From Sulfitobacter sp. HNIBRBA3233 (lineage in GTDB: Bacteria > Pseudomonadota > Alphaproteobacteria > Rhodobacterales > Rhodobacteraceae), in the NCBI RefSeq assembly GCF_040149665.1, contig NZ_JBEFLP010000001.1:1054001-1118000 (forward strand): a DNA stretch of 64,000 nt, read 5' to 3'. A program made the position numbers and the translations under genes. This document shows positions 1 through 64,000 of this stretch, one piece after another. The notes below the pieces were generated by a model, which saw only the letters and a list, made by a program, of their open reading frames with translations, was not told where the DNA came from and ran no database searches. The stretch's first letter is position 1, and each line of letters opens with the position of its first letter.

Positions 1-361
1 GTATCCCGTCGGGTTTACACAGTGTCTGGCGCACCTCACTGCGCCCGGCATTGCCCCTCGGGGTCGGGATCCGGTCCCGCTCGATCTTGGTTCCGTGCTG
101 GCTACGACAGGTAGGGGTGTGTTGGGCACCCCTATGGCGTTTGCGCAGTATGCGCGAATTCGTATCTTTCCCACGCGTTTTGCGTGGTTCGCTACGGGAT
201 CGCGGGGTCTGTCACCGCTTTCACCCTCAAATCCTAGCACCGATCACCCCCTGAGAGAAGCACTCATCGCGACTGCAATCAAGAGTTGTTCCCACCCGCC
301 TGTGCCTTGTCCTCGCGCGGCGGATCGGCGATAGCTGATCGCGACCAAGCAGGAGCAACCC
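1..361. other. Non-coding stretch with short inverted repeats
   Basis: No protein-coding gene is supportable here. The stretch contains several perfect short inverted repeats: arms GGCGCA/TGCGCC at 28-33 and 40-45, AGGGGTG/CACCCCT at 113-119 and 127-133, and CCACGC/GCGTGG at 171-176 and 182-187. None is followed by a T-run, so they are not simple terminators. Minus-strand frames are stop-free toward the left edge, so a gene fragment running off the window cannot be excluded, but I recognise no product. The last bases before 362 include AGGAG, the ribosome site of xth. Confidence 0.4.
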
Positions 362-1144
362 ATGAAGATCGCCACCTTCAACATCAACGGGATCAAGGCC
401 CGGATCGAAGCCCTGCCCGCGTGGCTCGACACGGCAGAGCCAGACGTGGTGTTGCTGCAAGAGATCAAGTCAGTCGACGAGGGCTTTCCCGCCGAAATTT
501 TCGAGGAACGCGGCTATAACGTCGAAACCCACGGACAAAAATCGTTCAACGGGGTGGCGATCCTGTCGAAACTGCCGCTGGAGGATGTCTCTCGCGGGTT
601 GGCGGGGGACGAAGACGACGAACAGGCCCGCTATATCGAGGCGACGGTCGTCGGCGAACGCGATGCCGTGCGGCTGTGCGGCCTCTACCTGCCGAACGGC
701 AATCCCGTGCCGGGTCCGAAGTATGATTACAAACTGGCGTGGATGGATCGCCTGCGGGCCCGTGCCCAGGAGTTGCTGCTGGAAGAAACGCCGTTTCTGA
801 TGGCGGGCGACTACAACATCATTCCGCAGGCCGAAGATGCGGCCAAGCCCGACAGTTGGCGCGATGACGCGCTGTTCAGGCCCGAGTCGCGCGAAAAATG
901 GCGGCAGCTGGTCAATCTGGGGCTGACCGATGCCTTTCGCGCGCGCACCCAAGGGCCCGAACACTACAGCTTCTGGGACTATCAGGCCGGGGCGTGGAAC
1001 AAAAACAACGGCATCCGCATCGACCATTTCCTGCTCTGCCCCTATACCGCCGACCGGCTGCGCGATTGCCAGATCGACAAGCATGTGCGCGGTGGGGAAA
1101 AGCCCTCGGATCACGTGCCGGTCTGGGTGGATCTGGACCTGTAG
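362..1144 (+). CDS. xth: Exodeoxyribonuclease III (AP endonuclease)
   Basis: A 260-residue Mg-dependent exonuclease III / AP endonuclease of base-excision repair, cytoplasmic. The fold is a single endonuclease/exonuclease/phosphatase domain over the whole length. Visible active-site motifs are N7 and N9 in NFNING, E34 in LQEIK, D150 and N152 in AGDYNIIP, the RIDHFLL strand, and the catalytic His in PSDHVPVW near the C-terminus (H251). Length matches the family (about 260-268). The start is the ATG preceded by AGGAG about 7 bases upstream. It stands alone, convergent with the EamA gene, and is followed at once by a GC-rich hairpin with a short T-run. There are no abnormalities. Confidence 0.96.
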   Translation: MKIATFNINGIKARIEALPAWLDTAEPDVVLLQEIKSVDEGFPAEIFEERGYNVETHGQKSFNGVAILSKLPLEDVSRGLAGDEDDEQARYIEATVVGERDAVRLCGLYLPNGNPVPGPKYDYKLAWMDRLRARAQELLLEETPFLMAGDYNIIPQAEDAAKPDSWRDDALFRPESREKWRQLVNLGLTDAFRARTQGPEHYSFWDYQAGAWNKNNGIRIDHFLLCPYTADRLRDCQIDKHVRGGEKPSDHVPVWVDLDL

Positions 1145-1167
1145 CCGCAAGGCGGCCTGCGGCTTTT
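1144..1167 (+). terminator. Probable intrinsic terminator of xth
   Basis: GCCGCA and TGCGGC form a 6-bp stem around an 8-base loop, directly after the xth stop codon and followed by TTTT. The stem is short, so this is a modest terminator. Confidence 0.5.
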
Positions 1168-1370
1168 CACGGGGCCGCTTTGCGGGTCGCTGTCATGCGG
1201 TATTTGTCGGTGCAAAATTAGGGCACTGGCAAAGGCAACTCGCCCAAGGCTGATCCAGCGCCTGATGCCCCGCAAAGAGGCTCTCAAATGCTAACCCGTT
1301 GGCAAAGATGATTTCAGGTCCATCGGGCAAAAGGGGATCGGCGCGGGCGGCTGTGACATCTTCCGCGCCG
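1145..1370. other. Intergenic, convergent xth / EamA
   Basis: Apart from the hairpin at its left edge, no gene or regulatory motif is seen. Confidence 0.5.
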
Positions 1371-2264
1371 TCAACCCCTGGGCTGCCCACCGGATGTTTT
1401 GCCGCGGCGCTGTGGCAGCACTTCGAAAAGGGCCGCCATGACAACCATCGCGCCGCCGATCAGCTCAACAGGGGCAAGCTCTTCGCCCGCGAAAACAGCG
1501 GCGGACACCGCCGCGACAAGCACCTCGCTCATCAACAGGATGCCCACGCGCGCGGGATCCAGCTGCCGTGTCGCCCACATCAGCCCCGCCATCGCCGCCC
1601 CCCACCAGAGCGCGCCGGTACCGATGGCAACCACACCGCCCCAAAGCGACGGATCAGCGCCCCCCGCAAGGAAAGGCACCAAGGCGCAGGAGATCGCCGC
1701 GCCACCGCAGACGAAAACGAAGGCCGCCGGAAGCGGCGGCAGGTCACCGCGCAGCTTGATCCCTGTCGATCCGATGGCCCAGACGATCCCCGATATCAGG
1801 CCCAGCCATTCGCCCAACTGGCGCGGGATCGGCCAATCTCCGGATGCGCTCAGCATCACGGCCAGACCGGCAAGACCCAGAAGGATCGCCACAAGCCGCA
1901 AGGCCGGCGTCCGCCAGCCCAGCACGAAACGCGCGATCAGCGTGCTCCAGACCGGTGTCAGGAAAAACAGAAGGACGACGATCGCGACACGGCCATAGAT
2001 CAAGGCGATGGAATACAGCGCGAAACCCGCGCCACCCAGCGCGATGGCCAGTATCCCCAGACGGTCGGCCCGCGCAAAGGCCACGCGGTAGCGCAGCATG
2101 AAGGGCGCCAATGTCAGAACGCCCGCGCCCGTGATCGCGACAGTGCCCCACGCAACCTCGAACCCCGCCTGTTCCAGCAGGCGCACGGGCGCCCAGTAGA
2201 ACCCCCATATCACGCCGGTTACCAGCACGATCAGACTTGCCATGGTGGACCGCGAATGTGTCAT
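1371..2264 (-). CDS. DMT-superfamily permease (EamA family)
   Basis: A 297-residue inner-membrane protein with about ten hydrophobic segments arranged as two EamA repeats (roughly residues 8-140 and 150-285), the usual build of drug/metabolite-superfamily exporters. The first helix carries the family-typical GVIWGFYWAPVRLL start. The substrate cannot be deduced; relatives export amino acids, purines or other small metabolites. It lies 31 bases downstream of the HNH gene on the same strand and may be co-transcribed. An alternative start is the Met at residue 8, but the first ATG gives a normal cytoplasmic N-terminus. The C-terminus is Arg/Gly-rich. Confidence 0.85.
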   Translation of the reverse strand: MTHSRSTMASLIVLVTGVIWGFYWAPVRLLEQAGFEVAWGTVAITGAGVLTLAPFMLRYRVAFARADRLGILAIALGGAGFALYSIALIYGRVAIVVLLFFLTPVWSTLIARFVLGWRTPALRLVAILLGLAGLAVMLSASGDWPIPRQLGEWLGLISGIVWAIGSTGIKLRGDLPPLPAAFVFVCGGAAISCALVPFLAGGADPSLWGGVVAIGTGALWWGAAMAGLMWATRQLDPARVGILLMSEVLVAAVSAAVFAGEELAPVELIGGAMVVMAALFEVLPQRRGKTSGGQPRG

Positions 2265-2295
2265 GCGGCCGCGCTACAGGCCGCAGGACGCGGGA

Positions 2296-2880
2296 TCAAG
2301 CCTCCAGTTCGGCGTCCCAGTACAGAAAATCCATCCAGCTTTCGTGGAGGTGGTTCGGCGGAAATTTCCGGCCGAGATTGCGCAATTCCTCGGCACCGGG
2401 CGGACGCGGCGGACGGCGCAGGGAAAACCCGACCTGCCGCAGCGATTTCGAACCTTTCTTGAGGTTGCACGGGCTGCACGCGGCCACAACGTTCTGCCAG
2501 CTTGTCACGCCCCCAGACGCCCGCGGGATCACGTGATCGAAGGTCAGATCCCCGCGTGCCCCGCAGTACTGGCAGCGGAACTGGTCCCTCAGAAATAAAT
2601 TAAAGCGCGTGAAGGCCACGCGCTTTTGGGGTTTTACGTAATCTTTCAGCACCACGACCGAGGGGATCCTCAGCGTGGTGGTGGGACTGTGTACACAGTC
2701 TTCGTATTCCGCCACGATATCGACCCGGTCGAGGTATTTGGCTTTTACCGCTTCCTGCCAGGACCACAGCGACAGCGGGTAATAGCTGAGCGGACGATAG
2801 TCCGCGTTGAGCACCAGCGCCGGACGGTGCTTCAGCCCGGCGGGTTGTCTTACGAATTCGGTCCTGAAATCTCCGTCCAT
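2296..2880 (-). CDS. HNH endonuclease family protein
   Basis: A 194-residue protein with a C-terminal HNH nuclease module. C103/C106 (CQYC) and C135/C138 (CSPC) form the zinc-binding pairs, and D115-H116 (FDHVIPR), N130 and N139 supply the HNH catalytic triad on the beta-beta-alpha-metal fold. The N-terminal ~90 residues, with LNADYRPLSYYPLSLWSW and the QKRVAFTRFNLFLRD lead-in, are typical of the conserved chromosomal HNH proteins of alphaproteobacteria rather than of restriction systems or homing endonucleases. The biological role of that group is not settled. A good sigma70-like promoter lies just upstream. Confidence 0.85.
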   Translation of the reverse strand: MDGDFRTEFVRQPAGLKHRPALVLNADYRPLSYYPLSLWSWQEAVKAKYLDRVDIVAEYEDCVHSPTTTLRIPSVVVLKDYVKPQKRVAFTRFNLFLRDQFRCQYCGARGDLTFDHVIPRASGGVTSWQNVVAACSPCNLKKGSKSLRQVGFSLRRPPRPPGAEELRNLGRKFPPNHLHESWMDFLYWDAELEA

Positions 2881-2911
2881 TCTGCCACAGCCCCCTTGTG
2901 GTTCTGACCTG

Positions 2912-2939
2912 ACTATATCTCGTGGTTTGAAGCTGGCAA
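2912..2939 (-). promoter_or_regulatory. Sigma70-like promoter of the HNH gene
   Basis: Read on the minus strand: TTGCCA (-35, 2939-2934), a 16-bp spacer, and TATAGT (-10, 2917-2912). Each hexamer matches consensus at 5 of 6 positions. The -10 lies 31 bases upstream of the ATG. Confidence 0.55.
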
Positions 2940-3044
2940 GCCTCTCTATTGCACAAGATGTCGCAGACCGGATAGGGCCTGTTCATTGCGTAATTATGAC
3001 GCAAAGATCGCGGGCCCTCCTCTGGTCCGCTGCGGGGGGATGGG

Positions 3045-3710
3045 TCAGAAACTCAGCTTGTCGCGCATGAAGGCCAGCGCCACCGACAGCCCGTCGGGTG
3101 CAATGCCGTGCGCGGTGCCTTTCATGACATGGGCATAGACTTCGGTCCAACCGGCCTCTTGCAGGGCCTCGGCGGCCTGCGGCAGCGACTGCGGGGGAAC
3201 CACGTCGTCCTGATCGCCATGCACCAGCAACACCGGCGGGCGCGACACGACCTCGTCCTTCAGCGTCTCGGGGTTCAGCAGCCGGCCAGAAAATGCAACG
3301 ATTCCCGCGATTTCATCCTCGCGGCGGGGCGCCACATGCAGCGACATCATCGTCCCTTGCGAAAAGCCGAAAAGCACAACCTGCTCGGGCAGCACATCCT
3401 CGTCCACCATCAGCGCATCGAGATAGGCGTTGAGGTCGGAGACCGCCATCGCCATCCCGCGCGCGGCCTCTTCCTCGGAAGAGCCGTCGATCCATGGGAT
3501 CGGGAACCACTGGAAGCCGTTCGGCATACCCGCAACCGTTTCGGGCGCATCGGGGGCCACGAACAGCGTATCGGGCAGATGTTCGCCCAGAGGATCGGCC
3601 AGCCCCAGCAGATCGGCGCCATTCGCACCGTAGCCGTGAAGGAACACTACGACCGACCGCGTTGTGCCGCTGACCGGCTCGCGGCGCTCTGAATGGAGTA
3701 CCCGTGTCAT
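3045..3710 (-). CDS. Alpha/beta hydrolase (phospholipase/carboxylesterase family)
   Basis: A 221-residue esterase of the phospholipase/carboxylesterase (acyl-protein-thioesterase-like) family. The oxyanion motif LHGYGANGADL is near the N-terminus. The nucleophile elbow is GFSQG, the acidic residue sits in HGDQDDVVP, and the catalytic His is in GTAHGI. There is no signal peptide, so it should be cytoplasmic. The start chosen is the ATG at 3710 because it overlaps the alkA stop as ATGA, implying translational coupling. Upstream in-frame Met codons lie inside alkA and would add an atypical 23-residue extension. It is the last gene of a cobK-alkA-esterase operon. The natural substrate is unknown. 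Confidence 0.88.
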   Translation of the reverse strand: MTRVLHSERREPVSGTTRSVVVFLHGYGANGADLLGLADPLGEHLPDTLFVAPDAPETVAGMPNGFQWFPIPWIDGSSEEEAARGMAMAVSDLNAYLDALMVDEDVLPEQVVLFGFSQGTMMSLHVAPRREDEIAGIVAFSGRLLNPETLKDEVVSRPPVLLVHGDQDDVVPPQSLPQAAEALQEAGWTEVYAHVMKGTAHGIAPDGLSVALAFMRDKLSF

Positions 3711-4333
3711 GTGATCCCTTCCCGTGATTTTCTCACACGGTAGTAGGTGAAGAGAAGCCGTGCCGCAACCGCCCGCCACGGCGACCAGTCCTCGGCCAGC
3801 GCGGCCAGAGCCTTCGGTGCGGGCCGTTCGGGCAGGTCGAACAGGAGCCGCGCCGCCTCCTGCAATGCCAGATCACCGGGCGCAAAGACGTCCCTACGCC
3901 CGAGATTGAACATCAGGTAGACCTGCGCGGTCCAGATCCCGATGCCCGGCACCGCCGTCAGCCGCGCGATCACTTCGGCGTCCGTGGCGCTGCGCAGGGC
4001 GTCGAAATCCACATCCGCATCGGCCAGCGCGCGGGCATAGCGCACCTTGGGGCGGCTCAGGCCCACGCCGCGCAGCTCGTCGTCGCTGGCGCGGCGGATC
4101 GCGTCGGGGGTGGTCAGGCCCGCCTGCCCGACCCGCCCCCAGATTGCCCGCGCCGATGCGACCGATACCTGCTGGCTGACGATCTTGCCCAGCAAGGCGG
4201 AAAAGCCGTCGGGCTCCAGCCGCAGGGGCAGCGGGCCGGTCTCGTCCAGCGCCTGTGCCAGCCGTGGATCGCGGGCCGCCAGCCACGCGGCCCCTTCGGC
4301 GACATCAGCGTCGCAGGTGATCCGCCCGCTCAT
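3707..4333 (-). CDS. alkA: DNA-3-methyladenine glycosylase II (AlkA-like)
   Basis: A 208-residue HhH-GPD DNA glycosylase that excises alkylated bases in base-excision repair. The helix-hairpin-helix is LTAVPGIGIWTAQ (about residues 125-137), followed by the catalytic Asp D154 in the APGDLALQ motif. It lacks the extra N-terminal AlkA domain and the iron-sulfur Cys cluster of endonuclease III/MutY, so it belongs to the short alkylbase-glycosylase group. The start at 4333 overlaps the cobK stop as ATGA; a longer in-frame extension upstream is low-complexity and lies inside cobK. Its 3' end overlaps the esterase start by 4 bp. Confidence 0.9.
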   Translation of the reverse strand: MSGRITCDADVAEGAAWLAARDPRLAQALDETGPLPLRLEPDGFSALLGKIVSQQVSVASARAIWGRVGQAGLTTPDAIRRASDDELRGVGLSRPKVRYARALADADVDFDALRSATDAEVIARLTAVPGIGIWTAQVYLMFNLGRRDVFAPGDLALQEAARLLFDLPERPAPKALAALAEDWSPWRAVAARLLFTYYRVRKSREGIT

Positions 4334-5070
4334 AGTGCATCCACCCAGGCCAGCGCCGCATCGACATCCGCGACCGATGTGATGCCTTGCGGCAGTGCGG
4401 GCCGGTCGACGAGAATCGTTTGCAGCCCCAGTGCGGCCGCCGCGTCGACCTTGGGGCGGCTCGCCCGACCGCCGAGGTTGCGGCACACCAGCGTATCGAT
4501 CCGCAAATCCCGAAACAGCGCGATTTCATCCGCTTGCGAGAATGGCGGATCGCCGAAAACGAGATCCACAAAGTCGAAGGGCGCGGGGCGGTCGTGACGC
4601 CGGGTTTGTCGCAACAGCAATCGCGCGCCGGGAAAGGGCCGGAAGTCTTCCATGCTGTTCCAGCCGGTCGCGGCAAAGACGCGCGCACCGGGTGCGATAC
4701 GCGCCCGCGCGGCGGAGACGGATGCCGCAGCCTCGCAAGCGCCCCCGGTGACCTCCCAAGGGAGGCGTTCGAGCCGCAGATAGGGCACCGAAAGGGCAGC
4801 CGATAAGGCCGCCGCCTGCGCGGTCTGCGTCCGGTCGAACATATGGCTGGCATCCAGAATCGCCCCGATGCGCCGGTCCTTGACGAAGCGCGCCATGTCA
4901 TCGGCATCCCCGAAACGCCTGAGCAGCGGCGATTGCGGCAGCGTGGCCCTGCCCCGCGGCGGTTCGGGCATGACGATCACCAGCGGCAAGCCCCGCGCGG
5001 CAAGCGCCTCGGCCAGTTGCCGCGCCTCGAAGCTGCCCGCGAGCAGCAGTATCTTGCCTGCTTCTGTCAT
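4330..5070 (-). CDS. cobK: Precorrin-6A / cobalt-precorrin-6A reductase
   Basis: A 246-residue NAD(P)H-dependent reductase of corrin ring synthesis in cobalamin biosynthesis. The glycine-rich N-terminus (ILLLAGSFEARQLAEAL) matches the CbiJ/CobK nucleotide-binding strand. DASHMFD (residues 73-79) stands in place of the usual DATHPF motif, and the C-terminal LVCRNLGGRAS...K segment is the family signature. The start is placed at the MTEAGK Met, where family members begin; the frame extends 12 codons further to 5106. It heads an operon with alkA and the esterase, each joined by an ATGA overlap. No other cob genes are in the window. Confidence 0.87.
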   Translation of the reverse strand: MTEAGKILLLAGSFEARQLAEALAARGLPLVIVMPEPPRGRATLPQSPLLRRFGDADDMARFVKDRRIGAILDASHMFDRTQTAQAAALSAALSVPYLRLERLPWEVTGGACEAAASVSAARARIAPGARVFAATGWNSMEDFRPFPGARLLLRQTRRHDRPAPFDFVDLVFGDPPFSQADEIALFRDLRIDTLVCRNLGGRASRPKVDAAAALGLQTILVDRPALPQGITSVADVDAALAWVDAL

Positions 5071-5174
5071 GGCACGGACAATCGCCCGCGCGCGGCGATA
5101 GCGCAAGCGGGGGGTTGCCGGGCCTGCGGCACGGCGCTAGCGATACCGGGAGCACATGGGTAAGGATGAGTGAC

Positions 5175-6449
5175 ATGATTGACGATGGCCGCGCGAAACG
5201 CAATGTCGTGGTGCTGGTTCTGGCGCAGGCCATCCTAGGCTCACAGATGCCGATGATCTTTCTCGTGGGCGGGCTGGCCGGACAATCGCTGGCCAGCAAC
5301 GTCTGTTTTGCGACGCTCCCGATCTCGATGATCGTGCTGGGGTCGATGCTGTCGGCCACGCCGGTGTCGGCGATCATGCAGCGGTTCGGCCGCCGGGCCG
5401 GGTTCTTTCTGGGGGCAGCGGGCGGCGCCACCGGCGCGCTGGTGGCGGCCTACGGGCTCTATAACGCGTCCTTTCCCATATTCCTCGCCGGATCGTTCCT
5501 GACCGGTATCTATATGTCCGCGCAGGGTTTCTACCGCTTTGCCGCAGCAGATACCGCTTCGGACGAATACCGCGCCAAGGCGATTTCCTACGTCATGGCA
5601 GGCGGCCTTGCCTCCGCGATCATCGGTCCGCAGCTCGCTTCGGCCACATCGCTGAGCCTGTCGGCGGTGCCCTTCGTGGGCACCTATATCGCGGTGGCGG
5701 TGCTCAACGTGCTGGGCTCTATGCTGTTCTTGTTCATCGACATCCCCAAGCCGCCGGTGCCCTCGGTGGACGGACCGAAGGGCCGCAGCCGTCTTGAGCT
5801 GTTGCGCACGCCGCGCATCGCCGTGGCGGTGATCTGCGCCATGGTATCCTACGCGCTGATGAACCTTGTGATGACATCGACGCCGCTGGCCGTCGTGGGC
5901 TGCGGGATCGCCGGTGACACCAGCGTGCCCCCGTTTCTGGCCGATATGTTTTCGGGTGCCGAGACATCGGCCCTGTTCAAGATCATCGCGGGCTTCGTGG
6001 TCACCGGGCATGTGCTGGCGATGTTCGCGCCGTCCTTCTTTACCGGCCACCTCATCAACCGCTTCGGCGTCGAGCGCATCGTCGGCACGGGGATCATGAT
6101 CCTCGGCGCTGCTGGGATTGTCGCCCTGCAGGGCGTCGCGCTGGGAAATTTCTTTGTCGCCCTCGTGCTGCTCGGCATCGGATGGAACTTCGGCTTTATC
6201 GGGGCCACGACGATGCTGGCGGGCGCCCATGCCCCGCACGAGAGGGGCCGGATGCAAGGTCTGAACGATCTGCTGGTCTTCGGCGGCGTGACCTTCGCCT
6301 CGCTCGCGTCGGGCGGGTTGATGAACTGCTCGGGCGGCTCGGCTGTCGAAGGATGGGCCGCGGTCAACTGGGCGATGGTGCCCTTCCTGCTGCTGGCGGG
6401 CGGATCGCTGGTCTGGCTTGCCCTGCGCGAGCGGCGCGTGACGGCCTGA
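5175..6449 (+). CDS. MFS transporter
   Basis: A 424-residue polytopic inner-membrane protein with about 12 hydrophobic segments and a charged central loop (FIDIPKPPVP...GPKGRSRLELLRTP, around residue 200), the 6+6 arrangement of the major facilitator superfamily. It has the MFS-like QRFGRRAGF turn between the early helices and NRFGVERIVG at the equivalent site of the second half. The substrate cannot be inferred. The start at 5175 has AAGGA about 9 bases upstream; an in-frame ATG at 5166 overlaps that site and is less likely. It diverges from cobK and ends exactly where the facing synthase-like gene ends (TGATCA shared by the two stops). Confidence 0.88.
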   Translation: MIDDGRAKRNVVVLVLAQAILGSQMPMIFLVGGLAGQSLASNVCFATLPISMIVLGSMLSATPVSAIMQRFGRRAGFFLGAAGGATGALVAAYGLYNASFPIFLAGSFLTGIYMSAQGFYRFAAADTASDEYRAKAISYVMAGGLASAIIGPQLASATSLSLSAVPFVGTYIAVAVLNVLGSMLFLFIDIPKPPVPSVDGPKGRSRLELLRTPRIAVAVICAMVSYALMNLVMTSTPLAVVGCGIAGDTSVPPFLADMFSGAETSALFKIIAGFVVTGHVLAMFAPSFFTGHLINRFGVERIVGTGIMILGAAGIVALQGVALGNFFVALVLLGIGWNFGFIGATTMLAGAHAPHERGRMQGLNDLLVFGGVTFASLASGGLMNCSGGSAVEGWAAVNWAMVPFLLLAGGSLVWLALRERRVTA

Positions 6450-7211
6450 TCACCAGCGCCCCAGCGCGGCCCGCAGCGTAAGGCCCAGTCCCGCCTCGGG
6501 CAATGTGCCCTCGGCCACGTGCTCCGGCGCGCGGTCCGCCGCCCGAAGCGCCGGTTCCGACGCGGTCGCGGGCCACAGAGCGGGAACCGCGCCGCGCGGG
6601 ATACCGCCCGCGCGCCGCGCGGATGCCAACGCATCAAGACCGCGCCGCGCCAGTGCCGCAACACCGCTTCGTGTTCCGTCGACCAGCGGCACACGCCCCT
6701 GCCGCTCAAGCTCGGGCACCGCGCGCAGGAACCCCGCGACCCCGCTGGCGTATCCTGCCCCGGCCACCGCGCTGCTGTCGGGGGCACCCAGCAATTCGGC
6801 GGCGACTTCCATCAATGTGGCGGCGGTCTGGGTCAGATAGCGGTCCAGATCCTGCGCATCCTCGAAAGGGTCGCGGTAGATATCCCAGCGACGCGCGGCG
6901 ACCAGCGTATCGAGCCGGTTCGCCTGCGCGGGCTGCAACAGCGCCGCAAGCGGCGTCGCAACCTCGTGGCGCCGCACCGGACCGCCGCCGGCGATTTCCT
7001 CCAGCACGTCGCGCCACCATTGCAGGCGCATTTCCGCGATCATCGCCTCCTGCGTCACCCATGGCGCGCGCGACACCTCGACATTGAAGGCATAGAGCAC
7101 GAAGAGCGCCTCGCGCGCGGCCATTGGCGCCATCATCGCGGTGCGGAAACGGGCCGGATCGCCGCGCTCCACCAGTGCCGCACAGGCTGCGATATCGCTG
7201 GTACCGCTCAC
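6450..7211 (-). CDS. Squalene/phytoene synthase-family protein with degenerate active site
   Basis: A 253-residue all-helical protein of the squalene/phytoene synthase family. The REALFVLYAFNVEVSR and MRLQWWRDVLEEI blocks align with the family core. The aspartate-rich metal-binding motifs of true synthases are not intact: the first site reads YAFNVEVSR and the second FEDAQDLDRY. This pattern resembles the family branch related to the mitochondrial complex I assembly factor NDUFAF6, which is not thought to make squalene, so I would not annotate an isoprenoid reaction. It is translationally coupled to the upstream methyltransferase (ATGA overlap). Confidence 0.82.
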   Translation of the reverse strand: MSGTSDIAACAALVERGDPARFRTAMMAPMAAREALFVLYAFNVEVSRAPWVTQEAMIAEMRLQWWRDVLEEIAGGGPVRRHEVATPLAALLQPAQANRLDTLVAARRWDIYRDPFEDAQDLDRYLTQTAATLMEVAAELLGAPDSSAVAGAGYASGVAGFLRAVPELERQGRVPLVDGTRSGVAALARRGLDALASARRAGGIPRGAVPALWPATASEPALRAADRAPEHVAEGTLPEAGLGLTLRAALGRW

Positions 7212-7939
7212 GCGGGGCGTACCACGCTCAGCAGGTAACCGAATTCGTCACGGTGCGCGCGCCAGCAGGCCGCTTCCTCCTCGGCCTCGTCCAGTACCTT
7301 GGCCAGTGCGTCGTCTTTCGCGGCCGCATCGCGCAGCGCGGCGATCCGCGCATCGAGCGGGCCGAAATACCCCTCCCATGCGGCATCGGACAGCCAGCGC
7401 TGGTCCACGACCTCGTAGCCCGCTGCCGCGACATGCGCGTTGATGCCCGCGCGGTCGGTCATCGCGGCGTAGCCGTCCCAAACCGCCCGGGCGCGATCCG
7501 ATCGCGTATCGCCCTTCCAGCAGACTTCGGAGAAGGCAACCACGCCCTGCGGCTTCAGCGCCGCGCGCCAGTTGCGCAAGGCCGTCTCGATACCGATGAA
7601 ATAGACCGCCCCCGCACACCAGATCATGTCATGGCGGTTCTTGATGACGGTCATGTCCGCGCGCAGGGTGGTCACCCGCGGATCATCCGCCCAGCGCGCC
7701 CGCGCCGCGTCGACGAAATGCGGCGTCAGGTCCAGTGCGGTCACATGGCCCTCTGGGGCGGCCTGCAACAGCGCGGCCACATCGCCGCCGGGACCGCAGG
7801 CAGCATCGGCGATCTGCGCGTCGGCGGGCAGCTCTGCCACCTTGGCCGCCCATGCCACGTCCGAAGGCTCCCCCGGTCCTTCGCGGGGCAGGTCGCGGTG
7901 CAGGGTGAAAAACGCGGTCTGTCGCGGATCGTCGGTCAT
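7208..7939 (-). CDS. Class I SAM-dependent methyltransferase
   Basis: A 243-residue Rossmann-fold methyltransferase. The SAM-binding motif I is IADAACGPGGD (about residues 43-53), followed by an acidic strand end in VTALDLTPHFVDAAR and motif IV-like IWCAGAVYFIG. The last third (DALAKVLDEAEEEAACWRAH) is helical. The substrate is unknown; the fold is shared by small-molecule and quinone methyltransferases. It overlaps the degenerate squalene-synthase-like gene by ATGA, so the two probably form an operon, possibly tied to quinone or respiratory assembly functions (inference). It lies 121 bases downstream of cimA on the same strand. Confidence 0.85.
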   Translation of the reverse strand: MTDDPRQTAFFTLHRDLPREGPGEPSDVAWAAKVAELPADAQIADAACGPGGDVAALLQAAPEGHVTALDLTPHFVDAARARWADDPRVTTLRADMTVIKNRHDMIWCAGAVYFIGIETALRNWRAALKPQGVVAFSEVCWKGDTRSDRARAVWDGYAAMTDRAGINAHVAAAGYEVVDQRWLSDAAWEGYFGPLDARIAALRDAAAKDDALAKVLDEAEEEAACWRAHRDEFGYLLSVVRPA

Positions 7940-8060
7940 TCAATCGCCTTTCAAAGGGGGCGGCACGGCCTGCCCGGCCGTCCTGTCGCATTGGTCGCGG
8001 AACGTAGGGCCGCCGGGCGCGGTTGCCAGCCGCACGCAGGGGCACCAACGTCTCGTCGCG

Positions 8061-9674
8061 TCACGTGGCGCCATCGTGGATCAGTTTCCAGCGGATCGCG
8101 TCGAGAAGCGCCTCGAACGACGCGTCCACTATGTTGGCCGAGACCCCGACGGTAGACCACCGCTGCCCCTGCCCGTCCTCGCTGTCGATGATCACGCGGG
8201 TGACAGCCTCGGTTCCGCCCTGCGTGATGCGCACCTTGAAATCCACCAGACGCATGTCGCGCAGGCTGTCCGAATATTGCCCCAGATCCTTGACCAGCGC
8301 CTTCGCCAGCGCGTTCACCGGACCGCGGTCATTACCGGTCTCGTCCATGCTTTCCGACACGCTCAACCGCTTTTCGCCGTCCACCTTCACCACGACCACA
8401 GCTTCGGAGAGGCTGATCATCTGGTCGTACTTGTTCTTGCGCCGCTCCACGGTGACGCGGTAGCGCTTGACCTCGAAGAGCTCCGGCATCCGGCCCAGCA
8501 CACTGCGCGCCAGCAGTTCGAAACTCGCCTGTGCGGTATCGTAGCTATAGCCTTCGGCCTCGCGCGCCTTCACCTCGTCGAGAATGGCTGCCAGCGCCGG
8601 ATCCCCCGGTTCGACCGTCAGACCGGCACTGGCCAGACGGCGCCGCAGGTTCGACTGCCCGGCCTGGTTCGACATGGGAATAACCCGTGCGTTCCCGACA
8701 ATGGCAGGGTCGATATGCTCGTATGTCGAGGGATCCTTGAGGATCGCACTGGCGTGCAGACCCGCCTTGTGGGCAAAGGCCGAAGAGCCGACGAAACCCG
8801 CCTGCTTCATCGGTACACGGTTCAGGATCTCGTCCAGCATCCTGCTGGTGCGTGTCAGGTCCTGAAGTGCCGCGGTCGTGATCCCCGTCTCATACCGACT
8901 TGCGTAGGGCTCTTTCAGGGCAAGGATCGGGATAAGCGCGGTCAGGTTGGCATTGCCGCACCGCTCGCCCAGCCCGTTCAGCGTGCCCTGGATCTGGCGC
9001 GCGCCCGCATCGACGGCGGCCAGCGAACAGGCGACGGCGTTCTCGGTATCGTTGTGGGTATGAATGCCCAGACGGTCGCCCGGAATGCCCGCGGCGATAA
9101 CCTCGGAGACGATCCGCGTCACTTCGGCAGGAAGGGTGCCGCCGTTGGTGTCGCACAGCACGATCCAGCGCGCCCCGGCGTCAAAGGCCGCGCGAATGGC
9201 CTCCAGCGCGTAGTCGGGATTGGCCTTGTAGCCGTCGAAAAAATGTTCGGCATCGAAGAGCGCCTCGCGGCCTTGGGAGACCAGATAGGCTACCGTCCGC
9301 GCGATATTGTCGGTGTTTTCGGCCAGCGTGATGCCCAGCGCCTTCTCAACGTGGAAATCATGGGTCTTGCCCACGAGGCACACGCTTTTGGTGCGCGCAT
9401 TCATCACCGCGGCGAGGACGTTGTCGTTTTCCGCCGACATGCCGTTGCGCTTGGTCATGCCAAAGGCCGTCATCCGCGCGCGCGTCTGCGGGGCCGCGTC
9501 GAAAAAGGCGCTGTCGGTGGGATTCGCGCCGGGCCAGCCCCCTTCGATGTAATCGACACCCAGCGCGTCCAGCGCCAGCGCGATCTGCTGCTTTTCCTCG
9601 GTGGAAAACTGCACACCCTGCGTTTGCTGCCCGTCGCGCAGGGTCGTGTCATAGAGCCAGAGCCGCTCTTTCAT
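8061..9674 (-). CDS. cimA: (R)-citramalate synthase
   Basis: A 537-residue enzyme of the isopropylmalate/homocitrate/citramalate synthase family. It condenses pyruvate and acetyl-CoA to citramalate, feeding the threonine-independent route to isoleucine. The N-terminal HMGL-like TIM barrel begins WLYDTTLRDGQQTQGV (R13 and metal ligand D14), and the metal-binding HTHND motif follows in the barrel. The C-terminal ~130 residues form the LeuA-type allosteric domain. The IEGGWPGANPTD motif favours citramalate synthase over LeuA. The start at 9674 removes a 22-residue low-complexity extension. It lies 88 bases downstream of cysS on the same strand. Confidence 0.92.
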   Translation of the reverse strand: MKERLWLYDTTLRDGQQTQGVQFSTEEKQQIALALDALGVDYIEGGWPGANPTDSAFFDAAPQTRARMTAFGMTKRNGMSAENDNVLAAVMNARTKSVCLVGKTHDFHVEKALGITLAENTDNIARTVAYLVSQGREALFDAEHFFDGYKANPDYALEAIRAAFDAGARWIVLCDTNGGTLPAEVTRIVSEVIAAGIPGDRLGIHTHNDTENAVACSLAAVDAGARQIQGTLNGLGERCGNANLTALIPILALKEPYASRYETGITTAALQDLTRTSRMLDEILNRVPMKQAGFVGSSAFAHKAGLHASAILKDPSTYEHIDPAIVGNARVIPMSNQAGQSNLRRRLASAGLTVEPGDPALAAILDEVKAREAEGYSYDTAQASFELLARSVLGRMPELFEVKRYRVTVERRKNKYDQMISLSEAVVVVKVDGEKRLSVSESMDETGNDRGPVNALAKALVKDLGQYSDSLRDMRLVDFKVRITQGGTEAVTRVIIDSEDGQGQRWSTVGVSANIVDASFEALLDAIRWKLIHDGAT

Positions 9675-9762
9675 CGGACGCCCTCCTGCGGTGTCTGCGT
9701 CTTCGGGAGGGCGGGCGGGGCGATGTGCGCCCGCGCGCACGAGCGTCGCACGGTCTCGCGCA

Positions 9763-11127
9763 TCACAAAGCCTCCAGCTTGCCCGCGTCGAACGCCGGCG
9801 TGGGGGTCAGAACGACGCCGTCACGGCTCATCTGCACTTCCACGCCCGCATCCATCAGCATCTTCTTGATCCGGTCCACATGGGTGAAATCCTTGGTCTC
9901 GATCGCGGTGACACGGGCATCGGACAGGAAGGCCTCGTAATCGGTCAGGTCAAATGCCTTCTGCGCGGCCCATTCGGGGATCAGCCCGCCCATCAACCCC
10001 AGCAGCTGCAGCCCTGCCCGCAGGGCAGCGGCGTCCCCCGCACCGGCCAACCTGTGCAGATGCGCGATGGCGCCAGCGGTGTTCAGATCGTCGCTCAGAA
10101 GCTCCATCAGCAGGTCGTCGGGCCTGCCTGCATCTTCGGTGATCGCCAGCGCGTACCACTTGCGCAGGGTCTTTTCCGCCTCGTCGCGCTTCTTCTCGGT
10201 CCAGTCCATCGGCTTGCGGTAATGGGTCGACAGCATGACAAAGCGGATGACCTCTCCCGGCACGCCCTGATCCAGCAGGTCACGCACGGTAAAGAAGTTG
10301 CCCAGCGATTTGGACATCTTGCGGCCCTCGACCTGCAACATCTCGTTGTGCACCCATATGCGCGCAAAACCGTGCCCGGGGTGGGCGCAGACCGATTGCG
10401 CGATCTCGTTCTCGTGGTGCGGAAACATCAGGTCGTTACCGCCGCCATGAATGTCGAAATCCCGCCCCAAAAGCGCGTCTGCCATGGCCGAGCATTCGAT
10501 ATGCCAGCCCGGCCGCCCCCGGCCCCACGGGCTGTCCCAGCCCGGCGTCTCCGCGTCCGACGGCTTCCACAGCACGAAATCCATCGGGTTGCGCTTGAAC
10601 GGGGCTACCTCGACACGCGCACCGGCGATCATATCGTCCACCGACCGCCCCGACAGCTTGCCATAGTCGCGATAGCTTTCGACCGCGAACAGCACATGGC
10701 CCTCGGCCTCATAGGCGTGGCCCTTGGCTATCAGATCCTCGATCATCGCCACCATCTCGGCGATATAGGATGTCGCGCGTGGCATGTGATCGGGCTGCAA
10801 CGCGCCGACCGCTGCCATATCCTCCAGAAACCACGCAACCGTCTCTTCGGTGATCTGGCCGATGTCGCGCCCGCTGTCGGCGGCACGGGCGTTGATCTTG
10901 TCGTCCACGTCCGTGAAGTTGCGCACGTAGGTTACGTGATCGTCCCCGTAGACATGCCGCAGGACCCTGTTGAGCACGTCGAACACGATGACCGGGCGTG
11001 CGTTGCCCAGGTGCGCCCGGTCATAGACCGTGGGTCCGCACACATACATCCGCACGTTCTGCGGATCGATGGGGGTCAGCACCTCGCGTTTGCGGGTCTT
11101 GGTGTTGTGCAGTTTTATCGTCGTCAT
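9763..11127 (-). CDS. cysS: Cysteine--tRNA ligase
   Basis: A 454-residue class Ia aminoacyl-tRNA synthetase. C30 in [10 protein letters not shown] is a zinc ligand, the HIGH signature appears as HLGN (39-42), the second zinc region is in [11 protein letters not shown] and [15 protein letters not shown], and the KMSKS loop is [11 protein letters not shown]. The C-terminal anticodon-binding part is normal, and the length is close to the usual ~460. The start at 11127 ([10 protein letters not shown]) is the family-typical N-terminus; an upstream Met at 11163 adds 12 arginine-rich residues. It is upstream of cimA on the same strand. Confidence 0.96.
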
Positions 11128-11362
11128 GGAACAGTCCCTTCGGCGCGGTCTTGCGCGGGACATGGCACAGTTTCAGATGGAAGAAAACAACGTGAACTAG
11201 GCCCGCGAGAGAGGTCTCAGCAGCGAATAATGCAGCAGGTCGTAATGGCCAGAGTCGTCATGGGTGTCACGCCTACCCCAGCCCTTCGTTTCCCGTCAAC
11301 CCTGATTGACAATCCGGTCGCCGTCTGCGCCCCTGCGCGCCAAACGAAGGACGGAGGCATTC

Positions 11363-12541
11363 ATGCAGGTTTCAAAGCGTATCGACACCCTTTTGGGCGG
11401 CGGATCGGACGGCTGGGAGGTCTTCAACCGTGCCCGCCAGATGATCGCATCGGGGGAAGCGGTGACCGAGCTGACCATCGGCGAGCATGACATCCGCACC
11501 GCCGCGCCGATCCTTCAGGACATGCACCGCGCGGCGATGGCGGGCCATACCGGCTATGCCTCGGTGCCGGGCATCCCTGCCCTGCGCGATGCCATCGCGG
11601 CCCGTGTCACCGCCCGCACCGGCGTCGAGACGCGGCGCGAGAACGTGATGATCACGCCCGGCGGACAGGCGGGCCTTTTCGCCACCCATATGGCCGTGAT
11701 CGATCCCGGTGATACCGCCCTCTATATCGATCCCTTCTATGCAACCTACCCCGGCACGCTGCGCGGCGCTTCCGCCCGGCCCGTGGCCATCCGCACCCGG
11801 GCCGAGGACGCGTTCGAGCCGCGTGCGGAAGACATCGCCGCCCACGCGGACGACGCCCGGTCGCTTCTGGTCAATTCCCCCAACAACCCGACCGGCGTGG
11901 TCTACAGCCGCGCCACGATGGAAGGGATCGCGCAGGTCTGCCACGACCACGACCTGTGGCTGATCTCGGACGAGGTTTACGACACACAGGTCTGGGAAGG
12001 CGCGCATCTGTCGCCGCGGGCGCTGCCCGGCATGGCCGAGCGCACGCTGGTTGTGGGATCGATGTCCAAAAGTCACGCGATGACCGGATCGCGCATCGGC
12101 TGGATCATCGGCCCCGAGAAGATCATCGGCGATCTGATCAACCTGGCCACGCACACGACCTATGGCGTGCCCGGCTACATCCAGGAGGCCGCACATTTCG
12201 CGCTCTCGCTCGGTCCCGATTTCGAGGCCGAGATCGCCGAGCCTTTCCGCCGCCGCCGCGCGCTGGCGCACCGCATTCTGGCGGAACAGAATGCCGTGGG
12301 TCTGATCCCCAGCGCCGGGGCGATGTATCTGATGCTGGATGTCCGCAGCACCGGGATGAGCGGCGAGGCTTTCGCCAATGCGCTGCTGGACGCGCACAGG
12401 ATCGCGGTGATGCCCGGCGAAAGCTTCGGCGCGGCGGCGGCAGGCCATCTCAGGGTTGCCATGACGATCGAGGACGCAGCATTCGAGCGTGCCCTGCGCA
12501 CCCTCTGCCAGTTCGCCAAGGACTGCGTCGACCGCGGCTGA
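11363..12541 (+). CDS. PLP-dependent aminotransferase (class I/II)
   Basis: A 392-residue fold-type I aminotransferase. It shows NSPNNPTG, the SDEVYD cofactor aspartate motif, and the Schiff-base Lys in VGSMSKSHAMTGSRIGW, whose trailing Arg-Ile-Gly is the usual class I pattern. The amino donor and acceptor cannot be read from sequence; aspartate/aromatic/alanine-type activity are options. The start at 11363 has ACGGAGG about 7 bases upstream; the frame reaches 19 codons further back without such a site. It is monocistronic, diverges from cysS (235-base gap) and is followed by a strong bidirectional hairpin. Confidence 0.9.
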   Translation: MQVSKRIDTLLGGGSDGWEVFNRARQMIASGEAVTELTIGEHDIRTAAPILQDMHRAAMAGHTGYASVPGIPALRDAIAARVTARTGVETRRENVMITPGGQAGLFATHMAVIDPGDTALYIDPFYATYPGTLRGASARPVAIRTRAEDAFEPRAEDIAAHADDARSLLVNSPNNPTGVVYSRATMEGIAQVCHDHDLWLISDEVYDTQVWEGAHLSPRALPGMAERTLVVGSMSKSHAMTGSRIGWIIGPEKIIGDLINLATHTTYGVPGYIQEAAHFALSLGPDFEAEIAEPFRRRRALAHRILAEQNAVGLIPSAGAMYLMLDVRSTGMSGEAFANALLDAHRIAVMPGESFGAAAAGHLRVAMTIEDAAFERALRTLCQFAKDCVDRG

Positions 12542-12565
12542 GCCGCCCCCGCCCGCACCGCGCGC

Positions 12566-12600
12566 AAGAAAAAAGGCGCCCCATTTCGGGGGCGCCTTTC
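12566..12600. terminator. Bidirectional intrinsic terminator
   Basis: An 8-bp perfect stem GGCGCCCC (12575-12582) / GGGGCGCC (12589-12596) around a 6-base loop. On the plus strand it is followed by TTTC after the aminotransferase. On the minus strand the upstream AAGAAAAAA becomes a long T-run serving the outer-membrane protein gene. It sits between the two convergent genes. Confidence 0.85.
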
Positions 12601-12620
12601 CTTTCCGTTACGTGGTCCGC

Positions 12621-13211
12621 TTAGAAGCGGTAGGACCCACGCAGGTTCAGCGTTGTCGCGTTGGCGTCAAGGCCCGACCCTTCGATGTCGTCGAAGCGGT
12701 GGCCCAGAAGCTCTGCACCGACGGTGAAGTCTTCGTTGACCTTGTAGGCCGCACCGACACCGACGAAGGCGCCTGTGTCATCACCGATCGACGTGCTGAC
12801 GCGTGCCGCACCGGCTGTCGCATAGACCAGTGTGCTGCCCAGATCGTAACCGCCGCGCAGTTTCAGACGTGCCACATCGTCGGCTTGCGCGCCGCCGTCC
12901 AGATCGATGTCGAGCTTGTCGTATTCGACCTCTGCACCCAGCACATAGTTGCCGAAGTCATAGTCGTAGCCCATGTGGATACCGTAGGTGCCACCGTTGC
13001 CGTCGATACCGCCGTCACCGTTGATGTCGGCGTAACCGAGGTTCACACCACCGTAGAAACCGGTCCAGTCGCTGGCGGGAACCACGGGTGCGGGTGTTTC
13101 ATAGACCGGCTGTTCGATCACGGGATCGGCCAGGTTGCCTGCAAATGCCGCGCCACCGAGCGCTGTGCTGGAAAGGGCGGCGATTGCTGTGATTTTTGTC
13201 ATGCGTTTCAT
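12621..13211 (-). CDS. Outer-membrane beta-barrel protein
   Basis: A 196-residue secreted protein. It has a cleavable signal peptide (KR start, hydrophobic core, AAFA/GN cleavage near residue 24), then an acidic, Gly/Tyr-rich sequence of alternating strands (WTGFYGGVNLGYAD, YGIHMGYDYDFG, LNLRGSYRF) ending in the aromatic C-terminal Phe typical of outer-membrane barrels. It resembles the small OmpA/Omp25-like barrel family with about eight strands; no periplasmic peptidoglycan-binding domain is present. AAGGAGAA stands ahead of the ATG, and the leader carries a stable stem-loop (13242-13260), as expected for an abundantly expressed porin-like message. Substrate unknown. Confidence 0.85.
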   Translation of the reverse strand: MKRMTKITAIAALSSTALGGAAFAGNLADPVIEQPVYETPAPVVPASDWTGFYGGVNLGYADINGDGGIDGNGGTYGIHMGYDYDFGNYVLGAEVEYDKLDIDLDGGAQADDVARLKLRGGYDLGSTLVYATAGAARVSTSIGDDTGAFVGVGAAYKVNEDFTVGAELLGHRFDDIEGSGLDANATTLNLRGSYRF

Positions 13212-13241
13212 AGAGTTCTCCTTGGAACGTGCTCGTTACTC

Positions 13242-13260
13242 AAGGCAGTCGAACTGCCTT
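13242..13260 (-). promoter_or_regulatory. Stem-loop in the 5' leader of the outer-membrane protein
   Basis: AAGGCAGT / ACTGCCTT perfect 8-bp stem with a 3-base loop, 31 bases upstream of the start codon and outside the ribosome site. A stem-loop here could stabilise the mRNA or serve a regulator; a protein-binding palindrome is the alternative. Confidence 0.5.
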
Positions 13261-13598
13261 CACATGCCACTAACAACGCGCAGCGCGGGAAGTTCCAGCA
13301 AGATTGCCCAATCGTTAAAGACAGTGCGATTTCCCGCTGAAACCGGCCAGATGGTGGCTGATTGTTGCCTATTCGCGACAGTCCCCGACGGGGCGGGTTG
13401 TCGCAAACAGAACAGATTGCCGCAGAACCTGTGCCAGCATCGAGAAAAGGGAGATCGCAGGATGCAGCACGTGAACTGCACGGCCATATTGGTTGCACGC
13501 ACGATCGGTGCAATGCGCGGGCGCGCGGCACGCGGCCGACCACTGGGATGGACTTCGATGCCGCCCCTTCCCGCCTGCTCCCTTCGAAAGACATAGCC
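13261..13598. other. Divergent intergenic region, outer-membrane protein / mttB-like gene
   Basis: No gene is seen. The region holds a TTGCAC-N9-GTGCAA inverted repeat (13493-13513) about 85 bases before the mttB-like start, a plausible operator for the latter. Confidence 0.4.
13493..13513. promoter_or_regulatory. Candidate operator upstream of the mttB-like gene
   Basis: Perfect 6-bp inverted repeat TTGCAC / GTGCAA with a 9-base spacer, centre-to-centre distance of the arms 15 bases (about 1.5 helical turns). No regulator gene adjoins it. Tentative. Confidence 0.3.
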
Positions 13599-15137
13599 AT
13601 GAACGTCCAGACCCAAGCCCGCTCCGGTGGCCGCAACGCGCGCCGCGCGGCGCGTGCCGCCGCCCTGCCCGACCATCTGCGCCCCGTCCGTCCCGGCCTG
13701 AGCGGCGGGCAGTACAAACCGCTGACAGATGCAGATGTGCAGCGCATCCATACCGCGGCGCTCGACGCGCTGGAAACCATCGGCCTTGCCGACGCGCCGC
13801 CCTCCGGCGTGGCCTATCTGACCGGTGCGGGCGCAGTCGAGGGCGCGGACGGGCGCATCCGCTTTCCCCGCTCGGTCGTCGAGGACGCGCTGGCGCGCGC
13901 GAACCGCGATGTCACGCTGAACAGCCGCGACGGGCGCAACGATCTCGACCTCTCGGGCACGCGCGTCCACTACGGCACCGCTGGCGCCGCCGTGCATATG
14001 GTCGACGTCGACGGCCGCAGCTACCGCGACAGCACGGTGCAGGACCTGCACGATGCGGCGCGGATCGTCGACGTGCTGGACAACATCCATTTCTGCCAGC
14101 GCCCGATGGTCTGCCGCGATATTGCCGATAACTTCGAGATGGACCTCAATTCCGTCTATGCCTGCGTCACCGGCACCACCAAACATGTGGGCGTTTCCTT
14201 TACCGATCCGTCCTACGTGGGGCCCATCGTCGAAATGCTGCACATGATCGCGGGCGGCGAGGACGCGTGGCGCGCGCGCCCCTTCGTGTCGAATTCCAAC
14301 TGCTTTGTCGTGCCGCCGATGAAATTCGCCACCGAAAGCTGTCTGGTGATGAAGGAATGTATCCGCCACGGCCTGCCGGTGCTGTTGCTCTCGGCGGGCA
14401 TGGCCGGTGCCACCGCGCCCTCGACCATTGCGGGCGCCATCGTGCAGGCCGTTGCTGAATGCCTTGCCGGTCTTGTCTACGTCAACGCCATTGCGCCGGG
14501 CCATCCGGCGATCTTCGGCACATGGCCTTTCGGGCTGGACCTGCGCACCGGTGCGATGACCGGCGGGTCCGGCGAACAGGCGCTGCTGTCGGCGGGATGC
14601 GCGCAGATGCACGCCTTTTACGGCTTGCCCGGCGGTGCCGCGGGGGGCATCGCGGACAGCAAGCTGCCTGATATGCAGGCCGGGTGGGAGCAGATGTGCT
14701 CGAACGTGATGGCGGGCCTTTCGGGGCTCAACATGGTGTACGAGGCGGCGGGGATGCATGCCTCTCTGCTGGGGTTCTGCCACGAAAGCCTGATCCTCGG
14801 AGACGATCTGATCGGTCAGGCGCTGCGCTGCGTGCGCGGGATCGAGGTGACGGACGAAACCCTCGCGCTGGACCAGATCGCGCAGGTCTGCATGGGTGGG
14901 CCGGGACACTACCTCGGCACCGCGCAGACGCTGGGCCGGATGCAATCGGATCATTGCTATCCCGCGACCGGAAACCGGATGTCGCCGAAGGAATGGGTGG
15001 AAAAGGACCGGCCCGACCTCATCGCGACAGCGACCGCGCGCAAGGAGGAAATCCTGTCGAAACGCTCTGCCGCCGCACTTGACCCGCGTCTGGACCGCGC
15101 CCTTAGGGAGCGTTTCCGGATCCATTTGCCGATCTGA
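13599..15137 (+). CDS. MttB-family corrinoid methyltransferase (non-pyrrolysine)
   Basis: A 512-residue protein of the trimethylamine methyltransferase (MttB) superfamily, a TIM-barrel enzyme that transfers a methyl group from a quaternary or tertiary amine to a corrinoid protein. The frame has no internal amber codon, so it is the pyrrolysine-free type; characterised relatives act on glycine betaine or similar quaternary amines, but the substrate here is unknown. Recognisable blocks are PVTPL-like LPVLLLSAGMAGATAPST, GTWPFGLDLRTGAMTGGSGEQALL and MCSNVMAGLSGLNMVYEAAGMH. The N-terminal ~25 residues are Arg/Ala-rich. The start at 13599 is where conserved sequence begins. No corrinoid protein gene (mttC-like) adjoins it. 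Confidence 0.87.
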   Translation: MNVQTQARSGGRNARRAARAAALPDHLRPVRPGLSGGQYKPLTDADVQRIHTAALDALETIGLADAPPSGVAYLTGAGAVEGADGRIRFPRSVVEDALARANRDVTLNSRDGRNDLDLSGTRVHYGTAGAAVHMVDVDGRSYRDSTVQDLHDAARIVDVLDNIHFCQRPMVCRDIADNFEMDLNSVYACVTGTTKHVGVSFTDPSYVGPIVEMLHMIAGGEDAWRARPFVSNSNCFVVPPMKFATESCLVMKECIRHGLPVLLLSAGMAGATAPSTIAGAIVQAVAECLAGLVYVNAIAPGHPAIFGTWPFGLDLRTGAMTGGSGEQALLSAGCAQMHAFYGLPGGAAGGIADSKLPDMQAGWEQMCSNVMAGLSGLNMVYEAAGMHASLLGFCHESLILGDDLIGQALRCVRGIEVTDETLALDQIAQVCMGGPGHYLGTAQTLGRMQSDHCYPATGNRMSPKEWVEKDRPDLIATATARKEEILSKRSAAALDPRLDRALRERFRIHLPI

Positions 15138-15383
15138 AACGATCCAGTTGCCCGCCGCGCGCCTTTGGCGACGTCATGCGCGTGACAGAAAAAGGGGGGA
15201 CCGAAGTCCCCCCATTAAGTCTCGCCACCAGGGCTCGATTTGTTAACCGCTCGATGTTTTTTTGCCTGCGGCCCTGGCTGCGTCAGGGGCGAGCGCACCC
15301 GCCCCATGTAAAGGTGGGAAGGAACAAAGTACCGTTCCCACCCTATCTGCGTGTGCCACCCCCTTGCCGGGGGTGGCAAGGCA
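15138..15383. other. Convergent intergenic region with three hairpins
   Basis: No gene. Three strong inverted repeats lie in tandem: 15194-15213, 15313-15342 (GGTGGGAA/TTCCCACC, 14-base loop) and 15354-15378 (10-bp perfect stem TGCCACCCCC/GGGGGTGGCA). Only the first has a T-run, on the minus strand. Confidence 0.6.
15189..15213 (-). terminator. Intrinsic terminator of nrdJ
   Basis: On the minus strand GGGGGGAC-TTCG-GTCCCCCC followed by TTTTTC: an 8-bp stem capped by a UUCG tetraloop with a 5-T tract, 170 bases past the nrdJ stop. Confidence 0.85.
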
Positions 15384-18300
15384 TCAGCTGCACCCGCTCG
15401 TGCCGCCGCAGGTGTTGCACTTCATGCAGGTCCCGTTGCGCACCAGTGTGAAGTTGCCGCACTCGCCGCAGGCCTCGCCTTCGTAGCCCTGCATCTTGGC
15501 CTTGGTGCGCGCGTCCATCGACACGGCCCCCGAAGCCACTGTCGTGCTCGGCTGCATCACCGCCACGTCGCCGGCGACTTCCGCCGCTGCCGAACTGACC
15601 GCCTGCGCGATGGCCGACTGGCCCCCCTGCAACACGGTGAAGTTCTGCGGCACGCGGTTGCGCAGGTAACCGGGCGAAGTGATCTGCTTGAGCACTTCGA
15701 GCGATTTTGCCGCCGCGCTTTCGCTCAGTTCGGAGACGTTGGCCACGCCCTCGTCCTCGCCCCGGCCCAGATCGTCAAAGGTCGCCCCTTGCGGCTGGAC
15801 ATGCGCCAGATCGGTCCGGTCCAGATAGCTGACCGCCAGTTCGCGGAAGATATAGTCGAGGATCGATGTCGCGTTCTTGATGCTGTCGTTGCCCTGCACC
15901 ATGCCCGCCGGTTCGAACTTGGTGAAGGTGAAGGCGTCGACGAACTCTTCCAGCGGCACGCCGTACTGAAGACCGACGGAGACCGCGATGGCGAAGTTGT
16001 TCATCATCGCCCGGAACCCGGCCCCTTCTTTGTGCATGTCGATGAAGATCTCGCCAAGCGAGCCGTCCTTGTACTCGCCCGTGCGCAGATAGACCTTGTG
16101 CCCGCCGACGATCGCCTTCTGGGTATAGCCCTTGCGGCGTTCCGGCATCTTCTCGCGGTGGGATTTGACGATTTCCTTGACGATCACCTTCTCGACGATC
16201 TTTTCGGCCAGCACCGCGGCCTTTTCCTGGATCGAGCCGCTCTCCAGCGTTTCCGCCGCCTCGTCGTCGTCCTCGACCAGCGCCGCCGCCAGAGGCTGCG
16301 ACAGTTTCGATCCGTCACGGTAGAGCGCGTTGGCCTTCACCCCCAGCGACCAGCTGAGTTCATAGGCCTTCTGGCAATCCTCGATGGTGGCATCGTTGGG
16401 CATGTTGATGGTTTTCGAGATCGCCCCCGAGATGAAGGACTGTGCAGCGGCCATCATGGAGATGTGGCTGTTCACGCTCAGGAACCGCTTGCCCTTCTTG
16501 CCGCAGGGGTTGGCGCAGTCGAAAATGCCGTAGTGTTCGGCCTTGAGGTGCGGCGCCCCTTCCAGCGTCATGGTCCCGCAGACGTGATCGTTTGCCGCTT
16601 CGATATCCTTGCGCGAGAAGCCCAGCGATTTCAGCAGATCGAATGTCGGATCGTTCAGCTTTTCGGTGGGGATGCCCAGCACCTGCGTGCAGAACTCTTC
16701 GCCCAGCGTCCACTGGTTGAATACGAACCGGATGTCGAAGGCGGACCCGAGTGCTGCCTCGACCTTCTCGAGCTCGTTGGGTCCGAAACCGTGGCCCATC
16801 AGCGAGGTGTGGTTGATCCCCGGCGCGTTGCCGATGGTGCCGTGCCCGACGGCGTAACCGACGATTTCCTCGATCTGGGCCGAGCCGTAGCCCAGCTTTT
16901 CCAGTGCCGCCGGCACCGACTGATTGATGATCTTGAAATAGCCGCCACCGGCAAGCTTCTTGAACTTCACCAGCGCGAAATCGGGCTCGATCCCCGTGGT
17001 GTCGCAATCCATGACCAGACCGATGGTGCCGGTGGGCGCGATGACCGACACCTGCGCGTTGCGGTAGCCGTGCGCCTCGCCCAGCGTCAGCGCCTCGTCC
17101 CATGTGGACATCGCCACATCGACCAGACCCGGCTGCGGGCAGTTCGCGTGATCGAGCGGCACGGGCTTCACGCTCAGCTTCTCGTAGCCTGTCGCCTCGC
17201 CATAGGCCGCGTTGCGGTGGTTGCGGATGACACGCAGCATATGCGCGGCATTCTTGGCATAGCCCGGGAATGCGCCCAGCTCCGCCGCCATCTCGGCGGA
17301 GGTCGCGTAGGACACGCCGGTCATGATCGCGGTCAGCGCCCCGCAGAGCGCGCGGCCCTCGTCGCTGTCATAGGAATACCCCATGTTCATCAGCAGGCCG
17401 CCGATGTTGGCATAGCCCAGACCCAGCGTGCGGAAATCGAACGACCGCTGCGCGATTTCCTTCGACGGGAACTGCGCCATCATCACCGAGATTTCCAGCG
17501 TGACGGTCCACAGCCGGCTGGCGTGCATGTAATCCTCGACCTGGAACTCCCCGTCCTTGAGGAACGTGAGCAGGTTCATCGAGGCAAGGTTACAGGCCGT
17601 ATCGTCGAGGAACATGTATTCCGAACACGGGTTCGAGCCACGGATCGCGCCGTCCTCGGGGCAAGTGTGCCAGTCGTTGACCGTGTCGTGGTACTGGATG
17701 CCGGGGTCGGCGCAGGCCCATGCGGCGTGACCGACCTGATCCCACAGGTCGCGGGCGCGGATGGTCTTGGACACCTTGCCAGTGGTGCGGTCCAGCAGTT
17801 CCCAGTCGGCGTCTTTCTCGACCGCCGTCAGGAAGGCGTTGGTCACGCGGATCGAGTTGTTGGAGTTCTGGCCCGAAACGGAGTTGTAGGCTTCGGAATC
17901 CCAGTCTGTGTCGTAGGTGGGGAATTCGATGCTGGTGTGGCCCTGCTTGGCGTAATCCAGCACGCGCTTGACGTAAGTTTCTGGGATCGCGACCTTCTTG
18001 GCTTCGCGGATGGCGTTTTTCAGCGCCTCGTTCTTCGCCGGATCATAGGCGTCCGCCTCCAGACCGTCCCAGGCGGCAATCGCCTTGAAGATCAGGTTCA
18101 GCTTCTGCTCGTGCATTTTCGAGCCGGCGACGATGGACGCAACCTTCTGCTCTTCGAGCACCTTCCAGTTGATGAAATCCTCGATGTCGGGATGGTCTGC
18201 ATCGACGATCACCATCTTCGCCGCGCGGCGGGTGGTGCCGCCCGATTTGATGGCGCCGGCTGCACGATCGCCGATCTTCAGAAAACCCATCAAACCGGAC

Positions 18301-19028
18301 GATTTGCCGCCGCCCGACAGCTTCTCGCCCTCTCCACGGAGAGACGAAAAATTGGTGCCCGTGCCCGAGCCGTATTTGAACAGGCGCGCCTCGCGCACCC
18401 ACAGGTCCATGATGCCGCCGTCACCGACCAGATCGTCCGCCACGGACTGGATGAAGCAGGCGTGCGGCTGCGGGTGCTCGTAGGAGGATTTCGACCGTGT
18501 CAGCTTGCCGGTCTTGTAGTCGACGTAATAGTGGCCCTGCGCGGGTCCATCGATGCCGTAGGCCCAGTGCAGGCCGGTGTTGAACCACTGCGGGCTGTTG
18601 GGCGCCGCGCGCTGGGTCGCCAGCATGTAGCGCATCTCGTCGTAGTAGGTGCGTGCGTCCTCTTCGGTGGTGAAATAGCCACCCTTCCAGCCCCAGTAGG
18701 CCCATGCCCCGGCCAGACGGTCGAAAACCTGCTTGGACGATGTTTCGCCGCCCATCTCGGCGCCCTCATCGGGAACCGAGCGCCACAGGAACTCGGGCAC
18801 GCCTTTTTCCTTCACGCGCTTGAGCTTGGACGGAACACCGGCCTTGCGGAAATACTTCTGCGCGATGACGTCGGAGGCCACCTGGCTCCAGCTTCTCGGG
18901 ACTTCGACATTGTCGAGCTTGAAGACTGTGGATCCGTCAGGATTGCGGATTTCCGACACGGTCGACACGAAGTCGAGCGCCGCATATGCATCCTGGCCTT
19001 CGGTGGTGAATTTACGTTCAATCTTCAT
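15384..19028 (-). CDS. nrdJ: Adenosylcobalamin-dependent ribonucleotide reductase (class II)
   Basis: A 1214-residue class II ribonucleoside-diphosphate reductase that makes deoxyribonucleotides with adenosylcobalamin as radical source, so it is oxygen-independent. The catalytic barrel carries [12 protein letters not shown] and CNLASMNLL (the N-x-C-x-E active-site triad), and the phosphate-binding [13 protein letters not shown] lies further on. The C-terminus has paired Cys motifs ([18 protein letters not shown]) of the thioredoxin-reducible zinc-ribbon tail. Length is normal for this long NrdJ subgroup. The start at 19028 ([11 protein letters not shown]) is the conserved N-terminus; the frame continues 33 codons upstream without similarity. 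An NrdR-like box lies about 190 bases upstream. Confidence 0.96.
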
Positions 19029-19214
19029 CGCGCTGCCCCATATCCAGCTTTTACCTTGTGGCGCGGATCGCTCCGCCACCGCTCTCTGCGCTGCTGACAA
19101 AAACACCGGCGCACCGCCGATCGACAACGCACCGTTGCCGTCCGAAGGGCTGATCCACCTAGGTTGTGATCGTTCGCCTGTCCCTGTCAGATGGCCCGCC
19201 TATTGAGCGTTTTA

Positions 19215-19274
19215 CCACTACATATTGTGGCGTCACCATCAGCCATCACAAACTGGCGTATCAGGACATAGTGG
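19215..19274 (-). promoter_or_regulatory. NrdR box (and weaker second box) upstream of nrdJ
   Basis: CCACTACATATTGTGG (19215-19230) fits the palindromic NrdR box that controls ribonucleotide reductase genes in many bacteria. A partial second copy lies at 19259-19274 (minus strand CCACTATGTCCTGATA), about 44 bases centre to centre, near a whole number of helical turns. On the minus strand a -35-like TTGTGA and a -10-like CAATAT inside the first box give a plausible promoter overlap. Box identity is inferred from consensus memory; nrdR itself is not in the window. Confidence 0.6.
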
Positions 19275-19280
19275 GTCAAC

Positions 19281-19686
19281 GGATTTATTCGCAAATTATT
19301 CATAAATTTTCAGTTGACGTGACGCCTGCGTAATCCCGCGCCACTGGCGCTGTGATTGATCCACAGCGGTTAATCTTTTGCCGCTGCCCCGCTCGCCCAG
19401 CCGCGGGGACAAAAAACAAAGGCATTAGGCCCGTTTAACAAAGCAGCTTTTGCCGGGGCGCAAAGTTGCCCCCGTGATATCCCCAGAGTTGCCCTCAGAA
19501 TCGCCCGGCCGTTTCGCGGCCCCTCCGGCCCGGCGGCGGCTTGCGGAATTTGTTGCAGCGCTGCCGCAGTCGCGGCCCATCCCGTCAGATCTTGCGCGGC
19601 ATTGCCGCGATCCCGGTCTGAACCACCAGATCTTGTGTCTCGCGGCGAATAGAATCGCATCGGGTTGACCACCGCACCCGGAACGC
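19281..19686. other. Intergenic, upstream of nrdJ
   Basis: About 400 bases with no supportable gene between the nrdJ promoter region and the tRNA-Pro terminator. The AT-rich tract at 19280-19320 contrasts with the GC-rich rest. Open frames here lack coding character or ribosome sites. Confidence 0.4.
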
Positions 19687-19718
19687 AAAAGGCCCCACCA
19701 GTGACGGTGGGGCCTTTT
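19687..19718 (-). terminator. Intrinsic terminator of tRNA-Pro
   Basis: Perfect 9-bp stem GGCCCCACC (19691-19699) / GGTGGGGCC (19706-19714) with a 6-base loop, flanked by AAAA on the left and TTTT on the right, so it can work in both directions. It lies 22 bases past the tRNA 3' end. Confidence 0.85.
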
Positions 19719-19739
19719 AGCGGGATCCAAGGATCCGGA

Positions 19740-19816
19740 TGGTCGGGGCGGCAGGATTCGAACCTACGACCCCCTGTACCCAAAACAGGTGCGCTACCAG
19801 ACTGCGCCACGCCCCG
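19740..19816 (-). tRNA. tRNA-Pro (anticodon TGG)
   Basis: A 77-base tRNA on the minus strand with all four arms: acceptor CGGGGCG/CGCCCCG, D-stem GCGC/GCGC around AGTCTGGTA, anticodon stem CCTGT/ACAGG around TTTGGGT (anticodon TGG, proline), and T arm GTAGG-TTCGAAT-CCTGC. The discriminator base is A and CCA is genomically encoded. A strong terminator follows. Confidence 0.95.
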
Positions 19817-19892
19817 ACTGCCGCATTCTCTAGCGAAGCGTCGCGGGATTGAAAAGCGGAAATCTGCGGCTGCGCGGGATTTTTCGACCGGC

Positions 19893-20396
19893 CTAGTCCG
19901 CCGTGTCGCACGACCACGGTTCTTGCTCGCTGACAAAGGCCGGATGGCGCAGCACGTCGCCCTCTTCGATGCCCAGACGCCGCGCAAGCCCGCCGTTGAT
20001 TTCAAGCACACCGCGCAACAGCATCGGTCCCGGAGAGATCACGCTTTCGTCCAGCGGCTGCGCGCGGTGGTGAATGTGCCGGATCACCCCCGCGTCATCC
20101 AGAAACAGCATATCGAGGGGAATCAGCGTGTTGCGCATCCAGAAGCTCATCTGTTGCGGACGGTCGTAAACGAACAACATCCCCTGGCTCAGCGGCATGC
20201 TTTCGACGTGCATGAGCCCCTGCGCGCGCGTGCTTTCGGTATCTGCGATATCGACGTTGAACGCGGCCTTGCCAAAGCTGCCGGTGATCGTAACCCGCCC
20301 CGTCGGACAGCTCTGGGCCAGCGCGCCGCGCGCCACAAGCGGCGCGGACAGCACCCCTAGGACAAATGCGCGTCTGCCGAGATTACCGTTTCCCAT
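19893..20396 (-). CDS. DUF192 domain protein, exported
   Basis: A 167-residue protein of the DUF192 family. The N-terminus has a twin-arginine-like signal (GRRAFVLG then a hydrophobic stretch and ALA/QS near residue 27), so it is probably periplasmic, possibly Tat-dependent. The DUF192 hallmark WMRNTLIPLDMLFLD occurs mid-protein, followed by VIRHIHHRAQPLDES and the LEINGGLARRLGI tail. The function of the family is not established. Its start lies inside the preceding cold-shock gene (40-bp overlap); GGAGGTG about 6 bases upstream supports this ATG. Confidence 0.85.
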   Translation of the reverse strand: MGNGNLGRRAFVLGVLSAPLVARGALAQSCPTGRVTITGSFGKAAFNVDIADTESTRAQGLMHVESMPLSQGMLFVYDRPQQMSFWMRNTLIPLDMLFLDDAGVIRHIHHRAQPLDESVISPGPMLLRGVLEINGGLARRLGIEEGDVLRHPAFVSEQEPWSCDTAD

Positions 20397-20905
20397 GCCT
20401 GCACCTCCGCTGCCATCCGGCCTCTTTTACCGTCGATAACGCGCATCGCGATCGCCTCGCCCGGTTGCAGATCGGACAGGCCGGACTGCCGCAGCACGTC
20501 AATATGTACAAAGACATCCTCGCTCCGGCCAAAAACATTGGCAAACCCGAAGCCCTTGGATTTGTCGAACCACTTTACACGCGCCGCTTCAAGCGGCGTC
20601 TTCGCGATCTCTTCGCCGTTCAGGCCGATGATATCCGCCAGCGCCGATTGCGTGCCTTCCGGCGGGGTGATCGACACGACCTCCGCCGCCTGCACGCCGC
20701 GGTCTGTCTTGTGCGCCATCAGCGTCACACGCGACCCGTCCGCGACCGAACTTTGCCCGAAATTGCGCAGCACATTGACGTGCAGCAGGATGTCCGGCCC
20801 GCCTTCGTCGGAGACGACGAATCCGAAGCCTTTGACCGGATCAAACCATTTGACCGACCCCACGACCCTGAAAGGTCCGACCTGCTGTTCGTCCATATGT
20901 CCCAT
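20357..20905 (-). CDS. Double cold-shock-domain protein
   Basis: A 182-residue single-stranded nucleic-acid-binding protein with two cold-shock domains. The first spans about residues 15-77 (VKWFDPVKGFGFV, RNP2-like DILLHVNVL) and the second about 108-170 (VKWFDKSKGFGFANV, DVFVHIDVL). Both RNP1 aromatic clusters are intact, so both domains should bind RNA or ssDNA. The linker has a short acidic/helical part. Two in-frame ATGs (20905 and 20896) are possible; neither has a good ribosome site, consistent with a near-leaderless transcript from the adjoining promoter. The 3' end overlaps the DUF192 gene by 40 bp. Confidence 0.92.
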   Translation of the reverse strand: MGHMDEQQVGPFRVVGSVKWFDPVKGFGFVVSDEGGPDILLHVNVLRNFGQSSVADGSRVTLMAHKTDRGVQAAEVVSITPPEGTQSALADIIGLNGEEIAKTPLEAARVKWFDKSKGFGFANVFGRSEDVFVHIDVLRQSGLSDLQPGEAIAMRVIDGKRGRMAAEVQAWETVISADAHLS

Positions 20906-20914
20906 GGTGTATAC

Positions 20915-20942
20915 CGTATATCAAAAAGGCGTTCGAAAGCAA
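20915..20942 (-). promoter_or_regulatory. Promoter abutting the double cold-shock gene
   Basis: Minus strand: TTGCTT (-35), 16-bp spacer, TATACG (-10), ending only 9 bases before the first ATG, so transcripts would begin at or near the start codon. TATAC-N-GTATA (20910-20920) forms an inverted repeat over the -10 that could be an operator. Confidence 0.4.
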
Positions 20943-20989
20943 AAAACACGGACGCGCCGAAATTGGCGGGGCCGGCGTGGATGGCGCGA

Positions 20990-21595
20990 CTACGGATTCA
21001 GCCTGGTGATTTCCCAATCGGAATTGATCGTACTGCGCCGCCACTGGAAACGGTTGTGCAGCCGCGCCTCCCCGTCCGCCCAGAATTCCAGCTCCAGAGG
21101 CTCCAGCCGGAACCCTCCCCAGTAGGGCGGCCGGGGCGGATTATCGCCGTGTTCGGCTTTCGCCTGCTCCAGCGCCGCTTCGAGCGCTTCGCGATTCTCC
21201 AGCGGGCGCGACTGGCGCGAGGCCCATGCCCCCAGCCTGCTTTTGGGCGACCGGGAGGCGAAATAGGCGTCAGCCTTTGCGCCGTCCTCGCGGGTGATGA
21301 GCCCGCGCGCGCGCACCTGGCGGCGCAGGGATTTCCAGTGGATCACGAACGCAGCCTTGCCCGCGAAATCCAGTTCCCGCGCCTTGGCGCTTTCATAGTT
21401 GGTATAAAAGACAAACGCGTTGTCCTCGATCCCCTTGAGCAGGACGACGCGCGCATTGGGCATTCCCGTCTCGTCGACAGTGGCCAGCGCCATGGCGTTC
21501 GGATCGTTCAGCTCTTGTGGATCGGCCTCGGACAGCCAGTCACGCACCAGCGCGAAAGGGTCCTCCCCTGCGAAAATTCCGTCCCGGTCTGCCAT
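20990..21595 (-). CDS. pdxH: Pyridoxamine 5'-phosphate oxidase
   Basis: A 201-residue FMN-dependent oxidase that converts pyridoxamine/pyridoxine 5'-phosphate to PLP, the last step and salvage route of vitamin B6 metabolism. FMN-binding segments are [26 protein letters not shown] and the [19 protein letters not shown] strand pair. The C-terminal dimerisation/FMN region contains [25 protein letters not shown] and ends with the usual WEITRLNP. Length is as expected. GGGGAACC precedes the ATG. It is a separate unit, 84 bases upstream of the cold-shock gene and divergent from fabI. Confidence 0.94.
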
Positions 21596-21793
21596 TGGTT
21601 CCCCGCCACCTGTCAGTACGCTACTTCCTGATTCCTATGGAAAATTCCAAGGCAGAGCAACACTGCAATATTTTAGGGCCCTGATACACGCAAGGCGTGT
21701 GGCAAGCGGCGCCCGGACAGCGGCCCCTGTCTTGATGCCCTGCGGCCTTTGGCATAGACCTGTCGTAACACTGTTCTGCGAAAGGCGCGTCCC

Positions 21794-22597
21794 ATGTCCA
21801 ACAACCTTATGACCGGCAAGCGGGGGCTCATCATGGGATTGGCCAACGACAAGTCCATCGCCTGGGGCATCGCGCGCCAGCTGGCCGAGGCCGGTGCCGA
21901 TCTGGCCTTTTCCTACCAGGGCGATGCGCTGAAGAAACGGGTCGATCCTCTGGCGAAACAGCTCGGCTCGGACATCGTCCTGCCCTGCGACGTCAGCGAC
22001 GAAGCCTCGATCGACGGGCTTTTCGACGGGCTCAAGGAACATTGGGACTCGCTGGATTTCATCGTCCACGCCATCGGCTTTTCCGACAAAAGCGAATTGC
22101 GTGGCCGTTACGTCGATACCAGCCGCGCCAATTTCGCGATGTCGATGGACATCTCGGTCTATTCCTTCACCGCCGTCGTGCAGCGGGCGGAAAAGATGAT
22201 GACCGAAGGCGGCTCCTGCCTGACGCTCACCTACTACGGCGCGGAGAAGGTGATGCCGCACTATAATGTCATGGGCGTGGCCAAGGCCGCCCTCGAGGCA
22301 TCGGTACAGTATCTCGCCGAAGATCTGGGCAAGAAGGGCATCCGCGTGAACGCGATTTCCGCCGGCCCGATAAAGACGCTCGCCGCCTCGGGCATCGGTG
22401 ATTTCCGCTACATCATGAAGTGGAACGAATATAACTCGCCCCTGCGCCGCAACGTGACCATCGACGAGGTCGGCAAATCCGCGCTCTACCTGCTCAGCGA
22501 TCTCGGCTCGGGCACGACGGGCGAGAATCTGCATGTCGACGCGGGCTACCACGTTGTCGGGATGAAGGCGGTGGACGCCCCGGACATCGAGAAATGA
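21794..22597 (+). CDS. fabI: Enoyl-[acyl-carrier-protein] reductase (NADH)
   Basis: A 267-residue short-chain dehydrogenase-type enoyl-ACP reductase of fatty-acid synthesis. The cofactor motif is GLIMGLANDKSIAWGIA (residues 11-27, the GxxxxxSIAxG FabI type), and the catalytic set is Y147/Y157/K164 within TYYGAEKVMPHYNVMGVAK. The substrate-binding loop is SAGPIKTLAASGI. Length and C-terminus are normal. It has its own upstream region of about 200 bases, divergent from pdxH. The LysE-type exporter gene and gpt follow on the same strand. In many alphaproteobacteria more than one fabI paralogue exists; only this one is seen here. Confidence 0.95.
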   Translation: MSNNLMTGKRGLIMGLANDKSIAWGIARQLAEAGADLAFSYQGDALKKRVDPLAKQLGSDIVLPCDVSDEASIDGLFDGLKEHWDSLDFIVHAIGFSDKSELRGRYVDTSRANFAMSMDISVYSFTAVVQRAEKMMTEGGSCLTLTYYGAEKVMPHYNVMGVAKAALEASVQYLAEDLGKKGIRVNAISAGPIKTLAASGIGDFRYIMKWNEYNSPLRRNVTIDEVGKSALYLLSDLGSGTTGENLHVDAGYHVVGMKAVDAPDIEK

Positions 22598-22658
22598 TGC
22601 CCCGCCGCTGCCCGGCGGGCCACGCACCGGTCGCGGCGTTGCCAAAGCGGGCCAGACC

Positions 22659-23261
22659 ATGACGATTTCCCACCTGCTGGCCTTCAACGCGGTGCTGATC
22701 GTGTCGATCCTCAGCCCCGGCGCGGCCTTTCTGACGGCGGTGCGGGCGTCGGTCTCCTACGGGCGCCGCGCGGGGATCGCAACCGGCCTCGGCCTCGGGA
22801 CGATGGCAAGCCTCTGGACGCTGGCCGCGCTTCTGGGAATGGACGCGATCTTTGCCCTGTTTCCCTGGGCCTTCGCCCTGCTCAAGACGGGCGGCGCGCT
22901 GTATCTGATCTGGCTGGCCTACAAGACCTGGCGCGGGGCGGCGTCGCTGCCTTCCGCCACCGGCAGGCCGACCCGCCGCGCCTTCGTGGACGGCTTTCTG
23001 GTCAATCTGGGCAATCCCAAGTCGGTTCTCTTCGCGGCCGCCGTGCTGGTCGTGGTTTTCCCGCCCGACCTGACCGCGGGCGAGATCGCGTTTATCACGC
23101 TCAATCACCTGACCCTCGAAATCCTCTTCTATACCGGTTGCGCCGTGCTGCTGAATGCCCCCGCCGCGCGCAGTCGCTATCTTGCGGTCAAGCCGCTGCT
23201 CGACCGGCTCTCGGCCCTGCTGCTGGGGGCGCTCGGCCTCAAACTTCTGCTTCAAAGGTAA
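22659..23261 (+). CDS. LysE-family translocator
   Basis: A 200-residue inner-membrane protein with about five to six hydrophobic helices and the LysE/RhtB signature: [30 protein letters not shown] near the N-terminus and [18 protein letters not shown] in the middle. Family members export amino acids or homoserine lactones; the substrate here is unknown. Start ATG at 22659. It sits between fabI and gpt (7 bases before gpt), so it is probably co-transcribed with gpt. Confidence 0.87.
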
Positions 23262-23268
23262 CGTCCCG

Positions 23269-23790
23269 ATGTCCGACAAAGTCAAAGATCCCTCCCGCCT
23301 GCCGCACGAGAAAGGGTTCCACATCAGCTGGGACCAGATCCACCGTGACAGCCGCGCGCTCGCGTGGCGTCTGGATGGACAGGGGCCCGATGACGGCGGC
23401 TGGCGCGCGGTGGTGGCCATCACCCGTGGCGGCATGGCCCCCGCGATGATTGTCGCCCGCGAGCTCGATATCCGCACCGTGGACACGATTTCCGTGAAAT
23501 CCTACGACCATCAGGACCAGTCCGCGGCCCAGGTGCTCAAGGCGCCCGACGAGGCGCTGATGGGCGACGGCACCGGTATTCTGGTCGTCGACGATCTCGT
23601 CGACAGCGGCAAGACGCTGGAACTGGTGCGCAGCCTATACCCCAAAGCCCATTTCGCCACCGTCTACGCCAAGCCCAAGGGCCGCCCGCAAGTCGAAACC
23701 TTCATCACCGAAGTCAGCCAGGACACATGGATTTTCTTCCCCTGGGATATGGCCCTGCAATACGTCGAACCCTACCGCGGCAAGGACTGA
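23269..23790 (+). CDS. gpt: Xanthine-guanine phosphoribosyltransferase
   Basis: A 173-residue type I phosphoribosyltransferase that salvages xanthine and guanine to nucleotides using PRPP. The PRPP loop is [15 protein letters not shown]; the flexible-loop/hydroxyl region includes [20 protein letters not shown], and the C-terminus ends [14 protein letters not shown], typical of Gpt rather than hypoxanthine enzymes. The start at 23269 gives the usual N-terminus; the frame extends 38 codons upstream into lysE without similarity. It lies 7 bases after the LysE-type gene. Confidence 0.93.
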
Positions 23791-23860
23791 TGGCACACCG
23801 CCCTCTCTCCATTTTGCCTTTAAACTCAATCCTGCCCTCTGTGCATCCGGATCGCCCAAC

Positions 23861-25045
23861 ATGACCACACCCCGCACCGCAACCACCTTCGCACCGCCGG
23901 TGATGGAGGCACGCCGCTGGCTCGACGGTGTGACCTTCCGCGCCGACCGCCCGCTGATCAACGTCAGCCAGGCCGCCCCCGTCGATCCGCCCCACCCGCA
24001 GATGCGCGCGGCGATGTCGGCGGCGGTACTGGAAGACGACGACATCCATCTCTACGGGCCGGTGCTGGGTCTGCCCGCCTTGCGCCAGACCCTCGCACAG
24101 CGCACCACGGCGATCTACGGCGGCGCGGTCGCGCCCGATCAGGTCGCGATCACCTCGGGCTGCAACCAGGCCTTCGCGGCGGCCATTGCATCGCTCTGCG
24201 CCGAGGGAGACGAGGTGATCCTGCCCACACCTTGGTATTTCAATCACAAGATGTGGCTCGATATGGCGGGTGTGCAGGCCGTGCCGCTGGCCTGCGACGA
24301 CAGCATGCTGCCCAACGTGGAGGCCTGCGCCGCGCTGATCAGCGACCGCACCCGCGCCATCGCACTGGTCACACCCAACAACCCCACAGGACAGGAATAC
24401 CCCGCTCCCCTGATGGAGGCCTTCTTCGACCTCGCGCAGAGCCGTGGCATCGCGCTGATCGTCGACGAGACATACCGCGATTTCCACCTTCAAAGCGGCG
24501 CGCCACACGCGCTCTTCACCCGCGCGGATTGGGACGACACGCTGATCCATCTCTATTCCTTCTCGAAAGCCTACCGGCTGACCGGTCACCGCGTGGGCGC
24601 GCTGATCACCTCCGCCGCGCGGCTGGCCGAAGTAGAAAAGTTCCTCGATACAGTCGCCATCTGCCCCAGCCAGCTCGGGCAGCACGCAGCCCTCTGGGGC
24701 ATGCGCAACCTCGACCAGTGGCTCGCGGGCGAACGCGAGGAGATCCTCTTGCGCCGTGCCGCCATCGCCGAACACTTCCCCCCCTTCGCCGCCGACGGCT
24801 GGACGCTGCTGGGTCTTGGCGGGTATTTCGCCTACCTGCGGCATCCCTTCGCGCTCTCCAGCGCCGATCTGGCGCCCCTGCTGGTGCGCGAGGCGGGCAT
24901 TCTGTGCCTGCCGGGAACCATGTTCCATCCCGACGGTGCGGCCGCCGGCGAAACCGAGCTGCGCATCGCCTTCGCCAATCTCGACGCCACCGGCATCGGC
25001 GAGATGTTCGCGCGGCTCGCCAAGCTGGATCTGCCCCGCCGCTAG
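23861..25045 (+). CDS. PLP-dependent aminotransferase (class I/II)
   Basis: A 394-residue fold-type I aminotransferase. It shows the substrate-side TSGCNQAFAAAIA, TPNNPTGQ, VDETYRDF with the cofactor aspartate, and the Schiff-base Lys in SFSKAYRLTGHRVG. It is not closely similar to the other aminotransferase in this window. Specificity cannot be assigned; aspartate- or aromatic-type reactions are possible. Start ATG at 23861. It stands between gpt and ppiD on the same strand, with gaps of 70 and 66 bases. Confidence 0.88.
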   Translation: MTTPRTATTFAPPVMEARRWLDGVTFRADRPLINVSQAAPVDPPHPQMRAAMSAAVLEDDDIHLYGPVLGLPALRQTLAQRTTAIYGGAVAPDQVAITSGCNQAFAAAIASLCAEGDEVILPTPWYFNHKMWLDMAGVQAVPLACDDSMLPNVEACAALISDRTRAIALVTPNNPTGQEYPAPLMEAFFDLAQSRGIALIVDETYRDFHLQSGAPHALFTRADWDDTLIHLYSFSKAYRLTGHRVGALITSAARLAEVEKFLDTVAICPSQLGQHAALWGMRNLDQWLAGEREEILLRRAAIAEHFPPFAADGWTLLGLGGYFAYLRHPFALSSADLAPLLVREAGILCLPGTMFHPDGAAAGETELRIAFANLDATGIGEMFARLAKLDLPRR

Positions 25046-25111
25046 GCCGCCCTTGCCCCTTGCGGGGCGGTCGCATAGACAGTCGCAAACAGCACGAAAA
25101 GGGCGCGTGAC

Positions 25112-26953
25112 ATGGCCAAGCGATCGAGCATTTCGAAAACCGCGATGTGGATTCTGATGGGGCTTTTGTTCCTCGGTCTGGGCGGCTTTGGCGCCGTCAA
25201 CCTGAGCGGCAACATCCGCACCATCGGCACCGTCGGGGACAAGTCGATTGCCGTGGATACTTACGCGCGCGAGTTGCAGCAGGAATTGCGCGCCATCGGC
25301 CAGCAGACCGGTGAGGCGATGACATTCCAGCAGGCCCAGCAACTGGGCCTCGACCGCGCGGTACTGGTGCGGCTGATGCGCGACCGCGCGCTCGACCACG
25401 AGGCGGACCAGATCGGCCTGTCCATCGGGGATGCGGCGCTGCGCGAACGCATCGTGTCGATCCCCGCCTTTCAGGGGCTGGACGGCACCTTCGATCGCGA
25501 TGCCTATGCCGACACGCTCAACCGCGTGGGCCTTGGCGAGGCCGAATTCGAAACCGACCTGCGCAACGAAGCCGCCCGCCAGATCCTTCAGGGCGCGGTG
25601 ACAAGCGGCGTGGAGATGCCCGCCGCCTACGCCGAAACCCTTGTGGCCTACGTCGGAGAGACCCGTGATTTCACTTGGGTCCGTCTGGACGAGACCATGC
25701 TGGAAGAGCCTGTCGAGGACCCCGAGACAGAGGCCTTGCGCGCCTATTTCGACGCCAACACCGGTGATTTCACCCTGCCCGCCACAAAGCGGATCACCTA
25801 TGCCATGCTCTCGCCCGCCGACATCATCGACACCGTCGAGTTGCCGGAAGAAGAACTGCGTGCCGAATACGCGGCCCGCGAAGCCCAGTACAACCAGCCC
25901 GAGCGGCGGCTGGTCGAGCGTCTGGTCTTTGCCAATCAGGAGGCCGCCGACCGCGCCGCGGCAGCGCTGGAAGTCAACGGCAGCACCTTCGAGGCGCTGG
26001 TCGAGGAGCGCGGCCTGTCGTTGCAGGACATCGATCTGGGCGATGTAGCCCGCAGTGATCTGGGTGCCGCCGCCGACGCGGTCTTCAGCGCCGAGGCGGG
26101 CAGCGTGGTCGGCCCCGCGCCCACACCGCTCGGCCCCGCGCTGTTTCGTGTGAACGCCGTGCTGCCCGCGCAGGAAATCACCTTCGAGGAAGCAGAGCCG
26201 GAATTGCGCGACGCCCTTGCCACCGACCGCGCGATCCGCGTGGTCGAGGCGATGGCCGAGGACTTCGACGACCGCCTTGCGGGGGGCGCGACCCTCGAAC
26301 AGCTGGGCGAGAATACCGAGATGACGGTCCGACAAATCGACTGGACCGAAGAGACCAGCGACGACATTGCCGCCTACGAAGGTTTCCGCGCGGCGGCCCG
26401 TGACCTCGCCGAGGGCGATTTCCCGCAGATCCGCCAGCTTGCGGATGGCAGCGTCTTCGCGATGCGTCTCGACGAATCCCTGCCCGAGCGCCCCGCCACT
26501 TTCGAGGAAGTGCGCGAGGAGGTCACGCAGGCATGGCGCAACGAGCGCATCGTCACCCGCCTGACCGCCCGCGCCGAAGAAATCGCAGCGGCGCTGGCGA
26601 ACGGCACATCGCTGGCCGAACAGGGGCTGAACCCGCAGACCGTGACCGACCAGGACCGCAGCGCCTTTATCACCGGCACGCCGACCGGCTTCATGAACGA
26701 GGTCTTCGAAATGGATCTGGATGAGACCCGCGTTCTTCCGGGTGCACAATCCGTGGCGCTGGTGCGCCTCGATGCCGTCAATCCCGCCTCCGAGAACGCG
26801 CAGGCACAGGCGCTGGCCGACCAGCTGCGCGAACAGCAGAACGAGGCGCTGTCGCGCGCCCTGTTCAGTGTCTACGCGCAGGATGTTCTCAACCGCGCGG
26901 GACAGGCCATCGACCAGCGTGCGATCAACGCCGTGCATGTGAATTTCCAGTAA
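25112..26953 (+). CDS. ppiD: PpiD-like periplasmic chaperone / peptidyl-prolyl isomerase
   Basis: A 613-residue membrane-anchored folding factor. One N-terminal transmembrane helix (about residues 11-31) places the rest in the periplasm. A SurA_N-like chaperone domain follows (about 35-240, with YARELQQELRAIGQQTG and the VLVRLMRDRALDHEADQIGL helices), then a divergent parvulin-type segment (about 250-380) and a C-terminal helical region. The parvulin domain is poorly conserved, so isomerase activity is uncertain and a chaperone role in outer-membrane protein maturation is the safer inference. It is one base upstream of trpE, so the two are likely co-transcribed. Confidence 0.85.
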   Translation: MAKRSSISKTAMWILMGLLFLGLGGFGAVNLSGNIRTIGTVGDKSIAVDTYARELQQELRAIGQQTGEAMTFQQAQQLGLDRAVLVRLMRDRALDHEADQIGLSIGDAALRERIVSIPAFQGLDGTFDRDAYADTLNRVGLGEAEFETDLRNEAARQILQGAVTSGVEMPAAYAETLVAYVGETRDFTWVRLDETMLEEPVEDPETEALRAYFDANTGDFTLPATKRITYAMLSPADIIDTVELPEEELRAEYAAREAQYNQPERRLVERLVFANQEAADRAAAALEVNGSTFEALVEERGLSLQDIDLGDVARSDLGAAADAVFSAEAGSVVGPAPTPLGPALFRVNAVLPAQEITFEEAEPELRDALATDRAIRVVEAMAEDFDDRLAGGATLEQLGENTEMTVRQIDWTEETSDDIAAYEGFRAAARDLAEGDFPQIRQLADGSVFAMRLDESLPERPATFEEVREEVTQAWRNERIVTRLTARAEEIAAALANGTSLAEQGLNPQTVTDQDRSAFITGTPTGFMNEVFEMDLDETRVLPGAQSVALVRLDAVNPASENAQAQALADQLREQQNEALSRALFSVYAQDVLNRAGQAIDQRAINAVHVNFQ

Positions 26954-26954
26954 C

Positions 26955-28469
26955 ATGGCGCTGACACCCGACTTCCCCGCCTTCGAAGCCGCCTATGCCG
27001 CCGGTCGGCATCAGGTGGTCTTTACCCGCCTCGCCGCCGATCTCGACACGCCGGTGTCGCTGATGCTCAAGCTGGGGGGTGCGGCCGAAAACGCCTTCAT
27101 GCTCGAATCCGTCACCGGCGGAGAGGTGCGCGGGCGCTATTCGATCATCGGGATGAAGCCAGACCTGATCTGGCGCTGCCGTGGCGAAACCTCCGAGGTC
27201 AACCGCGCCGCCCGCTACGATCCCGATGCGTTCACGCCGATGCAGGGCAATCCGCTCGACTCGCTGCGCGCGCTGATCGACGAAAGCCGCATCGAGTTGC
27301 CCGAGGGTCTGCCGCAGGCGGCGGCGGGTCTGTTCGGCTATCTCGGCTACGACATGATCCGGCTGGTAGAACGCCTGCCGGACGTCAACCCCGATCCGCT
27401 GGGCCTTCCGGATGCGATGATGCTGCGCCCGTCGGTGATTGCCGTGCTGGACGGGGTGAAGGGCGAAGTGACCGTCGTGTCCCCCGCATGGGTGACCGAA
27501 GGCCAGAGCGCGCGCGCCGCCTACGCGCAGGCGGCCGAGCGCGTCATGGATGCGGTGCGTGATCTCGAACGCGCGCCGGCCAGTGCCACCCGCGATCTGG
27601 GCGATGCGGCGCCCGCCCCCGAACCGGTGAGCAACTTCACCCGCGACGGATACAAGGCCGCCGTCGAGAAAGCCCGCGACTACATCAAGGCGGGCGATAT
27701 CTTTCAGGTGGTGCCAAGCCAGCGGTGGGCGCAGGAATTCCGCCAGCCGCCCTTCGCGCTCTACCGGTCGCTTCGCCGCACGAATCCCTCGCCGTTCATG
27801 TTCTATTTCAACTTCGGCGGCTTCCACATCGTGGGCGCGAGCCCCGAAATCCTCGTCCGGGTCTTCGGGCAGGAAATCACCATCCGGCCCATTGCGGGCA
27901 CCCGCCCCCGGGGCGCCACGCCGGAAGAGGATCGCGCGCTCGAAGCCGACCTGATGGCGGACGAAAAGGAACTGGCCGAGCACCTTATGCTGTTCGATCT
28001 GGGCCGCAACGATGTGGGCCGTGTCGCCAAGATCGGCACTGTGCGCCCGACCGAGGAATTCATCGTCGAGCGCTACAGCCACGTGATGCATATCGTGTCG
28101 AACGTTGTGGGCGAGTTGGCCGAGGACAAGGACGCGCTCGATGCCTTCTTTGCGGGGATGCCCGCAGGCACCGTTTCGGGCGCGCCGAAAGTCCGCGCCA
28201 TGCAGATCATCGACGAGCTGGAACCCGAAAAGCGCGGTATCTACGGTGGCGGTGTCGGCTATTTCAGCGCGGGCGGCGACATGGATATGTGCATCGCCCT
28301 GCGGACCGCCGTAATCAAGGACGAAACGCTTTATATTCAGGCCGGTGGCGGCGTCGTATACGACAGCGACCCCGAAGCCGAGTATATGGAAACCGTCCAT
28401 AAATCCGGCGCGATACGCCGCGCCGCCGAAGACGCAGCACGCTTCGGCGGGGGCGGCAGTAACCGCTAG
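26955..28469 (+). CDS. trpE: Anthranilate synthase component I
   Basis: A 504-residue chorismate-utilising enzyme; with TrpG it makes anthranilate, the first step of tryptophan synthesis. The N-terminal regulatory part includes LESVTGGEVRGRYSIIGMKP with the LLES-like tryptophan-binding site. The catalytic domain carries IFQVVPSQRW, PIAGTRPRGATPEEDRALE, MLFDLGRNDVGRV, GTVSGAPKVRAM and the terminal GGGVVYDSDPEAEY. Length is standard. It begins one base after ppiD, so expression may depend on the ppiD promoter. Its stop overlaps the facing metallo-hydrolase gene by 4 bp (CTAG). Confidence 0.96.
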   Translation: MALTPDFPAFEAAYAAGRHQVVFTRLAADLDTPVSLMLKLGGAAENAFMLESVTGGEVRGRYSIIGMKPDLIWRCRGETSEVNRAARYDPDAFTPMQGNPLDSLRALIDESRIELPEGLPQAAAGLFGYLGYDMIRLVERLPDVNPDPLGLPDAMMLRPSVIAVLDGVKGEVTVVSPAWVTEGQSARAAYAQAAERVMDAVRDLERAPASATRDLGDAAPAPEPVSNFTRDGYKAAVEKARDYIKAGDIFQVVPSQRWAQEFRQPPFALYRSLRRTNPSPFMFYFNFGGFHIVGASPEILVRVFGQEITIRPIAGTRPRGATPEEDRALEADLMADEKELAEHLMLFDLGRNDVGRVAKIGTVRPTEEFIVERYSHVMHIVSNVVGELAEDKDALDAFFAGMPAGTVSGAPKVRAMQIIDELEPEKRGIYGGGVGYFSAGGDMDMCIALRTAVIKDETLYIQAGGGVVYDSDPEAEYMETVHKSGAIRRAAEDAARFGGGGSNR

Positions 28470-28477
28470 AAGCGGTT
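28461..28477. terminator. Palindrome over the two facing stop codons
   Basis: AACCGCT (28461-28467) / AGCGGTT (28471-28477), a perfect 7-bp inverted repeat with a 3-base loop; the trpE and metallo-hydrolase stop codons lie inside it. No T-run follows, so any terminator role is uncertain. Confidence 0.4.
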
Positions 28478-29365
28478 CAGCGGTATCTTGAGATAGCGGT
28501 TCCCGTCGCCTTCGGCGTCGGGAAGACGGCCCGCGCGAAGGTTAATCTGCAACACTTCCAGCATACGGTCCGGCAGGGTCAGCGTCGCATCGCGGCTCTC
28601 GCGCAGCGCGATATAGCTGTCGCGATCGGTGCCTCCGCCCAGATGGATGTTGTGGCGCCGCTGCTCGGCGACCGTGGAGTCCCACTGCGGCATCTTGCGG
28701 TATTCGGTGCCGTAATCGTGGCCGATGAACAGCCGCGTATGCTCCGGCAGCGCGAGGATCGACTGGAGCGATTGCCACAGATCGCTGGCCGATCCGCCGG
28801 GGAAGTCCGCGCGCGATGTGCCCGCATCCGGCTGCATGAAGGTATCGTGCACGAATGCCGCATCCTTGCCCACCACATAGGTGATCGACCCCAGTGTGTG
28901 CCCCGGCGACAGCATCACCCGCACGTCCAGAGATCCTATGCGAAACCTGTCCCCGTCCTCGAACAGGCGATCGAAATCGCGGTCGGGGTCGAAACTGTCC
29001 GGCAGGTTGTAAAGGTCGCGCCACAGCTCGGCGATGTCACGCACCCGCGCGCCGATGGCATTGGGCACGCCAAGCCTCTCGCGCAGGAAGGATGACGCCA
29101 TAAGGTGATCCGCATGGGGGTGGGTGTCGAGGATCCATTCAATCTCGACCCCTTCGCTTTCGGCGAAACGCAGGATCGCTTCGGCACTGGTGCTGTCGGT
29201 CGAGGCCGATTGCGGATGAAAGCTCAGCACCGTGTCGATCAGCGCGCCCTTGCGCGTCTGTGGATCGACGGCAAGGTACTGGATGCTGCCGGTCGGTGCG
29301 TCGTAAAAGCCCGTGATTTCAGCGGAACCGGCCCCCGCAGAAGGGCTCGTGCGCGAGAGGAACAT
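28466..29365 (-). CDS. MBL-fold metallo-hydrolase (ETHE1/persulfide-dioxygenase-like)
   Basis: A 299-residue metallo-beta-lactamase-fold protein. The metal-binding HxHxDH motif is TH82PH84AD86H87; further ligands are the His in LSPGHTLGS and FIGHDYG, and the Asp in VHDTFMQPDAG. The N-terminal YLAVDPQTRKGALIDTV strand and the FPGG..SDLWQSLQSILALP region resemble ETHE1-type persulfide dioxygenases and the Blh proteins of sulfide-responsive loci, but no sulfide-responsive repressor or sulfurtransferase adjoins it, so sulfur oxidation is only an inference. AAGGAAACACC precedes the ATG. Convergent with trpE. Confidence 0.82.
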   Translation of the reverse strand: MFLSRTSPSAGAGSAEITGFYDAPTGSIQYLAVDPQTRKGALIDTVLSFHPQSASTDSTSAEAILRFAESEGVEIEWILDTHPHADHLMASSFLRERLGVPNAIGARVRDIAELWRDLYNLPDSFDPDRDFDRLFEDGDRFRIGSLDVRVMLSPGHTLGSITYVVGKDAAFVHDTFMQPDAGTSRADFPGGSASDLWQSLQSILALPEHTRLFIGHDYGTEYRKMPQWDSTVAEQRRHNIHLGGGTDRDSYIALRESRDATLTLPDRMLEVLQINLRAGRLPDAEGDGNRYLKIPLNRF

Positions 29366-29491
29366 GGTGTTTCCTTACATATTTCATCTTGGCACTATAA
29401 TGCAGACGCTTGGCATCAGTTCCCACCCCGTTTCGCGGGTGTACACCACAGTGCGGGCCGGCCCGAAACCCCAAGAGGCCCCGCAGCCGGT

Positions 29492-31135
29492 TTACAACTG
29501 GTCGAGCAGAACCGCCGATACCGGTGCGAGCGCCACGCTGCTTGCGCGGTCCGCAAGGCCCCAGACCAGCAGCGCCTTTACGGTCTCGGGGCGCAAACGG
29601 CCCAGCATGATGACCGCGCCCTCCTGCCCCGCCTTGAACGCGGCCTGATCGAGGAACCGCCGGATCACCCGCGCGTCCTGACCGTTGCTGTCGAAATCGC
29701 GGAACACGGGTGCGGCCGGAACGCCCTCCTTGACCGCGAGCTTTGGCATGCTGTCGAGCCCCTTGCTCTGCGCGACCAGTCCCAGACCCTCGCTCTTGAG
29801 GATCTGCGTCACCTGATCGGCGGTTTCGCGGCTGGCTTGCAGCCCCTCGCCGGTCCCGTCCAGAACGCCGACGACTTCTGTCAGACCGCCAAGGGCGACG
29901 CCCAGCGATACCTCGGCGTCCGCAGGCCGCGCGCCGGTGGGCAAATCGACCATGGCAAGCACCTCGAAGCCTTCCGCACGGTAGCGCGCCATCCGCTCTG
30001 CCGCATCGGGCAGATTGGCCGCAACCGCGAAGCTGACGGGATAGGGAAAGCTCGACAGTGCCGGAAGCCCGATTTCACCACCGGCAAGGTCCACACCCTC
30101 GTCAATCAGGACAATGCTCATCAACGGTTTGTCCTGCGGATTCTCGAAGGGTGCGGCGAACCGCCGGATCGGCGGAAGCTCCGCGCCCTCGTCCGCGGAT
30201 TCGGTCATGTCGATGGTTTCGATGTCGGTGGTTTGCGGGGCGGGATTGATCAATGTGTTTGCCGGTGTCCCGATGCGCGGCCGCGAGTTGGCGGTTTGCG
30301 CCACACCCTGTGTGCCCGGCACGGCCAGAACGCGCGGGCGATCGGACTGTGCGGTCCGTCTGTCCGCCGGCAATGCCTCATCGCTTTCGGTCTGGGCCGG
30401 TTCATCCGTTCCGGTGGTGCCGGTGTCTGGCACAGCGGCGGGCGCCGGATCAGGCGCCGCTGGCGCAGGCTCCACCACGACAAAGCTCTCCCCGTCTTCC
30501 GGCACAACCGTAGGCAGCGGGGCCGCCGCCGTGGTGTCGACGCCTGGGTCGGCGGTGTCATCGGGGATCATCGGGGCCAGCGCCTGCGGGTTCGGCAATA
30601 CGGGCTCGTCCTCTTCGGCAACCGGGGCCACGGTCGGCGGCACTGGCGCCGCATCCCCAAGATCGGCCACCGGACCGGTTTCCGGCAGCGAGGGACGATC
30701 CGGAATATCGGGTGTTGCATCCGCGACTGTCGTATCTGTCGGGCGCGCGGGCGCCTCGGTGGCGCGGGACACGGTTTCATCCGCTGGCGGGACGGTGACC
30801 GGCGCGGGGGCCGGTGCCTGCGCGCTCTCGGTCCGGGGCGGCTCGGAAGTTACGGCGGGCGGCTGCGCAGCTGCGGCGGGCGCTTCTGGCGCGACCTCCT
30901 CGGCAGGGGCGCGCAGGGTTACCTGCGGCTGCGTCGAGGTCGCCACGCTGCCGCCTTGCGGCACGACGGTGACGGACGGTGCGGGCAACGGCTCCGGCGC
31001 GGGGGCGACACCATCGACAAGCGCGGTCTCGGGCGCGCGCGCCGGCTGGACCGGAACCAGAACGGAGATCGCAACTGCCGCTCCGACGCTGAATACCGCG
31101 CCCAATCCGATACCGCTCAACACGCCTCGCGCCAT
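29492..31135 (-). CDS. Divergent polysaccharide deacetylase-family protein
   Basis: A 547-residue envelope protein. One N-terminal hydrophobic helix (about residues 6-28) anchors or exports it. A long, acidic Pro/Ala/Thr-rich linker (about 35-300) follows, then a C-terminal catalytic-fold domain (about 310-547) with MSIVLIDEGVDLAGGEIGLPALSSFPYPVSFAV and AEGFEVLAMVDLPTG, the pattern of the divergent polysaccharide deacetylase (DUF610) family. The true deacetylase metal motifs are not clear, so a reaction cannot be asserted; peptidoglycan or polysaccharide modification is inference. It lies on the opposite strand to trpG, with a 184-base divergent spacer. Confidence 0.8.
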   Translation of the reverse strand: MARGVLSGIGLGAVFSVGAAVAISVLVPVQPARAPETALVDGVAPAPEPLPAPSVTVVPQGGSVATSTQPQVTLRAPAEEVAPEAPAAAAQPPAVTSEPPRTESAQAPAPAPVTVPPADETVSRATEAPARPTDTTVADATPDIPDRPSLPETGPVADLGDAAPVPPTVAPVAEEDEPVLPNPQALAPMIPDDTADPGVDTTAAAPLPTVVPEDGESFVVVEPAPAAPDPAPAAVPDTGTTGTDEPAQTESDEALPADRRTAQSDRPRVLAVPGTQGVAQTANSRPRIGTPANTLINPAPQTTDIETIDMTESADEGAELPPIRRFAAPFENPQDKPLMSIVLIDEGVDLAGGEIGLPALSSFPYPVSFAVAANLPDAAERMARYRAEGFEVLAMVDLPTGARPADAEVSLGVALGGLTEVVGVLDGTGEGLQASRETADQVTQILKSEGLGLVAQSKGLDSMPKLAVKEGVPAAPVFRDFDSNGQDARVIRRFLDQAAFKAGQEGAVIMLGRLRPETVKALLVWGLADRASSVALAPVSAVLLDQL

Positions 31136-31270
31136 GGTCTGCTCCTCGTGGTCCCGCTCTTTGCCTTCGATACGCGGCTGTCCGCGCTTGTTGCGTCGGT
31201 TTATGCCCCTTCAGACCGGCCCGGCTCTTGACCCCATGGGCGAAGCCTGACCATCTGTGCCCCGTACTAT

Positions 31271-31288
31271 ACCGCGTCCGGACGCGGT
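31271..31288. promoter_or_regulatory. 18-bp perfect palindrome upstream of trpG
   Basis: ACCGCGTCCGGACGCGGT is perfectly self-complementary. It ends 31 bases before the trpG start and overlaps a -10-like TATACC (31268-31273, with a CTGACC -35-like element 15 bases upstream), so a repressor-type operator for trpGDC is plausible. As RNA, it could also form a hairpin with a minimal loop. Confidence 0.5.
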
Positions 31289-31319
31289 GTCTCCAGTCCT
31301 AAAGCGAAGAATGCTCCGA

Positions 31320-31901
31320 ATGCTGCTGCTGATCGACAATTATGACAGTTTCACCTATAATCTGGTCCATTATCTGGGCCAGCTTGGTGCCGAAATGGAG
31401 GTGCACCGCAACGACGCGCTGAGCGTCGAGGACGTGCTTGCAAAGCGCCCGAGCGCGATCCTGTTGTCCCCCGGTCCCTGCGATCCCGCCCGTGCGGGCA
31501 TCTGCGTTCCACTGACGCAGGCGGCGGCGGAAAACCGCATACCGCTGTTGGGCGTGTGCCTCGGCCACCAGACGCTGGGCGAGGCTTTCGGCGGCAAGGT
31601 CGTGCGCGCCGCCGACATCGTCCACGGCAAGCTGGGGCAGATGCACCACCACGGAAAGGGTGTCTTCGCGGGTCTTCCCAACCCCTTTGCCGCCACCCGC
31701 TACCATTCGCTGATCGTCGAGCGCGAGAGCCTGCCCGACTGCCTCGAAATCACGGCAGGGCTGGAGGACGGGACGATCATGGGGCTGCAACACCGCGAGT
31801 TGCCGCTGCACGGGGTGCAGTTCCATCCCGAATCCATCCGGTCCGAACACGGCCACAAGCTGCTGCAAAATTTCCTCGATACGGTGAAGGAGCCGGCATG
31901 A
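31320..31901 (+). CDS. trpG: Anthranilate synthase component II (glutamine amidotransferase)
   Basis: A 193-residue class I amidotransferase supplying ammonia to TrpE. The catalytic nucleophile is C80 in [17 protein letters not shown], and the His/Glu pair is in [10 protein letters not shown]. The N-terminus [15 protein letters not shown] is textbook TrpG/PabA; a dual role in folate synthesis is possible if no separate PabA exists. The start at 31320 is where that conserved sequence begins; an alternative ATG lies at 31311. It ends in an ATGA overlap with trpD. An 18-bp palindrome lies just upstream. Confidence 0.95.
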
Positions 31902-32914
31902 GCGAGCGCCTCAAACCCCTGATCGATGCCGCCGCTGACGGGCCGCTGACCCGCCAGCAGGCCGAGGAAGCCTTCCAGATCCTGTTCGACGGCGAAGCAA
32001 CGCCAAGCCAGATCGGCGGCTTTCTGATGGCTCTGCGCACGCGGGGCGAAACGGTGGACGAATACGCCGCCGCCGCCGCCGTGATGCGCGCCAAGTGCCA
32101 CAAGGTGAACGCCCCCGCGGGCGCCATCGACATCGTGGGCACCGGGGGCGACGGCAAGGGTACGCTGAATATCTCGACCGCGACGGCCTTTGTCGTGGCG
32201 GGGGCCGGTGTCATCGTGGCCAAGCACGGCAACCGCAACCTCAGTTCGAAATCCGGTGCAGCGGATGCGCTGACCCAGATGGGCCTGAAAACCATGGTCG
32301 GTGCCAAGGTGGTCGAGGAAGCGCTGAAGGAAACCGGTATCGGGTTCATGATGGCGCCGATGCACCACCCTGCGATCGCCCATGTGATGCCTACGCGGTC
32401 TGAACTGGGGACGCGCACGATCTTCAACATTCTCGGGCCCCTGACCAACCCCGCAGGCGTCAAGCGGCAGCTGACGGGTGCCTACCGGCGCGACCTGATC
32501 CGCCCCATGGCCGAGACGCTGAAGGCGCTCGGGTCCGAGGCCGCGTGGCTGGTCCACGGGTCGGACGGCACGGACGAGCTGACGATTACCGGCGTCTCCT
32601 GGGTGGCAGCGTTGAGCGACGGTGCGATCACCGATACCGAAGTGCATCCGGACGATGCAGGCCTGCCCGTGCATCCCTTCGAGGCGATCGAGGGCGGAAC
32701 ACCCGCCGACAACGCGCGCGCCTTCAACGCGCTCTTGGATGGCGAGCCGTCCGCCTACCGCGACGCGGTGCTGCTCAACAGTGCGGCGGCGATCATGATC
32801 GCGGGGGCCTGCGACGACCTGCCAGCGGGCGTTGAGATGGCCCGCGAAAGCATCGATTCCGGCGCCGCCCGCGCCAAGATCACCGCCGTGGCCCGCATCA
32901 CCCAGAATGCTTGA
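31898..32914 (+). CDS. trpD: Anthranilate phosphoribosyltransferase
   Basis: A 338-residue enzyme joining anthranilate and PRPP, the second tryptophan step. The glycine-rich PRPP loop is [17 protein letters not shown], and the anthranilate/metal region contains [17 protein letters not shown] and [11 protein letters not shown]. The start overlaps the trpG stop (ATGA) and has GAAGGAG upstream. Its stop overlaps the ung start by 8 bp (ATGCTTGA), so ung translation is likely coupled to it. Confidence 0.96.
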
Positions 32915-33569
32915 CCAAAGCCGTCTGGGCCGCTGGACAGAGCTGCCCTTCTTTGCGCGCGACCTGCCCGCGATCGAGGCAGCACTCGCTGCCGACACAC
33001 GCGCGGTCCTGCCGCCCGCCCCGCAGGTTTTCAACGCGCTTGAGCGGGTTCAGCCCGACGAGGTGCGTGTCGTCATCCTCGGGCAGGATCCCTACCACAC
33101 CCCCGGCAAGGCCGACGGTCTTGCCTTTTCGATCCGCGGTGATTTTCGCGGTAAACTGGACAGTCTGGGAAACATATTCAAAGAGTTGCACAGCGATCTG
33201 GGCATCACGCGCACCCGCACGCAACTTGACGACTGGGCCGATCAGGGTGTCTTGCTGCTCAACACCGCGCTGACCGTGCCGGAAGGCGCCGCAAAGGGCC
33301 ACGCCCGCATCGGCTGGGACGCGCTGACCGCACAGGTGCTGGCGCGTCTGGCGGACAGTCCACGGGCCTATCTGCTCTGGGGCGGCCCCGCCCAGAAGGC
33401 GGCAAACACGGTCGATCCCGAGCGGAACCTGAAGCTCGAAACCGCACACCCGTCGCCGCTTTCGGCATATCGCGGGTTCTTCGGGGCGCGCCCGTTCAGC
33501 CGTGTGAATGCATGGTTGCAGTCGCGGGGCCACAGCGCCATAAACTGGGGCGATCCGGAGGTGAAATGA
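32907..33569 (+). CDS. ung: Uracil-DNA glycosylase, family 1
   Basis: A 220-residue uracil-DNA glycosylase that removes misincorporated or deamination-derived uracil. The water-activating motif is [17 protein letters not shown] (catalytic D61), [11 protein letters not shown] is the mid motif, and the minor-groove/catalytic His is H181 in [13 protein letters not shown]. Length is normal. It is embedded in the tryptophan operon: its ATG lies within the trpD 3' end (8-bp overlap) and its stop overlaps the trpC start (ATGA). Such placement implies co-expression with trp genes; I see no separate promoter. Confidence 0.95.
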
Positions 33570-34378
33570 CCCAAACCATCCTAGAAAAAATCAAGGCGTA
33601 CAAGCTGGATGAAATCGCTGCCGACAAGGCCGCGACCTCGTTCGAGGATATCGACAGCGCGGCGCGGAATGCCGATCCGGTACGCCCGTTTGCCGACGCG
33701 CTTTTCAATGCGTCCATCGAAGGCTACGGCCTGATCGCCGAAATCAAGAAGGCCAGCCCGTCCAAGGGGCTTATCCGTGCCGATTTCGATCCCGCGTCCC
33801 TCGCCGCCGCCTATGCGGAGGGTGGTGCCACCTGCCTTTCGGTCCTGACCGACACGCCCAGTTTTCAGGGCGCAAAGGAATTTCTGGTCGCGGCCCGCGC
33901 GGCCTGCGACCTGCCGGTCTTGCGCAAGGATTTCATGTACGATCCCTATCAGGTGGCCGAGGCCCGCAGTCTGGGCGCGGATTGCATCCTGATCATCATG
34001 GCATCCGTCTCGGACGCGCAGGCAGCCGAGCTTGAGGCCGCCGCAGCGGACTACGGTATGGACACGCTGATCGAGACCCACAACAGCGATGAACTCGAAC
34101 GCGCGCTCAAACTTGAATCGCGCCTCATCGGGGTAAATAACCGAAATCTCAATACCTTCGAGACCACTCTTGATACGACCCGCGCCCTCGCGAAGCACAT
34201 TCCGGGCGACCGGATGATCGTCTGCGAGAGCGGCTTGCGCACACCCGAGGATCTGGCCGATATGGCCCGCTTCGGGGCGCGGTGTTTCCTGATCGGGGAA
34301 ACCCTGATGCGCGCCGATGACGTGGCGCTTGCCACCCGCGACCTGATCGCCGATCCGCTGACCGCAGGAGGCATGTGA
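33566..34378 (+). CDS. trpC: Indole-3-glycerol phosphate synthase
   Basis: A 270-residue TIM-barrel enzyme of the fourth tryptophan step. Motifs: [36 protein letters not shown] and the C-terminal SGLRTPEDL phosphate site. It is monofunctional (no TrpF domain). The start at 33566 has GGAGGTG upstream and overlaps the ung stop by ATGA. The moaC ATG overlaps the trpC TGA. Confidence 0.96.
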
Positions 34379-34851
34379 TGGCGCTGACGCATTTTGACGG
34401 GGACGGAAACGCCCATATGGTCGATGTGTCGGACAAGGCGGTCACCGCCCGTGTGGCGACGGCCGAAAACCACATCAAGATGCAGCGCGAAACCTTTGAT
34501 ATCATTACCGAAGGCCGCGCCAAAAAAGGGGATGTGCTTGGTGTCGCGCGTCTGGCGGGCATCATGGCGGCCAAGCGCACATCCGATCTGATCCCGCTGT
34601 GCCATCCGCTCCCGATCACGAACGTCAGCGTCGATCTGGAACCGGACGCGGACCTGCCCGGCATCCGCATCACTGCCACGGTCAAGACCACCGGCCAGAC
34701 CGGCGTCGAGATGGAAGCGCTGACCGCCGCCTCCGTCGCCGCGCTCACGGTCTATGACATGTCGAAAGCCGTGGACAAGACGATGGAAATCGGCGGCCTG
34801 CGCGTCACCCTCAAGGACGGCGGCAAATCGGGCCGGTTCGAGGCCCGATGA
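34378..34851 (+). CDS. moaC: Cyclic pyranopterin monophosphate synthase
   Basis: A 157-residue enzyme that, after MoaA, forms cyclic pyranopterin monophosphate, the first committed molybdenum-cofactor intermediate. The family signature is [25 protein letters not shown] (shown in part), with [12 protein letters not shown] near the N-terminus and YDMSKAVDK late. The start is the ATG sharing TGATG with the trpC stop; a GTG three bases earlier is possible. AGGAGG lies about 6 bases upstream. It ends in an ATGA overlap with moeA. Confidence 0.96.
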
Positions 34852-36020
34852 TCTCTGTCGAGGAGGCGCTCGAGGCGCTCTTTGCCCTCACGAGGGTGAT
34901 GGAGACCGAGACGGTCCCCCTCAGACGCAGCGCCGGTCGGGTTCTGGCGCGCACCGTCACCGCGCAGCGCACGCAGCCCCCTTTCGCCGCCTCCTCCATG
35001 GACGGCTATGCCCTGCGCCGCGCCGAAGTCGAGCCGGACGCGATGTTCAAGGTGGTGGGCGAGGCCGCCGCCGGACACCGTTTCGACGGCACCGTCAAGG
35101 CCGGTCAGGCCGTGCGCATCTTCACCGGTGCACCGGTTCCCGAAGGCGCGGATTTCGTGGTGATCCAGGAGGACGTCACACGGCGCGGAAATCTTATCAC
35201 CCTCGGCCACCGGATCGGTGACAAGGACAATATCCGCCCTGCCGCCGCGGATTTCTCGGCCGGAACCGCCTTTGACGCGCCTCGCATCCTGCGCGCGGCG
35301 GACATCGCCCTGCTGGCCGCGATGAACATCGCGAAGGTGCCCGTTTACCGCAAGCCCGTCGTCGCGATCATGGCCACCGGAGACGAATTGGTGCAGCCCG
35401 GCGAGGCACCGGGCCCCGACCAGATCATCGCCTCCAACAGCTACGGGCTGGCCGCGCAGGTCGAGGCATTGGGTGCCACCGCCCGCATGATCCCGATTGC
35501 GCGCGACACGCAAGAGTCGCTTCGGCGCGGGTTCGAGCTGGCCGCAGGGGCGGACCTGATCCTGACCATCGGGGGCGCGTCGGTGGGCGATCACGATCTC
35601 GTCGGCCCTGTCGCCGCCGACCTCGGGATGGAGCAGTCGTTCTACAAGGTCGCCATGCGGCCCGGAAAGCCGCTGATGGCGGGGCGTCTGGGCAAGTCGG
35701 CGATGGTCGGACTGCCCGGCAACCCTGTCTCGGCGCTGGTCTGCGGGACGATCTTCGTCGCACCGATGATCCGCGCGATGCTGGGCCTTGGCGCGCGCCC
35801 TGCCCCCCGCAGCGCGATGCCGCTGGGCGTGGATATGCCGCAAGGCTCTGGCCGCGAGCACTACATGCGCGCCCGCATCGTGGACGGCCGCGTGATCCCG
35901 GCCCAAAGCCAGGACAGCGCGTTGCTGAGCGTGCTGGCCGGTGCGGATGTGCTGGCGATCCGGCCCCCCGATGCCTCGCCCGCGGCTGCCGGCGACATGA
36001 TAGAGGTCGTCGCGATCTGA
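34848..36020 (+). CDS. moeA: Molybdopterin molybdenumtransferase
   Basis: A 390-residue MoeA-type enzyme inserting molybdenum into adenylated molybdopterin. SSMDGYALR and [21 protein letters not shown] mark the N-terminal domains; the MoCF-binding domain contains [20 protein letters not shown] and [12 protein letters not shown], and [10 protein letters not shown]...[11 protein letters not shown] is the C-terminal signature. It overlaps moaC by ATGA and is followed directly by the SOS-controlled lexA promoter. Confidence 0.95.
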
Positions 36021-36027
36021 CAGCCTG

Positions 36028-36056
36028 TTGACACAAAACAGGAACGTCCCTAGAAC
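36028..36056 (+). promoter_or_regulatory. LexA (SOS) box and promoter of lexA
   Basis: TTGACA (36028-36033, consensus -35), a 17-bp spacer and TAGAAC (36051-36056, -10). The alphaproteobacterial SOS box GAAC-N7-GAAC occupies 36042-36056 and covers the -10, so LexA would block its own promoter. This is the expected autoregulation. Confidence 0.8.
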
Positions 36057-36087
36057 AAAAAGGGATAACAGGGATGAGGACCGTTCA

Positions 36088-36780
36088 GTGCTGACCAAGA
36101 AACAACTCGATCTTCTGGCGTTCATTCACAAGCGCGTCCAACGCGACGGGGTGCCGCCCAGTTTCGATGAAATGAAAGACGCGCTGGATCTGCGGTCCAA
36201 ATCCGGCATTCACCGTCTCATCACAGCATTGGAAGAACGCGGTTTCATCCGCAGGCTGGCCCACCGGGCGCGCGCCATCGAAGTGGTGAAGCTGCCCGAC
36301 AGCATGGGCGGCAGCGGCTTTACCCCACGGGTGATCGACGGCGACCTGCCGGACACGCCACCGCCACCCGCCGCCGAGCCGGTCACAACGCTCGAGGCGG
36401 AGGAGCTGCCCGTCATGGGCCAGATCGCCGCCGGTGTCCCGATCGAGGCGATCAGCCAGCGCAGCCGTGGCGTCACGGTGCCCTCGTCGATGCTCTCCGG
36501 GGCCGGGTCGCATTACGCGCTCGAGGTCAGGGGTGACTCGATGATCGAAGCGGGGATCAACAACGGCGACGTCGTGGTGATCCGCGAAACCGCCGTCGCA
36601 GACGATGGCGATATCGTCGTGGCACTGGTCGAGGATCAGGAGGCCACGCTGAAGCGGTTCAAGCGGCGCGGCAGCACGGTCGTGCTGGAGGCGGCAAACC
36701 CTGCCTACGGCCCGCGCGAGCTGTCTGCCGACAAGGTGAAGGTACAGGGCCGTCTGGTGGGCCTGATCCGCACCTACTGA
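36088..36780 (+). CDS. lexA: LexA repressor (SOS regulator, autoprotease)
   Basis: A 230-residue repressor read from a GTG start at 36088, preceded by GAGGA 7 bases upstream; this gives the conserved N-terminus [16 protein letters not shown] winged-helix DNA-binding domain (about 1-68, [23 protein letters not shown] recognition region in part) precedes a Pro-rich linker and the S24-type peptidase domain. The self-cleavage site is A115-G116 (QIAAGVP), with catalytic S151 (GDSM) and K189. An in-frame ATG at 36028 lies in the promoter and is rejected. Its stop overlaps the facing comEC gene by 7 bp. Confidence 0.95.
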
Positions 36781-38858
36781 GACTGCTGCACCGATCCCGC
36801 GCGGGCCGTCTGGTAAGGTCCGGCGCGGGATTGCCTGCGCCCCTGTTCCGGCCAATGCGTCCAGAGCCTTTCGCCCGACACGGACCTCGCGGTCCGGTGC
36901 AGGACCCAGCCCTGTGGGGTGCGGCGGTATGACAGCGCACCGCTACTGCGCAGATCGGCGATGTCGTGAACGGTGCAGGGCAGGTTTGTCGGGTCCAGCC
37001 TCTGTGTGCTGACGACAATCTGGCCTTTCGTGCACCCGCTGAACCCCTGCGCCGCGCGCTTGCCGCGCAGATGGACGACCGAAGCGGTCCCGTCCCCGCC
37101 CCAACGCCCTGCCGCGTCGGGCTGGGCCGCGCCATCCCCGTCATTCTCCAACCAGTTCTGGGCAACGAACCCCGCGCCACGCTCCTTGCTGAGCGCGCGG
37201 CCCTCGGCGGTCATGACACCCACCAGCCCCCCGTCCGACGCGATCAGCAGATCGGGCCGGTCCTCGCCCACCCAGAGCACGAAGGACGCGGCGACCGCGA
37301 CCAGCCCGGCCCACCGCAAACGCCCCTGCCAGAGCAGGAAAAACAGCGCCCCGAGCGCTAGAAGCGGCAGCACCCACGGCCCCGGCCCCGGCACGAATGT
37401 GCGCGCATCGGGCAAGGACGCGACCGTTTCGGCCACCCACAGGATCCACCGCACACCCAGGCCCATGGCCCACAGGCCGAGCGCCTCAAGCCCGAATGGC
37501 GCCAGAACGGCGGCAACTAGGGCTGCGGGGATCACCACCGCGCCCATCAGGGGAACCGACAGAAGGTTCGCGATCAGCCCGTATTGCGCGATGGCGTTGA
37601 AATGCGCCGCGGCGATCGGGGCTGTCGCCAGTCCCGCCACGGCGGACGATATGAACACCGCCACCGCCGGGCGCGCCCACGCGGGCCCCAACGGCCACTG
37701 CCTGTCGCGGATCACGCCGAAGACAGCCACCAGCGCGGTCGTGGCCGCAAAGGACATCTGGAAACCGGGGCTGAGCAACGCTTCGGGACGCAGCACCAGC
37801 ACGATCACTGCCGCAACGGCCACGGCGCGCAGGCTGATTGCACGGCGCCCGACCATCAGCGCACAGAGTGCGACGGCGACCATCACGAATGCGCGCTGTG
37901 TCGCGACGTTCCCCCCCGACAGCGCAAGATAGCCTGCTGCCACCGCCAATGCGCCTGCGGCGGCGATACTGCGCGTGGGCCAGCGCAGCGCGATGGCGGG
38001 CACCAAGGCCATAACCAGCCTGAGCGCCGCAAAGACCACCCCGGACATCAGCCCCATATGAAGCCCCGAGATCGCCAGCAAATGGGCGAGGTTGCTGGCG
38101 CGCAGCGCATCCAGCGCCTCTGCGCTCATCCCCGCACGGTCACCGGTGGTGACCGCAGCGGCGAAACCGCCGATGTCACCGGGCAGGACCGCAGTGAACC
38201 GAGCCGATGCCGCCTTGCGCAGGCGCGCGACGTGCAGACCACCTGTGCTGTCGGCCACCCCCATCAGCGGTGTCCGGGCATACCCCACCGCCCCGAGCCT
38301 GACAAACCACGCGTGCCGCTGGAAATCGAAACCGCCCGGTTCGACCGGGCCCGAAGGCGGCGCCAGATGCGCCGTGACCATCACGCGCAGGCCGGGAAGC
38401 GGCGTGATATCGGCGCTGCGGTCCCCGTGCAACGACAGCCGCACCCGCAGCGGCGTGCGCGCGGGTGGCACGCGGTCCAGCCGCACCTCGTCCAGCGTCA
38501 GCCGCAGCGCATCGGACTGGCTGCGGTCGATGGCGATGATCCGCCCCTCCACCGCACCATAATAGCGAAACTCAAGCGTCGGCGCCGCAACAAGATAGCT
38601 GCGCGCCCCCGCCAGAAGCATCCCAGCCGCGACCAGCAGGAGCGCCGTTGCAAAGGGCCTGATCCCTTCTGGCAGCCGTCGCGCAGGCACGCACAGAGCA
38701 AGGACCGCAAGCGCGCCGTAAACCAGCGACAGCCGGGACGGATCGGACGGCAGGATGAAATAAAGGCCGATGCCCACGGCAAGCAGGATCGGCACCCAGC
38801 CAAACAGGGCGCCCCGCTGGGCGCGCATCATGGTCAGCAGTAGCCCTGCGTCCCGCAT
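36774..38858 (-). CDS. comEC: ComEC/Rec2-family DNA-uptake channel protein
   Basis: A 694-residue polytopic membrane protein of the ComEC/Rec2 family, the inner-membrane channel for natural transformation. An N-terminal ComEC-type domain (DUF4131-like, with [25 protein letters not shown]) precedes the Competence domain of many helices containing [15 protein letters not shown]. The C-terminal beta-lactamase-like region ([17 protein letters not shown] onward) lacks clear metal ligands and is probably non-catalytic. The start at 38858 matches the usual position ahead of the first helix; the frame extends 26 codons further to 38936. Convergent with lexA, divergent from gltX. Other com genes are not in the window. 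Confidence 0.9.
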
Positions 38859-38929
38859 AGCTTGCCCCCGTTGGCCGCGCTGGATAGACAGACGCAAATA
38901 CGCGCGGCCCCAGCCTAGCGGTCCCGTGG

Positions 38930-38943
38930 TTACCAAACGGTAA
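38930..38943. promoter_or_regulatory. Inverted repeat between comEC and gltX
   Basis: TTACC-AAAC-GGTAA, a perfect 5-bp inverted repeat in the divergent comEC/gltX spacer, 54 bases before gltX. Short; possibly an operator or chance. Confidence 0.2.
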
Positions 38944-38997
38944 ACGTGACCTAAGTGTTAAGACCGCAATGCCCGCCCCACTCCGAAAGGACTGCTT

Positions 38998-40401
38998 ATG
39001 TGCTCTGATATCGTGACCCGCTTCGCCCCTTCCCCGACGGGATTCCTGCACATCGGCGGCGCGCGCACGGCGCTGTTCAACTGGCTCTACGCACGCGGGC
39101 GCGGCGGCAAATTTCTGTTGCGCATCGAGGATACGGACCGCGTACGCTACACCCCCGAAGCGACAGAGGCGATCCTGCAGGGGCTCGACTGGCTGGGTCT
39201 GGACCATGACGGCGACGTGGTAAGCCAGCACGATCAGGCGCCGCGGCATGTTGAGGTGGCTCACCAGCTGCTGGAAAAGGGCGCCGCCTTCAAATGCTTC
39301 GCAACCCAGGAAGAGATCGAAAGCTTCCGCGAAGAGGCCCGCGCGGCCGGACGCAGCACGCTCTATCGCTCGCCTTGGAGAGATGCGGATCCCTCCACGC
39401 ATCCCGATGCGCCCTATGTCATCAGGATCAAGGCCCCCGACGGCGGCGAAACCGTGATCCGTGATGCCGTGCAGGGCGATGTGACCATCGACAATGCACA
39501 GCTGGACGACATGATCCTGCTGCGCTCTGACGGGTCGCCCGTCTATATGCTGGCGGTGGTGGTCGACGATCACGACATGGGCGTGACCCATGTGATCCGC
39601 GGGGACGATCACCTCAACAACGCGGCGCGGCAGATGATGATCTATCACGGCATGGGCTGGGATGTGCCGGTGTGGTCGCACATCCCGCTGATCCACGGCC
39701 CGGACGGCAAGAAGCTGAGCAAGCGCCACGGCGCTCTGGGGGCCGAAGAGTACCAGAAGATGGGCTATCCGGCTGCGGGGATGCGCAACTACCTCGCCCG
39801 CTTGGGATGGAGCCACGGCGACGACGAATTCTTTACCGACGCGCAGGCGCGTGAATGGTTCGATATCGACGGGATCCGCCGCAGCCCCGCGCAGTTCGAC
39901 CTCAAGAAGCTGGAAAACATCTGCGGGCAGCATATCGCCATCGCCGATGATGCCGCATTGCGGCAAGAGACCGAAGACTACCTCGCAGCGGCCGGACTTC
40001 CGCCGCTGAGTGCCGAACAATCCAGCGGTCTTGAACGTGCGATGTACTGCCTGAAGGAAAGGGCCAAGACACTGCCGGAACTGCTTGAAAAGGGGCACTT
40101 TGTTCTGACATCCCGCCCGATCGAGCCGGATGAGAAATCGGCAAAGCACCTCGATCCGGTATCCCGTGGTATGCTGGGAGAATTGACGCCGCAGCTGCAA
40201 GGTGTTAGCTGGGAACGCGAAACGCTCGAAGGGGTTTTGAACGCTTTTGCAGAGGCGCGAGACGTGAAGTTCGGCAAGCTTGCCGGACCGCTGCGCGCCG
40301 CACTCGCAGGCCGCGCCGTGACCCCTTCGGTTTTTGATATGATGCTGGTGCTGGGACAGGACGAAACCCTCGCCCGCCTCCAGGATGCCGCATCCGGTTG
40401 A
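38998..40401 (+). CDS. gltX: Glutamate--tRNA ligase
   Basis: A 467-residue class Ib synthetase charging tRNA-Glu (and perhaps tRNA-Gln in organisms using the transamidation route). [18 protein letters not shown] holds the HIGH motif (H18-I19-G20), and the KMSKS loop appears as KLSKRHG. The C-terminal anticodon-binding helical domain is complete. Start at 38998 with AAAGGA upstream. It precedes gltA, whose promoter overlaps the gltX 3' end. Confidence 0.96.
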
Positions 40402-40437
40402 CAGTGCTTGCCTGTCATAAAGGATCGCAAAGATAAT
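40398..40437 (+). promoter_or_regulatory. Candidate promoter of gltA
   Basis: TTGACA (40398-40403, overlapping the gltX stop) and TTGCCT (40408-40413), with GATAAT (40432-40437) 18 bases after the latter. The TTGCCT/GATAAT pair is the better-spaced choice. Confidence 0.35.
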
Positions 40438-40521
40438 GAAGAACGGACCCTCCCGGCATGCGCCGCGAGACAGTCCGACAGGCGCATGAGCCGCCCAAGA
40501 CCAACCTAGAAGGGACCACGC

Positions 40522-41817
40522 ATGGTAGAGAGTACAAAATCCGCAAAGCTGACAATCGGGGACAAGACCGTCGATCTACCGATGTTCACACCAACGTCCG
40601 GCCCCGATGTTGTCGATATCCGCAAGCTCTACGCGCAGGCCGGCGTGTTCACCTACGATCCGGGCTTTACCTCGACCGCGTCCTGCGACAGCACGATCAC
40701 CTTCATCGACGGTGACGAGGGCATCCTGACCCACCGCGGCTATCCCATCGGGGAGCTGGCCGAAAACTCGCATTACCTCGAAGTCTGCTACCTGCTGCTC
40801 TACGGGGAGCTGCCCTCCCCCGCGCAGCTGGAGGATTTCGAGGACCGCGTCACAAACCACACCATGCTGCACGAGCAGATGATGAACTTCTTCCGCGGCT
40901 TCCGCCGCGACGCGCACCCGATGGCCGTCATGGTGGGTGTCGTGGGTGCAATGTCCGCCTTCTATCACGACAGCACCGACATCAACGACGAATGGCAGCG
41001 CGAGGTCGCGTCGATCCGCCTGATCGCCAAGATGCCGACCATCGCCGCGATGGCCTATAAATACACCATCGGTCAGCCGTTCATCTATCCGCGCAACGAT
41101 CTGGATTATGCGTCGAACTTCCTGCGCATGTGCTTTGCCGTGCCGGCAGAGGAATATGTCGTCGATCCGATCCTCAGCCGCGCGATGGACCGTATCTTTA
41201 CCCTGCATGCGGATCACGAACAGAACGCGTCGACCTCGACCGTGCGACTGGCGTCTTCGTCGGGGGCGAACCCCTTCGCCTGCATCGCGGCGGGCATCGC
41301 GTGCCTCTGGGGTCCCGCCCACGGTGGTGCGAACCAGGCGTGCCTGGAGATGCTCAAGGAGATCGGCACACCCGACCGCATCCCCGAATTCATCGCCCGC
41401 GCGAAGGACAAGAACGACCCATTCCGCCTGATGGGTTTCGGCCACCGCGTCTACAAGAACTTCGACCCCCGCGCGACCGTGATGAAGCAGTCGGCGGACG
41501 AGGTTCTGGAACTGCTGGGCGTGGAAAACAATCCGATCCTTCAGGTCGCCAAGGAACTGGAGAAACAGGCTCTCGAAGATCCGTATTTCGCGGACAAGAA
41601 GCTGTTCCCGAACGTAGATTTCTATTCCGGCATCATCCTCGAAGCGATGGGTTTCCCGACATCGATGTTCACACCGATCTTCGCGCTGGCGCGCACTGTC
41701 GGCTGGATTTCGCAGTGGAAAGAGCAGCTTACAGATCCCCAACTGAAAATCGGGCGCCCGCGCCAGCTGTATCTCGGCGAAGGCCAGCGGTCCTACGTGG
41801 ATATCGAAAACAGATAA
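40522..41817 (+). CDS. gltA: Citrate synthase
   Basis: A 431-residue type II citrate synthase, the entry enzyme of the TCA cycle. Active-site His residues are in the [10 protein letters not shown] loop and the [14 protein letters not shown] segment, and the acidic residue is near [14 protein letters not shown]. The N-terminal beta domain ([12 protein letters not shown]) marks the hexameric, NADH-sensitive proteobacterial type, though regulation is inferred. The length is standard. It follows gltX by 120 bases and is closed by a good terminator. Confidence 0.96.
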
Positions 41818-41841
41818 GTGCCCCTCAGGGGATGTTCCTGA

Positions 41842-41869
41842 CCCCGGCAGCGTCGCTGTCGGGGTTTTT
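41842..41869 (+). terminator. Intrinsic terminator of gltA
   Basis: CCCCGGCAG / CTGTCGGGG 9-bp stem (one G-T pair) around CGTCG, followed by TTTTT. Confidence 0.88.
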
Positions 41870-42159
41870 CTTTGCGCTCAGGTGGGTCAAACACCGGAGC
41901 ACGCCCGCACGAATGGACCGTCGAGCGATGCGATCCGGGCGCGAGCGAATCAACGCAGGCTCCGTGATCACAGCTGTCGCCAATCCCCTCGCGGCGACGC
42001 GATTGTGCACCGCGCCCTCGGGCAAACAAGGCGATATTCTGCGCAAAGAAGGCGAAATTGGGGCATTGTTTCAGCCTCAGCCACAATAGTTAACGTACGC
42101 TTGACCGGTTGCCAAAACAGGCCCTAACTGACCTCAATCATGCATTAGGGGATACTGCC
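41870..42159. other. Intergenic upstream of the RTX-type gene
   Basis: 290 bases without a convincing gene. A TTGACC hexamer near 42100 may be part of the RTX gene's promoter; no clear -10 was found. Confidence 0.35.
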
Positions 42160-43077
42160 ATGTTGATGTTACTTGGGTTACTGCCGCTCGCCCTGATCGG
42201 TTTCGTGTTCGACAGCGACACCGATGACGACGAAAATTCGATCACCGAAAACGGCACGGAAGGCAACGACACGATTGCCGGCGAAACCGGAGATGACTTC
42301 ATCGACGGTGAAGGTGGTGACGATCTTCTGTCGGGCCTTGCGGGTGACGACACGATCTTTGGCCGCGACGGCGACGACGTGCTGGAAGGCGCAGATGGCC
42401 GCGACATGCTGTGCTCGGGCGATGGCGAAGATATCGTGACCGGCAACCGGGGCAGCGACCTCATCGAGGGTCAGGGCGGCGACGACTGGGTATCCGGCGA
42501 TTACGGTTTTGATACCGTGCGCGGCGACGAAGGCGACGACACCGTGATCGGCGGTCGAGGCTCCGATACCGTGGTCGGCGGCGAAGGCGATGACCTGATC
42601 TTTGGCGGCATCCTGCAGGGCATCCCGCTGAGCCTTGAAGAAATGGCCGAAGTCCGCGACGGCGCATCCCTTGCCGAAGTCAACGGCGGCATCGACATGC
42701 GTGCCGACAGCCTTGGCAACGCCCTGCGCGGTGGCGATGGCGACGACGACATCATCCTGGGCGATCTGGATGTTGCCACCGGCAACGCCGGTGCGGACAC
42801 CTTCCACATCATGTCCGAACAGCGCATCGGCGAGCCTTCGCAGATCAACGACTACAGCCCCGGCAGCGATGCGATCACCATCATCGTGGAAAATACCGAG
42901 GCCGAAGCCGATATCACGGTCACAGCCGACGGTCCGAATGCGATCATCAGCCTGAACGGCGTGATGCTCGCGACGGTCAACAACGCCGCGGACATCCTTC
43001 AGGCCAGCGATATCACCCTGATTGCCGAAGATACCGTCGAGGCGATGTTCGATCCGAACGCTGCGGCGGCTGCCTAA
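42160..43077 (+). CDS. RTX-type calcium-binding repeat protein
   Basis: A 305-residue acidic protein. A hydrophobic segment opens it (LMLLGLLPLALIGFVF, residues 2-17), followed by an Asp-rich stretch. From about residue 35 to 160 there are roughly a dozen nonapeptide-like GGxGxDxxx repeats (EGNDTIAGETGDDF, EGGDDLLSGLAGDDT, EGDDTVIGG), and a further GGDGDDDIILGDLDVATGNAGADTF block near 200-220; these form calcium-binding parallel beta rolls. The C-terminal ~80 residues are a beta-rich domain. Such proteins are usually exported by type I secretion, but no secretion genes lie nearby. The start at 42160 has TTAGGGGA upstream; the frame extends 17 codons back. Confidence 0.85.
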   Translation: MLMLLGLLPLALIGFVFDSDTDDDENSITENGTEGNDTIAGETGDDFIDGEGGDDLLSGLAGDDTIFGRDGDDVLEGADGRDMLCSGDGEDIVTGNRGSDLIEGQGGDDWVSGDYGFDTVRGDEGDDTVIGGRGSDTVVGGEGDDLIFGGILQGIPLSLEEMAEVRDGASLAEVNGGIDMRADSLGNALRGGDGDDDIILGDLDVATGNAGADTFHIMSEQRIGEPSQINDYSPGSDAITIIVENTEAEADITVTADGPNAIISLNGVMLATVNNAADILQASDITLIAEDTVEAMFDPNAAAAA

Positions 43078-43086
43078 ATTCCTGTC

Positions 43087-43112
43087 GCGGGTGGCGTGTT
43101 TCTGCCACCCGC
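43087..43112 (+). terminator. Hairpin between the RTX-type gene and the small unknown gene
   Basis: Perfect 9-bp stem GCGGGTGGC (43087-43095) / GCCACCCGC (43104-43112), 10 bases after the RTX stop. No T-run follows, so it may attenuate or protect the 3' end rather than terminate. Confidence 0.45.
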
Positions 43113-43145
43113 AGTTCCCCCTCCAGACCACCACAGGAGACCCCC

Positions 43146-43442
43146 ATGGCATCCTCTACCCCCCCATCATGCTACGAATGGTCCAAGGCCAAGGGTCTGC
43201 CCACCGCTTCGGAATGTGAAAAAGGCCCGAAAGGTGCATTGATCCCGGACCGCAACAAAGAGCATGACCACATCGCGGTCGTCTACGATCAGGGCGACAC
43301 GCCACCGGAAATAACGATCAAGCAGATTTCGGGAACCGTGCATACGGTTCTGGCAGATGGCATCGCGGTGGCCGTTATCGCGGACACCACCGGCAAGGCG
43401 CCCAATGTCGCCGATGTCCTTCTGGTAGAGCGGCGCGGCTGA
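43146..43442 (+). CDS. Small protein of unknown function
   Basis: A 98-residue protein that I do not recognise. It has no signal peptide or transmembrane segment, contains two Cys (residues 9 and 24, CYEW and SECEK) and looks mixed alpha/beta with a repetitive Val/Ile-rich second half (ITIKQISGTVHTVLADGIAVAVIAD). A good AGGAG lies about 6 bases before the ATG. It follows the RTX-type gene by 68 bases across a hairpin, so it could be its partner, but this rests on position only. Confidence 0.65.
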   Translation: MASSTPPSCYEWSKAKGLPTASECEKGPKGALIPDRNKEHDHIAVVYDQGDTPPEITIKQISGTVHTVLADGIAVAVIADTTGKAPNVADVLLVERRG

Positions 43443-43470
43443 ACCGCACCGCCCCTTATCCTGAAAAGCT

Positions 43471-44247
43471 CTAGCGCCCCTCGAATTTCGCGGGGCGTTT
43501 TTCCATGAAGGCCAGTACACCTTCCTTGAAATCGCGCGACTTGCCGCATTTGCCCTGTTCGCGCGCTTCGAGCGAAAGCTGGTCTTCGAACGAATTCTCC
43601 CAACTGTCGCGGATCGTCTGCTTCACCGCCGCGTAGGCCGCGGTCGGGCCCGCAGCAAGATGCGCAGCCTTCGATTTCCAGTGCTCCTCGAACTCGGCGT
43701 CGGGCACACATTCCCAGATCATGCCCCAATCGTCGGCCTGCCGCGCGCTGATCTTGTCCGCGAAAAGCGCCGCCCCCATGGCCTTGGCCATGCCCATCTG
43801 GCGCGGCAACACATAGGTCCCACCAGCGTCGGGGATCAGGCCGATCCGCGTGAAAGCCTGAAGGAAATAGGCGCTCTCGGTGGCGAAAACGACATCGGCA
43901 GCAAGGGCGATATTCGCCCCTGCCCCCGCCGCAGGGCCATTCACGGCGGCAATCGTGGGAACAGGGCAGTTCACGATCGCGCGCAGCAACGGTGCGTATT
44001 CGTCGCGCAGCGTCCGCTCCAGATCGATCGAGCCCGCGCTGGCGCGGTCCCCCAGATCCTGACCCGAACAGAATGCCTTGCCCGCGCCGGTGATCACGAC
44101 GACGCGCGCTTCCTCGCCGCCGGTGCGGACCGCGTGTTCGATTTCGGCCCGCATCTGGGTGGTCAGCGCATTGTACTTGTCGGCACGGTTCAGCGTCACG
44201 ACGGCAACGCCATCGGTCAGGTCATAGGTGATCGTCTGGTAATCCAC
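43471..44247 (-). CDS. Enoyl-CoA hydratase/isomerase family protein (PaaG-like)
   Basis: A 258-residue crotonase-fold protein. The oxyanion-hole segments are AFCSGQDLGDR and AVNGPAAGAGANIALAADVV; the FTRIGLIPDAGGTYVLPRQMG segment holds the catalytic acid position used by PaaG (1,2-epoxyphenylacetyl-CoA isomerase) and close relatives. Other paa genes are absent, so a phenylacetate role is inference. The start chosen is GTG at 44247 with GAGGA 7 bases upstream; an ATG at 44289 lacks such a site. It is downstream of ccmH on the same strand. Confidence 0.86.
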   Translation of the reverse strand: MDYQTITYDLTDGVAVVTLNRADKYNALTTQMRAEIEHAVRTGGEEARVVVITGAGKAFCSGQDLGDRASAGSIDLERTLRDEYAPLLRAIVNCPVPTIAAVNGPAAGAGANIALAADVVFATESAYFLQAFTRIGLIPDAGGTYVLPRQMGMAKAMGAALFADKISARQADDWGMIWECVPDAEFEEHWKSKAAHLAAGPTAAYAAVKQTIRDSWENSFEDQLSLEAREQGKCGKSRDFKEGVLAFMEKRPAKFEGR

Positions 44248-44321
44248 GAAAAAATCCTCACGTTTCGGTGTCGAACGCGACTTTAGCACAGCAGGTCAGC
44301 GCCGCCAGCGCCAACCGGACG

Positions 44322-44774
44322 TCAGCGGTGCAGGATTTCTTCGAGCTCTTTCGCCTCTTCGGGGCTGAGGCCCGCGTCTTGCGGTGCAGGCGCCGTGGAC
44401 CGCCGCCGCAGGTATGCCGCCCCTACCCCACCGGCGAGAAGCAGCATCAAGGGCCCCGCGCCCCAGAGGATCCAGTTCGCCCCGCCCGTGGTCGGGGTCA
44501 GAAGCACGTACTCGCCGTACCGGTCCACGATGAAAGCGACGGCTTCGTCGTCACTGTCGCCCGCGACCAGACGTTCGCGCACCAGAAGGCGCAGATCCTT
44601 GGCCAGCGAGGCGTTGCTTTCGTCGATGCTTTCGTTGCGGCAGACCAGACAGCGAAGGCCCTTTGACAGATCGCGCGCGCGTTGCTCCAGCACCGGATCG
44701 TCGAGCATTTCATCGGGCTCGACCGCTGCCAGCGGTGTGGCAAGCAGCATCAGGATCAGCGCAAGGGTTCTCAT
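44322..44774 (-). CDS. ccmH: Cytochrome c maturation protein CcmH
   Basis: A 150-residue periplasm-facing thiol protein that helps reduce apocytochrome c for haem ligation. A cleavable signal (LILMLLATPLAAV), then the LRCLVC motif (residues 40-45) with the redox pair, a three-helix domain, and one C-terminal transmembrane helix (about 100-122). It overlaps the ccmF stop by ATGA. The long CcmI-type TPR extension is absent here. Other ccm genes (A, B, C, D, G) are not in the window. Confidence 0.94.
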   Translation of the reverse strand: MRTLALILMLLATPLAAVEPDEMLDDPVLEQRARDLSKGLRCLVCRNESIDESNASLAKDLRLLVRERLVAGDSDDEAVAFIVDRYGEYVLLTPTTGGANWILWGAGPLMLLLAGGVGAAYLRRRSTAPAPQDAGLSPEEAKELEEILHR

Positions 44775-46744
44775 TCCGCGGGCACCGGTTTCGCGGTGTC
44801 ACGCCGTGCGCCTGCGGCCACGCGGAACCTGCGGTCCGTCAGGCTCAGGAAGCCGCCAAGGGCCATCAAGGCCGATCCGATCCAGATCCAGTTGGTCATC
44901 GCCTTGATGTAGGTCCGCACGGCCCACCCGCCGCCGTTCTGTTCATCGCCGATCACCAGATACAGGTCGCGCGCCAGCGTCTGGTGGATCGCGGCCTCGG
45001 TGGTGGGCATCTGCGCCACGGGATAGAACCGCTTTTCGGGCAGAAGCGTTGCGATGAATTCGCCGTCACGGACCACGTCGATGGTCGCGCGCGTTGCGAC
45101 ATAGTTCGGCCCGTCAAGGTCTTCGACCCCGCGCAGGGTCATCTCGTATCCGCCGACCTCGAATGGCACATCGACGCGGGCCACGCGAATATCCTCGACC
45201 GTGTAGGCGGTCAGCCCCGCAATTCCCATCATCGTCACGCCCAGACCTGCGTGGGCGACGGCCTTGCCCCAGTCAGCCCGTGGCAGCCGCATCAGGCGCG
45301 ACACCCGCGTGCCAATGAGGCCGCGACCCGTCCGTTGCATTAGATCAATCGCCACGCCCATCAGGATCCAGGCGGCAAGGAACATGCCGATCGGCCCGAT
45401 CAGGCTGCGGCCCGTCTGCATTGCCCAGACAAGCCCACCGATCGCGATTGCCAGCACCAGCGCCATCCGCAGCGGCCGCAGGGCGCGCGCCAGATGCGCC
45501 CGTTTCCAAGGCAGCGCGGATCCCAGCGGCAGCACGATCCCCAAGGCGACCATGAAGGGCGTGAACGCCATGTTGAAAAACGGGGGTCCCACGCTGAGCT
45601 TGCGGTCAAAGAACATCTCGGCCAGCAGCGGCCACATGGTGCCAACGAAAACCACGAAACACGACACCGCCAGCAGCAGGTTGTTCACCACCAGCGCGCT
45701 TTCGCGGCTTTCCAGTGAAAAGACACCCTTCGCCTCCATCGCGCTGGCGCGCAGGGCAAAGAGGATCAGCGCGCCGCCCATGAAGAACGCCATGATCGCA
45801 AGGATGAACACGCCGCGTTCAGGATCGTTGGCGAAGGCGTGCACCGATGTCAGCAGCCCCGACCGCACGATGAATGTCCCGATCAGCGAAAAGCCGAAGG
45901 CAAGGATCGCCAGCAGGATTGTCCAGCTTTTCAGCGCCTCGCGCTTTTCCACCACGATGGCGGAGTGCAGCAAGGCAGCGGCCAGAAGCCACGGCATGAA
46001 GGACGCGTTCTCGACCGGATCCCAGAACCAGAAGCCGCCCCAGCCAAGCTCGTAATAGGCCCACCACGATCCCAATGCGATCCCGATGGTCAGGAAGACC
46101 CACGCTGCCAGCGTCCACGGGCGCACCCAGCGGCCCCATGCCGCGTCTACCCGCCCCTCGATGAGGGCCGCGACGGCAAAGCTGAACGCCATGCTCAGCC
46201 CCACATAGCCGAGGTAGAGAAACGGCGGATGGAACGCGAGGCCGGGATCCTGCAACAGCGGGTTGAGGTCCTGACCGTCAAAGGGCGGCACGACCAGGCG
46301 GGCGAACGGATTGGAGGTGAGCAGGATAAAGAGCAGGAACGCCACCCCGATCGCGGCCTGAACGCTGAGTACCCTTGCGCGCAGGCTGTCGGGCAACTGC
46401 GCGCCGAACCACGCGGCCATGGCGCCGAACAGCGACACGATCAGCACCCAGAGCAGCATCGACCCCTCGTGGTTGCCCCATGTGCCGCTGATCTTGTAGA
46501 GCATCGGCTTCATCGAGTGGCTGTTTGCCGTCACGACAGCGAGGCTGAAATCCGAGACGATGAAAGCGTGGGTGAGCGCACCGAACGACAGCGCCACCAG
46601 CACGAATTGCAGCGATGCCGCAGGTTCGGCGACCGCCATCCAGCCGGGCCAGCCCTTCGCCGCGCCCACCATCGGGACGATCATCTGCACGACGGCCACC
46701 CCGAGGGCGAGCAACAAGGCGAAATGTCCAAGCTCTGTAATCAT
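44771..46744 (-). CDS. ccmF: Haem lyase CcmF (cytochrome c maturation)
   Basis: A 657-residue inner-membrane protein with about 14-15 hydrophobic helices that attaches haem to cytochromes c. The WWD domain is clear (GSWWAYYELGWGGFWFWDPVE region), preceded by the conserved SNPFARL and LNPLLQDPGLAFHPPFLYLGYVG segments. Length is normal. The start ATG at 46744 lies inside an inverted repeat (46743-46766) and has no adjacent Shine-Dalgarno; AGAGGGG is about 23 bases upstream. It overlaps ccmH by ATGA and is separated from the holin by 63 bases. Confidence 0.95.
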   Translation of the reverse strand: MITELGHFALLLALGVAVVQMIVPMVGAAKGWPGWMAVAEPAASLQFVLVALSFGALTHAFIVSDFSLAVVTANSHSMKPMLYKISGTWGNHEGSMLLWVLIVSLFGAMAAWFGAQLPDSLRARVLSVQAAIGVAFLLFILLTSNPFARLVVPPFDGQDLNPLLQDPGLAFHPPFLYLGYVGLSMAFSFAVAALIEGRVDAAWGRWVRPWTLAAWVFLTIGIALGSWWAYYELGWGGFWFWDPVENASFMPWLLAAALLHSAIVVEKREALKSWTILLAILAFGFSLIGTFIVRSGLLTSVHAFANDPERGVFILAIMAFFMGGALILFALRASAMEAKGVFSLESRESALVVNNLLLAVSCFVVFVGTMWPLLAEMFFDRKLSVGPPFFNMAFTPFMVALGIVLPLGSALPWKRAHLARALRPLRMALVLAIAIGGLVWAMQTGRSLIGPIGMFLAAWILMGVAIDLMQRTGRGLIGTRVSRLMRLPRADWGKAVAHAGLGVTMMGIAGLTAYTVEDIRVARVDVPFEVGGYEMTLRGVEDLDGPNYVATRATIDVVRDGEFIATLLPEKRFYPVAQMPTTEAAIHQTLARDLYLVIGDEQNGGGWAVRTYIKAMTNWIWIGSALMALGGFLSLTDRRFRVAAGARRDTAKPVPAE

Positions 46745-46766
46745 GTGGCGTATATAGCCGCCACAT
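46743..46766 (-). promoter_or_regulatory. Inverted repeat over the ccmF start codon
   Basis: Arms ATGTGGCG and CGCCACAT, perfect 8-bp, with an 8-base AT-rich spacer (TATATAGC). One arm contains the ccmF initiation ATG. AGAGGGG lies just outside the other arm; folding would bring it next to the ATG. Confidence 0.5.
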
Positions 46767-46807
46767 GCCCCTCTTCCAATGACTTATCGCAGGGCAGTTC
46801 GCCGCAG

Positions 46808-47380
46808 TCAGCGTGCCGCGCGCCAGTCGTCGAGCGCCGGGTTCGCTTCGGATCGCAGGGCCTGCGCGGCGGCCCGTACATCGGGGCCGGGATCTGCCGC
46901 GCCGATGCTGTCCGCGCGCATCCGGCCGATCATGGCGATAGTGTCGACCACCGGCTGCACATGGGCGACAGTCTGCACGATACTGCGCTGAAATTCCTGC
47001 GCTTTCACCTGATGCCGCGCCCCGAAATAGAAGGACACGATAACCCCCAGCAGCCACCACAGCGGCTCCGGCACCAGCGCGATGCCCTGCATCCGCTGCG
47101 CAAACCACAGGGGGGCGACCATCGCAGAGACAAAGAGCCCCAGCGTGCCTAATGCCAGCGCCGGACGCGGCACCCGGTTCAACCCGTCCATGAACCGGTC
47201 AAAGCCCCCCTTGGAGGGTGCAGAAAACTCCGCGCCATACTGGCTCATCGCCTGTTTCTGGACCTCAGCACCCCGTGCGGCACCCGCTTCGGCATTCTCG
47301 CGAAACACCTCGACGGTGTCGCGAAGCACGTTGCGTTCGCCCCCGAAGACCGTGTTGAAGACCCGTTCGATCAACCCCAT
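46808..47380 (-). CDS. GTA-type 3TM holin family protein
   Basis: A 190-residue protein resembling the holin-of-3TMs family linked to gene-transfer-agent release. The N-terminal ~70 residues are polar (FGGERNVLRDTVEVFRENAEAG), followed by two clear hydrophobic helices (about residues 73-97 and 105-120, ALALGTLGLFVSAMVAPLWF and LWWLLGVIVSFYFGAR) and a helical C-terminus. Its start overlaps the muramidase gene by 10 bp, making a lysis pair. The family assignment is by pattern recall; a phage holin relic is the alternative, but no other phage genes are present. Confidence 0.8.
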   Translation of the reverse strand: MGLIERVFNTVFGGERNVLRDTVEVFRENAEAGAARGAEVQKQAMSQYGAEFSAPSKGGFDRFMDGLNRVPRPALALGTLGLFVSAMVAPLWFAQRMQGIALVPEPLWWLLGVIVSFYFGARHQVKAQEFQRSIVQTVAHVQPVVDTIAMIGRMRADSIGAADPGPDVRAAAQALRSEANPALDDWRAAR

Positions 47381-47982
47381 GGCGCAGTCCTTTCGCGAAA
47401 TTCCGCTGTGGTCATGTGATAGCGCGGAGAGATGAACTCCTCGGCGCGTTTGATCCAGCCGCCCTTGCCGCCGGCGCGGGTCCGCGCGTATTTGCGACTG
47501 GCGGTCCGCCGGTCCGCAAGGCGGAAGTAGTAATTCCGCCGCGCGATGCCGTAGGCATCGACCAGATGATCGGGCGAGGCGTTGAAAGCCGCCCGCGCGG
47601 CGGCAACGCTCTGCGGCCCGAGCGCGCCATCCACGACCACGGCAAAGCCCATATCCGTCAGCAGGTTTTGCAGGATCTTCACCGCATTGGCACCCGCGTT
47701 GACGTACATGTCAAAGACCGACGCCTGAAGCGGTTGCGGCAGCTCCGCGATCAGCGGACGGGAGTAGTAATGCTTGAGAAAGATATCGACAGCCTGCTTG
47801 CGGTCGAGCTTGCGCACATCGGCGGCGGTGATCGCGCCGTCGTTGTCCAGATCGAGGCCCAGACGCCGCATGGTGTGGATCGTCACCCCGAAGTTCGTCG
47901 GCCCGCCCGGATCATCGGGATCGTTCACATAGCCGCCCTCGCGCTGGACGATTTCTTCGGCAATTTGTCTGACAGACTGCAT
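47371..47982 (-). CDS. Holin-associated N-acetylmuramidase (GH108-like)
   Basis: A 203-residue peptidoglycan muramidase. The family signature E15-GGYVNDPDDPGGPTNFGVT region (catalytic Glu at 15) opens the protein; a perfect EF-hand-like loop DLDNDGAITAAD (residues 44-55) follows; the LKHYYSRPLIAELP and VFDMYVNAGANAVKILQ segments complete the GH108/putative peptidoglycan-binding fold. It lacks a signal peptide, so access to the wall would depend on the holin next door (10-bp overlap). AGGGGGAAAGCC precedes the ATG. It sits 71 bases downstream of ccmE. Confidence 0.85.
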   Translation of the reverse strand: MQSVRQIAEEIVQREGGYVNDPDDPGGPTNFGVTIHTMRRLGLDLDNDGAITAADVRKLDRKQAVDIFLKHYYSRPLIAELPQPLQASVFDMYVNAGANAVKILQNLLTDMGFAVVVDGALGPQSVAAARAAFNASPDHLVDAYGIARRNYYFRLADRRTASRKYARTRAGGKGGWIKRAEEFISPRYHMTTAEFRERTAPWG

Positions 47983-48053
47983 GGCTTTCCCCCTTCAGGT
48001 CGGGGAACAAGCTGCGGCAGGACAGGTTAACGCAGGCTCACCTCAGCGTACGC

Positions 48054-48497
48054 TCAGCTGTCGGGTTCTTTGTAGACGCCCTGTTCCTTCAGCGCGTCCA
48101 CGACTTCCTTGGGCATGTAGGTCTCGTCGTGTTTTGCAAGTATTTCAGTGGCCTGAAAGACGCCGTTGATGTAGGAGCCGGTACCCACCATGCCTTGGTT
48201 CTCTTCAAAGAGATCGGGCAGCACCCCTGAATAGACAACCGGAACGGAGGCGCCGCCATCGGTCACGGAAAAGCTGATCTGCTCGCCCTCGCCGCGCCGC
48301 AGGGTGCCTTCCTCGACCAGACCACCGATGCGGAATACCTCGGTCGGTCCGGGCGGTTCGGCAATGATCTGCGACGGCGCGCGAAAGAAATTGATCCCGT
48401 CGCGCATACCGTATCCGATCAGTGCGGTTGCGGCGATCAGTGCCACAACCGCCACTGCAATCACCTGTATACGGCGCTGCTTTTTCAGGCTTTTCAT
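48054..48497 (-). CDS. ccmE: Haem chaperone CcmE
   Basis: A 147-residue membrane-anchored periplasmic OB-fold protein that carries haem to CcmF. One N-terminal helix (about 10-30) precedes the barrel. The covalent haem site is H123 with Y127 (KHDETYMPKE; HxxxY type). It lies 7 bases downstream of argC and 71 bases upstream of the muramidase, all on the minus strand. Confidence 0.95.
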   Translation of the reverse strand: MKSLKKQRRIQVIAVAVVALIAATALIGYGMRDGINFFRAPSQIIAEPPGPTEVFRIGGLVEEGTLRRGEGEQISFSVTDGGASVPVVYSGVLPDLFEENQGMVGTGSYINGVFQATEILAKHDETYMPKEVVDALKEQGVYKEPDS

Positions 48498-48504
48498 CTG
48501 ATCC

Positions 48505-49533
48505 TCACGGGAAAAGAGGGGCCATCATCAATCCCTCGGTCTCCTCGATACCTAACATCAGATTGGCATTTTGCAACGCCTGGCCCGATGACCCCTTCGT
48601 GAGGTTGTCGAGCGCCGCCACGACGATCGCGCGCCCCTCGATCCGGTCACCGCTGACACCGATGTGGCAGAAGTTCGATCCGCGGATGTGCCGCGTACTC
48701 GGCGCTTCGCCGAAGGGCAGCACCTCAAGGAAGGGCTCGCTGGCATAGGCCGTCTGCAAGGCGGCATGGATCGCCTGCGGATCCCCCTTGACGTAAACGG
48801 TGGCAAGGATGCCACGGTTGGCGGGCACGAGATGCGGCGTGAACTGCACCTTTACGGGCCGTCCGGCAACGGCGGAAAATTCCTGATCGAATTCGCCCAG
48901 ATGCCTGTGCGTGCCGCCCAGTGCATAGGCGTGATAGCCTTCCGACAGTTCCGCGTGCAGCAGGTTTTCCTTCAGCGACCGCCCCGCCCCCGATACCGCG
49001 CACTTCAGGTCGAGGATGATGTCGTCGAGGTCGATCAAACCGCGCTCGATCAGCGGGCGCAGAGCGAACTGGCCGGTCGCGGCATTGCAGCCGGTTCCGG
49101 CGACCAGCCGCGCGTTGCGGATATCCTCGCGGTAGAATTCGGTCAGCCCGTAAACCGCCTCGGCCTGCTGCTCCAGCGCGGCGTGGGGGTTGCCGTACCA
49201 CCGCCGGTATTCCTCGGGATCGCGCAGCCGGAAGTCGGCCGACAGATCGACGATCTTCAGATCCTTCGGCAGCGCGCGAATAACCTCTTGCGAGGTCTTG
49301 TGCGGCAGGGCGCAAAAGCACAGGTCGATCTGGGAAAAATCGATCTCTTCCATGGTGACGAGATCGGGCAGATCGAGGTGGCGCAGGTGCGGGAAGACCT
49401 CGGCCAAGCTCTGCCCGGCTTTCGAATTTCCGCCCAGCGCCTTGATTTTCATCGAAGAATGGCCGGCAATCAGCCGGATCAGTTCGGCGCCGGTGTAGCC
49501 CGAGGCGCCAAGGATTGCGATATTATATGTCAT
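48505..49533 (-). CDS. argC: N-acetyl-gamma-glutamyl-phosphate reductase
   Basis: A 342-residue NADPH-dependent reductase of arginine synthesis (third step). The Rossmann motif is [15 protein letters not shown] at the N-terminus, and the catalytic Cys is in [18 protein letters not shown]. The C-terminal part ends with [15 protein letters not shown], normal for the family. The 43-base gap from murI and 7-base gap to ccmE suggest an operon murI-argC-ccmE. Confidence 0.95.
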
Positions 49534-49576
49534 GTTTTCCGTCCGAGAATATGGGGGTCTGCGTCGATGGGGCCGG

Positions 49577-50386
49577 TCAGGCCGATTGGAATTCCAATCG
49601 TCGTCGCAAGAACTGCGTCGCCCGGTCGCTGACCTTTTTCGGGTCGCCCGTGGTCAGGAAGGCTGCGGAGCCCTGCCCGGCTTTATCGGGATGGCGGTTC
49701 AGGTAATCGGCAAGGCTTTCGGCGACCAGTTCGGCCTGGCTGAACACCCGCACATCAGCGCCCAGCGCGTCCTGAAAGGCGTCATGCATCAGCGGGTAAT
49801 GCGTACAGCCCAGGATCGCGCATTGCGGATGCGGCATCTTGCGCTTCAGCGCGTCGACATGGCTTTTCACCAGCGCCTCGGCAAGGATGAAATCACCGTC
49901 CTCGATCGCGTCGACGACACCGCCGCAGGCCTGCGCCTCGACGTCCACACCGATCGCACGGAACGCCAGCTCGCGCTGGAACGCCCGCGTGGCAACCGTT
50001 GCGGGGGTCGCGAACAGCGCCACCTCGGTCACCGACACTTCGCGCGGCGGAGAATTGTCGCCCCACTGCCGTTCGGTCAGCGCCTCGATCAGGGGCACGA
50101 ATACCCCCAGAACCCGTTTGTCCGAAGGCACCCAGCTTTCCTGCATCCGTCGCAGTGCGGCGGCCGATGCGGTATTGCACGCAAGCACAACCAGATCGCA
50201 GCCGGCGTCGAACAGACGCTGGGTCGCGGCGACTGTCAGGTTATAGATGTCATCCGCGTCGCGCACCCCGTATGGCGCGTTCGCGCTGTCCGCCAGATAG
50301 ACGAACTCGTGATCCGGCAGGCGCTTTTGCACCGCGTCCCAGATCGTCAGACCGCCCAGCCCGCTATCGAATATTCCAACCGCCAT
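49577..50386 (-). CDS. murI: Glutamate racemase
   Basis: A 269-residue racemase making D-glutamate for peptidoglycan. Catalytic Cys residues are C70 in [11 protein letters not shown] and the Cys of [10 protein letters not shown]. The N-terminus [14 protein letters not shown] is canonical; the start at 50386 was chosen for that, as the frame runs 27 codons further without similarity. It is 7 bases downstream of the acyltransferase gene. Confidence 0.95.
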
Positions 50387-50393
50387 GCACGCC

Positions 50394-51281
50394 TCACCGG
50401 CTGCGATGCCGGTCCTCGAATTCATATCCCGCATGAGACCAATCAAGCGGTTCTGGAGCAAGCTCATACGTCTCTTTGCGCAGGAAATCCATCATTGCTT
50501 TGCCGTCTTTTGCAATCGGGTCCAGAACGTCGCGGGCGATCGGTTTTCCGATGACCAGCCTGACCGGTGTGTCGACCCTTGCACGGAACTCCTTGATCAG
50601 AAGGCCCAGCCGCAGGGTGGAATGCAGGTGGCTGGCGATCTGGAACATGCGGCTGGTGTGCCCGTCGAAGAATACCGGCAATACCGCCGCGTCGGATTTG
50701 GCAATCATCCGCGCGGTAAAGCTGCGCCAGTTGGGGTCCATCGGGCGGCTGAAGGGCTTTGCCGCCGTGCTCACGGTGCCGCCGGGGAAGATACCGATCG
50801 CGCCGCCCTGCCCCAGATACTCAAGCGCCGTGCGCCGCGTGGCGAGGTTGAGCGCAAGCGCCTCTTTGGTCTGATCGAAATCGATCGGCAGAAGCATCCG
50901 GTGCAGTTCCGGCGCGCGGGCAAAGACCGAGTTTGCCATGATCCGGAAATCCCCTCGGGTGCGCGCCAGAAGATGGCCCATGACCAGCCCGTCCAGAATG
51001 CCGTAGGGATGGTTCGCGATCACGATCAGGGGTCTGTCGCGCGGTATGTCGTCCAGACATCCCCCCACCACGTCAAGGCTCAGACCGTAGCGGTCCATCA
51101 TCACGTCGAAGAAATTCCGCCCCTGCGCGATCTCGTCCTGATAGCCCCGCGCACGTTTCAGCAAGACCCGCCGCCCGGTGGTGTTTTCCAGCACGCGGAT
51201 CATTGCCTTGCCGCCGCGTGTCTGCGCGGACCACGCATAGCTCAGATCGCGCGCGGAAGGGCTGTGCTCAGTCGGTTGCAT
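50394..51281 (-). CDS. Lysophospholipid acyltransferase-family protein
   Basis: A 295-residue membrane-associated acyltransferase (PlsC/LPLAT fold). The catalytic HX4D motif is NHPYGILD (about residue 90), followed by the acceptor-binding IFPGGTVST block where PlsC proteins have FPEGT. The C-terminus resembles the OlsA/ornithine-lipid-type group as well as general LPLATs, so the acceptor lipid is uncertain. It is 59 bases downstream of iorAB and immediately upstream of murI. Confidence 0.83.
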
Positions 51282-51340
51282 CGGGGTCTCCGGTAATGTC
51301 CGCCCCGGTTCTAGAGGACGGACATGACAGATGTGTTACG

Positions 51341-54300
51341 CTATTGCGCCGCCTTGTCCATCCGCTCGCCCCCGGCGCGGATCAGCGCCAACAGTTCTTC
51401 GCGGCGCTTCGCGGCCTTGGCCTCGTTGGCCTGTTTGACGGGACCGAAGCCGCGAATCTGCAAGGGCAGTTCTGCAAGGGCCACAATCGCCTCGCGGGTA
51501 TTTTCGGTCAGTTTTGGCAGCACCTCGGCCATGTCACGCTCGTATTGCGTGATCAGCGCGCGCTCCATCCGGCGCTCGGCCGTGTATCCGAACGGATCGA
51601 GCGGCGTGCCGCGCAGCCCCTTGAGCCGCGCCATTATACGCAGCGGCCTTTCCAGCCACGGCCCGAATTCGCGCTTGGCGGGGCGTCCGTCCGGACCGGT
51701 CCTGGACAGCAAGGGCGGGGCGAGGTTGAAGGTCATTTTGAAATCACCCTCGAATTCCGCCTGCGCGCGTTCGCGCGATGACAGCAGCAGCCGCGCGACT
51801 TCGTATTCGTCCTTGTAGGCCAGCACCTTGTGATAGCCCAGCGCCACGGCCTCGCGCAGTTTGGCATCCTCCACGCCCTCGACCATACGGCGATACCGCT
51901 TTGCCAGGCGTTTGCCCTGATAGGCGGTCAGGTGCTCGGCGCGGAATGCGATACGCTCGGCCAGGGTCTTGGGCAATTGCACCACCTTGGGATTGATCAC
52001 CGCCTGCGCGTCCTGCGGATGCTCCACCGCCCAGCGGCCAAGCGTGAAGGCGCGCAGGTTGCGTTCGACCGCGGCGCCGTTCAGCTTGATCGCCGCCTCG
52101 ATCGCCTCGAGCGAGAGAGGGATCAGACCACGCTGCCACGCGCCGCCGAAGATCATCATGTTGGAATAGATCGAATCGCCCAGCGTCGCCTTGGCCAGAT
52201 CGGACGCGTCGAAGAGCACGACATCGTCCTTCAGCCGCGCCTGCAAAGACAGCTCCAGCTGCTCGTAGGGCATCTGGAATTCGGTATCGCGGGTGAAATC
52301 GCCGGTGATGATCTGGTGGGCATTCACCACTGCGCCCGTGCGTCCGGAGGACGTAAGGCCCAGCGTCTTGTGACCTGCCGATACCACCAGATCGCCGCCG
52401 ATCAGCGCATCGCATTCGCCAGTCGCAACACGGATCGCGGTGATGTCCTCGGGCCGCTCCGCCAGACGGCAGTGGATGTGAACCGCGCCGCCCTTCTGGG
52501 CAAGGCCCGCCATTTCCATCATGCCCGCACCCTTGCCGTCGATCTGTGCGGCCTGCGCCAGCACCGCGCCGATGGTCACGACACCGGTACCACCGACACC
52601 GGTGATCACGACATTGAAGGTGCCGTCAATCGCGGGCAGCGTCGGCGCAGCCAGATCGGGGATCTTCACCTCGGTCGTGGCCTCGCGCCGCACCTTCGCC
52701 CCTTCGAGGGTCACGAAAGACGGGCAGAACCCTTTGACGCAGGAGAAATCCTTGTTGCAAGAGGACTGGTCGATGGCGCGTTTGCGGCCAAGTTCCGTTT
52801 CCTTGGGCACGATGGACACGCAGTTCGACTGTACCCCGCAATCGCCACAGCCTTCGCAGACGTCGGTGTTAATGAACACGCGCTTGTCGGGATCGGGAAA
52901 CAGCCCGCGCTTGCGGCGGCGGCGTTTTTCGGCCGCACAGGTCTGGATATAGACGATCGCGCTCACGCCTTCCGTCTGGGCCAGTTTTTTCTGCACGCTA
53001 TCAAGCTCGGCGCGCTCATGCAGCTCCACGCCCTTGAAGCGCGCGAAATCCACATCCTCTTTCTCGTCGTAGACCACGGCAAGGTTCTTGACGCCCATGG
53101 CGCGCAATTCGGCAACGATGCGCGGCGCGTCCAGATCGCCTTCGTTGTGCTGGCCGCCGGTCATGGCGACCGCATCGTTGTAGAGGATCTTGTAGGTGAT
53201 GTTGGTGCCTGCCGCCAATGCCGCGCGGATCGCCTGCACGCCCGAGTGGTTGTAGGTGCCGTCGCCGAGGTTCTGGAACACATGCGGCGTATTCGAAAAC
53301 GGCGCCTCACCGATCCAGTTCGCGCCTTCGCCGCCCATGTGGGTAAAGCCTAGGGTTTCGCGGTCCATCCACTGCGCCATGAAATGGCAGCCAATGCCCG
53401 CGTAGGCGCGGCTGCCCTCGGGCACCTTGGTCGACGTATTGTGCGGACAGCCCGAACAGAAATACGGCAGTCTGGCCGCCAGTTCCGGCGCGTTGTCCTG
53501 CCGGCGCGCCTCGTCCAGCTTGGCCATGCCCGCGCGGATACCTTCGGTGCCGCGGCCCTCCTCGCACAGAACCTCGCCCAGTTTGGTCGCGATATCCGTC
53601 GGATCAAGCGCCCAGCGCGCCGAGAAGAATTCCTCGCCGTTCTTGCGCCCGCCGTAGACGCGGTGGCGCATGTCGTCGTCAAACAGCGCTTCCTTGATCT
53701 GTACCTCGATCAGCTTGCGCTTTTCCTCGACCACCACGATCAGGTCCAGATCCTCGGCCCAGTCGTGAAAGCCCTTCATGTTCAGCGGCCAGGTCTGGCC
53801 CACCTTGTAGGTGGTGATGCCCAGCCGCTCTGCCTCTGCCTCGTCGATGCCCAGAAGGCTGAGCGCGTGCAAAAGGTCGAGCCAGTTCTTGCCCGCCGCG
53901 ACAAAGCCGATCTTCGCACCGGGTTTGCCCCAGACGCGCTTGTCGATGCCGTTGGCGTGAGCGAAGGCTTCGGCGGCGTATCTCTTGTAGTCGATCAGGC
54001 GCGCTTCCTGGTCGACGCGGTCATCCACGAGACGGATGTTCAACCCGCCCTGCGGCATCTCGAATGCAGGTTCGACAAAGGACAATCTGTGCGGATCGCC
54101 GTCTACGACGGAGGTCACCTCGACAGTGTCCTTCATCGTCTTCAGCCCGACCCACAGACCCGAAAACCGCGACAGCGCCCAGCCGTAGATCGCGTAGTCC
54201 AGCATCTCCTGCACCCCGGCCGGCGAGACGATGGGCATATAGGCGTCCACCATCGCGAATTCCGACTGGTGCAGCACGGTCGAGGACTCGCCCGTGTGGT

Positions 54301-54739
54301 CGTCCCCCATTGCCATGATCACGCCACCGTACTTCGACGATCCGGCCATGTTCGCGTGGCGCATCACGTCGCCCGAACGATCCACGCCGGGCCCCTTGCC
54401 GTACCACAGCCCGAAGACCCCGTCGTATTTGCCCTCGCCACGCAGTTCGGCCTGCTGCGCACCCCAGAGCGCAGTCGCCGCGAGATCCTCGTTCAGACCG
54501 GGCTGAAAGGTGACGCGATACTCGGACAGTTGTTTCTCGGCCCGGGCCATCTGCATGTCCACGGCACCCAAGGGAGACCCACGGTATCCGGTCACCAGAC
54601 CCGCGGTATTCAACCCCGCCGCCGTGTCGCGCGCTGACTGCATCATCATCGCGCGCACCAACGCTTGCGTTCCGTTCAACAGAACCTGTCGCTTTTTCAG
54701 GTCGAAACGGTCATTTAGTGAAATATCCTGCGTCGTCAT
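51341..54739 (-). CDS. Indolepyruvate ferredoxin oxidoreductase, fused alpha/beta/gamma chain
   Basis: A 1132-residue fused 2-oxoacid:ferredoxin oxidoreductase that decarboxylates aryl-pyruvates to aryl-acetyl-CoA (IorA plus IorB in one chain). The pyruvate-binding and thiamine-diphosphate domains occupy roughly residues 15-570 (CSGCPHNTST, MTGGQHNEGDLD). The ferredoxin-like Cys cluster CEGCGDCGVQSNC...CNKDFSC...CPSF lies around 640-700, and the gamma domain (ITGVGGTGVVTIGAVL) follows. The start at 54739 has GGGAGGGAC upstream. It is divergent from a LysR gene across a strong palindrome. Typical of aromatic amino-acid catabolism in this group. Confidence 0.92.
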   Translation of the reverse strand: MTTQDISLNDRFDLKKRQVLLNGTQALVRAMMMQSARDTAAGLNTAGLVTGYRGSPLGAVDMQMARAEKQLSEYRVTFQPGLNEDLAATALWGAQQAELRGEGKYDGVFGLWYGKGPGVDRSGDVMRHANMAGSSKYGGVIMAMGDDHTGESSTVLHQSEFAMVDAYMPIVSPAGVQEMLDYAIYGWALSRFSGLWVGLKTMKDTVEVTSVVDGDPHRLSFVEPAFEMPQGGLNIRLVDDRVDQEARLIDYKRYAAEAFAHANGIDKRVWGKPGAKIGFVAAGKNWLDLLHALSLLGIDEAEAERLGITTYKVGQTWPLNMKGFHDWAEDLDLIVVVEEKRKLIEVQIKEALFDDDMRHRVYGGRKNGEEFFSARWALDPTDIATKLGEVLCEEGRGTEGIRAGMAKLDEARRQDNAPELAARLPYFCSGCPHNTSTKVPEGSRAYAGIGCHFMAQWMDRETLGFTHMGGEGANWIGEAPFSNTPHVFQNLGDGTYNHSGVQAIRAALAAGTNITYKILYNDAVAMTGGQHNEGDLDAPRIVAELRAMGVKNLAVVYDEKEDVDFARFKGVELHERAELDSVQKKLAQTEGVSAIVYIQTCAAEKRRRRKRGLFPDPDKRVFINTDVCEGCGDCGVQSNCVSIVPKETELGRKRAIDQSSCNKDFSCVKGFCPSFVTLEGAKVRREATTEVKIPDLAAPTLPAIDGTFNVVITGVGGTGVVTIGAVLAQAAQIDGKGAGMMEMAGLAQKGGAVHIHCRLAERPEDITAIRVATGECDALIGGDLVVSAGHKTLGLTSSGRTGAVVNAHQIITGDFTRDTEFQMPYEQLELSLQARLKDDVVLFDASDLAKATLGDSIYSNMMIFGGAWQRGLIPLSLEAIEAAIKLNGAAVERNLRAFTLGRWAVEHPQDAQAVINPKVVQLPKTLAERIAFRAEHLTAYQGKRLAKRYRRMVEGVEDAKLREAVALGYHKVLAYKDEYEVARLLLSSRERAQAEFEGDFKMTFNLAPPLLSRTGPDGRPAKREFGPWLERPLRIMARLKGLRGTPLDPFGYTAERRMERALITQYERDMAEVLPKLTENTREAIVALAELPLQIRGFGPVKQANEAKAAKRREELLALIRAGGERMDKAAQ

Positions 54740-54804
54740 GGTGTCCCTCCCAAGAAACCATAGGCATGAAATCCAGTTCATCATGCATCATTGATTAGCA
54801 CAAT

Positions 54805-54823
54805 AGGTCATAATATATGACCT
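54805..54823. promoter_or_regulatory. Palindromic operator between iorAB and the LysR gene
   Basis: AGGTCATAATATATGACCT: perfect 8-bp arms AGGTCATA/TATGACCT with a 3-base centre. It contains a T-N11-A LysR-type box (TCATAATATATGA). It lies 66 bases upstream of iorAB and 105 bases upstream of the LysR gene. Confidence 0.7.
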
Positions 54824-54927
54824 GCATAGGGTATGTTCCGATTTTTTCGCACCGAACCGGCCCGAGGGGCTGTGTCGGTTACGTCTTATGATGTATTGGA
54901 CAGATCACAGCGGAGGCGGGAGTTGGG

Positions 54928-55824
54928 ATGGACTGGGATAAATTGCGGATATTTCATGCGGTCGCGGACGCGGGGTCTCTGACCCACGCGGGCGAGAAGC
55001 TGAACCTGTCACAATCCGCGGTCAGCCGCCAGATTCGCGGCCTCGAAGAGCAGTTGAACACCAACCTCTTCCACCGCCACGCCCGCGGGCTGATCCTGAC
55101 CGAACAGGGCGAACTTCTGTTCGATGCGACCAGCGCGATGACCAAACGCGTCGATGCCGCCTCGGCGCGGATCCGCGACAGCGAGGAAGAGGTTTTCGGC
55201 GAGTTGCGCGTCACGACAACGACCGGTTTCGGCACGCTGTGGCTGGCGCCGCGCATGTCGAAGCTCTACGAGAAATATCCCGACCTGAAGGTCGACCTGA
55301 TGCTCGAGGAGCGGGTGCTGGACTTGCCGATGCGCGAGGCCGATGTCGCCATCCGCCTCAAGGAGCCAAGCCAAGCCGATCTGGTGCGAAAGCGGCTGAT
55401 GACAGTGCGTATGTGCCTCTACGCGTCGCCCGAGTATCTGGCCACGCGCGGCACGCCCGAGCGCCTTGAGGATCTGAGCAACCATCGCCTGATTTGCCAG
55501 AACACCGACAGCGATCAGGTCGGCGCGGGTCTCAGCCTGATCCAGCAGCTGATGCTCTATGACATCAAATCCTTGCTGACCGTGAACAATTACTTCGGCG
55601 TCTTGCAGGGGGTGTTGCACCATCTCGGCATCGGGGTGCTGCCCGACTACCTGATTCAGGATTTCCCGGATCTGGTGCAGGTCCTGCCGGATGTGGAATC
55701 AGCCGATGTGCCGGTTTTCCTCGCCTATCCCGAAGAGCTGCGGCAATCAAAAAGAGTCGCCGCTTTCAAGGATTTCGTTCAGGAAGAGATCATCGCCTAC
55801 CGGAAACAGCTGAAAGAACGCTAG
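54928..55824 (+). CDS. LysR-family transcriptional regulator
   Basis: A 298-residue LysR-type regulator. The N-terminal winged helix-turn-helix is MDWDKLRIFHAVADAGS...LNLSQSAVSRQIRGLEEQ, and the effector-binding domain covers about 90-290. The start at 54928 has CGGAGGCGGG upstream. Because it is divergent from iorAB across a shared palindrome, it most likely controls that gene and itself; the effector is unknown, perhaps an aromatic amino acid or keto acid (inference). Confidence 0.9.
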   Translation: MDWDKLRIFHAVADAGSLTHAGEKLNLSQSAVSRQIRGLEEQLNTNLFHRHARGLILTEQGELLFDATSAMTKRVDAASARIRDSEEEVFGELRVTTTTGFGTLWLAPRMSKLYEKYPDLKVDLMLEERVLDLPMREADVAIRLKEPSQADLVRKRLMTVRMCLYASPEYLATRGTPERLEDLSNHRLICQNTDSDQVGAGLSLIQQLMLYDIKSLLTVNNYFGVLQGVLHHLGIGVLPDYLIQDFPDLVQVLPDVESADVPVFLAYPEELRQSKRVAAFKDFVQEEIIAYRKQLKER

Positions 55825-55901
55825 GTCCGGTCGGGCCTGTCGCGCGCAAAGCCATGCAGAAATCGCATATCTGCCATGACGGGCCAGCTTCGCATTTTGC
55901 C

Positions 55902-55930
55902 TTGATTAGAGGCATCGCGCCCCCTAATTC
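55902..55930 (+). promoter_or_regulatory. Possible promoter of the candidate small RNA
   Basis: TTGATT (55902-55907), a 17-bp spacer and TAATTC (55925-55930). The -10 match is weak. Confidence 0.25.
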
Positions 55931-55936
55931 GGCAGC

Positions 55937-56015
55937 ATGAGGCTGACGCGGCCCTGCCGCTCTCCTCATACCTCCCTGTTGGACTTGGCCGGGCCTTTGC
56001 GCCCGGTCTTTTTTT
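55937..56015 (+). ncRNA. Candidate small RNA with CCUCC motif
   Basis: About 79 bases. An outer stem TGAGG/CCTCA (55938-55942 / 55964-55968) encloses GCGGC/GCCGC (55948-55952 / 55956-55960); a single-stranded ACCTCCCTGTTGG follows, then the terminator. CCUCC could pair with Shine-Dalgarno sequences. No gene ends close before it (LysR stop 113 bases upstream), so an independent transcript is more likely than a simple 3' terminator. Not matched to a named family. Confidence 0.4.
55989..56015 (+). terminator. Intrinsic terminator of the small RNA or LysR gene
   Basis: CCGGGC-CTTTGC-GCCCGG perfect 6-bp stem followed by TCTTTTTTT. Confidence 0.82.
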
Positions 56016-56460
56016 GCCCGCTCCTTTTTGGCCTTGGCAGGCGGAACAAGACGGGATGATGCATGATTGCCATTTCCTGCTGCACCGCATAACGCGCGGG
56101 CGTTTCACCGCCAGCTTCTGCCCCCGCACCTGTTCCAGCGGACGCGCATCGGGCCTAGTCTGCGAGAGCGCCCGCCTCCGGTCGCCAGAGCGTCACGCGA
56201 TTTTCGAATGCAGCGGTTACCCATGGGGCCCTCTCCACCCCGCCCTGACCCATCGCATCTTCGGGGCCGCACACGACCGCACCCCAGATCCCCCCGGTTA
56301 GAAATCGTTGCCGGTGATACGGTCGTTACGGGTCACTGCACTCCCTCGCTCACTTCCCGAAATCTTGCGAAGATCGTTAACGACGCGTGAAATCCCGCGC
56401 GGTCTTTCGCTTTGTTCCAAGCTGTCATAAAAGGCCCCGACACAGCGCCGGGGAAACCTC

Positions 56461-58620
56461 ATGTCCGATCCTGAAATCACACCAGACGTCATCGCCGCCC
56501 ACGGGTTCACGCCCGCCGAATGGGAAGAGGTCAACCGCATCCTCGGGCGCGCCCCGAATTTCACCGAAATGGGGATCTTTTCGGCGATGTGGAACGAACA
56601 CTGTTCCTACAAGTCGTCGAAGAAATGGCTTCGCACCCTGCCGACCGAAGGCCCGCAAGTGATCTGCGGTCCCGGCGAGAACGCGGGCGTTGTCGATATC
56701 GGGGACGGGCAGGCTGTCGTGTTCAAGATGGAAAGCCACAACCACCCCTCCTACATCGAGCCCTACCAGGGTGCGGCGACGGGTGTGGGCGGCATTCTGC
56801 GCGATGTCTTTACCATGGGCGCACGGCCCATCGCCTCGATGAACTCCCTCAGCTTCGGGGAACCTGCGCACCACAAGACGAAACAGCTGGTGCACGGGGT
56901 TGTCGCGGGTGTGGGCGGCTATGGCAACTGCTTCGGCGTCCCCTGCGCGGGGGGCGAGGTGCGTTTCGATCCCGCCTACAACGGCAACTGCCTTGTGAAC
57001 GCCTTTGCCGCCGGTCTGGCGGATGCGGACAAGATTTTCTATTCTGCCGCATCGGGCGTGGGAATGCCCGTGGTCTATCTGGGGGCCAAGACCGGTCGCG
57101 ACGGCGTCGGCGGTGCGACCATGGCCAGCGCGGAGTTCGACGATACCATCGAGGAAAAGCGCCCCACGGTGCAGGTCGGTGACCCGTTCACCGAAAAGCG
57201 CCTGATGGAAGCCACGCTCGAGCTGATGGCCACCGGTGCCGTCATCTCGATCCAGGACATGGGGGCCGCGGGCCTGACATGTTCGGCGGTCGAAATGGGC
57301 GACAAGGGCAATCTGGGCGTCGTGCTCGACCTCGAGAAAGTGCCGACACGCGAAGAGAACATGACCGCCTACGAGATGATGCTGTCGGAAAGCCAGGAAC
57401 GGATGCTGATGGTCTTGCGTCCCGAGCTTGAGGCAGAAGCGAAAGCGGTCTTCGACAAATGGGACCTCGATTTCGCCATTGTCGGTGAAACCATCGCGGA
57501 AGACCGGTTCCTCATTCGCCTGAACGGCGAGATCAAGGCAGACCTGCCGCTGAAGGCGCTGTCCGGCACTGCCCCCGAATATGACCGCCCCTGGGAGCCG
57601 ACGGCGCCTGCGCCCTCGCTGACCGACATCCCGTCGATCGACCCGATCGAAGGTCTGCGGGCGCTGATTTCCAGCCCCAATTACGCCAGCAAGGCGTGGG
57701 TGTACGAGCAATATGACACCATGGTCATGGCCGACAGCGCCCGCACACCCGGTTTCGGCGCGGGCCTGATTCGTGTGCACGGCACCGACAAGACGCTGGC
57801 ATTCACCTCCGACGTGACGCCCCGCTATGTGAAGGCGAACCCGGTCGAGGGCGGCAAGCAGGCGGTCGCGGAAGCCTACCGCAACCTCACAGCCGTGGGC
57901 GCCGTGCCGCTGGCCACGACCGACAACCTGAACTTCGGAAATCCCGAGAAGCCCGCGATCATGGGTCAGTTCGTCGGTGCCATCAAAGGCATCGGAGAGG
58001 CGGTTGCCGCCCTCGACATGCCAATCGTGTCCGGCAACGTGTCGCTGTACAATGAAACCGACGGCACGGCGATCCTGCCGACACCGACCATCGGGGCTGT
58101 CGGCCTGATCGCGACCTCCGACCGGATCATCGGCTTCGACGTGCGCGAGGGCCATGTGGCCTTGCTGCTGGGTGCGGCGGGCAGCCATCTGGGGCAGTCG
58201 GCCTTGCTGGCGGAAGCCTTCGGTCGCAGCGAAGGCGACGCGCCGCCCGTGGATCTGGCCGCCGAAGCCGCGCACGGAGATTTCATCCGCGCCAATCACG
58301 CGATGCTTGGCGCCTGCACGGATCTGTCGGACGGCGGTCTGGCGCTGGCGGGCTTCGAGATGGCGCATCGCGCGGGACTGGGGCTGACACTGGCCACAGG
58401 CGATACCGCCGCGCTTTTCGGGGAGGATCAGGCGCGCTACCTGATCGCGGCCAGCGCGCAGGATGCGGACACGCTGCGCGCCTCTGCCGAATCGGCTGGT
58501 CTGACGCTGACCGAGGTGGGTCGTTTCGGCGGCGACACCGTGCGGTTCGGCGATGCCTCAGCGCCGCTGGCAGATCTGTCCGCCCTCTACGGGTCCGCCT
58601 TTGCGCAGACAGTCACCTGA
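56461..58620 (+). CDS. purL: Phosphoribosylformylglycinamidine synthase, subunit PurL
   Basis: A 719-residue ATP-dependent amidotransferase subunit of purine synthesis (small-PurL type, which works with PurQ and PurS). Conserved blocks: SYKSSKKWL near the N-terminus, [22 protein letters not shown] (in part), [23 protein letters not shown] and GNVSLYNE. The C-terminal AIRS-like half contains [13 protein letters not shown]. Length is standard. purQ/purS are not in the window. Its stop faces coxE across a 33-base near-perfect palindrome. Confidence 0.96.
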
Positions 58621-58634
58621 CGCCGGCAAAACGC

Positions 58635-58667
58635 ATGATCGACGACGCCTCAGGCGTCGTTGATCAT
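58635..58667. terminator. 33-base palindrome over the coxE stop codon
   Basis: Arms 58635-58649 and 58653-58667 are complementary at 14 of 15 positions (the exception being a G-T type mismatch), with the 3-base centre being the coxE stop codon. It starts 14 bases after the purL stop. No T-run; a convergent transcription barrier is possible. Confidence 0.55.
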
Positions 58668-59918
58668 CTCCATCATGCGGGATTTCTCGCCCACGTCATC
58701 GGGACGTGAAATCGCCTCCGCCAATGCCTCGAGCGAGGCTATCGAATGGCCCGCGCGAAAGCTGTCGACATGGGGCAGCATCGCACGAATGCCCGCCGCC
58801 TTGGGCGCAAAGCCGTCCCAGCGCAGCAAGGGGTTGAGCCAGATGACCCTGCGCGCCGACAAATGCAGGCGCTGCATCTGGCGGGCCAGCGCATCGGGCG
58901 CGTCGCGGTCCAGCCCGTCGGTGATCAGCAGCACCACCGCCCCCTGCCCCATCACCCGCCGCGACCAGTCGCGGTTGAAGGCGGCAAGGCTCTGCCCGAT
59001 GCGGGTGCCTCCCTCCCAGTCCTGCGCCTCGGCGCCGGCGGCCTTGAGTGCGGCATCGACATCGCGTGCGGCCAGATGGCGGGTGATATTGGTCAGCTGG
59101 GTGCCGAAGGTGAAGGCGTGGACCTGCGCCCAGCCCGCCCCCCGTTCGTTCGCAACCGCGTGCAGAAAATGCAGGATGATACGGGAATACTGGCTCATGG
59201 AGCCGGAGATGTCGCAGAGCACCACCAGGTTGGGCCATTTCGGGCGCGGTTTTTTCAGCGCCAGCGCGTTCATCTCGCCGCCGCGCCGCAGCGCGCCGCG
59301 CAGCGAGCGGGCAGCGTCGATGCGCCCCTGCCCGACACTGGGCGCCGCGCGGCGCGAGGGCAGCGGCCGGATCGGCAGGGTAAGCCGCGCCAGCATCCGT
59401 TTGGCCTGCGCAATTTCCTCAAGGCTCATCAACTCGAAGTCGAGCGTCTTGAGCCGCTCGTTCGCGGACATGGTGAGCGACGCGTCGACCTCGACCAGCG
59501 TCTCCTCCTCCTCGGTGTCTTGCGACTCCTCCTCGGAGGGGGGCGCCTCGGCACCGTCGAGCAGCGCCTCCGCCGCGCGTTTCTCGGCCGCCTGTGCGGG
59601 CCGCTCTTCCTGCACGCCGCGGATCGCGGGGAGCATGGCGGCCATCATGTGTTCGAGATAGCGCGGATCGCGCCAGTAGAGGCGAAAGAGCTGCGCGAAG
59701 ATGCGGGCGTGTTCGGGACGGTTCACGAAACACGCGTGCAGCGTCCAGTAGAAGTCACGCTTGTCGGTAAACCCTGCGGCAGTGACCGCGTGGATCGCGT
59801 CGATCACCCGCCCCGGACCGATGGGCAGCCCTGCCCGCCGCAGCGCCCGCGCGAAATGGGTGATGTTGCCCGCAAGACGCGGATCGTCGGGCAGATCCAG
59901 CGGGAGGTATTCAGGCAC
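58650..59918 (-). CDS. coxE: CoxE-like von Willebrand factor A domain protein
   Basis: A 422-residue protein with a helical N-terminal part (about 1-120), an acidic low-complexity region (SEEESQDTEEEET, about 127-140) and a C-terminal VWA domain. The MIDAS motif is DISGSMS, with the second metal-site Thr in EGGTRIGQSL and Asp in ITDGLDRD. CoxE partners the MoxR ATPase CoxD in maturing molybdenum-containing CO-dehydrogenase-type enzymes; no structural enzyme genes adjoin here, so the client is unknown. It is 74 bases downstream of coxD. Confidence 0.87.
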   Translation of the reverse strand: MPEYLPLDLPDDPRLAGNITHFARALRRAGLPIGPGRVIDAIHAVTAAGFTDKRDFYWTLHACFVNRPEHARIFAQLFRLYWRDPRYLEHMMAAMLPAIRGVQEERPAQAAEKRAAEALLDGAEAPPSEEESQDTEEEETLVEVDASLTMSANERLKTLDFELMSLEEIAQAKRMLARLTLPIRPLPSRRAAPSVGQGRIDAARSLRGALRRGGEMNALALKKPRPKWPNLVVLCDISGSMSQYSRIILHFLHAVANERGAGWAQVHAFTFGTQLTNITRHLAARDVDAALKAAGAEAQDWEGGTRIGQSLAAFNRDWSRRVMGQGAVVLLITDGLDRDAPDALARQMQRLHLSARRVIWLNPLLRWDGFAPKAAGIRAMLPHVDSFRAGHSIASLEALAEAISRPDDVGEKSRMMEMINDA

Positions 59919-59992
59919 CGTTGGCGCCCCCTTGAGGCACCTGCGGGCGGCGCGATGGAGGGATTGAGTTTATTGGCAAAATGGAGACCCCG

Positions 59993-60898
59993 TCACGCAT
60001 CGAGGCTGTTGCGCGCCTCATCTAGGATGCGCTTTGCCTCGGAGCCATGCAGTTTGGCGATGTCGTCCTGGTATTTCAGGATCGCCCCCAGCGTGTCCGC
60101 GATGGTTTCGGGCGACAGGGTGACCACGTCGAGCGCGAGCAGGCATTTTGCCCAGTCGATGGTTTCGGCGACACCCGGTTTCTTGAACAGATCTTCGGTG
60201 CGCAGGCGCTGGACGAAAGACACGACTTCGCGGCTGAGGGTTTCGGCGGCTTCGGGAGCGCGCGCGGCGAGGATTTCCATCTCGCGGTCGAAATCGGGGT
60301 AGTCGACCCAATGGTAGAGGCACCGCCGCTTGAGCGCGTCGTGCACTTCGCGGGTGCGGTTGGATGTCAGGATCACGATGGGAGGCTCGGGCGCCCTGAC
60401 CGTGCCCATCTCGGGAATGGTGACCTGAAAGTCGCTGAGCGCTTCGAGCAGGAACGCCTCGAACGGGGCATCGGTACGGTCAAGTTCGTCGATCAACAGG
60501 ACGGGGGGGCCGTTTTCATGCCCGCGCATGGCCTGAAGCAGGGGCCGCTCGATCAGGAATTCCTCCGAGAAAAGCTCGGCGTTCAATTCGGCGCGGTCGG
60601 CCTTGCCTGCCGCCTCCGCCGTGCGGATCGCGACCATCTGGGCGGCGAAATTCCATTCGTAGACCGCCGATGCCGCGTCGAGCCCCTCGTAGCACTGGAG
60701 CCGGATCAGGCGGCGGCCGAGCCCCTTGGCCAGCGCCTTGGCGATCTCGGTCTTGCCGACGCCGGCCTCTCCTTCGAGAAAGAGCGGCCGGCCCAGCGTC
60801 AGGCCGAGAAACACCACCGTTCCCAGCGCGCGCCCGCAGACGTAGCCTTGTTCGCCAAGCATCTTCTGGACGGCGTCGATCGAAGAGATATCGGACAT
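59993..60898 (-). CDS. coxD: MoxR-family AAA+ ATPase (CoxD-like)
   Basis: A 301-residue AAA+ ATPase. Walker A GEAGVGKTE (about residues 43-51), Walker B VLLIDELDR, sensor 1 ILTSNRTRE. It is thought to remodel protein clients together with a VWA partner, here CoxE just downstream. The start at 60898 (MSDISSIDAV) is chosen because the upstream in-frame 93 codons are low-complexity and overlap the divergent glycosyltransferase region. Cytoplasmic. Confidence 0.9.
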   Translation of the reverse strand: MSDISSIDAVQKMLGEQGYVCGRALGTVVFLGLTLGRPLFLEGEAGVGKTEIAKALAKGLGRRLIRLQCYEGLDAASAVYEWNFAAQMVAIRTAEAAGKADRAELNAELFSEEFLIERPLLQAMRGHENGPPVLLIDELDRTDAPFEAFLLEALSDFQVTIPEMGTVRAPEPPIVILTSNRTREVHDALKRRCLYHWVDYPDFDREMEILAARAPEAAETLSREVVSFVQRLRTEDLFKKPGVAETIDWAKCLLALDVVTLSPETIADTLGAILKYQDDIAKLHGSEAKRILDEARNSLDA

Positions 60899-61136
60899 GA
60901 AGGGCTGCTCCTGCGGATGGATTTGCGCCAGAAGGCCAGCCCGCGCGCGCCGGGTCAAGGCACAGTTGGTAGATATGTCACGGCAGCCCCGCCAAGATCG
61001 ACCGCGAGATTGACGGCGATTCGAGGAAATGCCAGTGTCTAAACCAGAAAAAAAGAGGTTTGCGGGCAGCTGGCACCCGAACCCGATCAAGAGGCGGACA
61101 TGAGCGATTGCCACTCGACCAGCCCGGGCGGATGCC
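60899..61136. other. Divergent intergenic region, coxD / glycosyltransferase
   Basis: No full gene. It holds a 15-codon frame (61100-61147) with a good ribosome site that overlaps the glycosyltransferase start. Confidence 0.4.
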
Positions 61137-62186
61137 ATGGGCGCTGATTTGAAGATCACCGCTGTCACCTGCGTCAAGAACGAGGGCCCCTTCCTGCTGG
61201 AATGGATCGCCTACCACCGGGTGCTGGGGGTCACGGACTTTCTCTTCTATTCCAACGACTGCTCGGACGGCACCGATACCTTGCTGGATGCTCTTGCGGC
61301 GCTCGGGGTCGTGACCCATCTTGCCAACCCCGCCAAGGGGCGCAATTACCAGATGGAGGCGCTGAAGGATGCCAAGGAGCAACCCGTGGTCAACGGCGCC
61401 GATTGGGTCTGGATCGCGGATGTGGACGAGTTTCCCAACATCCACACGGGCGATCATACCCTTCCCGCGCTGATCGAGGCCTGCGGCAATCCGATGGCGA
61501 TCAGCCTGAATTTCCAGTTTTTCGCCAATGACGGCATCGACGCCTTCACCGATGCACCCGTGATCGGCCAGTTCGGCCGCAGTCACAACCCCGACCTGTG
61601 GTGCGGCGAGGCTGCGATCGAGGTGAAGACACTGGTGCGCAAGGATTTTCCGCTTCAGTACTACGGCGCGCACCGTCCCTTTCACAAGGGAAAGGGCAAG
61701 AAGGCGAAGGGGCTCGACTGGACCGACGGTTCGGGACGCGCGGTGCCGCACCGTTTTCTGGTTGCGGCCAACCCGCGCCGCATCCGCCGCTTTCCCGCCG
61801 CCGGCGCGCGGGATTTCGCCACGCTGAACCACTATGCGCTGCGCAGCCTCGACAGCTATCTGGTCAAGAACGACCGCGGGGATGTAAACCGCGAAAACCG
61901 TGATTTCGACGATACCTACTGGCGCGAACGCAACGATCCCGCGTGGGAGGATCTGTCGATCCGGCGCTACCTGCCGGCACTGGAGGCGCAGATCGCCGAG
62001 CTGAAAGCGATGGGCGATATCGCGGGCCTGCACGACGCCTGTGTTGCGGCCCATATCGCCAAGCGCGACGCGCTGCTTGCCGAAGAGAGCTACCGCGAGA
62101 TGCGCGCGCAGCTGAAGGCCGCACCGAAACTGCCCCCGCAGGAAGAAGAGATGCTGCGTGATCTGGGTCTGCTGGAGGCGTCCTGA
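61137..62186 (+). CDS. Glycosyltransferase family 2-type protein
   Basis: A 349-residue glycosyltransferase with a GT-A fold. It starts ITAVTCVKNEGPFLLEWIAYHR, carries the nucleotide-sugar/metal DxD-type motif in WIADVDEFPN, and has a HYALRSLDSYLVKNDRGD block. It resembles the family-2/GT92-like proteins common in Roseobacter surface-polysaccharide loci; sugar and acceptor are unknown. The C-terminal ~90 residues are helical. The stop shares TGATG with the next gene, indicating translational coupling. Confidence 0.84.
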   Translation: MGADLKITAVTCVKNEGPFLLEWIAYHRVLGVTDFLFYSNDCSDGTDTLLDALAALGVVTHLANPAKGRNYQMEALKDAKEQPVVNGADWVWIADVDEFPNIHTGDHTLPALIEACGNPMAISLNFQFFANDGIDAFTDAPVIGQFGRSHNPDLWCGEAAIEVKTLVRKDFPLQYYGAHRPFHKGKGKKAKGLDWTDGSGRAVPHRFLVAANPRRIRRFPAAGARDFATLNHYALRSLDSYLVKNDRGDVNRENRDFDDTYWRERNDPAWEDLSIRRYLPALEAQIAELKAMGDIAGLHDACVAAHIAKRDALLAEESYREMRAQLKAAPKLPPQEEEMLRDLGLLEAS

Positions 62187-62806
62187 TGGGGCTCGCGGTC
62201 GTCAACCTCGGCCTGCCGAAGACCGGCACGACCACCCTTGCACGGGCGCTGCGCATCGCGGGTTTCCGCGTGGCCGATCACCGCATCCGCCCCCGCCAGA
62301 CGAAAACCGAGGATCTCAAGAACGCGTTCGTGGCCGATCTGCTCTATCGCGGGTATTTCCAGACCGGCGACCCCGGCGCGCTGTTCGGCAATTTCAACGC
62401 GCTTACCGAACTCAGCTGCCTCAGGCAGGGCAAATCTCTGTGGCCGCAAATGGATTTCGCCCTGATCGACGCGATCCGCACCCACCATCCCGAGGTCCGT
62501 TTTCTGGCGTCACGGCGCAGCAGCTGGGATGTATCGCAATCCATGCTTGCGTGGTCCGATCTTGGCACCGACAGGCTGCCTGCCTCGGACATTCCCGGCC
62601 TGCCCGAAGGCTACGGTGAAACCAGCGCCGAGCGGATCCAGTGGATCGACGGGCACTACGCCCATCTGGCGAAGATTTTCGCGGGCGACCCCGCCTATCT
62701 GGAATACGACGTCGCCCACCCCGACGCGAAGGATGCAGTGGGCCGGCATATCGGCGCTGACCTGACCTGGTGGGGCCAGGCGAATGCCAATCTCAAGGCA
62801 GTATGA
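62186..62806 (+). CDS. Sulfotransferase-family protein
   Basis: A 206-residue protein with the PAPS-binding 5'-phosphosulfate loop LPKTGTTTLARAL (residues 10-22) and the 3'-phosphate region RFLASRRSSWDVSQSML. Sulfotransferases move a sulfate group from PAPS to sugars, lipids or other acceptors. It is short compared with many, but both binding motifs are present. Its start overlaps the glycosyltransferase stop by one base and its stop overlaps the next gene (ATGA), so the three form one operon. Confidence 0.82.
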   Translation: MGLAVVNLGLPKTGTTTLARALRIAGFRVADHRIRPRQTKTEDLKNAFVADLLYRGYFQTGDPGALFGNFNALTELSCLRQGKSLWPQMDFALIDAIRTHHPEVRFLASRRSSWDVSQSMLAWSDLGTDRLPASDIPGLPEGYGETSAERIQWIDGHYAHLAKIFAGDPAYLEYDVAHPDAKDAVGRHIGADLTWWGQANANLKAV

Positions 62807-64000
62807 TGCGCATATACCTCCATATCGGGCCCGAAGAGGCCACCGCACACAGGCTGCAATCGGTCCTTGCCAAGCGGCGCGATGCACTGCTGTCCAGCGG
62901 CGTTCTCTACGCGCGCAGCCCCGGCAACAAGAACCACTCCCGTTTCTACATGGCCGTGACCGATCCTGCGCATGTGGACCCGCTGCGCTACAACCGCGGC
63001 TACATCGCGCCCGAAAAACAGGCGGTACTGCGCGCCGAAGTCTGCGCGGAACTGGCCGCAGAGGTAGACGCGCACCGTCCACACACGCTGATCCTGAGTG
63101 CCGCGCAACTGGGATCGAGCCTGTCGAGCGCGTCCGAGCTTGAACGGCTGCGCGATATGCTGACGCCGCTGTCCGATGACATCCGGATCGTCGCCCATGT
63201 CGATCACCCGTCGCGGATGCTGGTGCGCCGCTACGCCGAGCAAATTCTCGAAGGGCGCGGCGTGACGCTGGATGCCGAACTGGCGCTGGCAGGCAGCGAG
63301 AGCTGGTGGCACGCAGCGCTGGAGGCGCGCCCCATCATCGACCCCAAGGCCGGTGTTTTCGCGGAAACACAGGCACCGAACCACTGGCTCGACCTTGCGG
63401 GACTGGTGCGCTTCTGGGAGGCAGCATTCGGCGAGGGGGCGGTCACCCTGCGCGGCTATGACCCCGCTCTTTTTGCCAGTGCGTCGGTCACCGACGAGAT
63501 TGCCGCCGCTTTCGGTCTGGACACAGCGATTGAACCGGCACGCGACATCGCACATGGCCCAGCCATGCCCGCGGCGGCACTGGCACGGGGCCGACAGCTC
63601 AACGCGTTGCTCCTGCAGGTTCTGTCGAGCCGCAAGCGCAGCCTGCCGCGCCAACTCTGGCGGCAATTCGTACAGGAAGTGGCCGTCGACGGCCCACCGC
63701 TGGAAAGCGGCAGCCTCAATCCCATAGCTCGGCACTTTGCAGCGGACCTTGCGGCGCTGGCGAAGACCCACGCGGGGATTGAACCGGCTACCTTCACGCC
63801 GCCCGCCCCCTTGCCGGACTGGACCGAAGCGGACACCCGGTTCGGTTTCCGGCCCTCGCAATACCTGCTTGGCTTCATGTGGCGGATAGACCGCGCCACG
63901 CGCGAGGATCACGAACGCCGTGTGGCCGAACTCCAGACCCTTGCGGAAACGCCCAGCCCACCGGCCGAAGCGCCCCCGCGCACCGACGAGGACCGCCCCG
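62803..64000 (+). CDS. Sulfotransferase-like protein with degenerate P-loop (partial)
   Basis: An open frame from ATG at 62803 to the right edge with no stop (399 codons visible). The N-terminus MRIYLHIGPEEATAHRLQ matches the start of sulfotransferase-fold proteins, but the usual KTGTT loop is replaced by PEEATA, so PAPS binding is doubtful. Further on, the LLSSGVLYARSPGNKNHSRFYMAV segment resembles the helix-strand that follows the loop in the same family. The C-terminal visible part is Pro/Ala-rich. Overlap with the sulfotransferase stop (ATGATG) indicates one operon. It is incomplete here. Confidence 0.7.
   Translation, partial: MMRIYLHIGPEEATAHRLQSVLAKRRDALLSSGVLYARSPGNKNHSRFYMAVTDPAHVDPLRYNRGYIAPEKQAVLRAEVCAELAAEVDAHRPHTLILSAAQLGSSLSSASELERLRDMLTPLSDDIRIVAHVDHPSRMLVRRYAEQILEGRGVTLDAELALAGSESWWHAALEARPIIDPKAGVFAETQAPNHWLDLAGLVRFWEAAFGEGAVTLRGYDPALFASASVTDEIAAAFGLDTAIEPARDIAHGPAMPAAALARGRQLNALLLQVLSSRKRSLPRQLWRQFVQEVAVDGPPLESGSLNPIARHFAADLAALAKTHAGIEPATFTPPAPLPDWTEADTRFGFRPSQYLLGFMWRIDRATREDHERRVAELQTLAETPSPPAEAPPRTDEDRP

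Follow-up and report, generated by a model that had tools for sequence, protein, structure and literature searches.

A very likely non-catalytic sulfotransferase-fold domain fused to a predicted glycosyltransferase in a conserved sulfotransferase locus of Roseobacter-group bacteria

The last gene of the window (the whole stretch of 64,000 nucleotides of Sulfitobacter sp. HNIBRBA3233 that was analysed) encodes a protein, here called FUS, whose N-terminal domain (FUS-N) has a sulfotransferase fold and is very likely non-catalytic as a sulfotransferase, and whose C-terminal domain (FUS-C) is a predicted glycosyltransferase. The gene directly upstream, ST2, encodes a sulfotransferase with an intact nucleotide site. 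We propose that ST2 sulfates and that FUS-N is a non-catalytic acceptor-recognition module for the glycosyltransferase domain of its own chain, a role whose chances of being right we judge to be about even.

The sequence-only reading of the window had described three genes overlapping by one base or by ATGA, the first for a sugar transferase and the second for a PAPS-binding sulfotransferase, in an operon running past the end of the window, and all of this was borne out. GTa and ST2 share one base (TGATG), ST2 and FUS share ATGA at 62803-62806, and the GTa product is above the cut-offs of both PF13704 (73.4 bits, cut-off 27.5) and PF01697 (35.4 bits, cut-off 23). The FUS gene is truncated by the window end, and residues 1 to about 440 of the protein cover the portion visible in the window. 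The fetched sequence L004, which extends beyond the window and whose position 1 is window position 60001, contains the rest of the gene (L004:2803-5190, up to window-equivalent 65190; 795 residues), followed by an overlapping gene for a second glycosyltransferase, GTd (Table 1).

Table 1. Features of the locus. Positions refer to the window, or to L004 where so marked.
Feature	Position	Strand	Description
GTa	61137..62186	+	glycosyltransferase, 349 aa, PF13704 Glyco_tranf_2_4 / PF01697 GT92-like
ST2	62186..62806	+	predicted PAPS-type sulfotransferase, 206 aa, PF17784 Sulfotransfer_4
ST2 5'-phosphosulfate loop, intact	62213..62233	+	LPKTGTT, residues 10-16
ST2 3'-phosphate site	62516..62542	+	R111 to S119; 29/29 orthologues
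FUS N-terminal part, degenerate sulfotransferase fold	62803..64000	+	residues 1-399 of 795
FUS P-loop relic	62830..62847	+	PEEATA, residues 10-15; E12 in place of Lys
FUS lost 3'-phosphate site	63202..63228	+	D134 replaces Arg, R142 replaces Ser
GTd, second glycosyltransferase	L004:5190-6245		one-base overlap with FUS end
PAR, 312-aa protein	L004:6343-7281		3' of GTd

Downstream of GTd, PAR (for which the family search gave no family above cut-off) is followed by pyrC, pyrE and dnaB. The locus lies between moxR-coxE and pyrC-pyrE-dnaB, a position conserved throughout Roseobacter-group bacteria; the names pyrC, pyrE, dnaB, purL, moxR and coxE were assigned from sequence and not taken from database labels. 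Between moxR and pyrC, L004 contains GTa, ST2, FUS, GTd and PAR, and no gene in this interval was recognised as a polymerase, flippase or exporter.

The C-terminal domain of FUS matches PF13704 (85.6 bits, cut-off 27.5, residues 466-566) and also exceeds the cut-off of PF01697 (51.3 bits, from residue 466 on). Among solved structures, the fold of the full-length model is closest to that of GalS1, which we take to be a GT92 enzyme, and other glycosyltransferases were matched as well. The DVDEF motif is invariant in 58 of 58 FUS C-domains, and on these grounds FUS-C is a GT2_4/GT92-like glycosyltransferase of GT-A fold with its DxD motif intact. Of the 80 named loci (the best 80 of 207 places), 79 have the fusion, the exception being L058, where the FUS gene is split into two frames; FUS-N of another locus, L161, is likewise broken into two frames. 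Since FUS-N is fused to it, the glycosyltransferase domain is its likeliest partner, in cis.

The N-terminal sequence of FUS is MMRIYLHIGPEEATA. Its structure was predicted from an alignment of 80 sequences (that of the window and those of 79 of the 80 named loci, the broken L058 being left out), giving a model with a pLDDT of 95.2 and a pTM of 0.90. In Foldseek, the sole match under E 0.001 was 3rnl, a sulfotransferase. The same structure was the top match in VIA-align (Z 15.2, rmsd 4.0, 237 aligned residues), in which ranks 1 to 17 are all sulfotransferases, with Z from 15.2 to 9.7, including NDST1 (14.2) and 3-OST (13.8). Adenylate kinases appear further down the list, at Z of about 8, and we read these rows as reflecting only a shared nucleotide-kinase-like core. 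At the sequence level, no solved relative of FUS-N was found at E values up to 1, and a candidate assignment to YopR, the T3SS needle regulator family PF09025, was rejected, as it scored 15.4 bits, below the cut-off of 25, and is contradicted by the fold. A search with the FUS-N profile retrieves, from the same bacterial family, intact proteins with sequences of the form HIGTEKTGTTSLQ; in a profile-profile comparison with 12 of them the probability was 99.9 (E 4e-35, 299 columns), and FUS-N therefore descends from an active-looking branch of sulfotransferases. In one set of six intact relatives that were scanned, all miss the Pfam sulfotransferase cut-offs, which is why FUS-N has no Pfam family. 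The search for plasmid-borne FUS-N gave one weak match only, from Gemmobacter, with 27.5% identity.

A review on polysaccharide sulfotransferases restricts their definition to the Lys/Arg of the loop, the Ser of the 3'-site and the beta-sheet architecture (PMC11625862). We counted these residues in 104 distinct FUS-N homologues (99 clusters when grouped at 90% identity). The loop Lys/Arg is kept in 3 of the 104 and the 3'-site Ser also in 3, while the 3'-phosphate Arg is kept in none, having given way to Asp in 89 and to Glu in 11; no homologue has two of the three together. A Glu that is conserved in the intact relatives is retained in 2. The column of the loop Lys holds 11 different residues, and the second Gly of the loop is found in only 64 of the 104. 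In the window protein the four sites are E12, D134, R142 and A101, and the lost 3'-site columns (D134, R142) were paired in the same way in an independent profile alignment with the intact relatives. These relatives, by comparison, have Lys, Arg and Glu in 17 of 17 and Ser in 16 of 17. The 17 were hand-picked from profile matches among open reading frames under 480 residues; L141, L148, L150 and L152 were left out of the set, and all four have the loop Lys. Roseobacter forms of FUS-N, for example HIGLEQVGADRLQ and HIGLPHCGTERIQ, appear to represent steps in this decay of FUS-N. From these counts we infer that FUS-N has lost PAPS binding. The sequence-only reading had described the third product as a sulfotransferase-fold protein whose nucleotide loop is replaced by PEEATA. 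The replacement is confirmed and the fold is supported, as the modelling returned no unrelated fold; the protein is not stand-alone, however, as it continues into a glycosyltransferase in the full gene.

ST2 matches PF17784 with 27.3 bits (cut-off 22.8). All 29 aligned orthologues share residues P11, K12, G14, T15, T16, R111, S119 and H157, so that the loop Lys, the 3'-site Arg and the Ser are each kept throughout, and ST2 is by sequence a conventional PAPS-type sulfotransferase. An APS kinase gene is present in the genome of the window, within an open frame of 576 residues, and a supply of PAPS is therefore likely. No plasmid-borne copy of ST2 was found. The idea that ST2 and FUS-N are duplicates of one another was rejected, the profile comparison between them giving a probability of 0.8%.

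The distribution of the locus was first surveyed in 60 genomes, namely the genome of the window, 35 congeners and 24 others of the class. FUS is present in 29 of these (the window genome and 28 of the 35 congeners), and the order GTa-ST2-FUS-PAR is kept in all 29 loci; this frequency among the congeners, together with the constant order, indicates that the gene set is not due to chance. GTd is present in 28 of the loci. In 26 of them, FUS and GTd are separated by about 700 bases that contain an additional gene. Two such genes were scanned against PF05050 (FkbM methyltransferase), one being above the cut-off and the other just below it; the window locus, L027 and L030 lack the additional gene, and L030 lacks GTd as well. 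Sulfitobacter, Tateyamaria, Tritonibacter, Thalassovita and Salipiger are among the named relatives in the best 80 of 207 places. All 80 of these loci contain GTa, 77 have ST2 and 44 have the FkbM gene.

A total of 394 genomes of the family was then considered. FUS was called in 100 of them, nearly all of different genera (E 1e-50 or better, plus G114 at 1.7e-29), and ST2 in 95 (E 4.4e-50 or better). Weaker FUS matches, which add 31 genomes to make 131 matched, were left out, and the intact sulfotransferase relatives inspected here belong to this weaker set; the weaker ST2 matches left out include partial ones in G392 and G270. Both genes occur in 93 genomes; 7 have only FUS and 2 only ST2 (Fisher p about 4e-79, a test that treats genomes as independent despite their kinship). 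G176, counted as having ST2 only, holds a partial FUS-N at the start of a contig (L190), and G420, not counted as having FUS, holds a very divergent one (L193). In 87 of the 93 genomes, FUS and ST2 are direct neighbours with the same orientation. In G064, G196, G103 and G100, ST2 is away from the conserved locus and no other gene of the locus is nearby; in G127 the two genes are on different contigs, possibly because of an assembly break; in G114 they are neighbours and the FUS match is partial.

In the reading we favour, the locus makes or decorates a glycan. ST2 would be a working sulfotransferase using PAPS, and its substrate is presumably a glycan made in this pathway. FUS-N, unable to bind PAPS, would have been retained as a non-catalytic module of a GT-A glycosyltransferase: the cleft that receives the acceptor in active sulfotransferases would most likely still bind the acceptor glycan, possibly after sulfation by ST2, and FUS-N would present this glycan to the attached glycosyltransferase domain. 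Further sugars would be added by GTa and GTd, and the FkbM-type methyltransferase of many relatives, absent from the window locus, may attach a methyl group. A sulfated surface glycan, suggested in the sequence-only reading as one not yet described, is a plausible product, predicted from the intact ST2, the APS kinase and the glycosyltransferases.

The near-perfect co-occurrence of the two genes fits equally well with the main rival role, in which FUS-N is a non-catalytic partner of ST2 that docks it beside the glycosyltransferase domain or activates it, and so couples sulfation to sugar transfer. The adjacency of the genes, with the ATGA overlap in the window, and the retention of ST2 in the four genomes where it is unlinked also speak for such a partnership. 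Against it, seven genomes retain FUS, including its N-domain, with no match to ST2, and since FUS-N and ST2 belong to separate branches of sulfotransferases, they are unlikely to have inherited a homodimer interface in common. The persistence of ST2 even when unlinked, taken together with the seven genomes that have FUS without it, favours a sulfation-related role of FUS-N in which ST2 is not a permanent partner, and we consider a partnership with ST2 tentative and somewhat unlikely.

Selection on FUS-N was estimated as dN/dS (NG86), which is 0.07-0.13 in seven of eight pairs and 0.37 in the eighth, whose dS is only 0.11; for FUS-C the values are 0.02-0.09. Among the 80 FUS-N sequences, 29 positions are invariant, many of them Arg and Trp, including R47, R62, R65, R152, W169, W195, D197 and R262. 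FUS-N evolves faster than FUS-C, the gene is broken in L058 and L161, and other lineages use a different N-module, all of which could be expected of a mere structural spacer or a slowly decaying relic preceding the glycosyltransferase domain. Such a role appears distinctly unlikely to us, considering that dN/dS is well below 1 in all eight pairs, that the invariant positions are many and that FUS persists in about 100 of the 394 genomes, nearly all of different genera; by these measures FUS-N is still under purifying selection and is not a dead gene. The sequence-only reading had offered a non-catalytic partner or a different donor, of which the non-catalytic part stands, whereas an active transferase with another donor is very improbable even though FUS-N has invariant residues of its own and the adenylate kinases in the fold list indicate a fold class that accommodates other nucleotides, because 100 of 104 homologues carry an acidic residue in place of the 3'-phosphate Arg and the loop has no conserved replacement.

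The same glycosyltransferase also occurs with other N-terminal modules. A search with FUS-C alone gave matches at E 1e-60 or better in 290 of the 394 genomes. Outside the FUS set, 18 places were inspected: 16 have a different N-module in proteins similar in size to FUS, one is the divergent FUS L193 and one is L201. At least 6 of the 16 (L195, L198, L199, L200, L203 and L205) occupy the chromosomal position of the FUS locus, beside coxE, moxR, pyrC, pyrE or dnaB. In a tree, the C-domains of FUS and of the other proteins form separate groups (99/75 and 99/94, respectively). The alternative N-module has a WLxxH motif, and D-x-x-D where the C-module has DVDEF. The motifs are collinear by eye, which hints at a degenerate GT-A domain, but the profile comparison, with a probability of only 5%, gives this no support, and the assignment is tentative. 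Acceptor recognition by FUS-N could then be one case of a wider arrangement in the Rhodobacteraceae, in which a single fixed locus carries the same glycosyltransferase with swappable non-catalytic reader modules matched to the presence of ST2. Lineages with ST2 would use a dead sulfotransferase to read a sulfated or to-be-sulfated acceptor, and those without it another module, possibly a degenerate GT-A domain (DxD to DxxD). We consider this generalization unlikely; if true, dead carbohydrate enzymes would be built-in readers of the glycan code.

The literature search, whose coverage excluded most subscription journals, gave no paper on this locus or on a pseudo-sulfotransferase-glycosyltransferase fusion, and terms of the pseudo-sulfotransferase type gave none on a bacterial protein, the matches being frog epimerases. 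The parts of the locus are of known kinds, and the fusion is absent from the literature searched. With all PAPS contacts lost and the fold conserved over about 100 genera, FUS-N would clearly qualify as a pseudo-sulfotransferase, and for proteins of its type the label "sulfotransferase" would mislead. Roseobacter-group bacteria are abundant marine partners of algae, and the locus offers a testable route to sulfated glycans in this group.

Among known systems, NDST1 and the heparan sulfate 3-O-sulfotransferases have a fold like that of FUS-N over about 230 residues; FUS-N, unlike them, has no PAPS-loop Lys, 3'-phosphate Arg or Ser, and NDST is fused to a deacetylase whereas FUS-N is fused to a glycosyltransferase. 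The galactan synthase GalS1 (GT92), the top solved match of full-length FUS, which itself passes the GT92-like PF01697 cut-off, is a plant enzyme with about 13% identity to FUS, and its listing names no sulfotransferase-fold module. Dermatan sulfate epimerase 2 (DSEL) is described as a glycan-processing enzyme with an appended sulfotransferase-like domain, a combination that by this description resembles that of FUS; DSEL differs in being a eukaryotic epimerase with the sulfotransferase-like domain at its C-terminus (PMC4920151). The Rhodobacteraceae sulfotransferase-like proteins with the motif HIG(T/L)xKTGTTSLQ are direct relatives of FUS-N by the profile comparison given above. Some of these have extra domains, in one case (L167) a GT2 domain; unlike FUS-N they keep Lys, Arg, Ser and Glu, and all of those scanned stay below the Pfam sulfotransferase cut-offs. 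Similar in architecture is L201, from a second locus of the congener G013, in which an N-terminal sulfotransferase domain precedes a glycosyltransferase of the same family as that of FUS. Its C-domain groups with FUS in the tree (100/98) on a long branch, and its sulfotransferase domain, unlike FUS-N, is of the Sulfotransfer_4 type (38.1 bits) and has the loop Lys.

The loop Lys is intact in the Sulfotransfer_4 domain of the L201 fusion, a protein in which an active sulfotransferase may still be joined to a glycosyltransferase today. The loop Lys is also present in both sulfotransferase domains of the tandem L170 protein, a relative of FUS-N, the degenerate sulfotransferase-fold domain of the fusion protein FUS.

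Coordinates of the features in the fetched loci and genomes
Feature	Location	Strand	Remark
Sulfotransfer_4 domain fused to FUS-type glycosyltransferase	L201:7014-8918	+	second locus, congener G013
Two sulfotransferase domains in tandem, intact FUS-N relative	L170:878-2902	-
Conserved 312-residue gene, no family	L004:6343-7281 (window-equivalent 66343-67281)	+	between GTd and pyrC
FUS in two frames	L161:8393-10748; L058; G068:C3:894905-896261		few relatives

In other Rhodobacteraceae (L198, L199, L200, L203, L205 and others), the chromosomal site that FUS occupies encodes the FUS-C glycosyltransferase with a different N-terminal module in front of it. In these proteins the module has a D-x-x-D at the position matching DVDEF of the glycosyltransferase domain, and possibly represents a second degenerate enzyme module.

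The two-frame FUS genes may reflect a frameshift, an assembly error or true gene fission. Between the relatives' loci L046 and L048, dS was 0.11 for FUS-N and 0.53-0.75 for the sulfotransferase ST2 and the glycosyltransferases GTa and GTd; the low FUS-N value hints at local recombination within the locus.

The 312-residue gene is retained between GTd and pyrC in 29/29 congener loci, and its product contains GAGPCGYAAAAYS, which we take to resemble a nucleophile elbow.
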